From: Spirochaetales bacterium
Lineage (GTDB): Bacteria; Spirochaetota; Spirochaetia; SZUA-6; JAFGRV01
Reading direction: 5' to 3'
Assembly: GCA_016930085.1 (NCBI GenBank)
Contig: JAFGHO010000025.1
Coordinates: 1 to 64,000 of the forward strand
Length of the DNA stretch: 64,000 nucleotides
Part shown: positions 1 to 64,000 of the stretch, piece after piece
How the letters are laid out: the number at the start of each line of letters is the position of its first letter
Numbering within the stretch: position 1 is the stretch's first letter
The notes under the pieces: model-generated
Seen by the model: only the letters and a program-made list of their open reading frames with translations
The model's database searches: none
Told to the model about the DNA's origin: nothing
Translations under genes and position numbers: made by a program

Positions 1-40
1 GCAATGATATTCGAGTCCGATATCGGGGGTGAGGTTCTCT

Positions 41-1549
41 ATGTTTGACAACATCGACGACAGACAGGAGATTTTTCCCGCCATTAATATCGATATCGTC
101 TTTACGGCCGTTTTCCCGTGCCTGTTAATGGCGGGTGTCGATTTTCTCGCGCGTGATACCTTTCCCGTTCTCAGTGTTATTCCGCAGTGGTTTATCCTGG
201 TTGCGGCAGTCGCGACAATCGTCGTCGCCGTCTCCTTTTCACTCGCCGTCAGATACCGCTGGGAGGTGTCCTCGATCCTCAGAGTCAATATCTTTGTTTA
301 TCTTTTTGTGGCGGGAATTTTCGTCTTTCTTCTTCGTGACTCCCTCATGTATATTACCTATCCGGCACTCATTGTGACACTCGGATGGATCGTTGCCTTT
401 TCCATGTCCGCGCGATGGAAAGAATATATCATCTATATGTACTATGTGAAAAAAAGACGGGAATCTTCCGGCAACAGTAAAGAGGCAGCCGAGAGGTACC
501 CCGGCCGGGATTCGTATCTCAGCCTCAAGCGGCTGCGTTCCATGATCAATGTCATACTCTTTCTTTTTATTTTTGCCGTCGCCTTGCTTCATGTTATCGG
601 AATAGCGTTGCGGATTGTCACGCTGATTTTCTGTGTCGTTGTGATGTTCGCCGGAGTGATAGTAGATATCATCATTACCATCTGTATTGATGAATACCGA
701 TATTATAATGAGAGTTTTGGTATCAGCGGCAGGTTCAAACAACGGAGGATAGCGCTTTTTATAATAGTGCTTCTTCTATGTCTGCTTCTGGTCGTCCCCT
801 TTTCAAGGGACGACGCCCTTTTTTCACCCGCCGACATTGCCGGATTTTTTTCCTGGTTATTGAGCCTTTTGCCGGCCCCCAGGCTCGCCGGCGGAATTCC
901 AGATTATCCGGGCGGGGAAACGCTTCCCGAAGGCCCCGACCCCTTTCCCTTCGATCCCAATATCGAGGGAATACAAACGGGATTCGATTTGTCTTTCATC
1001 ATTGAAATTCTGGGGATCAGTATCTTGATCCTGCTTGGTATTCTTCTCCTCTGGTTTCTGTTCAAACCCCTTTTCGAAAAGGGAATAAGCGGACTTTCAA
1101 GGGGTATCCACCCGTTCAGACTGATCCGGAAAAAACTCAAGGCGCTTATATTGCTGATCGGAAAGACCGGGCGTCAGATCGGCCGTACGCTGCGTTCACT
1201 TTTCCGTCCCCGTGAAAAGCGGGCTGTTGACGCTGCCGTACCCGGAAGGCAGGATATCGGTCCAAAACGAAAAAGGATCGGTATCAGGAAGACGGTCCAG
1301 AAAAACCGCGTTCTTCGTGCGTTTTCCACCCTGATCAAATGGGGTTGTAAACGGCGTATCGGTTATCATCCCTCACTCGGACCAAAAGAATATATCATTT
1401 CGGTGATTGAAAGGCGGCCTGAGATGGGTGATGCCTTGATTTTTATTGCAGATACCTTTGAAGAGGCCGTTTTTTCCGATCATATCATGGACTCGGTGAT
1501 CATTAACCGGTATATCCGGCACGTTCATGAGGTTATCAGGTCGGCGTGA
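41..1549 (+). CDS. Polytopic membrane protein with DUF4129-like C-terminus
   Basis: About 502 residues. Hydrophobic segments suggest roughly eight transmembrane helices: four in the first 130 residues, two near 175-225, one near 240 and one near 325. A basic cytoplasmic stretch follows (residues about 350-430). The last 70 residues, with G-Y-H-P-S-L-G-P-K-E-Y and a string of helices, resemble the DUF4129 tail of transglutaminase-linked membrane proteins. I chose the ATG because GAGG lies 6 nt upstream; a GTG four codons earlier is also open. Function unknown. Usual partners of such proteins (transglutaminase, MoxR ATPase) would lie left of the window. The DUF4129 assignment is by pattern only. 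Confidence 0.6.
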   Translation: MFDNIDDRQEIFPAINIDIVFTAVFPCLLMAGVDFLARDTFPVLSVIPQWFILVAAVATIVVAVSFSLAVRYRWEVSSILRVNIFVYLFVAGIFVFLLRDSLMYITYPALIVTLGWIVAFSMSARWKEYIIYMYYVKKRRESSGNSKEAAERYPGRDSYLSLKRLRSMINVILFLFIFAVALLHVIGIALRIVTLIFCVVVMFAGVIVDIIITICIDEYRYYNESFGISGRFKQRRIALFIIVLLLCLLLVVPFSRDDALFSPADIAGFFSWLLSLLPAPRLAGGIPDYPGGETLPEGPDPFPFDPNIEGIQTGFDLSFIIEILGISILILLGILLLWFLFKPLFEKGISGLSRGIHPFRLIRKKLKALILLIGKTGRQIGRTLRSLFRPREKRAVDAAVPGRQDIGPKRKRIGIRKTVQKNRVLRAFSTLIKWGCKRRIGYHPSLGPKEYIISVIERRPEMGDALIFIADTFEEAVFSDHIMDSVIINRYIRHVHEVIRSA

Positions 1550-1569
1550 GTTCCCTGCCAAGAATATAC

Positions 1570-1598
1570 TTGAATTATCTTTTATTTCATGATACAAT
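1570..1598 (+). promoter_or_regulatory. Sigma-70-type promoter of the GH9 gene
   Basis: TTGAAT (1570-1575), 17-nt spacer, TACAAT (1593-1598). It lies about 65 nt upstream of the GH9 start codon and directly downstream of the preceding gene, so the endoglucanase is probably transcribed on its own. Confidence 0.65.
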
Positions 1599-1663
1599 AT
1601 TTCCCGCAAGCGACGTAAAAACAGCTTAAAAAAAGCATAAAAAAGTAAAAAAGGAGAAAAAAA

Positions 1664-3892
1664 ATGAAACAGCATCACATGCGACCGGTGGTTTTTTTGG
1701 TGGTAATTCTATTTTTTATGACCGTAACCACTCTAATGGCGCAAAACTTTGCCGAAGCACTTCAAAAATCGATTTATTTCTATGATGCGGAAAAATGCGG
1801 CCCCGGCGTCACGGGCGGCCGTCTCGAATGGCGCGGCGACTGCCATACGGACGATGTGTATTACGGCGGTTTCCATGATGCGGGCGATCATGTCAAGTTC
1901 GGACTTCCGCAGTCGTATGCGGCGTCGACCCTTGCATGGGGTGTCTATGAGTTCAAGGACGCTTTTGTCCAGATAGATGAATACGAACACATTATGGAAA
2001 TATTGCGGTGGTTTTCCGATTATTTCCTCAGGTGCTGGAACGGTTCCCGATTTATCTATCATGTCGGTGAGGGATCGGTCGATCACAACTACTGGGGCCC
2101 GCCTGAACTTCAGAAAACGGAAGATTTTGAGCGGCCTTCTTATGCGACAGATACCCATCCCGCCAGCGACCAGGCTTCACAGGCCGCTGCGGCCCTTGCC
2201 ATCATGTACCTTATCCTTCAGGACGAAGACTCGGCGTATGCGACAAAGTGTCTGACTGCGGCAAAGGAATTGTACGCCCATGCCGTTGCCAAAAGGGGTC
2301 TCGGGTATGACGGCGGCTTTTATAATTCGAGTTTCGATGAAGACCAGATGAGCTGGGGCGCCGTCTGGCTTTATATTGCAACCGATAATTATGATTACAT
2401 CGAAGATATCCTTTCCGTGGATTCGGCGGGACAATACACCGGTTATCTGAAAAAGATCGTGATGAATCCCGAAGACGACTGGCAGAACATCTGGGTTCAC
2501 TCGTGGGATACGGTCTGGGGCGGTGTATTCGCGAAACTCGCCCCGATTACCGACGATTCCCAGCACTGGTGGTTTTTCAGATGGAACTGCGAATACTGGG
2601 CGGGGATCGATCATGAGGACCCGGGCGACACGAATTTCCTCGCGCGTTCTCCCGCCGGATATGCCTTTCTGAACGGCTGGGGTTCGGCGCGGTACAACGC
2701 CGCCGCGCAGCTTCAATGCCTCGTGTACAGAAAATACACGGGAAGAACGGATTTCGCCGACTGGGCGCGGGGCCAGATGGAATACCTCCTCGGCGACAAC
2801 CCCCTCGGTCTTTCCTATGAAGTCGGGTACGGCGAAAAGTACGCCCAGCATCCCCACCACCGCGCGGCACACGGCTCGACGACCAACAGCCCGGACAATC
2901 CGCCGGAACACAAACACACCCTCTGGGGCGCCCTGGTCGGCGGACCGGATCTCCAGGATGATCATAACGACGATATCTGGGATTATATCTATAACGAAGT
3001 CGCCATCGATTACAACGCGGGATTTGTCGGCGCGCTCGCGGGCCATGTCTACTATTACGGCATGGATCACAAACCGCTTGCCGATTTCCCGCCATCCGAA
3101 CCGCCGGTAGAGGAATACCTCATGCGGGCGAAACTGGAACAGGAAAACAACGCGCGCACCCAGGTGACTGTCCAGATCGATTGCCAGCCGGTGCACCCGC
3201 CGCGGTTTGAAACCGGATTGACATGCAGGTATTACTTCGACATCAGCGAACTGGTCGACGCGGGCCAGGATATCGGCGATATATCCATTGATATCTACTA
3301 CGATGAAGCGAAAACCATGGACGGTATTGCCGCCCCGGTGAACGGGCCGTTTTCCGCCGGGTCGGGGAACCTCTATTATGTCGAGATCGACTGGTCGAAT
3401 GTTCCGCTTTTCGGCGACCGGGAACTGCAATTCGGTCTGATAAACGCCCAGGATGCCGCATATGAATATCACTGGGACCCGACAAACGACCCGAGCCGTG
3501 AAGGACTCACAAAATCGATGGAACTTACAGAGAATATCCCGATTTATTTGAATGATGCCCTCGTTTACGGCAACGAACCGGGATCATCGGGAGGTGCGAC
3601 AACGCCTCCGTCGGCAACGACGCCCCCGACGGTAACGACACCCCCGACAGCGACAACACCGCCGACAACGACCAATCCGCCGGGAAACTGTCCGTGTGAA
3701 ATCGGGGACGTGAATTGCGACGGCACGATCAATATCGTCGACGCCCTCGTCACCGCCCAGGCCTATGTCGGACTGGAACCGGCCAATTACTACGAATGCG
3801 CGGCGGACGCGAACTGCGACGGAACGGTGAACATCGTCGATGCCCTCCGCATCGCCCAGTACTATGTGGGTATCGTCACTTCATTCTGCTGA
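1664..3892 (+). CDS. GH9 endoglucanase with CBM3c and dockerin
   Basis: Secreted cellulase of 742 residues. It has a signal peptide (about 1-26, cut near L-M-A/Q) and a GH9 catalytic domain (about 28-465). The D-A-G-D motif (72-75) holds the catalytic base, and N-E-V-A-x-D-Y-N (444-451) places the acid at E445. A CBM3c-like module follows (about 480-625), the type that makes GH9 enzymes processive. A Thr/Pro linker (about 645-675) leads to two dockerin repeats (about 676-742). A perfect-looking Shine-Dalgarno (AAGGAG) precedes the ATG, a promoter lies at 1570-1598 and a terminator at 3945. All expected catalytic residues are present. The dockerin implies attachment to a cohesin-bearing scaffold not encoded here. 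Subfamily and substrate range are inferred. Confidence 0.95.
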   Translation: MKQHHMRPVVFLVVILFFMTVTTLMAQNFAEALQKSIYFYDAEKCGPGVTGGRLEWRGDCHTDDVYYGGFHDAGDHVKFGLPQSYAASTLAWGVYEFKDAFVQIDEYEHIMEILRWFSDYFLRCWNGSRFIYHVGEGSVDHNYWGPPELQKTEDFERPSYATDTHPASDQASQAAAALAIMYLILQDEDSAYATKCLTAAKELYAHAVAKRGLGYDGGFYNSSFDEDQMSWGAVWLYIATDNYDYIEDILSVDSAGQYTGYLKKIVMNPEDDWQNIWVHSWDTVWGGVFAKLAPITDDSQHWWFFRWNCEYWAGIDHEDPGDTNFLARSPAGYAFLNGWGSARYNAAAQLQCLVYRKYTGRTDFADWARGQMEYLLGDNPLGLSYEVGYGEKYAQHPHHRAAHGSTTNSPDNPPEHKHTLWGALVGGPDLQDDHNDDIWDYIYNEVAIDYNAGFVGALAGHVYYYGMDHKPLADFPPSEPPVEEYLMRAKLEQENNARTQVTVQIDCQPVHPPRFETGLTCRYYFDISELVDAGQDIGDISIDIYYDEAKTMDGIAAPVNGPFSAGSGNLYYVEIDWSNVPLFGDRELQFGLINAQDAAYEYHWDPTNDPSREGLTKSMELTENIPIYLNDALVYGNEPGSSGGATTPPSATTPPTVTTPPTATTPPTTTNPPGNCPCEIGDVNCDGTINIVDALVTAQAYVGLEPANYYECAADANCDGTVNIVDALRIAQYYVGIVTSFC
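3597..3687 (+). repeat. Repetitive Thr/Pro linker DNA in GH9
   Basis: Imperfect tandem units of about 18 nt (acgacgcccccgacg-like) encode T-T-P-P-(S/T)-A/V repeats joining the CBM3c module to the dockerin. A typical extracellular linker, prone to length change. Confidence 0.7.
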
Positions 3893-3944
3893 TTCAAAAC
3901 AGGCGGCTGCCTGGTATCGATAACAACGGAAATACGAAAGAACT

Positions 3945-3976
3945 GGGCCGTCCGAAGGGGCGGCCCTTTGTTATTC
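3945..3976 (+). terminator. Rho-independent terminator after GH9
   Basis: Stem GGGCCGTCC / GGGCGGCCC with a GAAG loop (one G-T wobble), followed by TTTGTTATT, about 50 nt after the GH9 stop. Between it and the next gene (about 3977-4224) I see no further gene. Confidence 0.8.
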
Positions 3977-4224
3977 ATAATATAGGGTAGTGTTTAATAA
4001 ACAACACTGAAATCACCAAGAAAATATCAATTTCGTAGTTAAAAAATGTGTCCAATCTGATATATGCGGTCGACTGTTTTTGCTTTTAATTCTATACTGA
4101 TATCTCATGTATTTGAATCTGCCGGAATTATCGTGATCGGAGTTCCGGCGGCACAATATTCCGTGACAGGACCGGTATGGTATCTGTCTTTATAATATTC
4201 GATAAGAATAAAGGAGGTTTCAGA

Positions 4225-5634
4225 ATGAAACGAATCGTAACGGGTATCATGATTCTTTCCGCATTTGCCATGTTGAGTTCATGTCATCTGGACAATGAGG
4301 AAATAATTCAAACACTCGAGACCGACAATGAAGCTGAAAGCAAAACCGGCTACTATCCGACGGCCTGTAAAACCAATTGCACCTATTCCTGTCAGTACCT
4401 CGCAAAGGCGGAGATCGACAACAAGCGAAAGGCGAACTCGTTCCTCGGGGATCCGACATCGGATTATTACGTTCTCAAAGAATGCGGGGTTTTCAGGCGG
4501 TATGCGGGCGGTTACATCTACAATCATCCGGATGCGGGAGTGCATATGGTATATGGGGCGATTTTTACCAAATGGGGGGAATACGGATGGGAGAACGGTT
4601 TTCTGGGCTATCCGACCACGGACGAACTCAATACATCAAATTTTTCAGGACGGTTTAACGCGTTCCAGGGCGGGTACATTTTCTGGTCGCCGTCATCGGG
4701 TGCGCATGCGATTTACGGGGCCATATATTCGAAATGGAACGGAATGGGAAATGTCGCCAGTATTTTGGGATATCCGGTCACCGATGAATACGGGTGCCCT
4801 GACGGAAGGGGCAGATACAATTTTTTTCAGAATGGATGCATATACTGGACTTCATCGACGGGCGCACATTATGTTCGGGGTGATATCATGAACAGGTGGG
4901 GACAGATAGGATGGGAGCGAAGCTGGCTGGGTTTTCCCATCACCGATGAAGGGCTTTATGAATCGGTACGGTACAATAAATTCGAGTACGGTTACATCTT
5001 CAGCAATCCAGAGTTCGGAACACGGGAGGCGGCGTTATGGTTCGCCGGCCGCTATATTTATTTACCGTATACGGAATTGGTAAACGATATCAACCTCATG
5101 ATCGTTTCCAATGATAATGCCCGGTCAAAAAAGACCGTTGAAGAGTTCCGCACGCTGGTCTTGAATGTCGGCTTAAATGAAGTAAAGACAGGCTATTGCG
5201 GTGCGGAGGCGAAAAGCCGGTATGGAGCGAAACCGGATGCCAAATGGTGCAGCGAGTTTGCCCGGTATGTGTATCTCGAATCCGGGATATACAGCGATTA
5301 CTTCCAGGCCTGGAATATGCTGAGAAAGGTTACCACAGTCGATAAATTCAGGGATTTTTTCAGGGATTATGGTCAATGGCTTGTGACCTCGAAAGGACAG
5401 GTAAACGGCAACACAATCTACCCCGGCGATTATCTTGCGTTGACCGGTAGTGCCGGGGAAAAATCCCATTCGGCAATCGCCGTTGCGGTTTCCCCGACAC
5501 TCGGTTGGGTTTGTACCGTCGAAGGAAACCAGGAGGGCGGGTGTACGGCTTATAAATTTCGTCCCTATATTGTCAATGGCAGCGTCCATGAGGACATCGA
5601 TGCCATTGGAAAAATCAAGGATTGGAGAAAATAG
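4225..5634 (+). CDS. Lipoprotein with LGFP repeats and CHAP-like domain
   Basis: 469 residues starting at an ATG behind AAGGAGG; the frame is open 16 codons further upstream, but the lipoprotein signal begins here (lipobox ending at C20). Residues about 70-270 hold four LGFP-type repeats (L-G-x-P-x-x-D-E, followed by F-x-x-G-x-I-x-W and G-A-x-Y/H). Such repeats are known for binding cell-wall or surface glycans. Residues about 335-450 look like a CHAP/NlpC-type papain-like amidase: C342 in W-C-S-E-F-A-R, H415 in S-H-S-A-I-A, and E433/N435 in V-E-G-N. A related catalytic-like domain occurs in the lipoprotein at 61157-62617. Likely a cell-envelope-anchored peptidoglycan hydrolase or surface protein; the enzymatic role is inferred. 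Confidence 0.7.
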   Translation: MKRIVTGIMILSAFAMLSSCHLDNEEIIQTLETDNEAESKTGYYPTACKTNCTYSCQYLAKAEIDNKRKANSFLGDPTSDYYVLKECGVFRRYAGGYIYNHPDAGVHMVYGAIFTKWGEYGWENGFLGYPTTDELNTSNFSGRFNAFQGGYIFWSPSSGAHAIYGAIYSKWNGMGNVASILGYPVTDEYGCPDGRGRYNFFQNGCIYWTSSTGAHYVRGDIMNRWGQIGWERSWLGFPITDEGLYESVRYNKFEYGYIFSNPEFGTREAALWFAGRYIYLPYTELVNDINLMIVSNDNARSKKTVEEFRTLVLNVGLNEVKTGYCGAEAKSRYGAKPDAKWCSEFARYVYLESGIYSDYFQAWNMLRKVTTVDKFRDFFRDYGQWLVTSKGQVNGNTIYPGDYLALTGSAGEKSHSAIAVAVSPTLGWVCTVEGNQEGGCTAYKFRPYIVNGSVHEDIDAIGKIKDWRK

Positions 5635-5681
5635 TCATTGAGTTGTGACGTTCTGTAATTCGTTTCGTTGTATAAGGAAAT

Positions 5682-5710
5682 CCGTCTGCCATGCAGGCGG
5701 GTTATTTTTT
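5682..5710 (+). terminator. Terminator after the LGFP lipoprotein
   Basis: Stem CCGTCTGC / GCAGGCGG with a three-base loop (CAT), followed by GTTATTTTTT, 45 nt beyond the stop codon. Confidence 0.75.
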
Positions 5711-5819
5711 CGGAAAATTTTTGTTGTTCACTTCTACTGTTGAAAACGATTTGGTTTCGGTAGAGACGGCAATGGGAGTAAACTCCTCCCCCTTGTGATT
5801 GAAACCATCTATCGGTAAA

Positions 5820-6800
5820 ATGGAAGGTATGAAAAAAGATATCCTGAACCGGATACTCAAAAGTGCCGGAAACGGTCGGCTCGTTGAAATCCTCTCACGC
5901 CGCTTGTCGCCCCCCGATCTCCAGAGTCTTTTGCTTGAAGTCTACAAAAGGAGGGCGGGAGGGTTAACGCCTTCGCGGGTGCTGCGGCAATACGAGGAAA
6001 GCAGATTCGTCCGGCCGGCGATGGTTTCCCCCCGGCGTATGATGGATCTGGACATGATCGCCTTTTCCCTTCTGCCCGAAGAATACGAGGTGCTGGAACT
6101 TTCCCCGGTCGCCCCTCTCGGTTCGTGTTCGATATTGGGTCCCGTCGATCAATATAATGTCGTAGCGACAATACGCAATAATGAAGTCTGTTCTGATGCG
6201 ACGAACGTGCTCGCACTCGAATCGGCGCTGGTGAGGAGGGAATATCTCAAATCGGAAAAAAGTAAAATGATGCAGGTGAAACGTTGCGCAAGCCACCGTC
6301 TCCTGCGGCCGCAACTTTTTTCAGGTGCGGCGTCCTTTTCCCACTTCCGCCTGTTCGGAATGGTGACAGCCGGAAGAGACACCGGATCATTCGGTTTCGA
6401 GATCACCGCCCTTTGCGAACATATCGGTTTTTTTATTGACCTGATAACTGCGTTAAAAAAAAGGGATTTTTCACCTGGAGACACACGGGTCGCACTCACC
6501 GCTTTCGACCGTATCAGAATCCCGGCCCTTGAATCCGGGGTTGCCGCCCCCCTCTCCGGTCGTATTCCAGATGTACGGATATCGCTCGATCGGGAGAGAA
6601 CGGAAGGTGCCGGTTATTATTCCGGTGCCGGCTACCGGATATATATCCGAAACGGGAAAGGGGAGGAGTTTCTTGTTGTCGACGGCGGTTTTACCGATTG
6701 GACACAACGCCTTCTCGGAAGCAGAAAAGAACGTTTTCTAACAAGCGGGATGGGGACCGAACGTTTTATCTTTTGTTTTGATGACGGGAATAAAACATAA
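5820..6800 (+). CDS. Class II aminoacyl-tRNA-synthetase-like protein
   Basis: About 326 residues. No convincing Shine-Dalgarno; ATGs at 5820 and 5829 and a TTG at 5799 are possible starts. Two segments recall class II synthetase cores of the HisZ type: F-R-L-F-G followed by G-S-F-G-F-E-I (motif-2-like, about residues 175-200), and the C-terminal G-M-G-T-E-R-F (motif-3-like, near 312). No anticodon-binding domain is evident and the length is short. It may be a synthetase paralogue that acts on something other than tRNA. It stands alone between two terminators. Function not established; the class II relationship is my inference from motif pattern. Confidence 0.55.
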   Translation: MEGMKKDILNRILKSAGNGRLVEILSRRLSPPDLQSLLLEVYKRRAGGLTPSRVLRQYEESRFVRPAMVSPRRMMDLDMIAFSLLPEEYEVLELSPVAPLGSCSILGPVDQYNVVATIRNNEVCSDATNVLALESALVRREYLKSEKSKMMQVKRCASHRLLRPQLFSGAASFSHFRLFGMVTAGRDTGSFGFEITALCEHIGFFIDLITALKKRDFSPGDTRVALTAFDRIRIPALESGVAAPLSGRIPDVRISLDRERTEGAGYYSGAGYRIYIRNGKGEEFLVVDGGFTDWTQRLLGSRKERFLTSGMGTERFIFCFDDGNKT

Positions 6801-6805
6801 TTCCA

Positions 6806-6846
6806 TAAAAAAGGGCCGCCCGTTTATCAGCCGGCCCCTTTTTTCA
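6806..6846. terminator. Bidirectional terminator between convergent genes
   Basis: GGGCCG (6813-6818) pairs with CGGCCC (6832-6837); it is flanked by an A-run on the left and a T-run on the right, so it can end transcription from both convergent genes. Confidence 0.75.
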
Positions 6847-6860
6847 TTTTATCGTACGTG

Positions 6861-7559
6861 TCAGAAGATATAATCCGGATCCGTTATTGCTCCCTTTTCC
6901 TGCGGCGTCGTTATAATTTTATTCAGATAATCGTCACTGATATAGGCGGCTTCGTAGGTACCGTTATATCTTTGGATTTGACTGTAAAATGACCGCATGT
7001 GGTTTCTCGAGCCTTTCTGAAGATTCGCGTAGACGATTTTTATATCCCTGTTGTCGGTTGCTGTCCTCAACTGTTCAAGGTCGAAGATGTCGAGGTCTTC
7101 GATCTTGGCGCCCACCTTTAGCGCGCCGACAATATCCTTCGATCCGGCGGCAGTTAAATTGTCGTAGAGTGCGGCAAGCCCGGGATCGTCAAAAATACCC
7201 GTGACCGACTGATCCGTAACCCCGGTGATTCCGTATCGATCGAGAAGGCTGCCCACTGCATCGATATGGGTCTGTTCGCTTGCCGCAATGTTTGCGAATA
7301 TCGGTATATTCCATTTCTCATACAGCGCGCGATAAACATCACGGGCGAGTTTTTCTTCTTCATACATTTTTTTAAGGCCGGCTTCTTCCTCAGGCGACAG
7401 GAATTCCGGCGGATAATTCTCCAAATCATAACCACTTTCATCATTCGTTCCACCGACTCCCCCGTTTCCCGTCCGGCCATTACCACCGGCAAAAAGAAAA
7501 CCCGCGGCAAGGAGTAGCAATACTAAAATTATAATGATTGCTTTATCGTTCGTTTTCAT
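6861..7559 (-). CDS. DUF2202 ferritin-like exported protein
   Basis: 232 residues. An N-terminal hydrophobic segment (about 7-25) acts as signal or anchor, followed by a Gly/Asn-rich spacer. A ferritin-like four-helix DUF2202 domain follows: E-E-K-L-A-R-D-V-Y near 72-80, then S-E-Q-T-H (carboxylate and His ligands typical of a di-iron site), then a late R-N-H motif. GGAGGT sits at the right distance from the ATG. It probably binds metal outside the cytoplasm; the reaction is unknown for this family. The next gene, a DUF4405 membrane protein, lies 15 nt upstream in the same direction, so the two are probably co-transcribed. Confidence 0.8.
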   Translation of the reverse strand: MKTNDKAIIIILVLLLLAAGFLFAGGNGRTGNGGVGGTNDESGYDLENYPPEFLSPEEEAGLKKMYEEEKLARDVYRALYEKWNIPIFANIAASEQTHIDAVGSLLDRYGITGVTDQSVTGIFDDPGLAALYDNLTAAGSKDIVGALKVGAKIEDLDIFDLEQLRTATDNRDIKIVYANLQKGSRNHMRSFYSQIQRYNGTYEAAYISDDYLNKIITTPQEKGAITDPDYIF

Positions 7560-7574
7560 GTGACACCTCCTCTA

Positions 7575-7880
7575 TCAGACAGGGCAATCCTGTCTTTTCT
7601 TTGTTTTAAATAATGATGTTGTCATGCAGACAAACCATTTCCAATGCAGGATGATATGGCCCAGCACACCGGCGGCCATGGCGATACTAGACCAGTTATG
7701 GATATCTTTCCAGAATTGCTTGCCGAAAAAAAGCAGGTCACCCCCGAAACCGGGATTTCGTCCGCCCATATAGCCGCCCTGCGGCGAAAATAAAAGGACA
7801 AACCCGGATACGATCGAGACGATAAATCCTATCCCGATGACAATATCCACAATATAGTTAAGTCTGGCTTTGTTTTTCAT
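7575..7880 (-). CDS. DUF4405 membrane protein (cytochrome b-like)
   Basis: About 101 residues with two transmembrane helices (about 9-30 and 62-82) and conserved-looking histidines (H-N-W and H-I-I-L-H-W) that could ligate haem, as proposed for DUF4405 proteins. Three start codons lie in a row (TTG, ATG, ATG). I take the last because it is 7 nt from GGAGG. It is followed after 15 nt by the DUF2202 gene. Likely part of a small membrane redox unit; this is inference from the family. Confidence 0.7.
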   Translation of the reverse strand: MKNKARLNYIVDIVIGIGFIVSIVSGFVLLFSPQGGYMGGRNPGFGGDLLFFGKQFWKDIHNWSSIAMAAGVLGHIILHWKWFVCMTTSLFKTKKRQDCPV

Positions 7881-8000
7881 CATCAACCTCCTTCAGATGA
7901 TATATCCTTAATATCCACCATGGGTGTGAAGACTTCCCGGAGGGTGTGTGAAGATTGTGTGAAGGATAGCAGGAAGGAGTATCTGTCTGTTATGGATTTT

Positions 8001-8543
8001 CTAAAGAAGAAGTATCCAAAATGGCATATAATGATTCATATATAGAGAAATTAATCTATTTTGCCTAGGTAGGTGTTGGATTATCGTAAACAATTGTCGT
8101 AAATTCCTTCGAGATGACTGCTGTAATCTTCTCTCCTCACTACTCCATTGCCTAAATTTTTTCTCAAATTCTTCGATTACTTTATTTCCATATCTCTCCA
8201 CCATCGTCAAAAACAACTCCAGCAACCCCCTCACCAATTGCGCAATACTAAAACAATTCAAATCAGCATGCAGCAGTTTGATCTTCCGATACATATCCTC
8301 TGATAAATAGACATGCATGTGTTCCCGCGTTTCACAGGGATTGTGTGAGACCGATTGATACCGGCTCATCCGTTGTTTTCCCCATTTATGTTCCTTTATA
8401 ATCAAAGGATCGATACAGGACAATATCCTGACAATTATGGCGGATAACGAACGCATCGAACCGAACAATTTAAGGTTGTGCAGCTTCTCTCTCATTATAT
8501 TCGTCATTATAAAATGGAATTCATGCAGTCCTGATTGTATCAT
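8001..8543 (-). CDS. Hypothetical protein with RHH-like segment
   Basis: 180 residues, ATG behind AAGGAG. I do not recognise the family. The middle part (about 90-125) has the pattern M-H-V-Y-L-S-x-x-M-Y-R-K-I...S-I-A-Q-L-V-R-G-L-L. This resembles the beta-strand plus two helices of ribbon-helix-helix DNA-binding proteins. The flanks are basic and leucine-rich. Base composition is poorer in GC than the neighbouring genes, hinting at a separate origin. A DNA-binding role is only a suggestion. Confidence 0.5.
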   Translation of the reverse strand: MIQSGLHEFHFIMTNIMREKLHNLKLFGSMRSLSAIIVRILSCIDPLIIKEHKWGKQRMSRYQSVSHNPCETREHMHVYLSEDMYRKIKLLHADLNCFSIAQLVRGLLELFLTMVERYGNKVIEEFEKKFRQWSSEERRLQQSSRRNLRQLFTIIQHLPRQNRLISLYMNHYMPFWILLL

Positions 8544-8654
8544 GTAACACTCCTTGATTAATTGGTCTCATATACTATATAACGCATGGAAACTGCCTGC
8601 TGCTTTGATTTATTTAATAAATGGAAATAAAAAACCGATATATGCTATAATTTA

Positions 8655-10043
8655 TCAGTCTGCCGGAACCGTTCCGGGTAATTCTATAATCACCTTCGTC
8701 CCTTTGCCCTCCCCGCTTTCGATTCGGATAGTCCCGCCGTGGAGGTCGACGATTCTTTTGGTTATCGCGAGTCCCAGCCCTGACCCTTGGGTATGACGCG
8801 CGAACTCTCCCCGATAGAATCTGTTAAAAACAAGGGGAATTTCGCGGTCCGGAATGGATGTCCCGGTATTGAATACGGAGAAGACGAAAGAACCGCCGCC
8901 ATACACGGCTGCGAGTTCAACCGTTCCGCCCTCATTCGCGTACCGGACGGCGTTATCGATGAGGTTAGACGCCGCGCGAAGGAGGAGGCGCCTGTCGCCG
9001 CATAGCGACAATCCGGCCTTCCCTTCTGCCGGAATCCGTGTTTCGAGGATTACCTTTTTCTTTTCGGCCCATAATGAAAACATGTCGGTCAATTCGTTCA
9101 GAAAATCGGAAACGTCGATATTTTCCCGATGCAGGTTCATTTCCGGTGATTCGAGTGCCACGAGTTCGTTAAAATCGTTTACCAGTTCCTCGATCCTGCG
9201 AAGTTCTGCGAGAAGGAGATCAAATCGTGAAGGAAGGGGATTCAAGACCCCGTCCCGCATTCCTTCAAGCTGGGCGCGGAGTGCCCCGAGCGGGGTGCGT
9301 AAATCATGGGTGATGTCGTTGGTCCACTGAGTCCTGAGCCGTTGTTCTTCATCCAGTTTTTTTCCGAGTGCGTTTGCGGATGCGGCAATTTGTTCGATTT
9401 CCCTGATGCCGGTTTCCTTAATTTCATAGAGCAAATCGCCCGCGGCGATCGCTTCGATACCCCTGACCAGCCGGTTTGCGATTCGCGAAAGAAATGTAGA
9501 GAAAATGACGGCAAACAGAAAAGAAAATAAAAAAGAAAGGCCGATTCCCACCGCCGCGGTCAATGTGAGAGACGATACGAGTTTTTTATTTTCACCGCTT
9601 CTGTTTCCTTCACCGATGATGCCGAAAGTAAAGGAGCCTTTTTCAGGATGTTGCGGATCAAGGGGATGGCGGACGATATCATCGGGATGCTGCCGAAGGT
9701 AATTGTGCAACCAGTTGCCTTCCGTGCCGGCCTGGTACCCGGACGAAGTCTTCCGATATCCCGTAATAACCCGTCCTTCGGTGTCAAAAAGAATGACGTA
9801 GCCCCGTTCTGGAACGAGAAAACGGAGGGCCTCATGGAGTTCCCGGGGGGATGGAGATCCGGAAGGAGATGTGATGGAGTCCAGGATTTCCTTCAGGTTT
9901 TGTATCAATGTCTCATCCTGATCCTTTTGCCAGGCCTGAAAGGACATCCCGATTCCGGTTGTAAAAACGAACCAGAGTATTGCCAGAAACAGCAAAAAGG
10001 CGATGACGATGACGAACATGGTGCGGGTAAATATCGTATTCAC
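8655..10043 (-). CDS. Sensor histidine kinase
   Basis: 462 residues from a GTG that overlaps the stop codon of the response regulator upstream. Transmembrane helix 1 (about 8-29), periplasmic sensor region (30-155), transmembrane helix 2 (about 158-184), HAMP linker (about 186-235). HisKA box N-D-I-T-H-D-L-R-T-P with the phosphorylated H246. ATPase domain with an N-box (N-L-I-D-N-A-V-R-Y) and G-S-G-L-G-L. BaeS/PhoR-like architecture. It should phosphorylate the partner OmpR-type regulator at 10040-10726. An upstream extension of the frame exists but lies inside the regulator gene and lacks kinase sequence. The signal sensed is unknown. Confidence 0.92.
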   Translation of the reverse strand: MNTIFTRTMFVIVIAFLLFLAILWFVFTTGIGMSFQAWQKDQDETLIQNLKEILDSITSPSGSPSPRELHEALRFLVPERGYVILFDTEGRVITGYRKTSSGYQAGTEGNWLHNYLRQHPDDIVRHPLDPQHPEKGSFTFGIIGEGNRSGENKKLVSSLTLTAAVGIGLSFLFSFLFAVIFSTFLSRIANRLVRGIEAIAAGDLLYEIKETGIREIEQIAASANALGKKLDEEQRLRTQWTNDITHDLRTPLGALRAQLEGMRDGVLNPLPSRFDLLLAELRRIEELVNDFNELVALESPEMNLHRENIDVSDFLNELTDMFSLWAEKKKVILETRIPAEGKAGLSLCGDRRLLLRAASNLIDNAVRYANEGGTVELAAVYGGGSFVFSVFNTGTSIPDREIPLVFNRFYRGEFARHTQGSGLGLAITKRIVDLHGGTIRIESGEGKGTKVIIELPGTVPAD

Positions 10044-10726
10044 TGCTTTTCTCCCGCGAATCTGTATCCGTACCCGCGCACTGTTTCTATCCAGGCGGGG
10101 TTTCCCAGTTTTATCCTTATGTTTTTGATGTGGGTGTCGATCGTTCGCGCGGAATCTCCGGTTATATAATGAAGGCTTTGGGATAGAAGTCGTTCCCTCG
10201 AGACCACGATGCCCTCCTGTTGAATCAGATAGACTAAAATTTCCCATTCGGATGAGGTGAGATCGATGTCCTTTTCTTCCACCGTTATTTTATGCGAATC
10301 CGGACGCAAAGCCAGCACCTGTTTATCGAGACGCCAGTATCCCGATTCGATTTTCCCCTCCTTTTTACCGCTTCGTTTGAGGATGGCCGTTACCCGGAGA
10401 ACGAGTTCCCGCGGTGAAAATGGTTTGACGATATAATCGTCCCCCCCGATTTCAAAACCGGTGATTCTGTCCGTTTCCGATGTTTTTGCCGTGAGAAAAA
10501 CAATCGGCATGTCAAAGGATTTCCTGATATCCCGGGCGAGTTTGAAACCGTTGCCGTCAGGAAGCATGACGTCGAGAATGACGAGATCGGGCGGATTGGC
10601 GGAAACTGCATCGAGAACACCCGTTGTGCCCCTGAACTCGGCAACCCGGTGGTCTTCGAGTGAAAGATAGGATACGGCCGCTTCGCGAATCGCGTCGTTG
10701 TCTTCCACAATAATGATATAAGCCAT
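10040..10726 (-). CDS. OmpR-family response regulator
   Basis: 228 residues. Receiver domain with acidic pocket E8/D9, phospho-acceptor D52 (V-I-L-D-V-M-L-P), T79 and K101. A winged-helix trans_reg_C DNA-binding domain follows (about 130-225, ending V-R-G-Y-G-Y-R-F). GGAGAG precedes the ATG by 6 nt. The kinase gene follows with an overlap, so they form one two-component system. The 3' end of an alpha/beta hydrolase gene lies about 60 nt upstream on the same strand, so read-through from it is possible. Confidence 0.93.
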   Translation of the reverse strand: MAYIIIVEDNDAIREAAVSYLSLEDHRVAEFRGTTGVLDAVSANPPDLVILDVMLPDGNGFKLARDIRKSFDMPIVFLTAKTSETDRITGFEIGGDDYIVKPFSPRELVLRVTAILKRSGKKEGKIESGYWRLDKQVLALRPDSHKITVEEKDIDLTSSEWEILVYLIQQEGIVVSRERLLSQSLHYITGDSARTIDTHIKNIRIKLGNPAWIETVRGYGYRFAGEKQ

Positions 10727-10784
10727 TAGATGCTCTCCTGTTGTTCAATACACATAATTTCCACCGTTGTCTCAGAAAATCATA

Positions 10785-11681
10785 CTATAATACCTCTGTC
10801 ATCCATTCCATTACCGTTGCTCTCATCTCGTCCGTTACTTCGTGCGCGACATTGGCATATTCCTTCAATTGCATCCGGCCGGGAACGGTGTTATGCGTTA
10901 TAACGTCTTCCGCAAACGAACGCACCTTGTCCGGATCGAAATGGGGATCGTCTTTTCCGATCTGAATGAGGATGTGTTTGTTGTGGAATTTGTCCTTAAG
11001 GTTGACCGGTTCCTTTTTCCGTGCAAATTCTCCGAGACGCTGCCTTAATTCCGGCGTGTCGACCAGCCCGTTTCCTTTCGGAAACTCGTCCCAGACAGGC
11101 GAGGCGATCACCGGTGCGGCTGCCTTTATTCTGTCGTCGAGGGTAACGGCGCGGAATGCGGTGAATCCCCCCATCGAAACGCCGTATACCCCGATTCGTT
11201 CGATATCGACATACGGCTCGTCCTTAAGATAATCGATAATAATGGGAATGTCTTTCGCCGTTGCATCGATCAATTCCCTCACCGTGAGAATATTGAGTCC
11301 GCCGGCCTCCATGGCAACCTCGAAAAATTTTTTTTCCTTTCTTTCACCGTGCCCCCTGTTGTCGAGGGCAATGCCGTATATCCCGCGCTTTGCGTATTCG
11401 AGAAGTTCTCCGGTGAAATCTTCCTTGCTTCGCGTGAATCCGTGGGAAAAGATGACAACGGGCATTCTGAATGCCGTTTTTTTATACGATGTCGTAACCG
11501 GAATATCATGAATGTAATAACTGTCGGCAACAATATCGGTATGATTCAAAACAGAGATATCCTCTTCATTAATATATCGTAGCCCTATCGGGTTCGACCG
11601 ATTTTTTCGCTCTGTCTGCCATGGAATGTCCGAGGGCGCGATGATTGCGATGGTATCATAAAACCGGCGGACGCACAACAT
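10785..11681 (-). CDS. Alpha/beta hydrolase
   Basis: 298 residues of the dienelactone-hydrolase/acyl-peptidase type. H-G-F oxyanion region (about 80), nucleophile elbow G-V-S-M-G-G (about 170), acid near I-G-K-D-D-P-H-F, and histidine in N-V-A-H-E-V. No signal peptide, so cytoplasmic. The start is uncertain because no Shine-Dalgarno precedes the ATG; the first 30 residues are not typical of the fold and may not be translated. It is 12 nt downstream of the 11694-12161 gene, so the two are probably in one operon. The substrate cannot be told. Confidence 0.8.
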   Translation of the reverse strand: MLCVRRFYDTIAIIAPSDIPWQTERKNRSNPIGLRYINEEDISVLNHTDIVADSYYIHDIPVTTSYKKTAFRMPVVIFSHGFTRSKEDFTGELLEYAKRGIYGIALDNRGHGERKEKKFFEVAMEAGGLNILTVRELIDATAKDIPIIIDYLKDEPYVDIERIGVYGVSMGGFTAFRAVTLDDRIKAAAPVIASPVWDEFPKGNGLVDTPELRQRLGEFARKKEPVNLKDKFHNKHILIQIGKDDPHFDPDKVRSFAEDVITHNTVPGRMQLKEYANVAHEVTDEMRATVMEWMTEVL

Positions 11682-11693
11682 GAGGGGCAGGGT

Positions 11694-12161
11694 CTATCCG
11701 AATACCGGCAATTCGGGATGTTTGAGGGCTTCCTCGATGATTTTCCCTTCTTTTATAAAGGCGAGGGCATACCGGCTTCCCCTGCCGGCAAGAAGCCTGT
11801 CCCCGGCGTGCACTGAATACTTTTCCAGGATCGGGTGTTCGATCCGGAAAATAAGCCGGCCGTCGATTTTGGACCAGGTGACTGTCTTGTCGTTATATGT
11901 CATAAATCCGCCTGGTAATCGTTTAAAATGGAAGACATCGGGTAGGGACGTTATCATATTGACCAAAACGCTTTTTTTTATCAGGTCCGGTGTCGTTATG
12001 GCGAATCCTTTCGATGTTTTACTCCCCGGCAACACATATATTTTTGTGTGTGGATGCAGTCCGTATGATACTCCGGCCTCGGGCGGGACGGTGATGCTCC
12101 CGTTTTTGCCGACAATCGACCACCCGAAGACATACTTGCCGCCTTTTACCAGTCGACCCAT
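11694..12161 (-). CDS. Hypothetical protein, AbrB-like N-terminus
   Basis: 155 residues, ATG 5 nt after GAGGAG. The N-terminal part (G-K-N-G-S-I-T-V-P-P-E, then G-x-x-P-x-T-K-I-Y-V) resembles the swapped-hairpin AbrB/SpoVT fold. A second similar block (W-S-K-I-D-G-R-L, then I-L-E-K-Y-S-V-H-A-G-D-R-L-L) occurs near 95-125, so the protein may be a tandem of two such folds. It could bind DNA or be a metabolic-gene-linked regulator. Family assignment is tentative. Confidence 0.5.
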   Translation of the reverse strand: MGRLVKGGKYVFGWSIVGKNGSITVPPEAGVSYGLHPHTKIYVLPGSKTSKGFAITTPDLIKKSVLVNMITSLPDVFHFKRLPGGFMTYNDKTVTWSKIDGRLIFRIEHPILEKYSVHAGDRLLAGRGSRYALAFIKEGKIIEEALKHPELPVFG

Positions 12162-12198
12162 TTTTTCTCCTCACGACAGCTTTATCGTTTTACATCCT

Positions 12199-12984
12199 TT
12201 ACCATTCGCTTATCGTCATTTTTTTTGTGTGCCATGTCCATTCGTTTTCCAGAATAAGACCGATTCGTTCGGTATCCGGATAATCATAAGCCGAAAAATA
12301 GCCGGCCACCGTATCGTAATAGTCGACCACCGATTGATAATCGATATGGCGGAGGAGGTGAGAAGATCGACCGATAAAATCATCGGGCATGTCCGTACAA
12401 CGGGCGACCGCATCGAAAAGTGATTTGTGACAGGGAAAGAGGACTCGGTTGTGGGCGAGCACGAGACGGGCGGCGAAAAAAATCAGTTCCATGGCACAGT
12501 GGGCGGCATGAAAGCTATTGCCGCTTTTAAAAGACCCCTCGCAGGTGTAGCGGTAATGTTTGACATACGCATAGAAAGCCCTGATTTTTTTATCGCGTTC
12601 CAATTCGGGGTATACGGCGATTTTTTTAATCAAGGTGTCGATGCTTCTTTCATGCGAAAAAAGCGCGCGTGCCGCAAGAAACGAAGCGCGGGTGGGTTCG
12701 TTCGCATTGACGACCGCGTCATAGAGAAAATCAATTCCGACAATCTTACCGTCGATCTCGACCCCGAAATACTCCTCCGGGTCCCAGCTGCCGTAGAAAT
12801 AGGCCTTTTCTTTTTCGACCTGGAAAAACGCTTCCTCGGTAACCACTTTGTACAGATCCACATCGGATGTCGCTTTTGCCGTTCCGGCGGCGCAGGAACC
12901 GCAGAGAATAAGAGCGACGACGGCCGGATCTGCTTCGTTGAGTGAGATGAGTTTCCTGATTGCTTTTTTATGATTTTCCGTCAT
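12199..12984 (-). CDS. Nucleotidyltransferase-domain protein
   Basis: About 261 residues. The Pol-beta/MNT signature G-S-x-A-A-G-T...S-D-V-D-L (about 30-46) gives the G-S and D-x-D metal-binding residues; a third Asp may lie in V-G-I-D-F. The C-terminal helical region (about 110-240) resembles HEPN/KNTase-C domains found behind such transferases. It may adenylylate a small molecule, an antibiotic or a protein. The start overlaps the stop of the upstream methyltransferase gene (G-T-G-A-T-G-A arrangement), so the two are translationally coupled. Confidence 0.75.
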   Translation of the reverse strand: MTENHKKAIRKLISLNEADPAVVALILCGSCAAGTAKATSDVDLYKVVTEEAFFQVEKEKAYFYGSWDPEEYFGVEIDGKIVGIDFLYDAVVNANEPTRASFLAARALFSHERSIDTLIKKIAVYPELERDKKIRAFYAYVKHYRYTCEGSFKSGNSFHAAHCAMELIFFAARLVLAHNRVLFPCHKSLFDAVARCTDMPDDFIGRSSHLLRHIDYQSVVDYYDTVAGYFSAYDYPDTERIGLILENEWTWHTKKMTISEW

Positions 12985-13805
12985 CACCCCCCGATCCGCA
13001 GATGCACCATCGACATGATTTTAAGGACATCGGACAACCATAATCCGTATCTGATTTTGAAGGGGTAGCTTTTTCTAAAACCCCTGAACATGGGAAACTC
13101 ATCGAGGAGGGTGATCCGGTCGTCCCAGCTTTCGATTTCTTTCCCCGACTTTATTCCCCAGCTAAGCATCGCGCCCGCATCCATGCCGCCGCTTTTGAGT
13201 ACTTTCTCGTTCGCCGTCCGCACGCCCAAAGGCGATGCGGCGTCGAAAAACATTTCGCAACTCACGAAATGATCCGCTAATGATATTAAAAATTTTTTTA
13301 ATTCGCTTTCGCTGAAATAATAGAAAACCCCGGCGGCAACGAAGAGGACGCTGCCTTTTTTTTCAATCTGCCGGAACCAGTCAGTTTCAAGAAAGGAGCA
13401 CGAAATCGTTTTTCTTTTTTTACTGTCGCGGAAAAAGTTCTCCCTCAGGTCCGTGACGTCGGGAAGATCGAGGTCGTAAAAGAACGGTCCGTCATTGTTC
13501 ATGCGTTCGTATGTCGTATCCAGGCCGCATCCGATATTGACGACGGCGCCGTCGGGATTTCTTTGTATAAAGCCGCGAATGACATTGTCGATGTGAAGAC
13601 TTCGTGCGACCCACGCCATCTGGGAAATAAAGCTGATATTTTTCGCGATGACGGAAAAATCATAATCGATACGCTCGATGATTTCGACCGCCTTTCTGTC
13701 GATCAGTCTCGGGTTCTCCTTTTTCGATTCGACCGCCCTTCCCCAGAGGGGCAGCAGAAGTGTCTTTTGTACACTGCCGATGTTGATCACGATTTTTTCG
13801 TTCAT
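12984..13805 (-). CDS. LCM-type SAM methyltransferase (TcmP/PPM-like)
   Basis: 273 residues in the leucine carboxyl methyltransferase superfamily. A-V-V-N-I-G-C-G-L-D-T-T is the SAM-binding motif (about 86-97), followed by F-Y-D-L-D-L-P-D with the acidic ribose-binding region. GGAGGAG precedes the ATG. Family members carboxyl- or O-methylate proteins or polyketides. The coupled nucleotidyltransferase downstream suggests a shared modification task, but the substrate is unknown. Two more members of this family are at 25914-27709. Confidence 0.85.
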   Translation of the reverse strand: MNEKIVINIGSVQKTLLLPLWGRAVESKKENPRLIDRKAVEIIERIDYDFSVIAKNISFISQMAWVARSLHIDNVIRGFIQRNPDGAVVNIGCGLDTTYERMNNDGPFFYDLDLPDVTDLRENFFRDSKKRKTISCSFLETDWFRQIEKKGSVLFVAAGVFYYFSESELKKFLISLADHFVSCEMFFDAASPLGVRTANEKVLKSGGMDAGAMLSWGIKSGKEIESWDDRITLLDEFPMFRGFRKSYPFKIRYGLWLSDVLKIMSMVHLRIGG

Positions 13806-13842
13806 AACTCTCCTCCTTGTTCCGGTGTCCGGAGTTATCGGA

Positions 13843-14943
13843 TTATTCGATCTTACCGGCTAGCCATGATTCCATGTTGGCCCGCCATGCCGCCGGATCG
13901 GGCACCGGCCCCGGAAGGACGGTCCCCCCGAGCGATGCGGGTTTTTTCGAGGTGTTTTTGATGCCGTATCGATGTGTCACCGCCACCTCCAGTCCCCACC
14001 CGGAAAGCGAGCTGAAATGCCCGGATTTTGTCATATCGAGCCACCGCTGGGGCTTGTTGCCCGGTCCCCACGACCATGCAAGCCATCCGATTTCGTTTTT
14101 CTCGCATTCGGAGATGATCAAGCGGAACGGGATCTGTCCCCCATCGGTCTCCTCCCACATATTGCCGAACTCGCCGACTATTAATGGGAGGTGCATATCG
14201 ACCGTTTCCTTTATTTCCTCTTGTACCTTCCGTTCGTCGTACCCCCACATTGACGGCCACCACATATGCACGGAAAAGACGAGGTTGTGGATGGGATCTG
14301 CCTCGATCAGGGGAAAACCGCACGCCTGAAGCATGTCGATATCCTTTCCCCAGTCAGATGAATCGATGATGATCGGGGTACGAATCCCCGCTTCTCTCAT
14401 GCGCAGAACGGCTTTTGTGTAATCATCGATAAATTGCCTTTTCTGAATTGAAGCGTCCCCCACCTCATTGGCGATATTGACCAGGAGATACTCCTCGTGT
14501 TTGCGAATGACCCCGGCTATTTCCGGAGAACTCCAGTAGGCGGCACATTCGGGAAGTTTGTCCCAGGCGCCGGTTGCGTCGTGGAGTTCGATCATCGGTA
14601 TCATCTTTTCCGCGATGCAGTTGGCGATCGCGGTATCGAGTTCCCCGGCCGCCCCTTCGGTAAGCCAGACGATACGGACGCAATTCGCACCGGTTCTGGC
14701 GATTTCGGAGAACGCGGGGATGCCGTCCCTGTCCGTCCAGATAATCATCTTGTTGATCCCGCGCAGGATCACTTTTTCATTAAAGGCGGTGTAGAGAAAT
14801 CTGTCCAGAACCCGCATGGTGGGGTGGTGTTTTTGGAGGGTGGCCGGTTTTTGCGGTTTTTCATCCGTTGCGGTGTGGAGGCAGGAGAAAAAAAGTATGG
14901 CAAAGATTAAAAGCACAATGACTGGTGACGCAGGACGTTTCAT
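13843..14943 (-). CDS. GH5-like glycoside hydrolase lipoprotein
   Basis: 366 residues with a lipoprotein signal (lipobox ending at C21) and a GH5 (beta/alpha)8 domain. Acid/base E160 is in N-I-A-N-E-V, and nucleophile E258 is in I-V-G-E-F-G-N. R-G-I-N and H-M-W-W-P match GH5 landmarks seen in bacterial beta-mannanases. A Trp-rich C-terminal part (W-A-W-S-W-G) follows. AAGGAG precedes the ATG. Surface-anchored on the outside of the cell. Mannan as substrate is inferred from the enzyme family and from the two mannanase-like genes nearby. Confidence 0.85.
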   Translation of the reverse strand: MKRPASPVIVLLIFAILFFSCLHTATDEKPQKPATLQKHHPTMRVLDRFLYTAFNEKVILRGINKMIIWTDRDGIPAFSEIARTGANCVRIVWLTEGAAGELDTAIANCIAEKMIPMIELHDATGAWDKLPECAAYWSSPEIAGVIRKHEEYLLVNIANEVGDASIQKRQFIDDYTKAVLRMREAGIRTPIIIDSSDWGKDIDMLQACGFPLIEADPIHNLVFSVHMWWPSMWGYDERKVQEEIKETVDMHLPLIVGEFGNMWEETDGGQIPFRLIISECEKNEIGWLAWSWGPGNKPQRWLDMTKSGHFSSLSGWGLEVAVTHRYGIKNTSKKPASLGGTVLPGPVPDPAAWRANMESWLAGKIE

Positions 14944-15083
14944 GGCAACTCCTTATGCTCTCGGATTCCCGATCGCCGTATATGATAGCATGTGAGTGAG
15001 GGTGATGGCAAGAATCCATTGCGGACGATTATCGATTACAGGCGCTTTTTGGTTTCCATCAATGTCCGATCCTACCCACGCGG

Positions 15084-15111
15084 TCGACATGACTCCTTGT
15101 TATGATATACT
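15084..15111 (+). promoter_or_regulatory. Promoter of the dockerin-serpin gene
   Basis: TCGACA (15084-15089), 16-nt spacer, TATACT (15106-15111). It lies about 47 nt before the start codon at 15158. The divergent GH5 lipoprotein gene starts at 14943, so 14944-15083 is its promoter region too. Confidence 0.5.
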
Positions 15112-15157
15112 TTTCGTCTATATGATAACAACAAAAAGTAAACGGAGTGAAAGATTT

Positions 15158-16651
15158 ATGAAAAAACCGGTTTGCCTTCTTGTTTTTTTCATGGTCATAT
15201 CCCCCGCCGTTGTTCTTTTCTGCCAGGATGCGGGATTGCTTGGCGACGTCAACGACAGCGGAAGTATCGATATTGTCGACGCTCTGCTTGTGGCCCAATA
15301 TTACGTGGGGAGCGGATTCGTAGAAATCGACAGCGGACTCGCCGATGTGGACGGGAACGGTACGGTCAATATCGTGGACGCCCTCTTGATCGCCCAATAC
15401 TATGTCGGGATTATTTCCGAATTCCCGGCGCGCGTCCAGGGTTACGAGCTTGTCCGCTCCGATCTGGAGAGAAACACAAGCCCAGAAACCGAAGACGGGG
15501 AACTCGCCGGGCTTGTAAACGGAAATACCGCGTTCGCACTTGATTTTTACCGCATGATCGCCGGTTCGGAAGAGAATATCGTTTTCTCGCCGCACAGTAT
15601 TTCGGTCGTGATGGCCATGTGCTGCGCCGGGGCGAGGGGGTCGACGGAAAGCCAGATCGCCAACGTGATGCATTTTACACTCGGCCGGGACAGGCTTCAT
15701 AATGCTTTCAATGCCCTCGATCTGGAGTTGCCTAAAAGAATCTCAAAGACGATCGATGGCGAGCCGGTCGATCTGTGTGTCGTCAATACCGCAAACAGCT
15801 TGTGGGGACAGACCGGGTATCCATTTCTCGATGACTTTCTCGATATTCTGGCCGTCAATTACGACGCCGGTATGCACGCGGTTGATTTCTTATCCGATCC
15901 CGAATTATGCCGGACGGCGATCAATGAATGGGTAGCTGAAAGAACGGAAGGTAAAATCGACGAATTATTCAGACAGGGTGATATCAAATCGAATGTCAGG
16001 CTGATAATAGCCAATACACTTTATTTCAAGTCTGAATGGCATACCAAATTCGATCCTGCAAATACCGCGCCGGGAATATTCACGCTTCTTGACGGAACAA
16101 CGGTCACCGCAGAGATGATGTACAACAGACGCGTACGTGGAAATGGAAAGGAAGTCCCCGGAATGTATAAAGTCGGTTATCTTGATTTTTACAACTGGAA
16201 TTATTCAATGGTGATCCTGCTTCCCGAAACGGGCAGGTTCGGGGAAATCGAATCATCCCTCACCCCGGAAACACTCGGTGAGATGATATACGCGAATACG
16301 GAGGATAAAATGCTGGAATTTACCATGCCGAAATTCAATTTCGGATGGGGCGGTTCGATAAAGGATACCCTTTCCGATCTCGGGATGACGGACGCTTTTA
16401 CGGATGCGGCGAATTTAGACGGGATTACCACGCATGAAAAACTCATGATTTATGATGTCATTCACAAGGCGACGATCGCGGTCGACGAAAACGGAACGGA
16501 GGCAACGGCCGCGACCGGGGCGACCATTGGACCGCCTTCCGAGCCCCCGCCAATGACAATTGTCGTAAACCGGCCGTTTATTTTCGTCATCCGTTCAAGA
16601 ACGACAGGCGCGATACTTTTCGCGGGCAGGGTGCTCGATCCGACGAAGTAG
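15158..16651 (+). CDS. Secreted serpin with N-terminal dockerin
   Basis: 497 residues. Signal peptide (about 1-23), two dockerin repeats (about 28-88; G-D-V-N-D-S-G and A-D-V-D-G-N-G, each followed by I-V-D-A-L-L-x-A-Q-Y-Y-V-G), then a full-length serpin domain (about 115-497). The reactive-centre hinge is at about 447-457 (T-E-A-T-A-A-T-G-A-T), a small-residue stretch as expected for an inhibitory serpin. The scissile-bond loop is Pro-rich (P-P-S-E-P-P-P). Dockerin-bearing serpins are known from Clostridium thermocellum cellulosomes, where they protect the complex. I start at the ATG with GGAG upstream and a signal peptide; a longer frame begins earlier. Confidence 0.93.
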   Translation: MKKPVCLLVFFMVISPAVVLFCQDAGLLGDVNDSGSIDIVDALLVAQYYVGSGFVEIDSGLADVDGNGTVNIVDALLIAQYYVGIISEFPARVQGYELVRSDLERNTSPETEDGELAGLVNGNTAFALDFYRMIAGSEENIVFSPHSISVVMAMCCAGARGSTESQIANVMHFTLGRDRLHNAFNALDLELPKRISKTIDGEPVDLCVVNTANSLWGQTGYPFLDDFLDILAVNYDAGMHAVDFLSDPELCRTAINEWVAERTEGKIDELFRQGDIKSNVRLIIANTLYFKSEWHTKFDPANTAPGIFTLLDGTTVTAEMMYNRRVRGNGKEVPGMYKVGYLDFYNWNYSMVILLPETGRFGEIESSLTPETLGEMIYANTEDKMLEFTMPKFNFGWGGSIKDTLSDLGMTDAFTDAANLDGITTHEKLMIYDVIHKATIAVDENGTEATAATGATIGPPSEPPPMTIVVNRPFIFVIRSRTTGAILFAGRVLDPTK

Positions 16652-16662
16652 TGAATTGCCAT

Positions 16663-16691
16663 TTGACTTTCGTTCCGCGGTGAGATATAAT
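16663..16691 (+). promoter_or_regulatory. Strong sigma-70 promoter of the inhibitor-like gene
   Basis: TTGACT (16663-16668), exact 17-nt spacer, consensus TATAAT (16686-16691), starting 11 nt after the serpin stop. The next gene therefore has its own strong promoter. Confidence 0.8.
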
Positions 16692-16720
16692 TAGTCGATA
16701 TAATAAAGGAGGCTGGAAAA

Positions 16721-17479
16721 ATGGTACAAAATAGAACTCATTGGCAGCCATTGGCGATTTGCCTGTTTATTTTTTTTCTGTCGGGAACAATCGGGATATA
16801 CGCCCAGTCATCGAGGGGCGACGCGAACGGCGACGGCGATGTCACAATCGTCGATGCCCTGATCATCGCCCGGTATTATGTGGGAAATACCGATGAGATC
16901 GATCTCGACCAATCCGATGTCAATTGCGACGGGGCGGTCAATATCGTCGACGCCCTGCGCGTGGCGCAATATTACGTGGGATTGCTGTCCGGGCTGGTTT
17001 GTGAAGAACCGACGCCGGGTCCGCTTCCTCTCTACGTTCCGGGCGAGATTATCGTCGGTTTTCTTGATGAGGTCACCCTCGAAGAAGCGGACGAACTTGT
17101 CGCTTCGTTTGACCTCGAGTGGGAGCAACACTTTCCGGAATCCTTTTCGATCTGGCTGGAAGTGGACGGCGATCCCGACTACTACAGCGAACTTCTTGAA
17201 TCGTATTCGATTGTCGCCTGGGCGGAGTTGCGGGGATATTCCGGCGGTGAGTCCGGCAAGACCTACATTATCGCGCACATTACCGGAACGGAGGCGGAGG
17301 CGGAAGCACTTATCGGTTCAATAGAGGCGCTTCTCATCGTCGAGTATGTCGTTGCGAATAAATGGGGCCTTGTCGATGTCCCTGTGGGTGAAGAATCGGA
17401 ATGGATCGCCGTCTTTTCCGAACAACCCGGAATCAAGTACGCGACGCTGAATCATATAGCGACTATCGATCCGTTGTAA
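16721..17479 (+). CDS. Dockerin protein with protease-propeptide-like domains
   Basis: 252 residues. Signal peptide (about 1-29), two dockerin repeats (about 32-91), a short Pro linker, then two related alpha/beta units. Unit one (about 107-185) begins V-P-G-E-I-I-V-G-F and continues T-L-E-E-A-D-E-L-V. Unit two (about 186-252) ends W-I-A-V-F-S-E-Q-P-G-I-K-Y-A. These resemble the I9/fervidolysin-type propeptides that fold on and inhibit subtilisin-like proteases, but no protease domain follows. Placed directly after a dockerin-serpin, it looks like a second, independent protease inhibitor for the dockerin-built complex. The inhibitor function is inferred. AAGGAGG precedes the ATG. Confidence 0.75.
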   Translation: MVQNRTHWQPLAICLFIFFLSGTIGIYAQSSRGDANGDGDVTIVDALIIARYYVGNTDEIDLDQSDVNCDGAVNIVDALRVAQYYVGLLSGLVCEEPTPGPLPLYVPGEIIVGFLDEVTLEEADELVASFDLEWEQHFPESFSIWLEVDGDPDYYSELLESYSIVAWAELRGYSGGESGKTYIIAHITGTEAEAEALIGSIEALLIVEYVVANKWGLVDVPVGEESEWIAVFSEQPGIKYATLNHIATIDPL

Positions 17480-17702
17480 GAACGGTAGACCTGGTTTATT
17501 AGGCTTGACGACTCCCGGACATACCCTTGATTTTCGTACGACCCGACTCCGGAATATCCTGAGGTTTCCCTCATCGGTCTCATCGCCGATGGGGTAAGAG
17601 ATGAATGGCCTCATGATTTATACGGAAAAAGCTTATTGCAGTGATCAATGGAACGTGGTAGTATGAACGGCAATTGTCGGACTTATTTTTTTTAACATGT
17701 TA

Positions 17703-17716
17703 CTAAACCGGTTTAG
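17703..17716. promoter_or_regulatory. LacI-type operator palindrome
   Basis: Perfect 14-bp palindrome CTAAACCGGTTTAG, with the central C-G pair typical of LacI/GalR-family operators, 31 nt upstream of the GH5 start codon at 17748. It suggests sugar-responsive repression; the regulator is not in the window. The stretch 17480-17702 shows no gene. Confidence 0.55.
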
Positions 17717-17747
17717 CTTTCGGTATCATAACAAAAAGGAGTCAATT

Positions 17748-19379
17748 ATGAAATACAATAAAAAAAAGAAAAACGGTTTTTCGCGTATATTATCGATTCT
17801 TTTTTTCTGTTTTATTCCTATAATTTCACTCTATCCGGCGGAGCTTGGGGATGTGAATGAAAGCGGCGGCATCGATATCGTCGATGCGCTTTTAATCGCA
17901 CAGTATTATGTGGGGCTTTATCCTTCCAATTTCAATCAGTCTTATGCCGATGTGGACTGCGATGGGGACGTCGATATCGTCGACGCCCTTCAGGTCGCCC
18001 GGTATTACGTGGGACTGATCGATTCATTTCCGTGCGGGACGACACCGCCCCCAACTTCACCTCCCGCGGTGACCATGAACTTCATTACAAGATCCGGAAC
18101 CAGACTCTATGACGGCGATCGTGAATTCCGTTTCGTTTCCGTCAATATACCCAATTATTTTATCCTGGAAGACCGCGCCGCGACCGTCGGGAACAAGTGG
18201 CACCGGGTGACCGAATTCGAACAGCGCGACGCGTGCCGGACAGTAAAGCGGCTTGGCGGGCAAGTCTTCAGGACATACACCTTTTCCGTCCAGGGAGGGG
18301 TAAATGTGGAGAACAACCTTGCCCATATCACCGGGCAGAACGGCAACCTCAGTTACAACGAGGAATTGTTCCGGGATGTCGACCGCGGTATCGCGATCGC
18401 GGCGGAAGAGGGGTTGAGGATGTACATCCCCATCATCGACAACTGGGAATGGTTCGGCGGTTGCGGCGAGTTTGCCGCTGTCGCGGGCGGCGGGGATTTC
18501 TGGACCTCACAGACGGTCAAAAACAAGTTCAAGGATTTTCTTACATGGCTGCTCGACAGGACAAATACGGTCAACGGGAGGAAATACAAAGACGAACCCG
18601 CGATCATGGCCTGGGAGCTGGGAAACGAAATCGACAAGGCTAACGACACCTGGATAACGGAAATGGCGGCCCATATCAAAAGCCGGGATCCCAACCACCT
18701 CATCATCGACGGCGGCCACAAATCAATTCCCCAGGTTTCGCTTTCAAGCCCCGATGTCGATATCGTCACCACCCACTATACAGACGGAGAAATCCAGAAC
18801 TTCACACAGCGCGCGGCGTCGTCCGGCAAGCCGTACATCTACGGAGAGTATTCGACGGACAGTTCGGTTCAGAATATCGTTGATACGGTCATCTCGGCGG
18901 GTTCGGCGGGATGTCTTATCTGGTCGCTCCGGTTCAGAACTGGGTACGGGGGGTTCTATTTTCATCAGGATTTTTCGGGGGACTCGCTTCAGTACCCGGG
19001 CTTCGATTCGAACGAACGGAATATATTCTCGATCCTGAGAAACGGTGCATACCGGATACGGGGACTGTCGGTCCCGGCTGAACCGGTACCGCCGGCCCCC
19101 GTCCTGCTTCCGATTTCGTCACCGAACGATATCAACTGGCAGGGCTCGGCGGGCGCGACCCATTATATCGTCCAGCGGAGCGGTTCTGCGGGCGGAAACT
19201 GGTCCACCCTTTCCTCGAATGTCACCGATATCGGCAACACGAATTACGACGGACAACTTGTCGCGAGGCTTCCGCTGTATTCGGATAATACGGGAAACGG
19301 CACGTGGTATTACCGCGTTATCGCGGTAAACGGGGCGGGTGAGTCCGAACCCTCGAATGTTGTAAGCGCAGGGAATTAA
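17748..19379 (+). CDS. Dockerin-GH5 mannanase-like enzyme
   Basis: 543 residues. Basic signal peptide (about 1-31), two dockerin repeats (about 33-94), Pro linker, then a GH5 domain of the mannanase type (about 108-445). Acid/base E294 is in W-E-L-G-N-E, and the likely nucleophile E367 is in Y-I-Y-G-E-Y. The C-terminal 85 residues resemble a fibronectin type III-like or carbohydrate-binding beta-sandwich (W-Q-G-S-A-G-A-T-H-Y...W-Y-Y-R-V-I-A-V-N). The start is taken at the ATG with AAGGAG; the frame is open earlier but lacks a signal. Sits behind an operator palindrome. Mannan is the inferred substrate. Confidence 0.88.
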   Translation: MKYNKKKKNGFSRILSILFFCFIPIISLYPAELGDVNESGGIDIVDALLIAQYYVGLYPSNFNQSYADVDCDGDVDIVDALQVARYYVGLIDSFPCGTTPPPTSPPAVTMNFITRSGTRLYDGDREFRFVSVNIPNYFILEDRAATVGNKWHRVTEFEQRDACRTVKRLGGQVFRTYTFSVQGGVNVENNLAHITGQNGNLSYNEELFRDVDRGIAIAAEEGLRMYIPIIDNWEWFGGCGEFAAVAGGGDFWTSQTVKNKFKDFLTWLLDRTNTVNGRKYKDEPAIMAWELGNEIDKANDTWITEMAAHIKSRDPNHLIIDGGHKSIPQVSLSSPDVDIVTTHYTDGEIQNFTQRAASSGKPYIYGEYSTDSSVQNIVDTVISAGSAGCLIWSLRFRTGYGGFYFHQDFSGDSLQYPGFDSNERNIFSILRNGAYRIRGLSVPAEPVPPAPVLLPISSPNDINWQGSAGATHYIVQRSGSAGGNWSTLSSNVTDIGNTNYDGQLVARLPLYSDNTGNGTWYYRVIAVNGAGESEPSNVVSAGN

Positions 19380-19473
19380 TTCCTGTGTGGTTGAATGAAA
19401 CCGGGAAAACTGAGTCACCGTGCAATTAATAAAGATTTCCGGTCTTTTACGTCGGATTATAAAGGAGAAAAAA

Positions 19474-20928
19474 ATGAAATACACATATAAAGCTTTTCTA
19501 TTTTTTGTATCCGTTATCATTGCCGGAAATATGCCGATGTACGCCCAGTCGGGAGGGTTTGTTTCCAGGAACGGGATGCAATTTTATTGTGACGGCCGGC
19601 CTTTCTATTTTGCCGGCGCGAACTGCTACGATCTCTTTACCTTTGGCGACGGTTCCCAGACCACCGACCCGGACAGAATCGAAAACTACTATATGGACAA
19701 GGAGAGAATCGACGCACATTTGCAGCGGATGGCGAATGACGGGGTGAAGGTGCTACGGACATGGGGATTCAGCCATGAAAGCTGGCACGGATTCGAACCG
19801 CAGGAGGGATCGTATTACGAGGCGCAATTCTGTCTCTTCGATTATATCATGGAATCGGCAAAGAACCACGGGATTAGGATCATCATCGTGCTGGAAAACT
19901 ACTGGGAAGCCTACGGCGGCATCAACACGCGGCTTCAGTGGGAGGGACTCAATTCGGGTTCCCATGAAGCGAAGGCCCGCTTTTTCACCCATTCCGGATG
20001 CAAGACACAGTACAAGAATTACGTGCGGTATTTCATCAACCGCGTCAATCATTATTCCGATATTGCCTACAAAAACGATCCGGCGATTTTTGCCTGGGAA
20101 CTGATGAACGAACCCCGTTACCAGGACGCGGGAGAAAACAGTACAGGGGAAAGCCTGCGGGCGTGGGTGGACGAGATGGCTTCGTACATCAAAAGCCTCG
20201 ATCCGAACCATATGGTGGGTACCGGGATCGAAGGCCACGAGGCGAAATACCACTTCGGCGGCGACGAGGGTAATCCTTTCGTTTACATACATCAGTCCCC
20301 CTCGATCGACTTTACGTCGGCACATCCATACACAACAGAACCGTGGGCGATCACCCAGGTAACCGATTATTATGACCCGGAGGTGACAAGGGCGACCCAG
20401 ATGCTTATCCGCGCGTGGGCGGATGATTCGCATAACGTTGTGGGAAAACCTTTTTTCCTCGGCGAATGGAACGCGCACACGAACGAGGTGAACAGGCCGG
20501 ATTTCTGGTCCGCCGTTTTTCAAGCCATCGAGAGTGAAAACATCGCGGGAAGCGCCTTCTGGTGGTACGCCGACCGCGTGGTCGACACCAATTTCGGCAT
20601 CATGGAAGGGGATCCGGAACTCTCCGTGTTCAGAAACCATTCCTCACGTATGGCCTCCAAAACGGGACAGACCGGACAAACCTCACCGCCCGCAGCAACG
20701 TCCCCGCCGGCATCGACGAATCCCCCACAGACGACTATAGGGGACGTCAATATGGACGGGAATTTCAATATCGTGGACGCCCTTCTGGTCGCCCAGTATT
20801 ACGTGGGTCTGCAACCGGCGAACTTCAACGATCGGGCCGCGGACACCAACTGCGATGGAACCATCAATATCGTGGACGCGCTGCTCATTGCCCAATACTA
20901 CGTGGGGCTTATAGCGGGGTTTTGTTAG
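19474..20928 (+). CDS. GH5 endo-beta-mannanase with C-terminal dockerin
   Basis: 484 residues. Signal peptide (about 1-25, cut near Y-A-Q-S), GH5 subfamily-7-like catalytic domain (about 28-395) with R-T-W-G-F, acid/base E213 in W-E-L-M-N-E-P-R, H-P-Y, and nucleophile E331 in F-L-G-E-W. A Ser/Thr/Pro linker (about 400-420) precedes two dockerin repeats (about 421-484). AAGGAG lies before the ATG. Only about 95 nt separate it from the previous GH5 gene, so the two may be co-transcribed. Expected to cut beta-1,4-mannan backbones outside the cell. Confidence 0.93.
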   Translation: MKYTYKAFLFFVSVIIAGNMPMYAQSGGFVSRNGMQFYCDGRPFYFAGANCYDLFTFGDGSQTTDPDRIENYYMDKERIDAHLQRMANDGVKVLRTWGFSHESWHGFEPQEGSYYEAQFCLFDYIMESAKNHGIRIIIVLENYWEAYGGINTRLQWEGLNSGSHEAKARFFTHSGCKTQYKNYVRYFINRVNHYSDIAYKNDPAIFAWELMNEPRYQDAGENSTGESLRAWVDEMASYIKSLDPNHMVGTGIEGHEAKYHFGGDEGNPFVYIHQSPSIDFTSAHPYTTEPWAITQVTDYYDPEVTRATQMLIRAWADDSHNVVGKPFFLGEWNAHTNEVNRPDFWSAVFQAIESENIAGSAFWWYADRVVDTNFGIMEGDPELSVFRNHSSRMASKTGQTGQTSPPAATSPPASTNPPQTTIGDVNMDGNFNIVDALLVAQYYVGLQPANFNDRAADTNCDGTINIVDALLIAQYYVGLIAGFC

Positions 20929-21060
20929 GGTGTCACGAAATGTGATTGTTTTAAACAAGATTGCTTCAAGAAAAAATGGGTATTGAATTCGCCCGGTATG
21001 ACGATCACTTCAGGTGAGAAGCGCCATCAGTATTTTTCTTTTATTTACGGGAGGTAATGA

Positions 21061-21310
21061 GGCAGGCATCCGCTTCCGACAACGCCGCCGACTCCGGAAC
21101 CATGGCCGATGGCGACAAAACTGTCGGCGGCCGGCGGTACGGCCGGTGATGCATTCGGGTGCGCGGTCTGTATTTCCGGAAATTATGCTGTGATCGGTGC
21201 TGCCCAGGACAATCCGAAGGGAAGTTTTTCAGGTTCGGCATTTGTCTTTCATCTCGAGGAGACGACGACAATGGGGATAGTTCGGGTTCCGTTTATTTGT
21301 TCGAATAATT
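21061..21310 (+). pseudogene. FG-GAP repeat protein remnant
   Basis: Two pieces of FG-GAP (integrin-alpha-like) repeats lie in different frames. One encodes K-L-S-A-A-G-G-T-A-G-D-A-F-G...Y-A-V-I-G-A (about 21115-21260); the other encodes D-D-D-N-G-D-S-S-G-S-V-Y-L-F-E then a stop (21261-21308). The junction means that most of one repeat and the frame were lost. No start or signal peptide remains. The rest of the 20929-21500 gap shows nothing I can support. Confidence 0.6.
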
Positions 21311-21500
21311 CGGCAGATTTCAGGTATCGCTTCGGGGAGTTTTCCCCGGGGGGTATCCATACATCTTCATTAAAGGCCGCCCGTTATTGTTGATAATCGA
21401 TTGACAATGAGGTATCTGTATGTCAAGAATAGAAAGGTTGTGTGTAAATATCGATACATATCGAGCCTGAATACGTTATAGAATCCGGGAGGTCGAACAA

Positions 21501-22130
21501 ATGGATACATCCGCACAATTCTGGGATAAATCGGCTGGAAGCTACGACCGCCGCGTGATGGTGCGATACAAAAAAACATACCGGGATACCGTCGATCTGA
21601 GTAAACGCTATCTGAAAGGCGAGCATACACTGCTTGATTTCGCCTGCGGAACGGGTATTGTCACGGTCGAACTCGCCGGGTGCGTAAAAAAGATCAATGC
21701 AATCGACATTTCCGGTAGAATGATCGCGATTGCGAAGCGGAAAGCGGTGGATCACTCTATAACGAATATAACGTTCGAGGTAACGGATATCTTCGATACC
21801 CGGTTCGACGGGAAGACCTTCGATGCCGTTTGTGCGTTCAATATCCTCTATTTTATCGAAGACTCAAGAAGAGTATTGGACCGTATACGCGAATTGCTGC
21901 CGCCTTCGGGTCTTTTTATCTCCGCGACCGACTGTACGGGAGAGAAAAAATCGATCGTCACCCGCCTTATGTCCCTGCTTTCGAAAGCGGGGCTCATTCC
22001 TTACTTCAGGCCTTATTCGATTGCCGAACTGGAAGAGCATATAAAAACCAGTGGATTTTCAATCATCGAAAGCGGGAATCTCTATGAGCATCCGCCGAAT
22101 CGTTTTATTGTCGCGGTGAAAAACGCTTAA
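21501..22130 (+). CDS. Class I SAM methyltransferase
   Basis: 209 residues. Motif I is L-L-D-F-A-C-G-T-G (about 40-48), followed by I-D-I-S-G-R-M (ribose-binding acidic residue) and F-D-A-V-C-A-F-N-I-L-Y. UbiE/Methyltransf_25 type, probably a small-molecule or lipid methylase; the substrate is not recognisable. GGGAGG sits before the ATG. It stands alone and converges on the GH27 gene. Confidence 0.85.
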   Translation: MDTSAQFWDKSAGSYDRRVMVRYKKTYRDTVDLSKRYLKGEHTLLDFACGTGIVTVELAGCVKKINAIDISGRMIAIAKRKAVDHSITNITFEVTDIFDTRFDGKTFDAVCAFNILYFIEDSRRVLDRIRELLPPSGLFISATDCTGEKKSIVTRLMSLLSKAGLIPYFRPYSIAELEEHIKTSGFSIIESGNLYEHPPNRFIVAVKNA

Positions 22131-22160
22131 TCAACCCGGACTGCTTTCAAACGATCAGCA

Positions 22161-23324
22161 TTATCCGGCCGGCGTCAATTTGAAAACGGCGCACCCGTGC
22201 GGCGGAAGCTGTTTGGAAAGTTTGTTTCCGGCCTTTTGGAGATCGCGGTGTTCCCAGAGGTCCCTCACCCTCATTTTTCCCGTTTCCTTGAGGCCCAGGT
22301 CGCCGAATGAGACCGATACGAATTGTACTGAATCCGCGCGGTTGTGAAGTCCGGCGGCGTACGCGCCCCCGGACAGGGGTTTCAGCCAGATATCGGTATT
22401 GTCTTTCTTTTTAACGATATCGCCCTGTTTTCCCAGCGCATCCTGGTCCACGGCGATAAGTTCCCGGTTTATGAGAATTTCACGCGTTTCGACATCCATG
22501 GTTCGTATGTCGCATCCGATGAGAAGGGGGGCTGAAGAAAGGCACCAGAGGGAAAAATGGGTTTTGTATTCCTCAAAGGTGCACCCCGGCCCCTGCCAAT
22601 CGATCGAACCCTTCAGTCCGACGACAAGCATGTCCGGATCGTTCCACCCGCCGGGACCCGCGTACGGTGCGAGGTTTCGGGTGGCGTCGATGATGGCGGT
22701 GAAGCCCAATCCCCATAATACCTTCCCTTCATACCCGTCTTTGATATCCTGTGTGGTCCGCCATAGATGGCCTACCTCGCGGCCCCATTCCCACGGGCGG
22801 CTTTTACCGTGTTCGCAGAGACTGAAGACCATCTGGCGTCCCGTACGGACGAGACAGTCCCGCATCGTCGTGTAATCGGTCCTGATGTCCCTGCCGGGGG
22901 GGTCTTCGGGCAGGTTCCTGTTGTCGTATTTGAGAAAATCGAATCCCGCAGAAGCGATAAAGTCGGCATCTTTTTGTTCGTAGCCGTAACTTCCCGCCTT
23001 TTCCCCATAGGTTCTGAGTCCGCAGCCCAGGTATATGCCGGCTTTCAACCCTTGTGAATGAATGTAATCGGTCAAGGCTTTCAATCCGTTTGGGAATTTC
23101 GTCTTGTCCGTGACGATGTTTCCGTTGCCGTCCCGTTCCGCCGTCATCCAGCCGTCGTCGATATTGACGTAGATATAACCGGCATCCTTGAGACCGGTTG
23201 AGACGATCGCGTCGGCGATTGATGTGATGAGGGCTGCAGTCGGTTCGCATCCGAAGGTATTATAGGAATTCCATCCCATGGGGGGGGTAAGTGCCAGACC
23301 GGGGCCCGGGGTTTTGTCTTTCAT
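22161..23324 (-). CDS. GH27 alpha-galactosidase
   Basis: 387 residues without a signal peptide, so cytoplasmic. Starts P-P-M-G-W-N-S-Y-N; nucleophile D134 in D-F-L-K-Y-D-N; acid/base in G-G-W-N-D-P-D-M-L (228-231). A C-terminal beta-sandwich completes the usual GH27 length. It would remove alpha-1,6-galactose from imported galactomannan or raffinose-type oligosaccharides and so complements the extracellular mannanases encoded just upstream on the other strand. Only a weak Shine-Dalgarno (AAAGGA) precedes the ATG. Confidence 0.95.
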   Translation of the reverse strand: MKDKTPGPGLALTPPMGWNSYNTFGCEPTAALITSIADAIVSTGLKDAGYIYVNIDDGWMTAERDGNGNIVTDKTKFPNGLKALTDYIHSQGLKAGIYLGCGLRTYGEKAGSYGYEQKDADFIASAGFDFLKYDNRNLPEDPPGRDIRTDYTTMRDCLVRTGRQMVFSLCEHGKSRPWEWGREVGHLWRTTQDIKDGYEGKVLWGLGFTAIIDATRNLAPYAGPGGWNDPDMLVVGLKGSIDWQGPGCTFEEYKTHFSLWCLSSAPLLIGCDIRTMDVETREILINRELIAVDQDALGKQGDIVKKKDNTDIWLKPLSGGAYAAGLHNRADSVQFVSVSFGDLGLKETGKMRVRDLWEHRDLQKAGNKLSKQLPPHGCAVFKLTPAG

Positions 23325-23348
23325 GATCGTTTTGTCCTTTCCGTCAGG

Positions 23349-24692
23349 CTACACATTGTTTTGTTTTTTGAGGCGTTCGAGTCCCTTTTCCACATTTTTC
23401 CAGTCCTCGTCCCCGGACTCCAGATTAGAGAACAGCGCGTAGAGTTCGGGCGGTGTCATTGAAAGCAATCCGTCCACGCCGAACAACGCGTATGTTTTGG
23501 ATCCGACGCACCCGATGCCGGTTTCATCCGGCCGGTCGCCGCTTCTGTTTTTATAGGTGTATCGTATCAGATACATGGATCGTTTTTCTTTTACGGGGGG
23601 CCAATAGAGGGTCCGTTTGTCGATGATGACCGCCTCATCCGGGGGGGCGCCGTATTCGAGGGGGTGGGAAAGCCACCCGCACATTTCGGCAAGGGCCCGG
23701 AAATCTTCCTCTGCGGTTTCGGGGGGGATCATATCGGCAAGACCCAGCTCCCGGAGGTAGCGTTCCGCTTTCCAGTTGTAGCGGTAGTCTTTTGCGAACA
23801 GGACAAGCAGATCGGCATATATCTTCAACCCGGACTTCACGCCCGACCACGCGCCTTCGATCATGACATTGACGTCGGGATGATGGACCGCGATGTCCAG
23901 GAGGAAGGCCCGGTCGACCCGGTCGAGAAACGGGATCGCCGTCGCCGCGCTGACCGCGCCGTTATATTCTCCGGGATCGGTATTTTCAAGCAGGGCTTTC
24001 AATACGTTACATCCCTTCTCCGAAGCAAAGGGATGTCGGTCGATACCGCCTTCGATGGCATGGAGGTTGACCATATCGAGATACGGTACGAGGAGCGGTC
24101 CTTCGGGAATATAATCGCGGAGGACATTAGTGAGGTACGCCGATTTTTTTTCATCGGCGCTTATTTCTCCAATGATGACGGACCAGATGGAACGTTCTTC
24201 CTTGTACGCGTCCCTTATCGCCCGCGCGATAAGGTCATGCCCGGTTTCCGAGTCATAGATTGCGCAGGTGACGAGAATCAGCATATCGGGGTCGTAGGCG
24301 GCCGGAGGGGCATCGTTTTTAAACACATAGAGGTCGAATAATTCGACCAGCAGGGGAATCCCCTCCCGGTTGAAAATTTCCGAAACCTCCCGCGTTCCGG
24401 TATTCCGAAAAAAGAAGACGAGGGTATAGAGGTCGTCGTAGAGGGTATCGAAACGCGACATGTCGAAATTGTCCCTGATATGGGCGAGGCCTTTCAGGAT
24501 CAGGCGGGCTGTCCTTGTATCGCCGACCGTGTACCCGGAAAAGCCGGCCAGTTCGTCTTTCAGAGAAACAGCCGTTGAATTGTTTATCCACGCCTCGATT
24601 TTCCGTGAAAACAGACGGGTCTCTTTTGACGTACAGGCCGAAGCGAGAAGGAATACCAACAGCATAAGCAGAAGTTTTTTCAGGATGCCCAC
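23349..24692 (-). CDS. Hypothetical lipoprotein
   Basis: About 447 residues from a GTG behind a GGGGG-rich site. The lipoprotein signal is V-G-I-L-K-K-L...L-A-S-A-C (cysteine at position 20). An ATG 21 codons earlier is open but would bury the signal. The mature part is helical and acidic, without a motif I recognise; the repeated helix pairs could be HEAT-like, which is weak. The gene ends 24 nt before the GH27 start and runs in the same direction, so it may belong to the same transcript. Confidence 0.6.
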   Translation of the reverse strand: MGILKKLLLMLLVFLLASACTSKETRLFSRKIEAWINNSTAVSLKDELAGFSGYTVGDTRTARLILKGLAHIRDNFDMSRFDTLYDDLYTLVFFFRNTGTREVSEIFNREGIPLLVELFDLYVFKNDAPPAAYDPDMLILVTCAIYDSETGHDLIARAIRDAYKEERSIWSVIIGEISADEKKSAYLTNVLRDYIPEGPLLVPYLDMVNLHAIEGGIDRHPFASEKGCNVLKALLENTDPGEYNGAVSAATAIPFLDRVDRAFLLDIAVHHPDVNVMIEGAWSGVKSGLKIYADLLVLFAKDYRYNWKAERYLRELGLADMIPPETAEEDFRALAEMCGWLSHPLEYGAPPDEAVIIDKRTLYWPPVKEKRSMYLIRYTYKNRSGDRPDETGIGCVGSKTYALFGVDGLLSMTPPELYALFSNLESGDEDWKNVEKGLERLKKQNNV

Positions 24693-24817
24693 GGTTTTCC
24701 CCCTTCCCCGGCAGGCGTTATCGAACAACATCATGATATGTGACAATATACACACCTTCCGCGGGTCTATTCAATACCGATTCATACGGATCGTTCCGTC
24801 TATATCCGGCCGCACGA

Positions 24818-25264
24818 TCAATAGATATCACCCCCGTGAAAGTAAAGGCGGTACACTTCTTCGCCGTCATACCGTATATCTTCCGTACCCTTGAAAAAGG
24901 AGACGGTTCCCTCGTGCGAACAACGGTATATATATGTCCCCCTCCGGTATTCTTCCGGCCCGCGGAAGGGGGCGGCGACCGTCACCTTCAGGAGGGCTTC
25001 CCGGAGTGTTTCGATGAAACCGGGGGGCGGGTCTTCTTTCAGCATCGTCCCGTAATAATTCATACACCAGACCGGTTTGTCCCTGAAATAGACGATTTCC
25101 TGGCCGGAGAAATCCCTTTCTCCGAAATAGCTGTCGAGATAATAGTAGTCGCCTTCCGTGTACGCCATGTCCTTAGAAGCCCGGCGGGATGGGGAGACAT
25201 GACCCTTCTGTGCCGCGTAGGTGTTGATTTTCGCCTTGACAAGAAAACTGCCGAGATCCTTCAT
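24818..25264 (-). CDS. DUF5680-type protein
   Basis: 148 residues starting M-K-D-L-G-S-F-L-V-K-A-K, behind AAAGGAG. The pattern with D-Y-Y-Y-L-D-S-Y-F-G, F-S-G-Q-E-I-V-Y and W-C-M-N-Y-Y-G matches DUF5680 proteins, a small soluble family often next to transcription factors. Function unknown. A longer frame upstream overlaps the flavodoxin gene and is not convincing. Confidence 0.65.
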   Translation of the reverse strand: MKDLGSFLVKAKINTYAAQKGHVSPSRRASKDMAYTEGDYYYLDSYFGERDFSGQEIVYFRDKPVWCMNYYGTMLKEDPPPGFIETLREALLKVTVAAPFRGPEEYRRGTYIYRCSHEGTVSFFKGTEDIRYDGEEVYRLYFHGGDIY

Positions 25265-25334
25265 GGCCTGACTCCTTTGGTTCGGTGAATAAAAATCGAC
25301 GGGCCGCCCGCCGGTCATGCGTGTACCGCCGTTA

Positions 25335-25871
25335 CTAGTCGGCGTGCCCCTGCCCGACCGTCCGGATAAACGATTCGATCCGGCCTTCAAAACGACTCAC
25401 ATCGCCGGGTGTGATCCTGAAATTGAACAATTGTCGTACTTTGTTTTTCTCCCCCGGCGGAAGCAGATCATTGATCCATAATTCGGTGACGGTGACGGGT
25501 TTTTCGTGTATAATTCCGGATAATTCTCCCGCCAGTGTTTCTTTCTGGTTCTCGACGCCATTGCAGAGTGAAATAAAGGCATAGCGGTGAATCTTTTCTT
25601 TTTCCAGTTCGAGAAATACTCTCATCGGAGAAGCGATCTTTGCTCCCCAGACCGGGGCGGCGAGTATCACCGTTTCGTATGTTTCGATACCGATATCGGA
25701 GGGGGCAATGGAGGGATTCCGGTGAAAAAATATATCGAACAGGATGGAGATTTTTCTTCTTTTTTTGATTTCGACAATCCGGTATATATCGGCCCCCATT
25801 CGTTTTTGCAGCCAGGCGGCCAGCACCGCGTTATTGCCCGTAAAAGAATAATACGCTATCAATGTCTTCAT
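25335..25871 (-). CDS. Flavodoxin-like protein
   Basis: 178 residues. The FMN phosphate loop Y-S-F-T-G-N-N (8-14) and A-A-P-V-W-G-A-K (about 70-77) are typical of short-chain flavodoxins of the NAD(P)H-reductase/menaquinone-type group. Cytoplasmic electron carrier or flavin enzyme. GGAG precedes the ATG. 43 nt separate it from the methyltransferase pair upstream. Confidence 0.8.
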   Translation of the reverse strand: MKTLIAYYSFTGNNAVLAAWLQKRMGADIYRIVEIKKRRKISILFDIFFHRNPSIAPSDIGIETYETVILAAPVWGAKIASPMRVFLELEKEKIHRYAFISLCNGVENQKETLAGELSGIIHEKPVTVTELWINDLLPPGEKNKVRQLFNFRITPGDVSRFEGRIESFIRTVGQGHAD

Positions 25872-25913
25872 TGTTACTCCGAAGTGCCGCGATTCCGGAT
25901 ATCAAGGATACTA

Positions 25914-26798
25914 TTATTTTTCGAGATGCGCAATACAATGAGTGCCGTTTACTCTTCCAGTGGGATTGTTATCGTTATCGGTAAAATATGTTCGTTCCAG
26001 ATCCGCGGGAGTCAGGTTCCGCACGAGCGTGAAGCCGAAGCTTTTTGCGAATCCTTCGACCCCGCCATTTTCGATACCGAATTGCCACGCCTCGTTCACG
26101 CTGTTCACTTTCCCATAGATACTTTTCTCCCCGTAGCAGCTATTCTCCCGCCTCAATACCGATGCGTAAATGTAGTCGAAGACGACGATACTTCCTGAGG
26201 AAGCGAGATCGGACAATAATCCGAACAACGTCGTGACGGCTTCGTTTGTCAGGTACATGATGAGGCCTTCCATCAGAAAGAGTGTTTTTTTGGACGGATC
26301 GAAAGCCGTCTCCTTTATTTTGTCCGCCGGTGATTCGGTGTTGAAATCGACCGGGATGTAGATTGTGCTGCCGGGCGAAGAAATCCCTCTCTCCCTCAAT
26401 TGTCTGATTTTCGCTTTCTGGGTATGGACGGAATCCAGTTCGTAAATAGTTGTCGAACGGTTGATGTTTTCAAACCGTATCGCCCGCGTATCGAATCCGG
26501 CACCCATGATTAAAATCTGATCGATGCCTTTTTCAAGTTCTTTCCTGAATAGTTCGTCGATATACTTTGTCCGGGCGATCACATATTCGTAGATCCCTTT
26601 GGGGAAAATCGGCCACCGAAAGTCGACCAGCCGGAGCTTGACAAAGAACTTGACAAGATGCGGTAGAAGCATCGGGGCGACGTAATCATCCGATTTATAA
26701 TACGGGTTTTTTTCAAGATATGATGCGGCCCTGTACATGCAGATAAAGCCGGCGGTCCGGGATGATTTTTTATCCAGTCTTCTTTTTTTTTTGTTCAC
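25914..26798 (-). CDS. LCM-type SAM methyltransferase, copy 2
   Basis: About 294 residues from a GTG 7 nt after AAGGAG; a TTG at 26837 would extend it and overlap the upstream gene. SAM motif I-M-G-A-G-F-D-T-R, then Y-E-L-D, and P-V-D-F-N-T in the usual spacing for the leucine carboxyl methyltransferase superfamily. Tandem paralogue of the gene immediately upstream (26834). L-F-L-M-E-G-L-I-M-Y-L closely parallels the neighbour's L-F-I-M-E-G-V-T-Q-Y-I. Substrate unknown. Confidence 0.85.
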   Translation of the reverse strand: MNKKKRRLDKKSSRTAGFICMYRAASYLEKNPYYKSDDYVAPMLLPHLVKFFVKLRLVDFRWPIFPKGIYEYVIARTKYIDELFRKELEKGIDQILIMGAGFDTRAIRFENINRSTTIYELDSVHTQKAKIRQLRERGISSPGSTIYIPVDFNTESPADKIKETAFDPSKKTLFLMEGLIMYLTNEAVTTLFGLLSDLASSGSIVVFDYIYASVLRRENSCYGEKSIYGKVNSVNEAWQFGIENGGVEGFAKSFGFTLVRNLTPADLERTYFTDNDNNPTGRVNGTHCIAHLEK

Positions 26799-26833
26799 AG
26801 ACGGCTCCTTTCCGTTTATCGAACATCGGGATA

Positions 26834-27709
26834 TCAACGAACCTCCGCCAGGGCAATCCGCTCGATGCTCAATACACCTAGATCGAGTCCCGCCGGTTTC
26901 ATGTACCGTTCCCGAAGCTCATTCGAGCCGATATCTTCAACCAGGGAAAGTGAGTACCGGGAAATGTCATCGCGCAATGTAACCGGATCGAGTCCATAGA
27001 TCCATAGCGGGTCCCGTTTTTTCCTCATCTGTGTATACATGGTATTCAATGCTTCGGGAATACGGCCGCCTTCGATAAAATCTTTCAGAACGTACGTAAA
27101 GACGATCCTGCTTCCGGATGAGGCTTTTGCGGCATAGGTAAAGGTAGCGTCATTGGCCTTTTCCGTAATATATTGCGTCACCCCTTCCATGATAAAAAGG
27201 GTCTTTTCGCCGGGATCGTATCCCGCTTTTCCCAGTTCGGTATCGAGACCTTGCACGGTAAAATCGATGGGGGTGAAAACGATATGATCCGGAAGCGACC
27301 CCAGCATCTTTTTTATTTTCCCCCTTTTCTTATTAATTACCGACGGATGATCGACCTCGAAGTATCTGAGACGTTCCATGCCGGGGATATACAAGCCGCG
27401 GCAATCCATGCCCGCGCCCAGATTGACGATGGTCGTGATCTTTTTTTCCGCGATGCAGCTTTTTATCAGATCATCGATATAGCGGACGCGGCAGAACATC
27501 CAGCCGACCAGGCCGGGCGTCATTTTTTCCCTCATCTTCATGAGAGAATCGAACCGACGGGGACTGCGCATGATATTGAGTGTAAACCTGTACGGCAGCG
27601 ACAATAGCCGTTCGGCATACGGGTCTTCAAAGAGACGTTTTCCCTTTGGGTAAAGCATCATGACGGCTTTGAGAAAGGCGGTTCCCATGGCCGATTCGAT
27701 CGCTTTCAT
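26834..27709 (-). CDS. LCM-type SAM methyltransferase, copy 3
   Basis: 291 residues, ATG behind GAGGAGG. SAM motif N-L-G-A-G-M-D-C-R-G, then F-E-V-D-H-P, and T-P-I-D-F-T. Upstream member of a tandem pair; about 35 nt separate it from copy 2. Likely carboxyl or O-methylation of an unidentified molecule. Confidence 0.85.
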   Translation of the reverse strand: MKAIESAMGTAFLKAVMMLYPKGKRLFEDPYAERLLSLPYRFTLNIMRSPRRFDSLMKMREKMTPGLVGWMFCRVRYIDDLIKSCIAEKKITTIVNLGAGMDCRGLYIPGMERLRYFEVDHPSVINKKRGKIKKMLGSLPDHIVFTPIDFTVQGLDTELGKAGYDPGEKTLFIMEGVTQYITEKANDATFTYAAKASSGSRIVFTYVLKDFIEGGRIPEALNTMYTQMRKKRDPLWIYGLDPVTLRDDISRYSLSLVEDIGSNELRERYMKPAGLDLGVLSIERIALAEVR

Positions 27710-27744
27710 AATGTCCTCCTCAAAGATTTTGTGTCATCTTATAG

Positions 27745-28170
27745 TTACGGATCGAGATTTTCCAGCGCTTTCGTCGATCTGTTATATTCGCGGTAATAAC
27801 AGTTTCTCGCGTCGCCGTTTTTGTTTTTCGTATGGCAAATGCCGCTTTTTTTGGGTTTCACGACATACACAAGTGAGTTTTGTTCACAATTGACCAGGAT
27901 ACGTTTTACTTCAAAGGTGTTGCCGGAAGTTTTACCTTTTATCCATAACTCGTTTCTCGATGTACTCCAGAACGTCGCAATACCCGTGTCGACGGTCGTT
28001 TCAAAGGCCGGCCGGTTCGTGTAGGCAATCAGAATAACCTCTCCGGTCTCACTATCCTGGACCGCGACCGGAATGCAATCCTGTCCTGTTTTGGCGATGG
28101 CCGATAATTTCGTAAAATCGAGTCTGAGTTCCGATCCTTCTTCAAGATCATAGCGCGGATTGTTTTCCAT
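27745..28170 (-). CDS. HisI-like protein (phosphoribosyl-AMP cyclohydrolase family)
   Basis: 141 residues from an ATG behind AAAGGA. The family core is clear: V-A-V-Q-D, W-S-T-S-R-N-E-L-W-I-K-G-K-T-S-G-N, then a C-H-T...C-Y-Y-R end that provides zinc ligands C95, C112 and C124. In HisI the zinc cysteine sits in D-C-D-x-D, whose aspartates bind magnesium. Here the stretch is N94-C95-E96-Q97-N98, so the magnesium site is changed. No other his genes are nearby. It may be a divergent cyclohydrolase or act on another nucleotide. The operator-like palindrome upstream suggests regulation. Confidence 0.75.
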   Translation of the reverse strand: MENNPRYDLEEGSELRLDFTKLSAIAKTGQDCIPVAVQDSETGEVILIAYTNRPAFETTVDTGIATFWSTSRNELWIKGKTSGNTFEVKRILVNCEQNSLVYVVKPKKSGICHTKNKNGDARNCYYREYNRSTKALENLDP

Positions 28171-28223
28171 GGTGTTCCTTTCGCGGTTGATCGCTGTCTC
28201 CATGTATAATGGAGATAGTCCGA

Positions 28224-28251
28224 TTCATACCGATATATATCGGTCTTTCAA
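28224..28251 (-). promoter_or_regulatory. Promoter with palindromic operator for the HisI-like gene
   Basis: On the minus strand: TTGAAA, 16-nt spacer, TATGAA. The spacer is filled by a perfect palindrome, ACCGATATATATCGGT (28229-28244). A repressor bound there would block the polymerase. The repressor is not identifiable. Confidence 0.5.
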
Positions 28252-28310
28252 TATTACAGTAAAAACGTTTCGTGTGCAACGACCGATCATTCCACCTGCG
28301 GCATTATGTA

Positions 28311-28718
28311 TCATTCTCCGCGGATAAGCAGAACGGGAATATTCGTCTTGTGCTTGATGCAGTCGGAAACACTCCCGAACAGAAAATCGAGAAAGAAGCC
28401 GTGGCCGTGGGTGCCGATCGCCACGAGATCGTACGATCCGCCATCTATCTCTTTCAGAATTTCCTTTTCCGGCTCCCCGTGCCGCATGATAATACCGGCC
28501 GGGATTCCTTCCTTTTCCAGGCGTGCTTTTTTCTCGTCGAGATACGGCGCGGCCTTGTCCGTCATGAAGCGATGCTGGTCCAGCGTATGCGAATGAACGA
28601 CATGCAGGAGAACGACTTCGGAGCGGTGGATTTTAGCGAGGCTGCATACATGATCCATGACCGCATCATCGGCGGACGAAAGATCTATCGTCAACAGTAT
28701 TTTTCGATACAAATCCAT
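28311..28718 (-). CDS. Universal stress protein (UspA family)
   Basis: 135 residues, single Usp domain. ATP-binding signature G-T-H-G-H-G followed by G-S-V-S, typical of the nucleotide-binding subgroup. I take the ATG six bases after GGAGG; the ATG six bases earlier directly abuts that site. It starts two bases downstream of the NRAMP stop, so it is coupled to metal transport, perhaps as a regulatory partner, as seen with other transporter-linked Usp proteins. Confidence 0.9.
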   Translation of the reverse strand: MDLYRKILLTIDLSSADDAVMDHVCSLAKIHRSEVVLLHVVHSHTLDQHRFMTDKAAPYLDEKKARLEKEGIPAGIIMRHGEPEKEILKEIDGGSYDLVAIGTHGHGFFLDFLFGSVSDCIKHKTNIPVLLIRGE

Positions 28719-28720
28719 GG

Positions 28721-29974
28721 TCATCCTCCCCCGAAAAGCGTTGTATAAAGAAGATATATATTCAACATAATTATAATGACTGATATCAGGACCGCAAGAC
28801 CGAACTCAGCCCGGCCGCTTCGAAAGGAGCCCATGATTTTCTTTTTCCTGCACAGGAGAAGCAGGGGGATCAGGGTAAACGGAAGCTGGATACTCAGCAC
28901 CACCTGGCTGAAAATGAGTATTTTATAGGTATCCAGGTTCAAAAGAATGATGAGAAACGAGGGGATCGCGGTAATGAAGGTGGAAATTTTATATAAAAGG
29001 GTTTTGGGGTCTTCCGGTTTTCCCAGAAAACCGGTAATGACATTGACTTCCGCCATGGACGATGTAATGGAGGAACCCACGCCGGAAAAAAGAAGCGCGA
29101 CCGCGAAGAGCAGTCCCGCAAGGGGGCCCGCGAGAGGGGAGAGTGTTTTCGATGCCGACTCGATACTGTCCACGATTATATTGTGCTTTGAGAAGACCGC
29201 GGCCGCGACGACGATCATTGCCGAATTGACGATCCAGCCCAAAAACATTGCGGAAAAGGTGTCGATTTTCTCGTATATTAAAAGCCTTTTTTTCTCCGAT
29301 TCACGGATACCCCACCGCCTGCTGTGGATGACATTCGAATGGAGAAAAATATTGTGGGGCATCACCACCGCTCCGAGAATCCCCATCGCGATATAGATGT
29401 TGCCCTCCGTGATTTTGGGAACGACGACAAACGGAAGGAGTTCCGGCCAGGCCGGTTTCACGATCGCGATCTCGATGACATAACAGATTGATATGACGCC
29501 GAGAAAACCGATAATAATCTTCTCGAGATGGTGATAACGCTGGCTGACGATGAAAAATACTTCCAAAACGACGGTGACGAACGCACCGAGCCAAAGCGGA
29601 AAACCGAAAAGGAGTGAAAAGCCGATCGCGCCGCCCAGCAGTTCGGCGACATCGGTCGCCATGCACGCCAGGACGATGGTTACGCCTAAAACCGCCGAGA
29701 CAGGCCGGGGGAAGTTCTCCCTGATGTTCACGGCAAGGGATTTACCTGTTGCGATTCCAAGTTTCGCCGACATACTCTGGATCAGGATCAATATCATCGT
29801 GCTGAGGGTGATCACCCAGAGGAGTTCGTAACCGAACCCGGAACCGCCCTCGATATTGGTCGCCCAGTTGCCGGGATCGATAAATCCCACGGTCACGAGA
29901 AAGCCGGGCCCCAGAAACGATAATAATTTACCGAATAATGACCTCCGTTTTTCGTCTGTCTTTATCAGGTGCAT
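28721..29974 (-). CDS. NRAMP-family divalent metal transporter
   Basis: 417 residues, about 11 transmembrane helices. Metal-binding motifs are intact: D-P-G-N (33-36) in helix 1 and M205-P-H-N in helix 6, where the methionine favours Mn2+/Fe2+ over Ca2+/Mg2+. Proton-coupled uptake at the inner membrane. The start is the ATG behind AAGGA; a longer frame upstream is basic and unlikely. In operon with the Usp gene. Promoter at 30024-30052. Confidence 0.93.
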   Translation of the reverse strand: MHLIKTDEKRRSLFGKLLSFLGPGFLVTVGFIDPGNWATNIEGGSGFGYELLWVITLSTMILILIQSMSAKLGIATGKSLAVNIRENFPRPVSAVLGVTIVLACMATDVAELLGGAIGFSLLFGFPLWLGAFVTVVLEVFFIVSQRYHHLEKIIIGFLGVISICYVIEIAIVKPAWPELLPFVVVPKITEGNIYIAMGILGAVVMPHNIFLHSNVIHSRRWGIRESEKKRLLIYEKIDTFSAMFLGWIVNSAMIVVAAAVFSKHNIIVDSIESASKTLSPLAGPLAGLLFAVALLFSGVGSSITSSMAEVNVITGFLGKPEDPKTLLYKISTFITAIPSFLIILLNLDTYKILIFSQVVLSIQLPFTLIPLLLLCRKKKIMGSFRSGRAEFGLAVLISVIIIMLNIYLLYTTLFGGG

Positions 29975-30023
29975 AGTCCTTCTTTCCCGTATCACGAACG
30001 TGTGTGGCATGTAATTACGGAAT

Positions 30024-30052
30024 AATATATCTCAAACAATAAGGCCTCACAA
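30024..30052 (-). promoter_or_regulatory. Promoter of the NRAMP-usp operon
   Basis: Minus strand: TTGTGA (30052-30047), 17-nt spacer, TATATT (30029-30024), about 50 nt before the start codon. I could not identify a clear metal-regulator box. Confidence 0.5.
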
Positions 30053-30152
30053 TAACCATTTTTCCAATAATATCGGCGCCGTTTCTCCCCGTTCGTCATT
30101 CCGGATACGGTTCGGAATAGAATGGAAAAAGGATTCATTGAAAAATTGGGGG

Positions 30153-30185
30153 TTGACTGTTTTTGATATCCGGGTTAACGTTAAC
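30153..30185 (+). promoter_or_regulatory. Promoter/operator region of the GH62 gene
   Basis: TTGACT (30153-30158), 17-nt spacer and a weak -10 (TAACGT, 30176-30181) overlapped by the perfect palindrome GTTAACGTTAAC (30174-30185). A palindrome across the -10 fits a LacI-type repressor operator. The leader to the start codon is about 130 nt. I see no gene in 30011-30314. Confidence 0.5.
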
Positions 30186-30314
30186 GCATTCCGTGTCTTC
30201 GGCTTTCCGTTTTGGGCGTCCGGGACCGATACATGAAGGATAATCATTTTTGAAGAAAGCCGGGAACGGCTTCTTCAGTGAGAAAAAATATGTGATGTTA
30301 TAAGGAGGAAGAAA

Positions 30315-31448
30315 ATGTACAGGTTTATCGCTTTCGTTTTTATCTGTCTGATAATGACCGCCTCGTGCCAGCATCAAACCATCAAAGAAACAGAGGGCAC
30401 TACCATGAAAAAAAATGAACCAAAGGCGGCAAAACAACGGGTAATCGATGTTCAAACGCCTTTCGCGTGGGAATCGAGCGGTATTCTGATCAATCCGAAA
30501 TCCGACGAGCGCCATACCCCCGTGTCGATCAAGGATCCGACGATCGTCTTTTTCGAAGGCAAGTGGCATATTTACGCGACCATTTACGATACGGCCGCAA
30601 AAACCTGGAGTATGGTTTACCTGAGTTTTTCCGACTGGTCGGAGGCGGATACCGCCACTCAATACTACATGGACGCCAATCCGGCGCTGCGCGGCTACAA
30701 GTGCGCGCCGCAGGTTTTCTATTTCAAACCGCAGAAGAAATGGTACCTGATCTACCAGTCCCAGCCGCCCACCTATTCGACTGCCGATACACTGGGGGGG
30801 CCTTCCGAATGGAGCGCGCCGAAGTATTTCTATAAACGCAAACCGGAAGGCGCGCCCGGTCTCTGGATCGATTACTGGATTATCTGCGACGAGGCGAACG
30901 CCTATCTGTTTTTCTCCGGCGACGACGGCAAGCTCTACCGGAGTCAGACGAAGGTCAAGGATTTTCCCGAGGGTTTCGGAGAGATCACGGTCGTCATGTC
31001 GTTCCCCGAGCGGAGAGACCTGTTCGAAGGCTGCTGTGTGTACAAAATCAAAGGACGCAACAGGTATCTGCTGCTCAATGAATGCGCGAACAGCAGCTGG
31101 CGGCGGTATTACAAGGCGTTCATTTCGGACAGCATTGACGGCACATGGTATGAACTGGCCCCGAGTTACGACGAACCGTTCTGCGGCGGGGCGAACGTCA
31201 CCTTTCCGGATGGCGTCGAACCCTGGACCCGCGATTTCAGCCACGGAGAACTCCTGCGCGCGGGCTATGACCAGACCATGACGATCGACGACGGAAATCT
31301 CCGGTTTTTATATCAGGGGAGCACCGGTTCGGCATCTTCCTACGAACTGATTCCCTGGAGCCTGGGATTGTTGACGCAGGTCGAAGAACCGGAGGCGAAA
31401 AGCGTCTTCGACGTGGACTTCGAAAGCCTTAATCCTTATTCGGATTGA
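30315..31448 (+). CDS. GH62 alpha-L-arabinofuranosidase lipoprotein
   Basis: 377 residues. Lipoprotein signal (M-T-A-S-C), then a five-bladed beta-propeller GH62 domain. V/I-K-D-P-T-I-V-F-F-E-G-K-W-H (catalytic base Asp near residue 75), Y-K-C-A-P-Q-V-F-Y-F, and D-Y-W-I-I-C-D. It removes arabinose from arabinoxylan. Anchored to the cell envelope. AAGGAGG precedes the ATG. It lacks a dockerin, unlike the cellulase and mannanases to the left. Confidence 0.92.
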   Translation: MYRFIAFVFICLIMTASCQHQTIKETEGTTMKKNEPKAAKQRVIDVQTPFAWESSGILINPKSDERHTPVSIKDPTIVFFEGKWHIYATIYDTAAKTWSMVYLSFSDWSEADTATQYYMDANPALRGYKCAPQVFYFKPQKKWYLIYQSQPPTYSTADTLGGPSEWSAPKYFYKRKPEGAPGLWIDYWIICDEANAYLFFSGDDGKLYRSQTKVKDFPEGFGEITVVMSFPERRDLFEGCCVYKIKGRNRYLLLNECANSSWRRYYKAFISDSIDGTWYELAPSYDEPFCGGANVTFPDGVEPWTRDFSHGELLRAGYDQTMTIDDGNLRFLYQGSTGSASSYELIPWSLGLLTQVEEPEAKSVFDVDFESLNPYSD

Positions 31449-31503
31449 CACCCGGCTTTATGGCCGTCAGTGACGGCGGCGAAAGCACCGTTTCAAAGGC
31501 CGG

Positions 31504-31547
31504 ATGCGGGAGTATTGCCTGACACAGTATGCTCCCGCATTTTTTGC
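31504..31547. terminator. Terminator between GH62 and hsdR
   Basis: ATGCGGGAG (31504-31512) pairs with CTCCCGCAT (31532-31540), followed by a T-run. Serves the GH62 gene and may also mark the boundary of the defence island. Confidence 0.75.
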
Positions 31548-31559
31548 CGGGGGGGGTAT

Positions 31560-33833
31560 CTATTTACCACTTGTCAACTCTTCTGCAATTAATTCCGCCT
31601 GCTTTAATACTGTTTCCGTCGCAAGCATTTGCATGTCCGGCGGATAGCCGTATTGCCTGAGAACCCTTTTAACAATTACTTTCAATTTCGCTTTCACGCT
31701 TTCCTTTATGGACCAGTCGATTGATGCGTTTTCCTTGACCTTTTCATAAAGGACAACCGCAAGTTCACGGAGTTTTTCCTGTTCCATGACCTGCCGCGCG
31801 CTTTCGTTATTCGCAATGGCGGTATAGAAAGCGTATTCATAATCGGAAAGACCCATTTCCTGAGGTTCTTTGTCCATTTCATGAATTTCCCTGGATAATT
31901 CAATGAGGTCTTCTATGACTTCCGCGGCAGTAAGAATTTTGTTGTGATATTTCCTGATGGAATTTTCGAGCATTTCCATCAAGGTTTTGCCTTGAATCAG
32001 GTTCTTCTTTGTCCGGGATTTTATTTCATCATTGAGAAGCTTTTTCAGCACTTCAAGGGCGATGTTTTTGTGCTCCATATTCTTCACTTCAAGGAGAAAG
32101 TCTTCCGACAATATGGAAATATCCGGTTTTTGTATTCCGGCGGTATCAAAGACATCGATTACCTTTTCCGTAACAAGCGCTTTGTCAACGACCTGCCTTA
32201 TGGCTGTTCCGACTTCTTCATCCGTTCTGCCTTCACCCGTTATGTCGAACTTGACGAGCCGTGATTTCACCGCCTGAAAGAACGCCACTTCATCTTTCAC
32301 GTCCATTGCCTTTTCATGGGGTATTGCTATGGACAATGCTTTGGATAAAGCGGTAACTTCGTCAATAAAACGTTTTCTTCCGTTTTCGAGACCGAGTATG
32401 TGTTCCTCGGCGGAAAGTATGAGTACTAGTTTTTTGCCGGTGACATTCCCGTTTTCGTCTTTGTCGTCGATCGTTTTCGCCTTGAAACCGTACTGTGTCC
32501 TGTGGGCTTCGTCCGCAATGACGACGATATTGGTTCTGTCCGACAGTTTTTCATACACGTTTCCTTCTTCCGGCTGGAACTTCTGGATCGTGGTGAAAAC
32601 CACACCCCCGGAGGCGACTTTCAGTAATTCCTTCAATTGCTCCCTGTTCCCGGCCTGTACCGGTTCCTGGCGGAGCAATTGCCTGGACGAGGCAAAGGTG
32701 TCGAAAAGCTGGTCGTCGAGGTCGTTGCGGTCGGTGATGACGAGAATGGTGGGATTATCCATGGCAAGAACGATCTTTCCGGCATAAAAAACCATGGACA
32801 GGGATTTCCCCGACCCCTGGGTATGCCAGACGACGCCGCCTTTTTTGTCTCCCGCGGGCTGTGATTTCACGCCGGGTACGCCGTAGCTTTCCGGCGACTC
32901 CTTAACCATGGAGACTCCGGCACGAACGGCCGTTTTTTCACCATAGCCTGCCGCACGGAGCGTCGATTCGACCGCCCTGTTTACCGCATAGTATTGATGA
33001 TAGGCGGCCAGTTTTTTAACGCTCCGGACGGTGATGACGCCCGTTTCCCGGTCCTCTTTTCCGGATTTTTCAAAAACAATGAAATGCCGGATAAGGTCGA
33101 GCAGCGTTTTTTTATCGAGCATGCCGCGAATCAATGTTTCAAGCTGCCCTATGAGGGGAGAAGCCTCGATGTTGCCGTCTGCGGTTTTCCATGCCATGAA
33201 ACGGTTGTACCCGGAGGAAATCGTTCCGGCCTTTGCTTCGAGCCCGTCGGAGACAATTAAAAAGCCGTTATAGGCGAACAGGGAGGGGATCGACCGTATA
33301 TAGGTTTGCAATTGCTTGAATGCCGAATGAACCGTTACGTTTTCATCCGCGGGATTTTTAAGTTCCATAACGACAAGGGGCAGGCCGTTGACGAATAATA
33401 CCACATCGGGGCGTTTGTTCACATGGTTTTCGATCACGGTGTATTGATTCAGGACGATAAAATCATTGTTTTCAGGATCGTTAAAGTCGATAAGCCATAC
33501 AAGCTCGCCCCGGCTGCTTCCGTCTTTCCGACAGGCGACCTTGACGCCTTCGGTCAGCATCCGGTGAAAGCTTTCGTTATCGGCAATCAGTTCGGGAGAG
33601 TTGAGACGTTGTGTTTGTTTTACCGCATCCTCCCTCGCGTCCGCCGGTATTGCCGGGTTGATGCGGGAAACCGCTTTTTTTATTCTTTCAGGCAGAAGGA
33701 CATCTTCAAAGGAGGCGCGCTCCGGCGCTTCACCGTCCGGGGCGATATCGGGACCGTATATATATTGGTAACCGTGTTTTTCGAGGAGTTCGACGGCAAA
33801 GGTTTCGATGGCGGATTCGGTGATTCTGGTCAT
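31560..33833 (-). CDS. hsdR: Type I restriction subunit R, internally deleted
   Basis: 757 residues against about 1000 in this family. Present: PD-(D/E)xK nuclease (D143, E157, K159 in V-M-E-L-K), Walker A H-T-Q-G-S-G-K-S (337-344), D-E-A-H (441-444) and the C-terminal helical region from L-I-L-S-A-E-E-H. Missing: everything from after residue about 468 (near base 32430), i.e. the G-F-T-G-T-P motif and the second RecA domain with motifs IV-VI. The reading frame is kept across the join. DNA translocation, and hence restriction, should be lost. The gene lies far from hsdM and hsdS, with Gabija-like and IrrE/PIN genes between. No Shine-Dalgarno precedes the ATG. Confidence 0.85.
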   Translation of the reverse strand: MTRITESAIETFAVELLEKHGYQYIYGPDIAPDGEAPERASFEDVLLPERIKKAVSRINPAIPADAREDAVKQTQRLNSPELIADNESFHRMLTEGVKVACRKDGSSRGELVWLIDFNDPENNDFIVLNQYTVIENHVNKRPDVVLFVNGLPLVVMELKNPADENVTVHSAFKQLQTYIRSIPSLFAYNGFLIVSDGLEAKAGTISSGYNRFMAWKTADGNIEASPLIGQLETLIRGMLDKKTLLDLIRHFIVFEKSGKEDRETGVITVRSVKKLAAYHQYYAVNRAVESTLRAAGYGEKTAVRAGVSMVKESPESYGVPGVKSQPAGDKKGGVVWHTQGSGKSLSMVFYAGKIVLAMDNPTILVITDRNDLDDQLFDTFASSRQLLRQEPVQAGNREQLKELLKVASGGVVFTTIQKFQPEEGNVYEKLSDRTNIVVIADEAHRTQYGFKAKTIDDKDENGNVTGKKLVLILSAEEHILGLENGRKRFIDEVTALSKALSIAIPHEKAMDVKDEVAFFQAVKSRLVKFDITGEGRTDEEVGTAIRQVVDKALVTEKVIDVFDTAGIQKPDISILSEDFLLEVKNMEHKNIALEVLKKLLNDEIKSRTKKNLIQGKTLMEMLENSIRKYHNKILTAAEVIEDLIELSREIHEMDKEPQEMGLSDYEYAFYTAIANNESARQVMEQEKLRELAVVLYEKVKENASIDWSIKESVKAKLKVIVKRVLRQYGYPPDMQMLATETVLKQAELIAEELTSGK

Positions 33834-33839
33834 AAATGT

Positions 33840-33868
33840 ATAATACCGAATAAATGAATGTGGAACAA
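33840..33868 (-). promoter_or_regulatory. Possible leaderless promoter of hsdR
   Basis: Minus strand: TATTAT lies 6 nt before the ATG, with a weak TTGTTC 17 nt further up. Transcription would begin at or next to the start codon. Confidence 0.35.
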
Positions 33869-33886
33869 TACAAAAACGAGATTATA

Positions 33887-34375
33887 TTACTGTTCAAGTT
33901 TGTGCAAAAAATCATCAAGGACCGTTTTTGTAATAGTCGGATTAATTTCTGATATCTTTTTTGCAACCGAAGTAGCTTTTTTGGTACTGATTATTTTCTT
34001 TTGTACCATGTTCAGAAGCATTTCCATACCCCATACGACTTCCCCGCCGGCTGCAATACATTCTCTTCGTAATACCTTGTCATTGGTAATACAGACATAG
34101 TTTTCCTTTTTTACGTAAAAAAGACAAACTGCATCCTCAAATGAAAGATTCGGCAATTTTACTACTTCCCGATATGGTGTTGGAATAATAATAATTCCAA
34201 GTTTTTCTGCTTTTTCACTTGAAAGGTTGTTGACTTCATGAATAATGCAATCGGGTACATATACTTTACTATAAAAAGAGGCTGCTTTAGCTAAAATGTC
34301 CAAATCAACCGTTGTGAAATCAATCAGGACATTTGCATCACAAATAACGGCTTTCCGTTCAGGATCGGAACTCAA
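33887..34375 (-). CDS. PIN-domain protein
   Basis: About 162 residues. The start is probably a TTG 8 nt after GGAAGGA; an ATG at 34399 is also open. Acidic PIN residues, counted from that ATG: D21 in I-C-D-A-N-V-L-I-D, E55 in I-I-H-E-V, D89 in F-E-D-A, D107 in T-N-D. Probably an RNase. It overlaps the end of the HTH-IrrE gene, so the two are translationally coupled. Together they look like a toxin/regulator pair of the kind annotated as ImmA/IrrE-PIN modules. Confidence 0.75.
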   Translation of the reverse strand: MSSDPERKAVICDANVLIDFTTVDLDILAKAASFYSKVYVPDCIIHEVNNLSSEKAEKLGIIIIPTPYREVVKLPNLSFEDAVCLFYVKKENYVCITNDKVLRRECIAAGGEVVWGMEMLLNMVQKKIISTKKATSVAKKISEINPTITKTVLDDFLHKLEQ

Positions 34376-35489
34376 CAGGCATTTCCTTCCATGAAACAAG
34401 CAATTCCCGCATTGAGTCCATCGATACGCCGAGAATTTCGGCTGCGCGGGACAAGGATATTATTTCTTTTTCATAAGCTTCCCGTACCAGCCTGCTGAAA
34501 CGATCCTCGACAAGGTCATTCCTGCTCAAGGCATCGGGTTCATAATGATTTTTCAGATCATGGTTATGCAACCGTTTATAATAGACGGCAAAATTTTTGA
34601 TCAGATCACCATAATCAAGATTATTGTCAAGCTGGGCCAGTCTTTTCAGAACGGTTATATAACTAACCTTGTATATCTTTTTTATCCGTAAAACGGCATC
34701 GACCCAATGCAAACCCCCGGATTCATTCCATTCGCGACGTAATCCTTCATCCGGTAAAAGAAGATGCCCGGCAAACTCATCCGCTTCTTTTTCCTGATTT
34801 TCATCCTCCCGAGCGTTACCGGTAGCGGAACCATAGGTATTCTGATGCATGAGAAGATGTCCGAGTTCATGCGCAATAGTAAAAAGCTGTCTTTCGACAG
34901 ATATTTCCGGATGCGAATTAATAATTATGGCCGGGCCTTTTTCATCTTTTCCGACAGAAAGACCAAAACTTTTTTTATATCCAAAATTATAAATCCTGAG
35001 TTTAATCCCGGCATTTTCTATTGAATTAACAAAATCATAAACAGGTTCTTTCGGGTCATTGATTCTAAAAGCCTTACGAACTTTTTCTGCAAGACTTTTT
35101 TTACCGTCACGCCCATTATGATCGGCAAGGTTATCCAGGCTGTAATCTTTTTTTTCATCCAGTTCTTTTTCGAGATAATTGTAATCTTCAAGCCATTGAG
35201 CGGTGCTTATTATGGTCTGATCGCGTTCCGCCTTTTCCCTCGCACTAAGCTTACAGGATCTGAAACGCACGTTATTCAATGCAGGTGATTCCGACAGCAA
35301 ATCGACAAGACTGACTCCCAAAGCATCCGCAAGTTTGAGCAAAGTTGAACTTTTAGGTTCGGATTTGCCATTAAGGATATTGGACAAAGTAGCCGAACCC
35401 ATGCCCATTCTGGATGATAATGCGGAAACAGATAATTTCTTCATCTTCATAAAACGCCGGGTATTGCCGGCAATATTTCCGGTTTCCAT
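34359..35489 (-). CDS. XRE-family HTH plus ImmA/IrrE metallopeptidase
   Basis: 376 residues, ATG 7 nt after AAGGAG. N-terminal Xre helix-turn-helix (about 8-65; S-A-L-S-S-R-M-G-M-G-S-A-T-L-S-N-I-L). A COG2856/IrrE-type zinc peptidase follows: H-E-L-G-H (about 207-211) with the downstream E-x-E-A-D-E-F-A ligand. C-terminal helical part with a second HTH-like end. Such proteins cleave repressors or antitoxins on stress. The inverted repeat in its promoter suggests autoregulation. Downstream partner is the PIN protein. Confidence 0.88.
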   Translation of the reverse strand: METGNIAGNTRRFMKMKKLSVSALSSRMGMGSATLSNILNGKSEPKSSTLLKLADALGVSLVDLLSESPALNNVRFRSCKLSAREKAERDQTIISTAQWLEDYNYLEKELDEKKDYSLDNLADHNGRDGKKSLAEKVRKAFRINDPKEPVYDFVNSIENAGIKLRIYNFGYKKSFGLSVGKDEKGPAIIINSHPEISVERQLFTIAHELGHLLMHQNTYGSATGNAREDENQEKEADEFAGHLLLPDEGLRREWNESGGLHWVDAVLRIKKIYKVSYITVLKRLAQLDNNLDYGDLIKNFAVYYKRLHNHDLKNHYEPDALSRNDLVEDRFSRLVREAYEKEIISLSRAAEILGVSMDSMRELLVSWKEMPVEFRS

Positions 35490-35511
35490 TTTCACACTCC
35501 TTATATATATA

Positions 35512-35557
35512 AATATAGCGGACTATTTAATATATTTCAAGTATTTTTATTAAATAG
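35512..35557 (-). promoter_or_regulatory. Promoter and inverted repeat of the IrrE-PIN operon
   Basis: Minus strand: TTGAAA (35540-35535), 17-nt spacer, TATATT (35517-35512). The perfect inverted repeat CTATTTAATA (35523-35532) / TATTAAATAG (35548-35557) places one arm between the promoter boxes and one just upstream, fitting binding by the operon's own HTH protein. Confidence 0.6.
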
Positions 35558-35611
35558 TGGCCTGTCTATATTGACATTATTTTCTTTATTAAATATAATA
35601 TTACCAAGGAT

Positions 35612-35646
35612 AAAAAAAGCCCGAAAGCCGGCACTTTCAGGCTTTA
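35612..35646. terminator. Terminator-like hairpin
   Basis: GCCCGAAAG / CTTTCAGGC with a CCGGCA loop (one mismatch), flanked by A7 on the left and GCTTTATTCC on the right. For the minus strand it ends the 35674-38135 genes with an excellent U-run. Confidence 0.6.
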
Positions 35647-35673
35647 TTCCGTTCGTTGATCGGATTTATCCAA

Positions 35674-35784
35674 TTACGAAAGCCGGATGTTTTCATTGGC
35701 GTACATCATCTCGATATTGACCGGGCCGTCCGGGGTCCGGTAGAAGGTGATCCGGTTGTCGGGGAGGTGGTGTTTTTTAGACAT
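35674..35784 (-). pseudogene. RhuM-like N-terminal remnant
   Basis: A 36-codon ORF. I-T-F-Y-R-T-P-D-G-P-V-N-I-E resembles the opening of RhuM-family proteins (I-x-x-Y-x-T-P-D-G-x-x-x-I-E), which usually exceed 300 residues. It stops at TAA soon after. It overlaps the end of the next gene upstream by 8 nt. Probably a truncated leftover. Confidence 0.45.
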
Positions 35785-36124
35785 ATTCTATCTCCTCATC
35801 CAACGTATCCAGTATCACTGATTGATACGAGATATGAAACCATTCGGTAAACTCTTGCCAGGTAACATCTTTCGGCCATCTGCTTGTATCGGTAAACCAG
35901 CCTTCCAGTTCTTCAAAAAATATTTCCTTGTAAGAGTTTGCCATTCGTTCTTTTAAATCAAGTTCATTAAGATCTGCTTCCTGAATAAGATAAATTGTTG
36001 ATTCGTCTTCTGTAAGCGGGGCAACAGCTTTCTCCGGTTTTGCTCCTGAAATTTTGGCAATCATGTCAAAAAAAGACTGTCGCGGGGTAATGATGACGGC
36101 GCTGCGGTTCAGGGGAGTAAGCAT
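35777..36124 (-). CDS. Small conserved hypothetical protein
   Basis: 115 residues, acidic, ATG behind GAGAGGA. The pattern P-L-N-R-S-A-V-I-I...Y-L-I...E-I-F-F-E-E-L-E-G-W-F-T-D...W-P-K-D-x-T-x-x-x-F-x-E-W-F resembles small proteins I have seen in variable, defence-linked regions. No function is known to me. It lies 135 nt downstream of the UvrD-like helicase; the gap shows no convincing gene. Confidence 0.55.
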   Translation of the reverse strand: MLTPLNRSAVIITPRQSFFDMIAKISGAKPEKAVAPLTEDESTIYLIQEADLNELDLKERMANSYKEIFFEELEGWFTDTSRWPKDVTWQEFTEWFHISYQSVILDTLDEEIEYV

Positions 36125-36260
36125 CGGTTATTTCCTCTCTTTATATGATTTTTTGCAGCAGTGCTTTTTACGGATTTATTTCCATCGTAAGCACAGGGAC
36201 GATTACAGCCAAGCCGTTGGATGGCGAAGGTTGTGGTAGATATTTCGGTGAATTTACTGG

Positions 36261-38135
36261 TCATAACAAAACCACCTCATTTTCAGAAAACCAGCCATTT
36301 TTTAGAACCTGATTCTTCACTGCATCAGAATTCTTTGTATAAGCAACAATCGCAAGACTTTTTTCAGTGCGGCTGCAAGTTACATAAAAAAGTCTTCGTG
36401 TACGATCTATGCTTGTTTCTTTTCCCTCCGATATATTTTTTTTGTCGGTATCAGTTAAAGGTTTTGTGCCGAATAACTTATCATAACTAAACATAAATCC
36501 CCGCGCCTCTTCGTCATCAAGAATCAGAAGTACTCTTGGAAATTCAAGACCTTTGACTCCCTGATGTGTCCCAAACATAGATTTATCTGTGATATATTCA
36601 GAATAGGCAATAATCTGGTCAAAAGAACACTTTAATGCATTATCCCACGCATCAACTGCTTCTTCCTTATCAGTCGCATCGTCCTCATCAAGCCGATTTT
36701 CTGTATATTTACGTTTAAGTGTTTGTGCAAAAACATCGGGTATGGTCAAAAGACCTGACGAATCGATGTTGCTAAGTATATCTAACAATTTCGGCTTCTG
36801 ATTCTCCTTTTTAAATAAATTATAGACACCATTAACAGCAGTATCTGCATTTTTTATTTCATCTAACTGGTTTTTACTTTCGCTCAATATTTTCGAACTT
36901 AAAAGTGGAGAGTGTTTGCGTATTATTTGAGCAACTTTAAACTTGTTATCATCTCTTTTTGCTTGTATCAATGGTATAACTTGTTGTATAAAAAATGATA
37001 CTCCAGTCAAAGTTCCATCCAGCAGTCCGGTTTTATACTTTTCTATTCTATAAAGAGGTTCAAAAAAATCCAGAAAGCCGCCTCTGCGAGCGGCCATATG
37101 ATGTTCAAGTGTCAGAATCTTAACATCAGCATTGGATGAATCCCATCCTGCATCTTTTGTTAGGTTTTGCATTTGTTGCATAATAGATTTTTCTGTTTCC
37201 AGCTTATCAATAGCACCCTTAGTATTGACAATAAACAGCTTAACAAACCCTTCTTCATTAGTATTGGAAGGTTTTTGAATATGGCTATCCACTACTGATC
37301 TAATTTTATTAATAAGTGTGATTATTCTCTTGGGGCACCTATGGTTTATTAGCTTTACAGGTTTAGACCAATCATCGGGCAAGTTATTTCCCAAATCAAT
37401 TTTCCCATCTGTATAAATCCGTTGCATTGTATCACAAAATATTCCAAGCGAAAAATTACACTTATAATTATTTTGAACATTGAAAAATGCTTCCATCAAT
37501 TCCTTTTTAGTGTCCTGGCTTTCATCTATTAAAAGAATGGGGTACTTATTTATTAGTAATTGCATCATCAAATTCTTTTCTGTTAAAAATGTTGCGGTAA
37601 TGCTTATAACCTCGGCATGGTTGAGAGAATCCCTCCCGGTATTTGTTCCATTCGGGTCATAGGAAAATTTTTTAACAGTTTCAATATTATCTAAACGCTT
37701 TCTCTTCGACTCTATCTGTATTGCACGGTCAGAAGCCGCTTTTGTACCCGCACGGCCAGTTCCTTGCTTCGCTTCAAGTTCGCTGATTTCCTTATTTAGA
37801 TTATCTCTCACCCAATTACGAATATCGTTCTGAAATGGCTTAATCAATTCCCATGAAAAACTGTGTATTGTTGAAACAATAAATGTATTGTCAAATTCAA
37901 GCCTGCGTTTGATTTCATCACAGGCAGCGTTTGTGTAAGTGATTACCGCAACTTTCTGTCCACGCAGTGCTAATAATCGTGCTTTGCTTTTTCTAAACTC
38001 TTGTAAAACATTGACTAATGACCGTGTTTTACCAGATCCTGCGCCTGCGAACAGAAAGAAACTTTTTGGAGAATCAAGGTTAAGGCAACTGCTGATCTCT
38101 CTATCGGCATCACTTAGATTACTTACAGGATTCAT
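36261..38135 (-). CDS. UvrD-like helicase, GajB-type
   Basis: 624 residues, superfamily 1A helicase. Walker A A-G-A-G-S-G-K-T (30-37), motif Ia T-Y-T-N-A-A, D-E-S-Q-D (204-208), motif V G-T-H-Q-G-V-K-G-L-E-F, motif VI L-F-Y-V-T-C-S-R. AGGAG precedes the ATG, which overlaps the end of the OLD-nuclease gene by 17 nt. OLD nuclease plus UvrD is the Gabija anti-phage arrangement. This protein is longer than the described GajB (about 494 residues), mainly in the middle. Codon use is AT-richer than in the flanking hsd genes. Confidence 0.88.
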   Translation of the reverse strand: MNPVSNLSDADREISSCLNLDSPKSFFLFAGAGSGKTRSLVNVLQEFRKSKARLLALRGQKVAVITYTNAACDEIKRRLEFDNTFIVSTIHSFSWELIKPFQNDIRNWVRDNLNKEISELEAKQGTGRAGTKAASDRAIQIESKRKRLDNIETVKKFSYDPNGTNTGRDSLNHAEVISITATFLTEKNLMMQLLINKYPILLIDESQDTKKELMEAFFNVQNNYKCNFSLGIFCDTMQRIYTDGKIDLGNNLPDDWSKPVKLINHRCPKRIITLINKIRSVVDSHIQKPSNTNEEGFVKLFIVNTKGAIDKLETEKSIMQQMQNLTKDAGWDSSNADVKILTLEHHMAARRGGFLDFFEPLYRIEKYKTGLLDGTLTGVSFFIQQVIPLIQAKRDDNKFKVAQIIRKHSPLLSSKILSESKNQLDEIKNADTAVNGVYNLFKKENQKPKLLDILSNIDSSGLLTIPDVFAQTLKRKYTENRLDEDDATDKEEAVDAWDNALKCSFDQIIAYSEYITDKSMFGTHQGVKGLEFPRVLLILDDEEARGFMFSYDKLFGTKPLTDTDKKNISEGKETSIDRTRRLFYVTCSRTEKSLAIVAYTKNSDAVKNQVLKNGWFSENEVVLL

Positions 38136-40359
38136 TGCTTTCTCCTGTTATTAAATAATCCAAGTCTTTTTGGCGCAAATTATCTTCCAGCCATTTCAAA
38201 CCTTCTGCAATATACTTTGGTACCTCGATTTCTTTCGGGTCTTTATGAAATAAAAGCTCCAAAGCCATTTCTGCTTTCTTACCACTTTCTAAAGCTTCAA
38301 ACATCTCTTTACATATTTCTGAGATATCGATTTTTGTTAATGCTTGCTTCATCTTATCTAATAAACCTGTTGTAGAATTAATACCTTCTATAAACGCCTT
38401 ATTTGATAAGGTTAAAGAATCCTCGAATGTATAGGGTAGGGCTTCGGTACTATTCAAATTAATAGGCGTTTGGTAGCAGATTCTTACTTTGCCGTTATCT
38501 GATTCTTTATCTGTATCCTTGCATGCATAGAGATCATCCAATGATTCCTTTTTTGGAAGCCATGTTTTTAATGTGTCATTTCCTGTCCTGTAACCTTTAT
38601 TCTTTTCTGGCAAGACCTTCTTTGAGTCGGATTGACCAATAGAATCGATATCGGTAATTACTAATGTATATAATCCAAGTGTTTCAATTAACGGTTTTAA
38701 CCTGTGTGCGTGACTGCCTCCTATTTCAAGGATAGAAATATATCGTGAATCGAGGTTTTGATGTTTATGGCGGATAAAATGAGGCAAGAGCACCCGTTCT
38801 GCTGGTCCTTCCACAAGAATTACCGCATCGGCAAAGAATAGATCACAATGCGTTGTTTTGAGGTACCGTGCGGCGAACCTTGAAGTTTCATCCTGATTTC
38901 CAAAAGTAGTTGATAGATTAATCACACATGCATTCGGTACATCCTTTTTAGCTTGTGAAGGGTTTTTTCTGAAATACCTTAAGCATGAAAAATCAACTTC
39001 ATGCGCAATATGGCTGGAATGTGTGCTTACAATCAACTGCGTATTAAAATTACGCGAAGTCTTTAAATTAGAATGGTTTCGCAGAACTGAAAAGGCTTTT
39101 TTAATAAAAACCTGTTGGACTTGGGCATGCAGATGAGCTTCCGGTTCTTCAATCAGAACAAGGTGTAATGGTTCAATAAATTTACCATCATCTTCTGCAG
39201 ATTTCCTGTATTTACCCACACACATCCATGCATCACGGAACTGGATTAGATTGAATATCATTGAAATGAGATTCTGATATCCCAAGCCGTTATACTTTTC
39301 AGGGAGATGCATGATATTATTAGTGGATTCATCATTTTTGCCGATAACAAAGCGGACGGCTGCATCATGATTGAGCAGGTCAACAGGGTTAACTTTGCTC
39401 GTCAATATCAATGACGGATCACTGAACCCTGGGTAACCCAACCCTTCAAGTTCAGAAATTGCAACCTTAAAGCCATCACGAAGTCTTTCATCAAAAGTGA
39501 TACGTGTGTTTTCAATTGCTTCAAGCACATAGAGATCTTCTATCCCTGGTGAATCTGAAGGATCAAGGTGTTTTTTATAATAACTGCTGAGCTGTGCTGA
39601 TAATTTGTTTCCCTTGTATCCCTCTATACCTTCAAAGCTATTTACATCCGAAAATCCTCTTTGAGCATTGATTGAGTTTATTTTGATCAAACCTTCAAAG
39701 GGATCTTTTTCAAGTTCAGGCAAATCTGCCGGTAATATTTGTGGCTGTGAGATGCCATCTTTTGGATCGCAACATCTTTTCGGATCAATCAAAAAAGACT
39801 TCATCTTAAAATACAAATGCAATTTTTTATCTAAAAAGTCCTGCATTGATGAAGGCCAGATGTTGATTTTTGTCTTTTCCTCATCTTTTGATTTTAGAAG
39901 ATTTTGTGATTCAGTAAAAGCTTGGGAATAGTCTTTATAAAGGTTTTCAACATTTTTCGGTTCAAAACACAGCCGCACTCCGAGTAATCCTCCTTGCCAG
40001 TCTAATGTTGGTATGAGATGACTCACATAATGAATCTGATCTTCATTCACATTCAACCAAACATCGACTGCCGGAAGATATGGTCGCCATTGATCTATGC
40101 TCAAATTTAAAGCTGTTTTATTATCTGTTCTGACCCAGGTATCAGCGATTTTATTAATGACTGCCCAATTAGACAATGTAAAATCTGTTGTTACGATTGA
40201 TTTTCTTTGACCTTTATCAAGAAATAGGATAAGGGCATCCATGGCGGAAGTTTTACCGCTGTTATTTGCACCAACAAAAATGGTTTCTTTATCAGCGAAT
40301 TCCATACGGCAAGATTTTAACTTACGGAAATTCTGGATTTCGATGAATGAAATTTTCAT
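38119..40359 (-). CDS. OLD-family ATPase-nuclease, GajA-type
   Basis: 746 residues from an ATG behind GGAGG; a TTG 7 codons earlier is open. ABC-type ATPase: Walker A G-A-N-N-S-G-K-T (30-37), Walker B V-L-I-E-E-P-E-A-H (401-409), and S-T-H-S-S-H. TOPRIM nuclease: E517 in V-E-G, D570/D572 in I-T-D-I-D. In Gabija the ATPase senses nucleotide depletion and the TOPRIM domain nicks DNA. Larger than typical GajA (about 578 residues); the extra sequence lies between the Walker motifs (about 90-270) and at the C-terminus. It starts 10 nt after hsdS, so it is embedded in the type I operon. Confidence 0.88.
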   Translation of the reverse strand: MKISFIEIQNFRKLKSCRMEFADKETIFVGANNSGKTSAMDALILFLDKGQRKSIVTTDFTLSNWAVINKIADTWVRTDNKTALNLSIDQWRPYLPAVDVWLNVNEDQIHYVSHLIPTLDWQGGLLGVRLCFEPKNVENLYKDYSQAFTESQNLLKSKDEEKTKINIWPSSMQDFLDKKLHLYFKMKSFLIDPKRCCDPKDGISQPQILPADLPELEKDPFEGLIKINSINAQRGFSDVNSFEGIEGYKGNKLSAQLSSYYKKHLDPSDSPGIEDLYVLEAIENTRITFDERLRDGFKVAISELEGLGYPGFSDPSLILTSKVNPVDLLNHDAAVRFVIGKNDESTNNIMHLPEKYNGLGYQNLISMIFNLIQFRDAWMCVGKYRKSAEDDGKFIEPLHLVLIEEPEAHLHAQVQQVFIKKAFSVLRNHSNLKTSRNFNTQLIVSTHSSHIAHEVDFSCLRYFRKNPSQAKKDVPNACVINLSTTFGNQDETSRFAARYLKTTHCDLFFADAVILVEGPAERVLLPHFIRHKHQNLDSRYISILEIGGSHAHRLKPLIETLGLYTLVITDIDSIGQSDSKKVLPEKNKGYRTGNDTLKTWLPKKESLDDLYACKDTDKESDNGKVRICYQTPINLNSTEALPYTFEDSLTLSNKAFIEGINSTTGLLDKMKQALTKIDISEICKEMFEALESGKKAEMALELLFHKDPKEIEVPKYIAEGLKWLEDNLRQKDLDYLITGESNESCK

Positions 40360-40369
40360 AAAGCCTCCA

Positions 40370-41557
40370 TTACGTGACAACCCTCACTTCACCGCACATG
40401 AGCTTTGGCAAGAGGGTGTCCCGGAGTTTTTCGAGAGTGCGGATCTGAAGCTGGTTTTGTTTTAGCTTATTTATAAATATTTCTGCATGTTTGTCGAAAG
40501 TGGTAACCAAATCAATATTAGGTAATTTTATTAGGTATTCTTTCAAGATTCCAGTATTTAAATTATTCTGAACTGAACCATCAGCAATATTATTTAATTC
40601 ATTGAAGATGGTTTTAATAAAGAAAAATAAAAATAACTTAGTAATGCCTTTAAAATCTCTGAATAATAACCAACCGTCATGTATGCATCCTTCAATTTCA
40701 ACAAAATATGGAAATCCACAAGTGGCACTATTTGAAAGAATTAAATCACCAGGAAAAACTTTAACGCTTTTACTTACACCTTCTTCAATAATAAATTCAT
40801 TTGTACTATCGATGAAAAAATTACTACTTCTTGAGCCATCTGCAATCTTAATCCACGGAACTGTTCCATTGTAAATATATTTTATGATAGGTCGAGGTGA
40901 TGAACCACGAGTAATAGTACACAATTCTTCTAGCTTTCTCTCTTCCCACCCCTCATCCGCTTCTTCCACAAACCACTGCCGGAACAGTGCCTCTGCCATG
41001 GCTTCCAGCGTCCTGTTATGGCGGTGCAGAAGGTCGATCTTGTCGTCAAGGCTGGAAAGCACCCCGGCAATGGCCTTTTGTTCGGGGAGAGGGGGGAGGA
41101 GAATAGGAATACTCTCAACTACCTTTCTTTCTGCAATATTTATTTGTACAGAACCGTGTGAAGCTTGAGTTAGAAGTTCAAAGCCTTGTTTTGAAGAAAG
41201 AAAGTAGTATAGATATTTTAATCTGATTTTGCTTACATCTGGGCGAAGAATTAAAAGTGCCTGGCTGATGATACCCTTTGGGTCTTCATCTTTTATTATT
41301 GAAATTTTACCTACCGTACCTGAACAGCTAATTATTAGGTCATTTGTTCTTACTTGGAATCTTGAAAGTTCTTCAAATTTTTGTTTATTTATAAAAAAAC
41401 GGAAAGTTCGATCATTGTTTATTGCATTCTTTTGTTCATATACAGGTATTCCATGAGTCTGCATTTCTCCACGTTTTAAAGAAGACCCGAAAGGACCACG
41501 AATATAACCTTTATCACCTAATACATGTTTTAATGTACATTCCTTCCACTCACCTAT
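40370..41557 (-). CDS. hsdS: Type I specificity subunit S, start codon lost or ATA
   Basis: Two target-recognition domains separated by conserved helices (L-P-P-L-P-E-Q-K-A-I-A near the centre, L-R-D-T-L-L-P-K-L at the end). The first ATG is at 41464, but homologous HsdS sequence (G-E-W-K-E-C-T-L...G-Y-I-R-G-P-F-G-S-S-L-K-R-G) continues without a stop to an ATA codon at 41557. That codon directly follows the TGA of the preceding gene. So either ATA is used, or the original ATG mutated and the protein lost its first 31 residues. It determines DNA recognition for HsdM/HsdR. Confidence 0.8.
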   Translation of the reverse strand: MGEWKECTLKHVLGDKGYIRGPFGSSLKRGEMQTHGIPVYEQKNAINNDRTFRFFINKQKFEELSRFQVRTNDLIISCSGTVGKISIIKDEDPKGIISQALLILRPDVSKIRLKYLYYFLSSKQGFELLTQASHGSVQINIAERKVVESIPILLPPLPEQKAIAGVLSSLDDKIDLLHRHNRTLEAMAEALFRQWFVEEADEGWEERKLEELCTITRGSSPRPIIKYIYNGTVPWIKIADGSRSSNFFIDSTNEFIIEEGVSKSVKVFPGDLILSNSATCGFPYFVEIEGCIHDGWLLFRDFKGITKLFLFFFIKTIFNELNNIADGSVQNNLNTGILKEYLIKLPNIDLVTTFDKHAEIFINKLKQNQLQIRTLEKLRDTLLPKLMCGEVRVVT

Positions 41558-41812
41558 TCAATCCCACCCGTTATCCCTGAAAATCACGACGACCTCAATC
41601 GGCTTTTGACCGGGTATTTCACCCACATCATATTCACCCTCGTATTCGGACATCGCCTCTTCATCGCGATAAACGGTTCTGATCTCGGGAACCAGAATAT
41701 TATGGAATCCTTTCCGTTTACCGTGAGTCACGACCCGCATGTCCGGTGGAAATTGTTTCAGAAACTCAATCAATTCATTGACAGTTATTTTTTCAGGATA
41801 ATTATCAATCAT
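41558..41812 (-). CDS. Small hypothetical protein in the hsd operon
   Basis: 84 residues, ATG 6 nt after GGAGG, overlapping the end of the DUF1016 gene by 8 nt. K-I-T-V-N-E-L-I-E-F-L-K-Q-F-P-P-D-M-R-V...E-V-V-V-I resembles short proteins found in phage and mobile regions whose role is unknown. Tight packing shows it belongs to the hsdM-hsdS transcript. Confidence 0.6.
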   Translation of the reverse strand: MIDNYPEKITVNELIEFLKQFPPDMRVVTHGKRKGFHNILVPEIRTVYRDEEAMSEYEGEYDVGEIPGQKPIEVVVIFRDNGWD

Positions 41813-42833
41813 GCATTCCCTCCAGCTCTGCTTCAATCTCCTCGATGCTCGGAATAGAAGGCTTATAATGATCGGGGAGATGTTGCGTTATCTGGTATTC
41901 ACTAACACCTATCGGCTTGTTTATATCTTTGAGTGCGTATTCCACCACTGTTTTGTTTTTGGATTTGCAGATAAGAATACCGATTGTCGGTTTATCCTGT
42001 TCGGTCCTGAGAATCCCGTCTACTGCGGACACATAGAAATTCAGCTTTCCGGTAAATTCTGGTTTGAATTTTACAGTTTTCAATTCTACAACAACATAGC
42101 AGTGAAGGCGGATATGGTAGAAAAGGAGATCGATGAAATAATCATCACCAGAAACCGCCAGTTTGTATTGCCTGCCTATAAAGGAAAAACCTGTTCCTAG
42201 TTCCAGCAGAAATTTGGTCACCTGGTTCACAAGGGCATCTTCCAGTTCCTTTTCATCGTGTTTTTCCCTGATTGACAGAAAATCAAATATATAAGGGTCT
42301 TTCAGCGTTTGATTAGCCAGATCAGACTGCGGTTTGGGTAGAACCATCTGAAAATTCGTACATGCTTTTCCTTCTCTGAAAAATAACCTGCCTTCTATTT
42401 GATGGGCAAGAACCGCTCTTGACCAATTATTCTCAATGGTTTTTTTCACATAAAATAATGCTTCTTCCAGTGTAACTGCTTTGCTGATAATAACCAGGTT
42501 GTGTCCCCATGGAATTTGGGCAACAGCTTGTTGCCCAATTGGTGAATCCGACCAGAATAAATACCATTGTCTCATATATTTTAAATTTCGAAGTGAAAAA
42601 CCTTTCATATCGGGAAAAGTCTTTTGTAAATCTTTACTCAATCGTTCTAAAAATGCATCACCCCATGCGCTTTTATTTTGTATTTCTACAATCCTTACGG
42701 CCATGTCCCAGTATAAACGTAGAAGTTCCTGATTAACGCTAACGGCGGCTTTTATCTGTGCACTATGCACGCGGTTTTTTATTTCTTCTATGAAATCAAC
42801 ATATTCATTGTCTTTTTTAATAATTCCACTCAT
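41805..42833 (-). CDS. DUF1016/YhcG-family PD-(D/E)xK nuclease-like protein
   Basis: 342 residues. N-terminal DUF1016_N helical region (R-L-Y-W-D-M-A, then L-S-K-D-L, F-S-x-R-N-L-K-Y-M-R). C-terminal nuclease core Y-F-I-D-L-L-F-Y-H...Y-V-V-V-E-L-K (about 232-255) with the D...E-x-K residues. Frequently found within type I restriction operons, as here, overlapping the end of hsdM by 4 nt. It may be an accessory nuclease; the role is not established. Confidence 0.88.
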   Translation of the reverse strand: MSGIIKKDNEYVDFIEEIKNRVHSAQIKAAVSVNQELLRLYWDMAVRIVEIQNKSAWGDAFLERLSKDLQKTFPDMKGFSLRNLKYMRQWYLFWSDSPIGQQAVAQIPWGHNLVIISKAVTLEEALFYVKKTIENNWSRAVLAHQIEGRLFFREGKACTNFQMVLPKPQSDLANQTLKDPYIFDFLSIREKHDEKELEDALVNQVTKFLLELGTGFSFIGRQYKLAVSGDDYFIDLLFYHIRLHCYVVVELKTVKFKPEFTGKLNFYVSAVDGILRTEQDKPTIGILICKSKNKTVVEYALKDINKPIGVSEYQITQHLPDHYKPSIPSIEEIEAELEGMHD

Positions 42834-43102
42834 AGCTTCACCTTTTTCAAATTTTCTATAATCGCCTTGTTCAGCCGCTCCTCTTCATTCAACTGCGCCT
42901 CGAACTCGACTTTCAAGCCGGTAAAGCGTTCCTTGAAATCAAAATCATCCTCTTCATCGGGGAGGCCCACGTATCTGCCCGGCGTCAGCACGTAATCGAG
43001 TTCTTTCACCCGTTCGATACTCGCGGAGTTGCAATAACCTTTTATATCTTCGTATGTTCCTTTCTCTTTTCGCCATTCGTGATAGGTCGATGCTATTTTC
43101 AT
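42830..43102 (-). pseudogene. hsdM: hsdM C-terminal part (separate frame)
   Basis: 90 codons carrying the normal C-terminus of HsdM: I-A-S-T-Y-H-E-W-R, then Y-V-L-T-P-G-R-Y-V-G, then a coiled end. It is in another frame from the main hsdM ORF and overlaps its stop as ATGA. Upstream of this ATG the frame still reads P-H-E-D-I, matching HsdM, so a short indel split the gene. Reinitiation at ATGA could still make the fragment. Confidence 0.75.
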
Positions 43103-44358
43103 GATATCCTCATGCGGCGGTTGATCAAATGACCTTCGTTACGGGCGTCGATGAACAATATTTCTTCCCTCCTGTTCCGGTAGCCGCCGTTTGCCTTGTT
43201 CCGTGACAAAAACCAGAGACAGGCCGGTATCTGGGTATTCAAAAAGAGCTTTGCCGGAAGATTGACGATACAGTCGACAAGACGCGCTTCGATAAACGCC
43301 TTGCGGATATCGCCTTCGCCCGAGCTTTTAGAGGTGAGGGAGCCTTTTGCCAGAACAAAACCGGCAATACCGCCCGGGCTCAAATGATAATGGAAGTGCT
43401 GTATCCATGCGTAGTTGGCGTTGCCGGACGGGGGAGCGCCGTATTTCCACCTGCCGTCTTTGCGGAGCATGTCGCCAGACCAGTCGCTGTCATTGAAGGG
43501 GGGATTTGCGATGACGACATCGGCCTTCAGGTCTTTGTGCGCGTCGTTCAGGAACGAACCTTCGTTGTTCCATTTGACCTGCGAGCTGTCGATGCCGCGG
43601 ATTGCCAGGTTCATTTTGCACAAACGCCAGGTCGTCTGGTTGCTTTCCTGTCCGTAAATCGATATGTCATTGACGTTGCCCCGGTGTCCGGCCACGAACT
43701 GTTCCGACTGCACGAACATGCCGCCGGAACCGCAGCAGGGGTCGAAGACACGGCCTTTATATGGTTCGAGCATTTCCACGAGAAGTTCGACGACACTGCG
43801 GGGCGTGTAGAACTGTCCCCCCTTTTTCCCTTCCGCAAGGGCGAATTCACCAAGGAAATATTCGAATACATGGCCCAGAACATCCGCGCTCCGGGCTTTT
43901 GCGTCGCCGAACGCGATATTCCCGATAAGGTCGATCAGCCCGCCGAGGTTCGCCGGATCCAGATTGCCGCGGGCGAATACTTTAGGAAGCACGTCTTTCA
44001 GCGAGGGGTTGTCCTTTTCGATGGCGTCCATGGCGTTATCCACTTCTTTGCCGATGCCGGGCAGTTTTGCCTTTGATTGCAGGTATGACCACCGGGCGAT
44101 TTCGGGTACGAAGAATATATTCTCTGCCTTGTATTCGTCTTTGTCCTCCGGGTCCGCCCCGGCATATTCGCCCTTTCCGCTTTTCAATTTCGAGTGAAGG
44201 TTTTCGAATGCATCCGAAATATATTTCAGGAATATCAAACCCAGAACGACATGCTTGTATTCAGCCGCGTCAATGTTCTTTCTAAGCTTGTCGGCGGATT
44301 TCCAGAGCTGTTTTTCGATTGGTTCGCTGCTGTTTTTGTTTTCCCTGGTTTTTGCCAT
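43099..44358 (-). CDS. hsdM: Type I modification subunit M, C-terminally cut by frameshift
   Basis: 419 residues against about 510 expected. N-terminal HsdM_N helical domain (about 10-130); methylase with motif [11 protein letters not shown] and motif IV A-N-P-P-F-N-D (N6-adenine type). It ends abruptly after [11 protein letters not shown]; the remaining 90 residues are in the next ORF. GGAG precedes the ATG. First gene of the hsd transcript. Methylation may be impaired because the missing part contacts HsdS. Confidence 0.88.
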
Positions 44359-44431
44359 GATTTCTCCGTTCATTATCTTTCATTTACCGCAGGTAACACG
44401 GACGTTATGTGCTTATTAAAGGCCAGAATAA

Positions 44432-44899
44432 TTACCGTAAAACATTCCCAGCTGCCTGTTGTATTAGTTTAAATGCGATATTTTTTTTTGTCAACCAATC
44501 CTGTGACGTGTTTTCGTCATCTTGTTGCTCCAATAAAAAATCGCGGATGTTTTTATGGGTGATACCGTTTTGACTCCGGTTTATTTTATCCACTGAAAGG
44601 ATGTATTTGGGGTAGTTGTCCGGGATCGTTTCCTGCACGCCGAATTCCCTTTCCATTGTTTTCTCACCGGCAAGAGGATACGTTACCTGCACATATAATG
44701 TATCGCCGCTTTTTGGGGCGCAAAAATCGACTTCCGCGTTTTTTACCTTGCCCACCGTCGCCTCGTAACCGCGCCTCAAAAGTTCCATATACACGATATT
44801 TTTCATGACCTGATTGACGTCCCGCTGGTTATTGCCGTAAAGCGCCTCCCGTATGCCGTGATCTGAGAGGCAGATTTTTTCCTGTGTCGCAAGCAGCAC
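44432..44899 (-). pseudogene. C-terminal remnant of an AAA/DUF4143 ATPase
   Basis: 155 codons match only the DUF4143 tail of AAA_14-type ATPases: I-C-L-S-D-H-G-I-R-E-A, then N-I-V-Y-M-E-L-L-R-R-G-Y, V-D-F, and Y-V-Q-V-T-Y with a nuclease-like strand pattern. The Walker motifs and about 250 N-terminal residues are missing; the coding sequence breaks off just before the unrelated ATP-grasp gene, marking the island edge. Confidence 0.7.
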
Positions 44900-44951
44900 T
44901 TTCCCCTGTCACTATGAAAAACTTCTCCGATATGCTACAATTGTCGTACTT

Positions 44952-45839
44952 ATGGAAAAAAAGCTGCTTATCCTGACACAGAACAAAAACCGCACCGCAT
45001 CCCTTTCCCGGTACCTTGCCGGGAAGGGATACGGGGTGACCGTCATCGAACGGGAAAAAATCCTTCATGACGGCCGTCTCGCCGTGAGTGAGGATACCGT
45101 CCGGTACGGCGATACCGATATCCTCAGCGGCACCCTCGCCGCCTTCATCCCGGATTTGGGATACATGTGGCCCCAGCCCGCGCTTGAGCCCACGGAAGCC
45201 GAATGGCTCGCGTGCCGGAAGAACCTCGACGAGTATCTCAGGAACGAACGTGAAAGCGCTTCACTCTGGTTCAGTCTTCTCGAGATCGTCAATGACGCGG
45301 TTCCCCTCTGCGTCAACCCGCAGCGCGCCTATGAGGCTGCCGTGTTCAAACCGTGGGCCTTCGAACTACTCACCGAAGCCGGTGTTCCTGTTGCCCCGTC
45401 TCTTGCGGGGAACGATCCGGAGCGGATCGCCTCGTTTCTGAAAGCCCATGACGGGTGTTTTCTCTCGCTTCCCCTCGCGGGCATCGGGGCTGCCGAGTGG
45501 ATGGATGAGAATGAAATAAGGAAACATCCATTGAACGAAACCCCGCTTTTTCTTCAGGCGTTGACCGGTACAAAGGAAATACAGCTTGTCGCGGCCGGCG
45601 GAAAGCAGGTCTGCCTCGAACCTTCCCCGCTTGAAGTGCCGGAGAAGCTTCCGGAAAAGATTACCGTCCTCCAGAAGACCCTCGCCATGCCCCTTGCCGG
45701 GATCACCTTGAGAGAGGGGGAGGGTGGGATGGTTATTGGCGATTTCGAGCCTTCGCCCGACCTGGAGGCGCTTCCCGAAGATATCAGGGGAAAGGTGTTT
45801 GCCGCTTTATGCTGCCTTCTCAAGGATAAAGACCGATGA
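44952..45839 (+). CDS. Degenerate ATP-grasp-like protein
   Basis: 295 residues. The overall plan of RimK-like ATP-grasp proteins is visible: N-terminal Rossmann-like part, Y-E-A-A-V-F-K-P-W-A-F-E-L-L-T-E-A-G-V-P-V helix, L-F-L-Q-A-L-T-G hinge. However, the lysine of the K-P strand is replaced (F-L-S-L-P-L) and the metal-binding D/E-x-N near the end is not seen. It may be an inactive partner of the next two proteins. First gene of a four-gene operon; it overlaps the next by 4 nt. No clear Shine-Dalgarno. Confidence 0.6.
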   Translation: MEKKLLILTQNKNRTASLSRYLAGKGYGVTVIEREKILHDGRLAVSEDTVRYGDTDILSGTLAAFIPDLGYMWPQPALEPTEAEWLACRKNLDEYLRNERESASLWFSLLEIVNDAVPLCVNPQRAYEAAVFKPWAFELLTEAGVPVAPSLAGNDPERIASFLKAHDGCFLSLPLAGIGAAEWMDENEIRKHPLNETPLFLQALTGTKEIQLVAAGGKQVCLEPSPLEVPEKLPEKITVLQKTLAMPLAGITLREGEGGMVIGDFEPSPDLEALPEDIRGKVFAALCCLLKDKDR

Positions 45840-46885
45840 TCGCCGTGATCGGTCCGCCGGGGGACCAGGAAGTCGACGCCGTCTATTCGCGGCTGCGGAA
45901 CAGGGGAGCTGATGCGTGCATCGTCGATCTTTCCCGTTTTCCGGGTGACGCCGCGCTCACGATCGGGCGGGAATATACCGGACTGAACGGTATCGATATC
46001 GCGGGGATCGAATCGGCTTACTTGAGAAGACGGGGCGCCACCGCCCCGTGGTATATCGATTACGAAAAGAGTACCACGGTCGAATCCGAAGACGAGTGGC
46101 GGGGGCTGTACCGGGATTATATCGGTTTTATAGAAAACGAGAAAAAACACCTCGCTGTCAAAACGGCATTCATCAACCTCATCGCGCAAAAAGGCGTCCT
46201 CGTCAATCCGATCCGCCGGAACGACCTTCACCGCATGAAAACCTACCTGTACCGGTTTCTCAAGACCGGGGGGCAAAGGCTGCCCGCGTTCATGGCGGGA
46301 TCGGACAAAATGACGCTCAAGGACTTCGCGGAGAAGGCGTTCGCTGAAGATGACGGGGTGGTGTCGAAGCCCCTTGCCGGGATCTACAAGACGCATCTCT
46401 GGAATACGGATATGTGGAAAACCCACGCGTGGAACAGACGGGGTGCATTGTACCAGCGGTACATCAGGGGGGATACCATACGGTGTTATGTGCTCGGAGG
46501 AAAGCTCATCGCCGCGGCCCGCATCGTCCACGGCGGGACCGTCGATTCTTCAATGAGTCAGACAGGGATCGAGGTGATCGCCCTTCCCGATGCGGCACGG
46601 CGTATCGCCGAATCCGCGGCGGAATCGCTTGAGCTTTCATTTTGCGGCATGGATTTGATGAGACACGGTGAGACCGGCGAGTTTTTTCTCATCGACTGCA
46701 ATATGTCCCCGATGTTCGTCAATTTTGCCCGGCTGAGCGGTATCGACATTCCCGCCCTCCTGGCCGGGTTTCTCATCGAACAGTCGGGGAAAAAGCGGAA
46801 GAAAAAGACCCTTTCCCTCCTCGACGAGGCAAAGGACATCCTTGCCCGCGATCCCGAAATCAGAAAGCGGTTGTTCGGGAGATAA
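45836..46885 (+). CDS. ATP-grasp protein (RimK-like) 1
   Basis: 349 residues. N-terminal pre-ATP-grasp domain (about 1-120), lysine in V-S-K-P-L-A-G, Y-Q-R-Y-I-R-G hinge, R-C-Y-V-L-G-G-K-L-I-A-A, M-D-L and metal-binding D-C-N-M-S-P (about 286-291). It should join an amine or thiol to a carboxylate using ATP, as RimK and graspetide ligases do. A basic Lys-rich tail follows (about 315-325). Coupled by ATGA to the degenerate paralogue and followed after 5 nt by a second intact one. Confidence 0.8.
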   Translation: MIAVIGPPGDQEVDAVYSRLRNRGADACIVDLSRFPGDAALTIGREYTGLNGIDIAGIESAYLRRRGATAPWYIDYEKSTTVESEDEWRGLYRDYIGFIENEKKHLAVKTAFINLIAQKGVLVNPIRRNDLHRMKTYLYRFLKTGGQRLPAFMAGSDKMTLKDFAEKAFAEDDGVVSKPLAGIYKTHLWNTDMWKTHAWNRRGALYQRYIRGDTIRCYVLGGKLIAAARIVHGGTVDSSMSQTGIEVIALPDAARRIAESAAESLELSFCGMDLMRHGETGEFFLIDCNMSPMFVNFARLSGIDIPALLAGFLIEQSGKKRKKKTLSLLDEAKDILARDPEIRKRLFGR

Positions 46886-46890
46886 AGCGG

Positions 46891-47844
46891 GTGTACGCAA
46901 TAGGAATCGTCGGCAGCAAAATGGATCCCCATGTCATACAGCTCGCGGAAGAAAGCCGCAGACAGGGGATCGAGCCCCATGTCATCGACTTCACGCACTT
47001 TCCCGCCTACAACCTGCTTACCGTTTCGAAGCCGCGGGGATACGACGATATCGGGATACATGACCCCGTTCCGGTCGAAAAACTGAATCTCCTCCTGGTG
47101 AGGAACTTCCGGGCGCACGGCAGGGAACCGGTCGCCACACCCGACGGGATCGAACGGTGGTCGCGCGGGGTGGGAGACAGCCTCGGCCTTCAGCAGGCCT
47201 TTGTCAGGGCGGCGGGAAGACATATTCCGGTCGTCAATCATCCCGACGCGTCGAGGTTCCACGGACTCAAACCGTATCAGTATCATTTCCTTCATTCGCA
47301 CGGTATCCGGGTGCCCGCCACACTCGTGACCGCTGACCGCGGGACTGTCTCGTCGTTTATCGAACGCTTCGGGAACAGGGTCGTCGCGAAACCGTGCTCA
47401 AGCGGCGCCGAGGTCGTCATGGCGGACAATGAGTTTTTCGAACGAAACGAAGCGGTTCTCGGAAAGCGGCCGTTTATGTACCAGCAGTTCGTCAGCGGCA
47501 GAAGTTTCAGGACATACCTTCTCGGCGGGCGGATCGTTTCTTCCGGAGAAATTTTCTTCGACAGACGGTTCGTGGACTGGCGGGAGCGGGTGCGGAAGAC
47601 AACGGCGTGTACCCTGGAAACGGCAGCCGCGGACCAGGTCGAAAAGGCGGTACGGCTTTTGGGGCTCGCCTATTGTGCGGTGGATCTGGAATATGACGGG
47701 CAGACGGGAGCGTACTACCTGCTTGATTTTAACCCTTCCGCGCTCTTTACCGGATGGAGTAAACTTGTTACAATTAATATGGCGGAACGGATAATCCGTT
47801 ACGTCGCGGGGGTTCTTGGGAACGGAAACAGGTTGTGGCTGTAA
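46891..47844 (+). CDS. ATP-grasp protein (RimK-like) 2
   Basis: 317 residues from a GTG. I-G-I-V-G-S-K-M-D-P-H start, lysine in V-V-A-K-P-C-S-S-G-A, Y-Q-Q-F-V-S-G hinge, R-T-Y-L-L-G-G-R-I, V-D-L-E-Y and metal-binding L-D-F-N-P-S-A. All ATP-grasp residues appear intact. Middle of the operon, 27 nt before the radical SAM gene. Confidence 0.8.
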   Translation: MYAIGIVGSKMDPHVIQLAEESRRQGIEPHVIDFTHFPAYNLLTVSKPRGYDDIGIHDPVPVEKLNLLLVRNFRAHGREPVATPDGIERWSRGVGDSLGLQQAFVRAAGRHIPVVNHPDASRFHGLKPYQYHFLHSHGIRVPATLVTADRGTVSSFIERFGNRVVAKPCSSGAEVVMADNEFFERNEAVLGKRPFMYQQFVSGRSFRTYLLGGRIVSSGEIFFDRRFVDWRERVRKTTACTLETAAADQVEKAVRLLGLAYCAVDLEYDGQTGAYYLLDFNPSALFTGWSKLVTINMAERIIRYVAGVLGNGNRLWL

Positions 47845-47871
47845 CGATTATGTGTAAGAAGGGGGACGATC

Positions 47872-49056
47872 ATGTCACATAAACGGCTTGCGAATTTGCT
47901 CAACGAGGCAAAATCGGTCTTCAGGGAAATAAAGGAAGAAAAGGCGGAAGAGATTATCCGGCAGAAACTCGAAGAAGCGGCGAAAGATCCCATGGCCCCC
48001 TATAAAAGCCTGCCGTGGTATCCCCGTTACGTCGTCTGGGAACTCACCCTCGCCTGCAACATGAGGTGCGCCCACTGCGGTTCGACCGCGGGCGTGCGGC
48101 GGGAGGACGAACTCACCCTCGACCAGATGTACCGGTGCGCCGACGAACTGGGGGAGCTTTCGTGCGAGCGCCTCACCCTGCTCGGGGGGGAACCCCTCAT
48201 CCACCCGCACTGGCCGGAGGTCACGAAACGCCTGCAGCAAAACAAGATTCGCGTCAACGTGATTACCAATGGCTGGACCCTGACGGACGAACGCGTCTGC
48301 GACAAACTGAAAGAGACGGGGCTCACGATCGTCGGGATAAGCGTCGACGGGATGAAACGGTCGCACGACAAACTGCGGCGGGAAGGATCCTTTGAGAGAA
48401 TCGTCAGGGGGATGGACCTTCTGAAGGAACGCGGTGTGTCCGTTGCCGTCTGTACCGTTATCACATCGGACTCGATCAGGGACCTGGACGGGCTTTACGA
48501 TCTCCTCATCGACAAGGGGGTCAAGGTCTGGCAGATTCAGATCGCCTCCCCCCTCGGACGGCTCGAAAAGGACGACCCGATTCTCATCAAACCGATGCAG
48601 ATAAAGACGCTTTACGATTTTTTTTACAAAAAACGCGCGCTGAAAGGACCCATTCACATCGATCTCGCGGACGATGTCGGCTACTATCCGCCGTGGGAGG
48701 AGGGGTATCTGAGAAACACGAGAAACAATGGCCTCCTGTGGATGGGGTGCCACGCGGGGATCCAGGTTCTCGGCATCGATTCGAACGGAAACATCAAGGG
48801 CTGCCAGTCGCTTCCTTCCACACCCGAATACCTGGAGGGCAACATAAAGGAAATCTCCCTCGTCACTCTCTGGAAAAACCCGGACGGCTTTTCGTACAAC
48901 AGAAAGTTCTCGATGAAACAGCTTTCCGGCTATTGCGCCGAATGCACATACGGTCCCATCTGCAAGGCGGGGTGCAGTTCGTGCGCGATCGCCTTTACCG
49001 GTAATATCGGGGACAACCCGATGTGCATCCACCGCGCGCTTCAGGAAGCGCGTTGA
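47872..49056 (+). CDS. Radical SAM/SPASM protein
   Basis: 394 residues, ATG behind GGGGG. Helical N-terminal extension (about 1-45), radical SAM cluster C62-x3-C66-x2-C69 in L-A-C-N-M-R-C-A-H-C-G, G-G-E-P (near 105), and a C-terminal SPASM domain with at least seven cysteines (G-C-H-A-G, G-C-Q-S-L, C-A-E-C, C-K-A-G-C-S-S-C, M-C-I-H-R) for auxiliary iron-sulphur clusters. SPASM enzymes typically modify peptides. Clustered with three ATP-grasp-type proteins, it points to a peptide-modification or peptide-ligation pathway; no precursor gene is obvious. Confidence 0.88.
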   Translation: MSHKRLANLLNEAKSVFREIKEEKAEEIIRQKLEEAAKDPMAPYKSLPWYPRYVVWELTLACNMRCAHCGSTAGVRREDELTLDQMYRCADELGELSCERLTLLGGEPLIHPHWPEVTKRLQQNKIRVNVITNGWTLTDERVCDKLKETGLTIVGISVDGMKRSHDKLRREGSFERIVRGMDLLKERGVSVAVCTVITSDSIRDLDGLYDLLIDKGVKVWQIQIASPLGRLEKDDPILIKPMQIKTLYDFFYKKRALKGPIHIDLADDVGYYPPWEEGYLRNTRNNGLLWMGCHAGIQVLGIDSNGNIKGCQSLPSTPEYLEGNIKEISLVTLWKNPDGFSYNRKFSMKQLSGYCAECTYGPICKAGCSSCAIAFTGNIGDNPMCIHRALQEAR

Positions 49057-49272
49057 CCCGCCGGCACCTTGCGGCCGTCCCGAAATAACGGTATACGGAA
49101 GGCGTTTTTTTTGTCCAAGCGGAGGGGGCGCCGGAGGAAACATACGAGAGCATAATCTATGAGAAGAAAAAATATAAAGGAAATTGATTGAAAGTTTGAT
49201 GTAAAAAAGTGAAGAAATAATAATTGCTAAAATTGTCCGGAAGTGATATATTTTAAATGGAGGAGTTATCCC

Positions 49273-49419
49273 ATGGGAGAAAAAACGCTAAATGATATTA
49301 AAAAGGAAATTCGCCGTTACGGTACGATGGCGGCTTCGACCGAAAAAGACGCGACTGATTCATTATATAAGGCCGGGATTTGTGATAAACAAGGAAATTT
49401 GAAAGCCCCTTATAAATAA
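49273..49419 (+). CDS. 48-residue small protein before an ART-like gene
   Basis: M-G-E-K-T-L-N-D-I-K-K-E-I-R-R-Y-G, then A-S-T-E-K-D-A, L-Y-K-A-G-I-C, ending basic. GAGGAG sits 8 nt before the ATG. It ends 9 nt before the ART-like gene, so the two are co-transcribed. It could be a small antitoxin or immunity partner. A precursor peptide for the radical SAM operon is less likely, because base composition changes sharply between the two. Confidence 0.55.
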   Translation: MGEKTLNDIKKEIRRYGTMAASTEKDATDSLYKAGICDKQGNLKAPYK

Positions 49420-49428
49420 AAGAAATAT

Positions 49429-50043
49429 ATGTATTCTCATAAATACAATCTTATTATTGGATTTCATGGATGTGATGAAACAATAAGGGATAACGTCGTA
49501 AAAGGTCAAGTTTGCCTGGACAAAAGTCAAAATGATTATGATTGGCTCGGACATGGAATTTATTTCTGGGAAAACGATGAAGATCGTGCCTATGAGTGGG
49601 CAAAATTTTTACATGAAAATCCTCGAAAAAATAAACCAAAAATAAGAAAACCTTCCGTAATTGGGGCTGTAATTGATTTGGGTGTTTGTCTTGATTTAAT
49701 GAATACAAGAAATCTGGAATTATTGAAATTAAGTTATCAAGAATTAAAAAAAGTCATGCATAAAGCAAATAAACCACTACCGGAAAATTTTAAAACACTT
49801 AAGAATAATAAGGATTTATTACTGAGAAAACTTGATTGTGCTGTCATTGAATTTATGCATTCTGCAATTAGCGAAAAATACAATTATGACTCTGTAAGAG
49901 GTACTTTCTGGGAAGGAGAAGATTTATATCCGAACGCCGGTTTTAAAGAGAGAAACCATATTCAAATATGTATTAGAAATCCGAACTGCATAAAAGGTTT
50001 TTTTATTCCACGTAATAAGGATAATAAATATTCTCTGCCATGA
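49429..50043 (+). CDS. ADP-ribosyltransferase-like protein (DUF3990-like)
   Basis: 204 residues, AT-rich. An ART-fold pattern is visible: histidine in I-I-G-F-H-G-C (about 9-15), tyrosine in L-G-H-G-I-Y-F-W-E-N (about 38-47) followed by A-Y-E-W-A, and a late glutamate in F-K-E-R-N-H-I-Q-I (about 178-186). This H-Y-E-like arrangement is found in PARP-like toxins. It probably transfers ADP-ribose to an unknown target, with the 48-aa protein upstream as partner. Inference from motifs; no signal peptide. Confidence 0.6.
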   Translation: MYSHKYNLIIGFHGCDETIRDNVVKGQVCLDKSQNDYDWLGHGIYFWENDEDRAYEWAKFLHENPRKNKPKIRKPSVIGAVIDLGVCLDLMNTRNLELLKLSYQELKKVMHKANKPLPENFKTLKNNKDLLLRKLDCAVIEFMHSAISEKYNYDSVRGTFWEGEDLYPNAGFKERNHIQICIRNPNCIKGFFIPRNKDNKYSLP

Positions 50044-50151
50044 AAAAGACAGTTGGTTTTATGTTAACGGTTTATGGATTATTTATATACATTTGGATTG
50101 AATAAAAATTGACTAAAATATAAAGACTATATATAGTTAAAATAATTCAAT

Positions 50152-51255
50152 ATGGTACTTAGACGAGAAATATTAGAGTTTAAAGATTATTCAATAGACA
50201 CACCCAAGGAAGATAAAATAATTTCAGCTACACTTTTAGTCTTGCCATTTCATTTATGTACAGGTGAATATTTTTTCTTTAAAGACCCTGAAAATTCGTT
50301 TTACGCACTATGTTTATATAATGAAATCTATTTCCCTGAAGGAACGCTGGAAGAGGATACTTCACCACAGGATATTTTTACAGAAAAAGCATATACAAGA
50401 GTTCTACTTATTAATATAAAGCCTGATTTAAAAACGGAAGAATTTGAAGCTATAACAAATAAAGATATACAAGGAGCAGGTAAAGGAAGTGTTAAAAATC
50501 AAGTATTGGATTTACTTAATGAGTTTATTCTTTCATATAGTATGCTTCGTACAGGACCAATAATTACAGCTGGACAAAGACAGCCAATCCATAAACCAAA
50601 TAGTGAAGATTATATGAATTCACATATAACAGAATTCTTAATAATTATACCAAAAAAACATGAATTATCAAAAGCTGAAATTATGGTAATATTAAATAAA
50701 GCAAAATTATATCCTATAAGGCGTAATGCTAAAGTAATTGGAGATATCATCGATTTAAGTGAAATGAAATTGAATATAATAAATGATTGTATATTAAAAT
50801 TGAGACGACATGTATTTTATGAATTTTATATGATGGGTAAAGCAGCTATGCTTGAACAGAATTATATTGTAGCAATTGTACTCGCATGCGCTGCTTTGGA
50901 AGGTGCTCTTGGAACATTACTAAATATTTTCATAGATGATAAATTAAAAGATTACAATGACCCAAAACATGAAATATTGAATAATCTACTGCGGGAACAA
51001 GGTCTTCATACACTTATCAAGTTAACACCTTATCTGGTTTTAGAAAAAGAAGAGCGACCTTCAAATGAGGATATAAAATTATGTATTAAAGGAATTGAAA
51101 TAAGAAATGATATCATGCATGCAAAAAAGCGTAAAGCTAACGATAAAATACGGACATACGATAACAGAAAAATGAGAGAAGGATATAATGGTATAATGAA
51201 AGTATATAATTTTTTTGTAATGGCCATAGAGAAAGATGAGGAAAACAAAACATAA
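50152..51255 (+). CDS. Hypothetical protein with HEPN-like C-terminus
   Basis: 367 residues, strongly AT-rich compared with flanking genes, suggesting acquisition. The C-terminal third (about 225-360) is helical: A-A-M-L-E-Q-N-Y-I-V-A-I-V-L-A-C-A-A-L-E and R-N-D-I-M-H, the latter matching the R-x4-6-H motif of HEPN RNases. The N-terminal part is unrecognised. It may be a defence or toxin protein. Confidence 0.55.
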   Translation: MVLRREILEFKDYSIDTPKEDKIISATLLVLPFHLCTGEYFFFKDPENSFYALCLYNEIYFPEGTLEEDTSPQDIFTEKAYTRVLLINIKPDLKTEEFEAITNKDIQGAGKGSVKNQVLDLLNEFILSYSMLRTGPIITAGQRQPIHKPNSEDYMNSHITEFLIIIPKKHELSKAEIMVILNKAKLYPIRRNAKVIGDIIDLSEMKLNIINDCILKLRRHVFYEFYMMGKAAMLEQNYIVAIVLACAALEGALGTLLNIFIDDKLKDYNDPKHEILNNLLREQGLHTLIKLTPYLVLEKEERPSNEDIKLCIKGIEIRNDIMHAKKRKANDKIRTYDNRKMREGYNGIMKVYNFFVMAIEKDEENKT

Positions 51256-51263
51256 AAAAAATT

Positions 51264-51292
51264 CTTCGTGACCTTCGTCCCTTCGTGTTAAA
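51264..51292 (+). repeat. Dispersed repeat fragment (cttcgtg type)
   Basis: cttcgtgaccttcgtcccttcgtgttaa-like sequence between the HEPN-like gene and the exporter. Its complement shares TTAACACGAAGGG with the copy at 63019-63031. Confidence 0.5.
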
Positions 51293-52408
51293 TCAAGCCG
51301 CCGGCCGTTTCCACACCCTGCTCCTGAACGCCCAAACGGCGAATGAAAAAGAGACGGCGGCCGTTCCCGTAAGGACGATATAGTCGAGGGTGCCGTCCGC
51401 GGCGTTCGATCCGAAGACGATCCCCCGCATGACGTCCAGGGCGTAACTGTTCGGGATGATCCTGTAGATAAAAAGCAGAACGGGTTGTTCCGGCACCGCC
51501 ATGGTGAATCCTCCTGAAAAGAACCAGAGAATCATTGCGCCCCCCATCGCGGCCATGACGGCGCCGTAGAAATTGTCCATGAAAAGACTCAATAAAACGG
51601 CCCAGGAGATATAGGTGATCACGGTTAAGAAAACGGCCGTTCCCATGTGGGGAAGATACGCAAAGAGATTCAGATTGAGCAGCAGACAGGCGAGGAGGGC
51701 GTTGAACAGTCCGGCAAGGAGTGAACTGAGAAACGCGGCAATGATACGGGCTGAAAAAGATAACAGCGGGCTTCGGGGCGCTACACGGTACAGCAGAAGG
51801 GTTCCGTACAGCTTCTCCTTGAAAAAGACATAGAGGTAATTGAACATCCCGCCGATGGCAAAGGCAAGAAGGAGGGTGCCCACCGCGATGATGTCGACCC
51901 ATTCGACCTGGGCCTGTGCGGCGAATCGTTCTTCGATTTCGATATCGATATCCCGGTAGTACTTCCGGTAAAAGGAGTATATCCCCTCCTCGAGGTACAG
52001 CCGCATGTTTTTCGCGAAATCGGTATTGAAATTGTTCAGGTGGTAGACGATATGCGGTTTGTCATGATGTTCCATGCACGATGAAAAGTCTTCGGGGATG
52101 ACTAAAACGCCCGTGAGGATTCCTTTTTCGAATTCGGCCAGGGATTTTGTATAATCCGTTTCCTTTTTCCCGAAATAGGGGATGTCCCCGAGCGGCGATA
52201 TTTGTGAGAGTATCTCTTTTTCGAGCCGCCGCCCCCAGGACCCCCGGTCATTGTCGACGATACCCACTGGCATCGGTGAAAGCCCGCCGAAGAGAAGGGA
52301 AAACATGATGAGAACGAGGGACGGTGCGATAATACCCGCGGCCAGGGAACGGGGATCGTTGGCGATGATGACGGCGATTTTTTTCAGTTCAGCTGTGAAC
52401 CGGTTCAT
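51293..52408 (-). CDS. ABC-2 type permease 2
   Basis: 371 residues. One transmembrane helix near the N-terminus (about 20-42), a large extracytoplasmic loop (about 45-175), then five helices (about 178-360), as in YhhJ/YbhR-type permeases. The ATG overlaps the stop of the first permease (ATGA). With the ATPase and the other permease it forms an exporter for an unknown substrate (lipid, drug or peptide). Confidence 0.88.
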   Translation of the reverse strand: MNRFTAELKKIAVIIANDPRSLAAGIIAPSLVLIMFSLLFGGLSPMPVGIVDNDRGSWGRRLEKEILSQISPLGDIPYFGKKETDYTKSLAEFEKGILTGVLVIPEDFSSCMEHHDKPHIVYHLNNFNTDFAKNMRLYLEEGIYSFYRKYYRDIDIEIEERFAAQAQVEWVDIIAVGTLLLAFAIGGMFNYLYVFFKEKLYGTLLLYRVAPRSPLLSFSARIIAAFLSSLLAGLFNALLACLLLNLNLFAYLPHMGTAVFLTVITYISWAVLLSLFMDNFYGAVMAAMGGAMILWFFSGGFTMAVPEQPVLLFIYRIIPNSYALDVMRGIVFGSNAADGTLDYIVLTGTAAVSFSFAVWAFRSRVWKRPAA

Positions 52409-53475
52409 TGCGGCCTGCCCCCGGGCATATAGATGAGGCGCCGGTAGACCAGAAAGACGGTTCCCTGGAGGATCACGTACCAGGCGAAAAGAACCGTGAC
52501 GGCGACCTGCCATTGGACTGGTGTCCCGTTTATGACATGCTGGATGACGGCGAGCAGATAGGTGGCGGGGTTTGCCCGGGTTATACAGGCGCCGGCCGGA
52601 CCGATGACGGCCATGGTGCCGAAGCCGTTTCCCAGAAGCCAAAGGCCGAGTGAGCCCAGAAGGGATACCAGGAAACAGATGATGGCATCCCTGAAGGCGA
52701 TTCCCGCGAGCATGCCGGCGAGACCGGCGATCAGGTATCCGGTAAAGACGGCCGCGGCGATACCGGCGATGTCGATGGTAAGGCCCGGGACGGTGATGGC
52801 GGCGGCCAGCACATAGCAGCCGGTCGAAACGAGTCCCTTGAGAACCACCGCAATCTCTTTCCCCGCGAGTACCCACCACGGCGAGACGGGTGAGACGGAA
52901 AGCAGGATCATCGTTCCCTGCCATTCCTTCGACACACCGAGCGAACCGAAGAGGAGCCCGCCCATGAGAATCCCCATGACTAAAAGACTCGCAGCGAAAT
53001 ACCGTTTCCACAGAATATCGTGCCGGTGGACAGGTTTCTCCGTAATCGTGACGGCCCTGTTTTCGAGATAGTTTTTTTCGATATAGGAGGTAACGGCGCC
53101 GGTCAGTCTGTTCCGGAAGTTTTTGGTCATGTTCCTGTCCATGCTTTTCATTTCATGGACGATCGTTCCGGTTAATTTTCCGTTTTCTACCGTTATCGGT
53201 CGTTCGATCGAGATGACGTTTTTGTCTTTATGGGATTCATCGGAAACGTCGAAATACCGTATGCCGTCGGGTGTCGCATAGGTTTCAAGGTACGACGCGA
53301 ACGCGGGGTCCCTTTCTCCGTGCGCCAGGGTCACGGGAAGGCTGATTTCTTCGGCGAGCGCCAGCACCCAGAAACAGAGGAAAACCAGGGGGGAGGCGAC
53401 CGCGATGATGTGAAAGGGGAGGCTTCCTTTTGCCTCGCCCAGTTCCTTTTTAACAATATACAGGAGTCTTTTCAT
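52405..53475 (-). CDS. ABC-2 type permease 1
   Basis: 356 residues with the same layout: one N-terminal helix (about 22-42), an extracytoplasmic loop to about 160, then five to six helices. The start overlaps the ATPase stop by 4 nt. Second half of the heterodimeric exporter. Confidence 0.88.
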   Translation of the reverse strand: MKRLLYIVKKELGEAKGSLPFHIIAVASPLVFLCFWVLALAEEISLPVTLAHGERDPAFASYLETYATPDGIRYFDVSDESHKDKNVISIERPITVENGKLTGTIVHEMKSMDRNMTKNFRNRLTGAVTSYIEKNYLENRAVTITEKPVHRHDILWKRYFAASLLVMGILMGGLLFGSLGVSKEWQGTMILLSVSPVSPWWVLAGKEIAVVLKGLVSTGCYVLAAAITVPGLTIDIAGIAAAVFTGYLIAGLAGMLAGIAFRDAIICFLVSLLGSLGLWLLGNGFGTMAVIGPAGACITRANPATYLLAVIQHVINGTPVQWQVAVTVLFAWYVILQGTVFLVYRRLIYMPGGRPQ

Positions 53476-54398
53476 TGCGTGTCCCTCAACGATCTGCCGG
53501 TGTAGTGGAGGAAGACATCATCCAGAGAGGGTTTTTTCAATTCGATACTCTTGACGGGAAGGGTTTCGGGAAGACGCCGGATAATACCGATCAGGTCCTC
53601 CGTCCCTTTTGCCGCCCGGACCGTAAGCGTGAGTCCCCGTTTCATGAAGGGAACGGGAACCGCCTGTTTGATGACGGTCTCCTCCGTTTCATGTTCCAGG
53701 CCGATGATGATTTCGTTCTCGCCGAGGGTTTTTTTCAAGGCTTCGGGAGAACCGGAAGCGATCTTTTTCCCGCAGTCGATAATCAAAACACGGCCGCAAA
53801 GGTAATCGGCCTCACTCATCACATTGGTTGCGAGAAGAATCGTTTTTCCGGTGCCGGCCAGCATCCTTATATAGTCCCATATTTTGTGGGTTCCCTGAAC
53901 GTCGACACCGAGGGTCGGTTCGTCCATGAAGATGATTTCGGGGTCGTGAATCAGCGCCCTCCCGATCGCAAGCCGCCGTTTCATACCGCCCGAGTAGGTT
54001 TTGACCGGATCGTTTGCCCGCGCTTTCAGGTCGACGAGTTCGAGTATCTCCTGAATTCTGGCCCGGGCGCCTTTCAGTGACGGGAGATACAGCGAGGCCT
54101 GAAACTCGAGATTACAGCGGGCTGACAATTCGGGATAGTGGGGGCTTTCCTGCGGAACGAGACCGACGTTTCGCCTCATCGCCTTCCATTCTTTCTGCGG
54201 ATCGAGTCCCAGTACCCTGATCTCTCCCCTGTCGGGGGCCAGGAGTCCCATGATCTGTCTGATAATGGTCGTTTTCCCCGCCCCGTTGGGACCGAGGATG
54301 CCGAAAATCTCGCCCTTTTCCACGGAAAAGGAGAGGGCGTCCGTCGCCCTTTTGTCCCCGAAGCATTTCGTCACGTCGTGAAACCGTATGCTTTTCAT
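53472..54398 (-). CDS. ABC transporter ATP-binding protein
   Basis: 308 residues. Walker A G-P-N-G-A-G-K-T (36-43), Q-loop V-P-Q-E, signature Y-S-G-G-M-K-R-R (about 138), Walker B I-I-F-M-D-E-P-T, and a C-terminal regulatory extension (about 220-300) common in CcmA/DrrA-type exporters. AAGGAGGA before the ATG. First gene of a three-gene operon whose members overlap by 4 nt each. Confidence 0.94.
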   Translation of the reverse strand: MKSIRFHDVTKCFGDKRATDALSFSVEKGEIFGILGPNGAGKTTIIRQIMGLLAPDRGEIRVLGLDPQKEWKAMRRNVGLVPQESPHYPELSARCNLEFQASLYLPSLKGARARIQEILELVDLKARANDPVKTYSGGMKRRLAIGRALIHDPEIIFMDEPTLGVDVQGTHKIWDYIRMLAGTGKTILLATNVMSEADYLCGRVLIIDCGKKIASGSPEALKKTLGENEIIIGLEHETEETVIKQAVPVPFMKRGLTLTVRAAKGTEDLIGIIRRLPETLPVKSIELKKPSLDDVFLHYTGRSLRDTQ

Positions 54399-54505
54399 AT
54401 TCCTCCTTCCCGGTATAGACCGATATCGGTTTTATTGTCCCTTCGATCGGATTGCGCAAACCACGGATTCCGCACGTTCATTCCTCCCGCTGCCGATGCC
54501 GGGTG

Positions 54506-55429
54506 TTAACATGTGGTTTCGTCTTTCCTGAAAATCAGTATATGCTGATGGACGAGGCTGGGAATATAATCGTAGAGGTAGCCGTAGACGTGGAGACTGT
54601 TCGACACGTCATACCAGACGAGATTCGCCTTCGGAATGAAACCGATGGCCTCGAGCACCCGGGCCAGCTCGTACGGCAGAAAATGGTACCTGCCGGACCG
54701 GTACATCTCCCCGATAAAGACCGCGCAATACCCCTTGTCTTTCAACACGCGGTAGGCGGGCCGGAAGACGCGTTCCATTTCCGCAAGCCATTCCTCCTTG
54801 TTCTGGAGTTTGCCGTTGAACGAGGACAATTTCGACTGCCTGTTTTCTTTCGATTCCTCACCGGTCTTCTTGTATTTGCCTTTTGATTTTTCGAGTTTGT
54901 CCATATTCCAGTAGGGGACATCGGTGAGGATGAAATCGAATTCTTCGTCGAGCGCGGCGATGGCTTCCGCGCTGTCGCCGTGTATGGTCCGCTGCCGCCC
55001 GATTCCTTCCAGTTCGCAGACCTCATCGTAGATATCGATCCATTCCTTCGTGATTTCGATACCGAGAGCCTTCCTTCCCGCAATCGCGGCGCCGAGCAGG
55101 ACCCCTCCCACCCCCATGAAAGGATCGAGCACACTCTGTCCTTTTTTGGTGAACACCCTGATCAGGTCGGCGCAGAGGTCGGGGGGTTTCTGGCCCCCGT
55201 GTCTGCTTCGCAGTTTGTGTTGGCGGTTGGGGGGGTATTGTTTTGTAATCACGGACCGGGTCCAGAAGACCCATTCCTTCCCGGTCAGGTCGTTCAGACG
55301 GTTCTTGTCCGAATAAAATCCCCTGCTCTGTCCGTTCGGGTCGAACAATTCCGTTTTGTCGCTTCCGGATTTTTTTTTCGAACGGCGGGGAGGGCCTTCC
55401 ATGGGCAGTTCCTGTTCTTTCCAGTTCAC
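54506..55429 (-). CDS. DNA amino-methyltransferase
   Basis: 307 residues. Motif I D-P-F-M-G-V-G-G (102-109), upstream G-G-Q-K-P-P (ligand-binding region), motif IV D170-V-P-Y-W (a D-P-P-Y variant), then a target-recognition part (about 180-235) and a C-terminal strand. Probable N4-cytosine or N6-adenine methylase. Its start overlaps the D12-type methylase gene by 4 nt, so both act together. No restriction endonuclease gene is next to them. Confidence 0.8.
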   Translation of the reverse strand: MNWKEQELPMEGPPRRSKKKSGSDKTELFDPNGQSRGFYSDKNRLNDLTGKEWVFWTRSVITKQYPPNRQHKLRSRHGGQKPPDLCADLIRVFTKKGQSVLDPFMGVGGVLLGAAIAGRKALGIEITKEWIDIYDEVCELEGIGRQRTIHGDSAEAIAALDEEFDFILTDVPYWNMDKLEKSKGKYKKTGEESKENRQSKLSSFNGKLQNKEEWLAEMERVFRPAYRVLKDKGYCAVFIGEMYRSGRYHFLPYELARVLEAIGFIPKANLVWYDVSNSLHVYGYLYDYIPSLVHQHILIFRKDETTC

Positions 55430-56577
55430 GACCGCTTGCCTCCGGTTTCCGGGTTGCCCTTTCTTCCGGGTTTATATCGCAGAGATGTTTTGCAGTAAAA
55501 GAGTTTTTCCTTTATTCGCCGTTTTCCAGATACCCCGGCCCCGTTTCCGAAAATCGAATAGTCCCGTTCGACGCATTCGACACGTCCCCGTTCGGACATG
55601 ATGCCGCGGATCGTTTCCTCGGGGATAATTCCCTCGTTGTTGTAACTCAGGAAAATGTGTCCCGCATCTGTCTGCATGACAAGTTCCCGTAACGCCATCG
55701 CCGCCTCGTGCTTCCGGGAATACCTGCTTTTCAGCGAGGTCCGCTCGAATTTTTTCGTTTTGCCGAACACAGCCGGTTTTTTCCATTGTATTATGTTTTC
55801 GAGGAGGTGATAGTTGTCGATGTACTGGCGGGTGTTGTACGGCGGATCGAGGTAGAGGACATCGACCTTTATTTTTCGTATCAGGGTATTCGCGTCTTCG
55901 TTATGGACCCTGGCATTGCCCCGGAAAGAAAGAAGTAGCGGTTTCAAAACGATCCGTTTGTAAACGTTCGAGTCGACGAGGTGGCTGCCGGTATGGCTAT
56001 AGCTTTTTTTGCCCAGATGTTTCAAAAAAGCGTCGTACTGGCCTACCGTATTCGCGGCCTTGTCGATCGCGTAAAGAAGACTCGTTAAAAGGATATATTT
56101 CTCCTGTAATGTGCAACGGCCACGATTGAAAACGATCTCGATCTTCTCCCGTATCGCGTCGATGAGTCCCGCGTTTTCGTACGAGAAATAACTTCCCCCG
56201 AAATGTTCCCACACGTACCCTTCTTCCGGTTCGCTTTGGTTCAATTCATCAAGTAACCGGACGATGTTATCCATATCGACATTTTCCCGTGAACTTTGGA
56301 GAAACGCCGTGTTTGCGACATAGTTCGAATAGAGGAGGTCGTTTGCGATTACCGTTTCGGCCCGGTCCGCAAAGGCGTGGGCGACGACGCCGGTTCCGGC
56401 AAACACGTCGAAAAATGTCTTTATGGTTCCCGCCCTGTCGGATATCGTTTGGGTGATAAAGGGAAGCAGGCGATATTTGGAACCGATATATTTTCTGTTT
56501 TGTATCTCGAACTCCCTGCTTTTGGCATCGTCTGGGTTTTCCCGTACATGATGAAATAAATCCTGCTGCACATTCAT
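55426..56577 (-). CDS. D12-class N6-adenine DNA methyltransferase
   Basis: 383 residues from an ATG 9 nt after AAGGA. N-R-K-Y-I-G-S-K-Y (motif X), D-V-F-A-G-T-G (57-63, motif I) and L-D-P-P-Y-N (243-248, motif IV), with a helical recognition insert (about 100-225). Dam/M.FokI-like. Co-transcribed with a second methylase, as in systems that methylate the two strands of an asymmetric site separately. Confidence 0.88.
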   Translation of the reverse strand: MNVQQDLFHHVRENPDDAKSREFEIQNRKYIGSKYRLLPFITQTISDRAGTIKTFFDVFAGTGVVAHAFADRAETVIANDLLYSNYVANTAFLQSSRENVDMDNIVRLLDELNQSEPEEGYVWEHFGGSYFSYENAGLIDAIREKIEIVFNRGRCTLQEKYILLTSLLYAIDKAANTVGQYDAFLKHLGKKSYSHTGSHLVDSNVYKRIVLKPLLLSFRGNARVHNEDANTLIRKIKVDVLYLDPPYNTRQYIDNYHLLENIIQWKKPAVFGKTKKFERTSLKSRYSRKHEAAMALRELVMQTDAGHIFLSYNNEGIIPEETIRGIMSERGRVECVERDYSIFGNGAGVSGKRRIKEKLFYCKTSLRYKPGRKGNPETGGKRS

Positions 56578-56873
56578 GATCGTCTTCCTTGATCCTACAC
56601 GATTACATCCCGCATTGCAATAATGCAACGAAGGGGTTTCGTTCCTGCAATGCCGTCCGGATTGTTGTACGGAAAGAAATAATCCTTTCATGCCGCCCTG
56701 TTTTTCTGAATTTCAAAATGAATTCTTGCATTCTTTCATCTTCAACGAAACGCGTCCGGTTTCTGGAAATTAAATAAATGCTTTCCGTGTAAGTAATAAT
56801 GACGATTGTTCCGGTCTGGCATGCTTTTTGCAAAATAATGAACGAGAGAAAGAACAACAATGGAGAGACCGGA

Positions 56874-57623
56874 ATGATCGTATTTTTAAAATCAATCCTC
56901 GCGGATATCATCGAAGAAAAGGAACAGGGAGAAAAAGGCGAAACATCGGAAACCGGGAAACAAAAAACAACCTCGTTCATGATTATCGATGAACATCCGA
57001 TGACACGGCTTGGTCTTTCCGCCATTCTGGAAAATGAACCGGGCTTTTTCGTTGAAACTCAGGAAAGCGATCCGATGAACGCCCTCGGCAGGATCAATGA
57101 CGTGAAACCGGAATTTCTCGTCACCGAACTCGCCTTTCTGCATATGGACGGGTTGTCTTTCGTCAAAGTGGTTCGAAAAGCCTTTCCGCTTCTGCCGGTT
57201 CTGGTCTTTACCGTTTATGACGAATGTCTTTTTGCCCACAGGGCGCTCAAGGCGGGGGCGAACGGCTATGTGATGAAGAACGCGCCGGCCGGGACGATAA
57301 AGGCGGCGGTGAAGAGCATTTTAAACGGAAACATCTACTTCAGCGACCGGATAAAGTGCAGGGTAATCGAAGCAATGTCGGGAGTCGAAAAATATCCCGG
57401 ACAGCATGCCGTTGATCAGCTCAACGATCTCGAGTTTACCGCCTTCATGCTTCTTGGGAAAGGATACCGGCCCCGGCAGATCGCGCGAAAGCTGCGGCTT
57501 TCGGTCAACACGGTCGAAGGTTTCAGGGCAGGCATCAAAAACAAACTCATGTTTCAATCGAGCAGCGACCTGAGGCGATACGCCGTCGAATGGATTCACT
57601 GTCACCGCGATAATCTCACCTGA
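56874..57623 (+). CDS. NarL-type response regulator with Glu at the phospho-site
   Basis: 249 residues, ATG 8 nt after GGAG; an upstream extension is possible. Acidic N-terminal tail (about 10-33), receiver domain (about 34-150) and LuxR-type HTH (about 185-245; G-Y-R-P-R-Q-I-A-R-K-L-R-L-S-V-N-T-V-E). The acidic pair D39/E40, T113 and K135 are kept, but the phospho-acceptor aspartate is replaced by E85 (V-T-E-L-A). This may mimic the phosphorylated state. No partner kinase is adjacent. Confidence 0.85.
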   Translation: MIVFLKSILADIIEEKEQGEKGETSETGKQKTTSFMIIDEHPMTRLGLSAILENEPGFFVETQESDPMNALGRINDVKPEFLVTELAFLHMDGLSFVKVVRKAFPLLPVLVFTVYDECLFAHRALKAGANGYVMKNAPAGTIKAAVKSILNGNIYFSDRIKCRVIEAMSGVEKYPGQHAVDQLNDLEFTAFMLLGKGYRPRQIARKLRLSVNTVEGFRAGIKNKLMFQSSSDLRRYAVEWIHCHRDNLT

Positions 57624-57677
57624 GAGAATACGGGTTAATGGATTGCATTTTTCCGCGATTGATGCTTAACTGGACGC

Positions 57678-58970
57678 ATGAAACCCGCAGCCACAGAAAT
57701 ATATCATTCAAAAACCGATTATGAAGAAGCGCTCAAACGGCGCGCCGTCATGCCCGAAGGCTTTTCGGCTTCGACCGTTCCGATCCGCTTTTTCCCCGCA
57801 GAAAAGCCGGTCGGGAACCCGCTCCCCATGAACATGTCGCTGATCCTCGCGGACGAAAAAACGCCCTCTTTCGGCGCTGTTTTTACCCGGAACCGTTTTC
57901 CCGGCGCCCCTGTCGTCATCGGGAGAAAACGGTGCGGCAAGCCTTTCTGCCGCGGCATACTCATCAACAACAAAGTCTCCAATGTCTGCGCCCCGAAGGG
58001 GATCGAAAACGCCGAGACGCTTTGCGATGCGGCCGGCGGCATTCTCGGCATCGAAGGGTCGCTCCTCATCCCGTCATCCACGGGAATCATCGGTTGGCGT
58101 CTTCCCCTGAAGGAGATGAAAGAGGGGCTGCCCGGGCTGGCCGGGTCGCTTTCCCGGGATTCGCTTTTTCCCGTGGCCCGGGCGATCATGACCACCGACG
58201 CCTTCCCAAAGGCGCGGTCCGAAACGCTGGGTGAGGGGCGCATTACGGCGGTCGCGAAGGGGGCGGGGATGATCGAACCGAATATGGCCACCTTACTGGT
58301 CTTTATCCTCACCGATGTCGAAGTGGAACGGGAGGCGCTGAGGCGGATGCTTTCCGAGGTCGTGAGTGAGACCTTCAACATGATTTCCGTCGACGGGGAC
58401 CAGAGTACGAGCGATTCGGTCATTATCATGAGTTCGAACAAAAAGCCCTCACCGGGAAACGACGATTTCAGTAAGGCCCTTTTATCCGTCTGCGGTTCCC
58501 TCGCTGAAGATGTGGTCAGAAACGGTGAAGGGACATCGCATGTAATACGCGTCACGGTCAGGGGGATCGGAGATAAGGCAGAAGCCGCGGGAATCGGGAA
58601 GGCGGTGGTCAATTCGCCCCTTGTCAAAACGGCGGTCTTCGGGAACGACCCGAATGTGGGGAGAATCGTCGGCGCGGTCGGCGACCACCTCGGGAATCTC
58701 GGTATGGACGGGTATACGGCGAACCTCACGGTAAGCATGGGGGGGATCGTGATATTCGCCGCCGGTGAGTTTCAAATCGACCGGGAAAAGGAAAAGGCCT
58801 TGAGCGGGTATTTGAAGGAGGCGATGATCGATACGGCGGCCGGGTACCCGCCGCATAACGGAACTGTGGATATAGAACTCGGGTTCGGCAAGGACGGCCC
58901 GGTTACCGTCGTCACGGGATGCGACCTTTCATACGGGTATGTCCGGGAAAACGCCGATTACCGGTCATAG
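57678..58970 (+). CDS. argJ: Ornithine acetyltransferase ArgJ
   Basis: 430 residues. It transfers acetyl from N-acetylornithine to glutamate in the cyclic arginine pathway, and in bifunctional forms also makes N-acetylglutamate from acetyl-CoA. The autocleavage site is K-G-A-G-M-I-E-P-N-M-A-T205-L-L, with Thr205 becoming the N-terminal nucleophile of the beta chain. S-S-T-G-I-I-G (oxyanion region, about 133-139) and the conserved N-D-P-N-x-G-R-I are present. No other arg genes are adjacent. No clear Shine-Dalgarno. Confidence 0.95.
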   Translation: MKPAATEIYHSKTDYEEALKRRAVMPEGFSASTVPIRFFPAEKPVGNPLPMNMSLILADEKTPSFGAVFTRNRFPGAPVVIGRKRCGKPFCRGILINNKVSNVCAPKGIENAETLCDAAGGILGIEGSLLIPSSTGIIGWRLPLKEMKEGLPGLAGSLSRDSLFPVARAIMTTDAFPKARSETLGEGRITAVAKGAGMIEPNMATLLVFILTDVEVEREALRRMLSEVVSETFNMISVDGDQSTSDSVIIMSSNKKPSPGNDDFSKALLSVCGSLAEDVVRNGEGTSHVIRVTVRGIGDKAEAAGIGKAVVNSPLVKTAVFGNDPNVGRIVGAVGDHLGNLGMDGYTANLTVSMGGIVIFAAGEFQIDREKEKALSGYLKEAMIDTAAGYPPHNGTVDIELGFGKDGPVTVVTGCDLSYGYVRENADYRS

Positions 58971-58979
58971 GGGCCCGAT

Positions 58980-59822
58980 ATGAAATGGCTTCCCGCCATC
59001 ATCGGTCTTTTCATTTTTCTTTATGGGATCCTCTCCCTGTTCGTCTACTTTTACCAGGAAAAACTGATATTTTACCCGGAGAAACTTCCACGGGATTATG
59101 CCTTCCGCTTTTCGCACGCTTTTGTCGAACATTTTTTTGTCACGGATACCGGTACCGTTATCAATGCCCTTCATTTTCACCTCGAATTGCCGAAAGGGGT
59201 CGTTCTCTACTTTCACGGCAACATGGGAAGCCTCAGGACCTGGGGGGATGCTTCGCCGCCGTTTCTCGACCTCGGTTACGATGTCCTCGTTTTCGATTAC
59301 CGGGGGTACGGGAAGAGTACCGGGAATATCAGCGAGGAAGGATTGTATCATGACGCCCTCTTTCTGTATGACCGTCTTGCCGAACAATACGGTGAGGGGA
59401 GGATCGTGGTCTATGGAAGATCGATCGGTTCGGGGATCGCGGTCAACCTGTCCTCGCACAGGCACCCGGCCAAACTGGTCCTCGAAGCCCCGCTTTACAG
59501 CATGAAGGACCTCGTCAGGCGGCACTTCCCCTGGCTTCCCGTTTTCCTCCTCCGGTACCGCTTCCGTTCGGACCTTGCGATCGGGGAAACGGCATGCCCC
59601 GTTGCGATTTTTCACGGTACGGATGACGAGGTGATTCCGTATGAATCGGCCTTAAAGCTGGTAAAACACGCAAAACCGGGCGATCTCTTTTTCCCGATCG
59701 AAGGGGGGCGCCATAACGACCTCTCCCGCTTTCCCGGTTACCGGAATACCCTTGCGTGGATTTTGGGCGGAGAGGGAGATCCGCCTCCGGACGGGAGTGA
59801 AAGACCGCGGAACGCGGATTGA
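58980..59822 (+). CDS. Membrane-anchored alpha/beta hydrolase
   Basis: 280 residues. An N-terminal hydrophobic helix (about 4-25) and E-K-L-I-F-Y-P-E-K-L-P open the fold. Oxyanion loop F-H-G-N-M-G-S (about 78), nucleophile G-R-S-I-G-S-G (about 145), acid in G-T-D-D-E-V-I-P, histidine in G-G-R-H-N-D-L. Resembles the ABHD12/13/BEM46 group of esterases. It starts 9 nt after argJ. Confidence 0.85.
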   Translation: MKWLPAIIGLFIFLYGILSLFVYFYQEKLIFYPEKLPRDYAFRFSHAFVEHFFVTDTGTVINALHFHLELPKGVVLYFHGNMGSLRTWGDASPPFLDLGYDVLVFDYRGYGKSTGNISEEGLYHDALFLYDRLAEQYGEGRIVVYGRSIGSGIAVNLSSHRHPAKLVLEAPLYSMKDLVRRHFPWLPVFLLRYRFRSDLAIGETACPVAIFHGTDDEVIPYESALKLVKHAKPGDLFFPIEGGRHNDLSRFPGYRNTLAWILGGEGDPPPDGSERPRNAD

Positions 59823-59912
59823 AACCATGATGAATAATTCCGCACTTTTTTTCTTGTTATTTGACCGCGGGGGGCATACAATATAAGAGACGCGATGGAG
59901 GAGTGTAACAAT

Positions 59913-60392
59913 ATGGAATTGTTCGGCATTTTAAAAAACAACTCTATTTTCGGCGGACTGACCGATGACGAGATAAAAAGTATCGTCGCGATCTGCACGG
60001 AACAGAAATTCGAAAGCGGATCGGTTATTTTCGAGGAAAACTCGGAAGGTTCGGGAATGTATATCCTGGTAAAGGGGCAGGTGGACATCCAGATGAGTAT
60101 GGGCGCCGACGACGAACTCGCGACCGTCCATGTCATCCACGAGGGCGAGATTTTCGGCGAACTCACCCTCGTCGACAGGGCGACGCGTTCCGCCACCGCT
60201 AAAGCGGCCGGACCGGCACTCGCCTTTGTCCTCGACGCGGACAGATTCGACGGGTTGTGCGGGGAAAACAACCGTATCGGGCTTATCGTGATGAGAAACA
60301 TCGCCAGGATCGTGACCGCCCGCCTGCGGGAGACGAACATCAAGTACACCGAATCCCTAATATGGGAGCGCCTGGGATCGGACCCGGCGTGA
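59913..60392 (+). CDS. Cyclic-nucleotide-binding-domain protein
   Basis: About 159 residues; the ATG at 59913 follows GGAGGAG by 9 nt (an ATG at 59895 is also open). A single cNMP-binding beta-roll (about 10-125) with the phosphate-binding cassette F-G-E-L-T-L-V-D-R-A-T-R-S-A-T. A long C-terminal helix follows, but no DNA-binding HTH, so it is not a complete CRP. It probably modulates a partner protein; the HD phosphohydrolase gene follows 57 nt later. Confidence 0.85.
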   Translation: MELFGILKNNSIFGGLTDDEIKSIVAICTEQKFESGSVIFEENSEGSGMYILVKGQVDIQMSMGADDELATVHVIHEGEIFGELTLVDRATRSATAKAAGPALAFVLDADRFDGLCGENNRIGLIVMRNIARIVTARLRETNIKYTESLIWERLGSDPA

Positions 60393-60449
60393 ACGGAAGG
60401 TTGATCACGGTCCGCCGGAAAGACCGGCGGGGAAAAGGGGAGTGCTGCC

Positions 60450-61085
60450 GTGTTTGAGAGAAAACTGGACAAAAAGGAAGTCGAACTCATCCATACGATC
60501 AAGGACTTCATCGAACAGAAACATTCGGGGAGCGAGGGGCACGATTATTCCCATGTCCTCGAAGTGACGCGGTACTCCATCCAGATCGCGGAGCGCATAA
60601 CGGACAGGGTCGAACCCTTCACCCTTATCGCGGGCGCCCTGTTTCACGATATCGGCCGCGTAGACGCGGCGACCGGACGGCTTCACGGCCTGGTCGGGGG
60701 CGGTATCGCAGAGGAGTTTCTGAAAACGACCTGGGTCGACGGGGAAACGATAAAGAAGATATGCAGCATCGTGGTTCGCCACACTCCCACTTCCATGCTC
60801 CCGCCCATTACGATAGAAGAAAAGATCGTCTTCGACGCGGACGCCCTCGACCGGTTGGGGCTCATGGGGATGCTCCGCGGCATCATGGGAAAGGCGGGGT
60901 CGATAAAAGAAATCCTCGAAGACAGACTCGAAAAGCGGAAACAGGATTTCTCGAAGCTCCATTTCAATGAAAGCCGGGAACTGGGCCGGGCCCTCTACAA
61001 GGAAACCCTCATGCTCATCAAGCTTATCTCAAGCTCCCTCAAGCGGAGGATCATGAACATCGAGGACATCAACCTGCCGGTGTGA
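60450..61085 (+). CDS. HD-domain phosphohydrolase
   Basis: 211 residues from a GTG behind GGGGAG. HD residues: H31-D32-Y-S-H-V, H66-D67 in L-F-H-D-I-G-R, a late D in F-D-A-D-A-L-D-R. YedJ/uncharacterised HD type, acting on nucleotides or similar phosphoesters. Confidence 0.88.
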   Translation: MFERKLDKKEVELIHTIKDFIEQKHSGSEGHDYSHVLEVTRYSIQIAERITDRVEPFTLIAGALFHDIGRVDAATGRLHGLVGGGIAEEFLKTTWVDGETIKKICSIVVRHTPTSMLPPITIEEKIVFDADALDRLGLMGMLRGIMGKAGSIKEILEDRLEKRKQDFSKLHFNESRELGRALYKETLMLIKLISSSLKRRIMNIEDINLPV

Positions 61086-61094
61086 TGAAGTGCC

Positions 61095-61116
61095 TTCCGT
61101 GATTTCAGTAGTTTAC
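61095..61116 (+). repeat. Dispersed repeat copy A
   Basis: TTCCGTGATTTCAGTAGTTT-type sequence; it differs by one base from the copy at 62872-62893. Confidence 0.55.
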
Positions 61117-61156
61117 AATGCCGGATTTCATTTTTCCGTCTATTTCTATGGAATCC

Positions 61157-62617
61157 TTAATCTCCAACTGCAATTATTTCGGCTAAAGAAAGGTATTCGC
61201 TTCTGTTCGCTATCTGAATTTTTATATAGCGTGCCACCTTGTCATTTACCCAAAAACGAATATGCGTATTCGGATATCCGCTGATATACATAGTCTGAAC
61301 GCCAGATTGGGTAATCGTTCTTGCGGTATCGTTATACTGAAAAGAAGTCTCGGAAAAGAATATATAAAAACCGCATAATCGGGAAGTACAGCAATCCGTT
61401 CGATTATAGATATCGATAAAGCTGATTACCTTGCTTGCCTGAATATCAACGATCCACCACGGTTCATAGTCATACAATGTATGTGAAACGGAATTTGCAT
61501 AATAGTTGCCGTTTGCATTGAGATCGACGGCCAATCCCGGACCGGCGCTTGCATAGGTGCTGGATTGCCATGCCGGTTTCCTTAGAGACACATTTGCCAA
61601 CGATAATTGCGCGTTTCCGACTCCGGTAATCTCGTCGACCGTTCTCGTTCCGAATCGTACCGCCTGGCTGAAACTGCCTTCTATGGTGCGAAATCTGGTC
61701 GATCCCGTTATCCGGTTATCCGGGTTGTCTATCCAATGAACGAAGAGACAGCTGTGGCCGTCATTGCTCACGGCCAGATAATCTCCGCTTCGCGGTATAT
61801 AAATCCTGCCCATAATTTCATTTTTGTCATACAATCTCCCTCTTACATCGAAATAGTTTTTCATCGTCGCCACGCCGTTTGTTATGTTTCCCGTTGGAGT
61901 CGTCCATCCGGATTTTCTGAGACACCATGAAGCGAATTCGCTGCACCAGTTCTTGTAGGCGTATTTGTTTCCGTATTTACATCCATCGGTCTTTCCCAGT
62001 TCTGAAATAGCCCCATAGATCGCCGGATTTCTCCTGTGTATATACTCAACCTGACGCAACTTTGAGGCGAGTATCGAGTTGGTGAAATCGATTGTGGCCG
62101 TGCCCGGGGAATCGAGCCATGTCTGTACCTGAAAATCCAGAATAAGACAGTCCGAGTGATGCATACTTACTTCTTTAAGCAAAATTCCGTCAGTGGAAAC
62201 GGTTTCCAGACGCACCTTATCCCATTCGTCCTGGGGGAAATTCGCGGCCCAGGGAGATAGATCGTAATTCAGCCAGTAATTTCTGGGAAATTGCCTGTTT
62301 CCGTCGATTGACACCCCATTGAGGCGAATCCTCGCAGACGTACCGAAATTAATGTAAATATAATCGGCGTTACTTCCCGCATTTGTGGCGTCCGCTATTA
62401 GTATATAGAGATTATTAACGCCGACAACCGGGACCTCTTCATTACGGGTGTTTATTACAGGATCGAGTTCGATGATATTCCGATCTTCCGAATATGGATC
62501 ATCCGTTATCTCGTTTCCCACCCCTTCCGTTTCATCATCCAGCGAAGAGAACGTACAACTCATCATGGACAACACCAAAACCATAAAACAACCTACTATT
62601 TTCATCATAAATTTCAT
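61157..62617 (-). CDS. Lipoprotein with PLAT-like, CHAP-like and discoidin domains
   Basis: 486 residues, ATG behind AAAGGAG. Lipobox S-M-M-S-C21. Residues about 68-180 look like a PLAT/LH2-type beta-sandwich. About 195-320 form a CHAP-like papain-fold domain: C225 in W-C-S-E-F-A-S, H288 in G-H-S-C-L-F-V, E313. About 335-486 match an F5/8 type C (discoidin) domain: A-x-Q-S-S-T-Y-A, N-Y-Y-A-N-S-V, W-W-I-V-D-I-Q, R-Y-I-K-I-Q. The catalytic-like part parallels that of the LGFP lipoprotein at 4225. Probably binds surface glycans and cuts peptidoglycan or peptide cross-links; function inferred. Confidence 0.75.
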   Translation of the reverse strand: MKFMMKIVGCFMVLVLSMMSCTFSSLDDETEGVGNEITDDPYSEDRNIIELDPVINTRNEEVPVVGVNNLYILIADATNAGSNADYIYINFGTSARIRLNGVSIDGNRQFPRNYWLNYDLSPWAANFPQDEWDKVRLETVSTDGILLKEVSMHHSDCLILDFQVQTWLDSPGTATIDFTNSILASKLRQVEYIHRRNPAIYGAISELGKTDGCKYGNKYAYKNWCSEFASWCLRKSGWTTPTGNITNGVATMKNYFDVRGRLYDKNEIMGRIYIPRSGDYLAVSNDGHSCLFVHWIDNPDNRITGSTRFRTIEGSFSQAVRFGTRTVDEITGVGNAQLSLANVSLRKPAWQSSTYASAGPGLAVDLNANGNYYANSVSHTLYDYEPWWIVDIQASKVISFIDIYNRTDCCTSRLCGFYIFFSETSFQYNDTARTITQSGVQTMYISGYPNTHIRFWVNDKVARYIKIQIANRSEYLSLAEIIAVGD

Positions 62618-62801
62618 ATAATTCTCCTTTCAGAACCTTTTTGTATACTGTCTCAAATTGATTTATGACAGGTAAAATAATAATTCCGACAGGAATCATA
62701 TACTAAAATTGTCATCATGTCATCCATGCGGGTAGATTTGGACTAAATTTTTGTTTTTTTTATTTAGAAGTTTCTCGTTGATCCAATCCGGCCGGAATAA
62801 T

Positions 62802-62893
62802 GAAACCACGGAAATCACGGAAAGACACGGAAATGAATGTATTGTTATAGAATATTCTAAACTTCCGTTCATTCCGTGATTTCAGTGGTTTAC
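62802..62893. repeat. Inverted repeat pair (copies B and C)
   Basis: gaaaccacggaaatcacgg (62802-62820) and its near complement ttccgtgatttcagtgg (62872-62888) flank a short spacer that itself contains cacggaaatgaat / attccgtg pairs. A long imperfect hairpin. Confidence 0.6.
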
Positions 62894-63330
62894 GAAAAGT
62901 ATCAAATAAGGAGCATTATATTATAATGAAGAAACATATGAAAAAAAACGATGCTGTTTATGAGGAAGCAGTTAAATAAAGGAAGTGACGGCATTTGATG
63001 TTAGTGGTGATTTATGCGTTAACACGAAGGGTTCCGGGTAACCCGGAGCGCGAAGGCCCCGAAGGATATTTGTGTTGAAATTTATGCTTGAAATGATAGA
63101 ATAATAGTCAAAATAGTTGACGGGTGAATTCATTTGTTTTATCCAACGGTTATTGTAAAAATTAAACTAAGGCAAAACTCTATAAAATAAGGTTTATATG
63201 AAAAAATATTGAGAATTATTCATATTGTTATTGATTTTATGGTAATATTTCTGTTGGTTAGGGTAGACGCTTATTGTATTAGGGAGTACGTGTAATATTT
63301 TAAAACCTAACAGTAAATAATTGTAAGGAT
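62894..63330. other. Intergenic stretch with repeat debris
   Basis: No gene of substance. It holds a 17-codon ORF at 62926 (with AGGAG rather far upstream), a repeat copy at 63019-63076 (TTAACACGAAGGG, then a near-palindrome CCGGGTAACCCGG), and AT-rich sequence leading to the gene at 63331. Confidence 0.5.
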
Positions 63331-64000
63331 ATGATGATAACAATTGATGAAATAGCAAAAGCTGATATAAATTCTTTAAGCCAGCACACCAAAAACGAAG
63401 CCTTCTATAAAGGAACTGAAGCAATATTGAAATTTATATCAAACATGATAATACGGGTAATGAAATAAAAAAATACAATGCTTTTCCAGATATCGAAAAA
63501 TATTATAAAGCTAGAAAATTAGTTTATTTCTGCAAGAAAAATGCGGGTAATATAAATATTGATGATTCTCAACAAAAGGATTTTATTGAAAAACAAGAGA
63601 AAAGCAATAAAATAGTTGATACAGTAATTAAGCTTTATGGAAACGATAAATCTGGTAAACCTGAAAAACCCATTCATTGGACAGGACTAAATATAGCTGA
63701 TAGAATTCGTAATATGGAAATAGAAATAGTAGAATTATATTATAGATCATATCATATCCTGAGCTGGTATATTCATTCAGGTGCAACCGGCTATATAGGA
63801 TTAAATGAAGAACAAATTGAAAGAAGTTTTGGTTATTGCCATAGTATTGCACAGCACGTGTTTTTATTAGCTGTTGATAATATTTGTAAGAAAATGAGAA
63901 TTGATAAGGCTATTAATTCCTTTTCATCTATTATTGAAGATTTAAAGCGTTATCCTGGAAAAGTCATTGTAGAAGAGCAAATAAAATTGTTAGAATCTTC
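63331..64000 (+). pseudogene. Frameshifted DUF5677-like gene, cut by window end
   Basis: An N-terminal piece (45 codons from 63331: T-I-D-E-I-A-K-A-D-I-N-S-L-S-Q-H-T-K) ends at 63468. The coding pattern continues in another frame from about 63420 to the window edge. It contains E-L-Y-Y-R-S-Y-H-I-L-S-W-Y-I-H-S-G (near 63733-63783), reminiscent of DUF5677/HEPN-related proteins with an R-x-x-x-x-H-like pattern. AT-rich. A single indel would join the two frames; it could be a true frameshift or an assembly error. Confidence 0.5.

Follow-up and report, generated by a model that had tools for sequence, protein, structure and literature searches.

A putative graspetide-type gene cluster, apparently split in two, that brings together three ATP-grasp proteins and two radical SAM enzymes in Spirochaetales

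The plesiocin core has the form TTxxxxEE, with a four-residue gap between its Thr-Thr and Glu-Glu pairs, and we know of no secondary modification of a graspetide that has been shown to come from a radical SAM enzyme. In graspetide cores, nucleophiles precede acids (PMC7823629). Plesiocin has several hairpin repeats with two ester links each, formed by adjacent crosslinks (PMC12291112). Both plesiocin and the microviridins are potent serine protease inhibitors, and few secondary modifications of graspetides are known (PMC13097080). Among radical SAM systems, PlpXY excises tyramine at XYG, converting X to an alpha-keto-beta-amino residue, with MYG and LYG as its natural sites (PMC10533398), and PapB tolerates Cys-Xn-Asp motifs with n of 0–6 (PMC9413430).

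We compared with these systems an operon found in the window, the 64,000-nt stretch of a Spirochaetales genome that was analyzed here (contig JAFGHO010000025.1, assembly GCA_016930085.1). An ORF check placed four tightly spaced genes on the plus strand at 44952–49056. The first, g1 (44952..45839), encodes a degenerate PsnB-like ATP-grasp protein of 295 aa and overlaps by 4 nt with g2 (45836..46885), which encodes a PsnB-like ATP-grasp ligase of 349 aa. After a gap of 5 nt comes g3 (46891..47844; GTG start), for another such ligase of 317 aa, and 27 nt further on is rSAM1 (47872..49056), for a radical SAM/SPASM peptide maturase of 394 aa. The close succession of four genes described in an initial annotation of this DNA was thereby confirmed. 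A promoter-like site with an extended -10 (44914..44941, plus strand; ATGAAA-N16-TACAAT, TG before the -10) has its predicted start point just a few bases 5' of the g1 ATG; it is weak, matching the consensus at nine of 12 positions, and the consensus scan found five sites in the region against 2.3 expected. We consider it probable that the operon encodes enzymes that tailor a RiPP of graspetide type, the gene cluster for which is split in the window genome.

Among 60 related genomes, g1 was present in G003 alone, which belongs to the same family and a second genus. The G003 locus (L012) is a 12,218-bp contig of a Spirochaetales MAG (JAFGWI010000120.1), on which genes for a TPR protein, a second radical SAM/SPASM enzyme (rSAM2), a lipid A-type acyltransferase, and an ABC exporter are followed in the same direction by g1, g2, g3, and rSAM1, with a 4-nt overlap between the exporter gene and g1. 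On the opposite strand, beyond rSAM1, are two short ORFs (92 and 87 aa), another of 63 aa, and the gene of an Rce1-like (CPBP) protease. Identity between the window proteins and their G003 orthologues was 29% for g1, 49% for g2, 47% for g3, and 67% for rSAM1. Conservation across two genera shows that the four genes are not together by chance. The 92- and 87-aa ORFs contain the repeats TTYYAVGEED and TT[KR]YAIGEE. The hunt for a small conserved ORF in related genomes, which the initial annotation had suggested, gave a clear positive, with repeat precursors adjoining the operon.

In Pfam, the products of g2 and g3 have RimK-like ATP-grasp domains and that of rSAM1 has radical SAM and SPASM domains, whereas that of g1 matched no domain. 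We assigned g1 to the ATP-grasp proteins because of a profile comparison with g2 (hhalign; 94.5%, E = 7.7e-8, 256 columns) and a weak match to PDB entry 7drm. The best PDB match was the same for all three proteins, 7drm/7drn/7dro/7drp. For 7drm, E values were 2.5e-19 for g2 (4.6e-27 with a profile), 2.6e-28 for g3, and 4.7e-6 for g1, the last over its central part only. This entry, titled just "ATP-grasp domain-containing protein" in the PDB, we take to be PsnB, the macrocyclase of the graspetide plesiocin. The next PDB matches of g3 were other ATP-grasp chains, AMdnB, CdnC, and MvdD-like, which are ligases of the graspetide kind. By these sequence comparisons g1–g3 appear to group with PsnB and away from RimK ligases. 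The NCBIfam models for MptN, LysX, MvdC, MvdD, and cyanophycin scored short of their cut-offs, and the model for the ATP-grasp protein of the GAK system (TIGR04356) reached 15.5 bits, in g3 only, against a cut-off of 300.

Alignment with PsnB bore out the initial picture, in which one ATP-grasp protein is degenerate and the other two are intact: The "KP" Lys and the metal-binding pattern D...D/E-x-N are retained in g2 and g3, and the catalytic residues of g1 are lost. The window g1 has neither the second ATP-site Lys nor at least two of the three metal ligands, and the G003 g1 has lost both Lys residues and all three ligands. An AlphaFold model of g1 was of low confidence (pLDDT 45) and too weak for a fold search. 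We propose that g1 is a noncatalytic partner or a leader-binding subunit.

With a G003 peptide as query, we identified three tandem precursor homologues on another contig of the window genome, C22 (E of about 1e-13 to 1e-15; 2e-28 to 9.5e-47 with a profile), adjoined by a protease gene and a 63-aa gene (57% identical to that of G003). The five precursors (two in G003, three on C22) matched no Pfam family. They carry 13 repeats of the form [x]TT[KRLYI]Y[ASG][IV]GEE[DG], two or three core repeats apiece, with T, T, Y, G, E, and E invariant in all 13. The repeats have the graspetide order, Thr-Thr first and Glu-Glu after, with five residues in between. The variable position X before the Tyr is R (four), K (three), Y (three), L (two), or I (one), and the Tyr is followed by A in nine repeats, S in three, and G in one. 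Variation elsewhere is slight, with I (nine) or V (four) before GEE and D (nine) or G (four) after EE. All five precursors share a helical leader, RK[ED]LK[ED]II..VI, and the segment after it ends in [PT]ACG[VLA][FL][WF]AD. Within this ACGVxWAD segment, Cys-x5-Asp is invariant in the five precursors, which may mark a thioether site or just be part of a recognition sequence. The initial annotation had found no precursor inside the operon. This stands for the operon itself and not for the genome; no substrate was seen because the precursors are encoded on a different contig. These dedicated peptides very probably form the precursor family on which the enzymes act.

About 7 kb from the precursors, C22 also carries the TPR, rSAM2, acyltransferase, and exporter genes in the same order as G003. 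The exporter gene is the last of its block on C22 and g1 is the first in the window, so that both break at the exporter/g1 junction (gene order in L012 versus L024). Composition agrees with C22 and the window contig belonging to one genome, a draft assembly: Tetranucleotide correlation was 0.73–0.83 between C22 stretches and window parts outside the low-GC island that borders the operon. For the 4.1-kb operon itself, the values were 0.63–0.68 against the remainder of the genome, 0.39 against the neighboring island, and 0.18 against G003. Judging from gene content and order, the window operon appears to be one half of a larger cluster, with the other half on C22.

In the pathway that we envisage, the leader would first be bound, perhaps by the degenerate g1 or by the separate TPR protein. 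On the basis of homology and motif, g2 and g3 would use ATP to activate the carboxylates of Glu and link these to both Thr hydroxyls, so that each repeat becomes a plesiocin-like hairpin containing two ester rings. Next, rSAM1 would act on the invariant Tyr, most likely by splicease-like tyramine excision, and the preceding variable residue (K/R/L/Y/I) would become an alpha-keto-beta-amino residue. The PapB-like rSAM2 encoded on C22 may then join Cys to Asp as a thioether in the ACGVxWAD segment, and the Rce1-like protease and the ABC exporter would release the product. This product is likely a multi-headed protease inhibitor in which the variable residue sets specificity. Gene conservation, the homologies, the precursor repeats, and the split of the cluster are observed directly, and the assignment of ligases and precursors is well supported; we infer the radical SAM chemistry and the role as a protease inhibitor. 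In favor of the overall reading we counted the 13 of 13 precursor repeats with the invariant residues, beside the operon in G003 and on C22 here, and the presence in both genomes of genes for the TPR protein, the PapB-like radical SAM enzyme, the acyltransferase, the ABC exporter, the 63-aa protein, and the CPBP protease. Against it we counted the restriction of the system to two genomes, the presence of two intact ligases (g2 and g3) for one repeat type, Gly after Tyr in a single repeat, which relaxes the XYG rule, and the distance of rSAM1 from the cut-offs of known maturase families.

That distance is considerable: The best NCBIfam model for rSAM1, TIGR04103 (nif11-class rSAM maturase 3), scored 255 bits against a cut-off of 725, and TIGR03913 (GDL-motif peptide rSAM) 239 bits against 592. 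A PADLOC match to viperin (74 bits) reflects general radical SAM similarity. The protein has a CxxxCxxC motif and seven SPASM cysteines (C293, C311, C355, C358, C364, C368, and C385) that are invariant in six homologues, in agreement with its first description as a seven-cysteine, peptide-modifying SPASM protein. In our tree, rSAM1 pairs with its G003 orthologue (99%) inside a six-member clade (97% SH-aLRT) that includes four further Spirochaetota proteins, two of them paralogues from the window genome (contigs C61 and C18) and two from G192. A profile of the clade scored above 600 bits at only five loci across 393 Spirochaetota genomes, with the next at 205 bits; four of these five loci and the G003 protein were built into the profile, and the finding is the gap in scores, not the high scores. 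XYG-dense proteins were found near three of the four other clade members. Around outgroup radical SAM genes, none of 28 loci had an XYG-dense ORF within 1.5 kb, an uneven comparison in that two of the clade cases were complete only with wider flanks.

We put a splicease-like action of rSAM1 on the repeat Tyr at just short of an even chance. Removal of the Tyr would leave a ketone on X, which alone among the core residues varies strongly, and would shorten TT-x5-EE to TT-x4-EE, the spacing of plesiocin. The alternative that survives best, plausible though somewhat doubtful, keeps the same graspetide cluster and gives rSAM1 a role other than splicing: a Tyr crosslink, epimerization, another change of the Tyr, or a target at the leader Cys. 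Such a role would suit an enzyme that is under all NCBIfam cut-offs and acts on repeats of which just one in 13 has Gly after the Tyr, given that SPASM enzymes catalyze many reactions and that graspetide loci with SPASM enzymes of unassigned chemistry exist (PMC8939145, branches 2 and 5; PMC13097080, group 14). It sits less well with the XYG-repeat proteins near clade relatives and with the invariance, in every repeat, of the Tyr and of a small residue after it.

Several proteins encoded beside clade members are of interest in themselves. On contig C18 of the window genome, an 80-residue frame (L015, 9529–9768) lies directly before a radical SAM/TPR fusion and is a candidate spliceotide precursor; it contains GG as well as four YG motifs, three in LYGI and one in KYGI. 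Two longer frames in G192, of 231 residues with eight YG (L035, 4183–4875) and 252 residues with 10 YG (L036, 3095–3850), mostly as KYGYP, lie near clade radical SAM genes and are candidate substrates of a splicease-like enzyme acting on larger proteins; a known protease-inhibitor fold was sought in these two with Pfam, and no match was significant. Near the remaining clade member, on contig C61, a 185-aa dockerin-like protein with a Pro/Thr-rich linker is encoded just before a radical SAM/TPR fusion (L002, 853–1410) and, with two VYG, makes a weak XYG case.

Relatives of rSAM1 carry a fused C-terminal TPR domain, and the stand-alone TPR protein of the split cluster shows homology to it (41% over 93 aa; 36% over 121 aa), which suggests that this protein partners rSAM1. 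The nearest NCBIfam model for rSAM2 is that of PapB (NF047865), with 273 and 230 bits in the two genomes against a cut-off of 340, and we assign Cys-Asp thioether formation to rSAM2 only tentatively. The 63-aa protein (L012, 2149–2340; L023, 8877–9068) is conserved, is predicted to form three helices, contains VIY[AS]V, and ends in [IL]YG; it is a candidate helper or further precursor. That all these chemistries meet in one hybrid RiPP, in which several ATP-grasp subunits acting as a complex make the ester hairpins, tyramine excision leaves a keto-amide warhead at the presumed specificity position of each repeat, and Cys and Asp form a thioether, seems to us rather unlikely. If true, the product would be a covalent protease inhibitor with several heads, a different one on each repeat, and its genes would lie in two separate parts of the chromosome.

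The operon has a GC content of 57% and lies between low-GC blocks with defense genes on either side, of which the left one combines a type I restriction system with Gabija and other defense-type genes. The joint at 44432–44952 is abrupt, with g1 the first gene past a divergent remnant, the end of an unrelated DUF4143-type gene (44432..44899, minus strand) that begins mid-domain (weak PF13635 match from position 76 of 160). We infer that movement of the low-GC defense island may have caused the split. These surroundings would also fit an operon that is a relic, severed by the incoming island and no longer serving the C22 precursors; with all four reading frames intact, residues conserved with G003, a promoter-like site ahead of g1, and an intact C22 half with its three precursors, we think this improbable.

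Within the left block, gajB and gajA of the Gabija system (36261–40380, minus strand; PADLOC, 838 and 937 bits) are flanked by hsdR (31560–33833) and hsdS (40370–41464). The hsdM gene (42830–44373, minus strand) apparently occupies two ORFs (43099–44373 and 42830–43102), possibly through a frameshift, and next after it is a DUF1016/YhcG nuclease gene (41805–42833). To the right of the operon, a block of 28%–36% GC (49243–51255, plus strand) includes a small ORF, a protein with a weak likeness to PD-T4-9_A (E = 2.5e-6) that by eye resembles an ADP-ribosyltransferase, and a 367-aa protein without a family assignment. No Rfam families were found in the 28–56-kb part of the window, and no tRNA genes in the window.

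The initial annotation had suggested RimK-like ligases acting on a housekeeping protein, tRNA, or cofactor; despite the Pfam RimK matches of g2 and g3, we regard the addition of amino acids to such a substrate as very improbable, with PsnB the closest structure, TIGR00768 (RimK family alpha-L-glutamate ligase) falling short of its 143-bit cut-off at 48 and 55 bits, and dedicated repeat peptides co-occurring in both genomes.

The graspetide-type system appears to be rare. Proteins like g2 were found in the window genome only among 393 sampled genomes of the phylum (a sample in which G003 has no row), and precursors in two of 26 genomes of the order. A pattern-based precursor scan covering 84,980 species genomes, of a kind that divergent relatives can escape, returned a single contig, that of G003, and a scan of genome contigs with g2 alone gave no match. 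We found no co-mention of graspetides and Spirochaet- in the literature searched, and publications on graspetides and spliceases were, going by title and abstract, reviews or accounts of other systems. As the initial annotation had surmised, no named system with exactly this composition was found in the literature, NCBIfam, or PADLOC. The mix of enzymes appears to be previously undescribed, in what sequence comparison suggests is a split, complex variant of the graspetide type.

Three precursors, three ATP-grasp proteins, and two radical SAM enzymes make a defined set for study, in which two or more chemistries have their target residues in a single repeat sequence and the dead subunit g1 offers a way to test partner-dependent graspetide synthesis. 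Precursor mining limited to ligase neighborhoods misses clusters split in this way.

Among described systems, the graspetide loci that include a SPASM enzyme (PMC8939145, branches 2 and 5; PMC13097080, group 14) likewise keep ATP-grasp and SPASM genes together. Branch 5 of PMC8939145 is, by its description, Bacteroides-specific with GG motifs, whereas the precursors here are without GG and have another core. With the ranthipeptides (PapB), the cluster shares an rSAM2 that matches NF047865 best and the Cys-x5-Asp of all five precursors; however, rSAM2 is below the NF047865 cut-off, and there is a single Cys-Asp motif, at the border of leader and core. The likeness to spliceotides, for which PlpX and PlpY were compared by description only, lies in a SPASM radical SAM enzyme, a small residue after the Tyr in every repeat, and clade relatives near XYG-repeat proteins. 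The differences are Gly after Tyr in one of 13 repeats, a precursor that is not visibly of nif11 type, and the added ATP-grasp ligases. With plesiocin (PsnA/PsnB), the cluster has in common homologous ATP-grasp macrocyclases and tandem repeats of Thr-Thr then Glu-Glu, and, we expect, two ester rings per repeat and a likely protease inhibitor as product. Plesiocin has one ATP-grasp protein, whereas here there are three, one of them dead, together with an invariant Tyr and five residues from TT to EE, two radical SAM enzymes, an acyltransferase, a TPR protein, and, in one genome, precursors encoded in trans.
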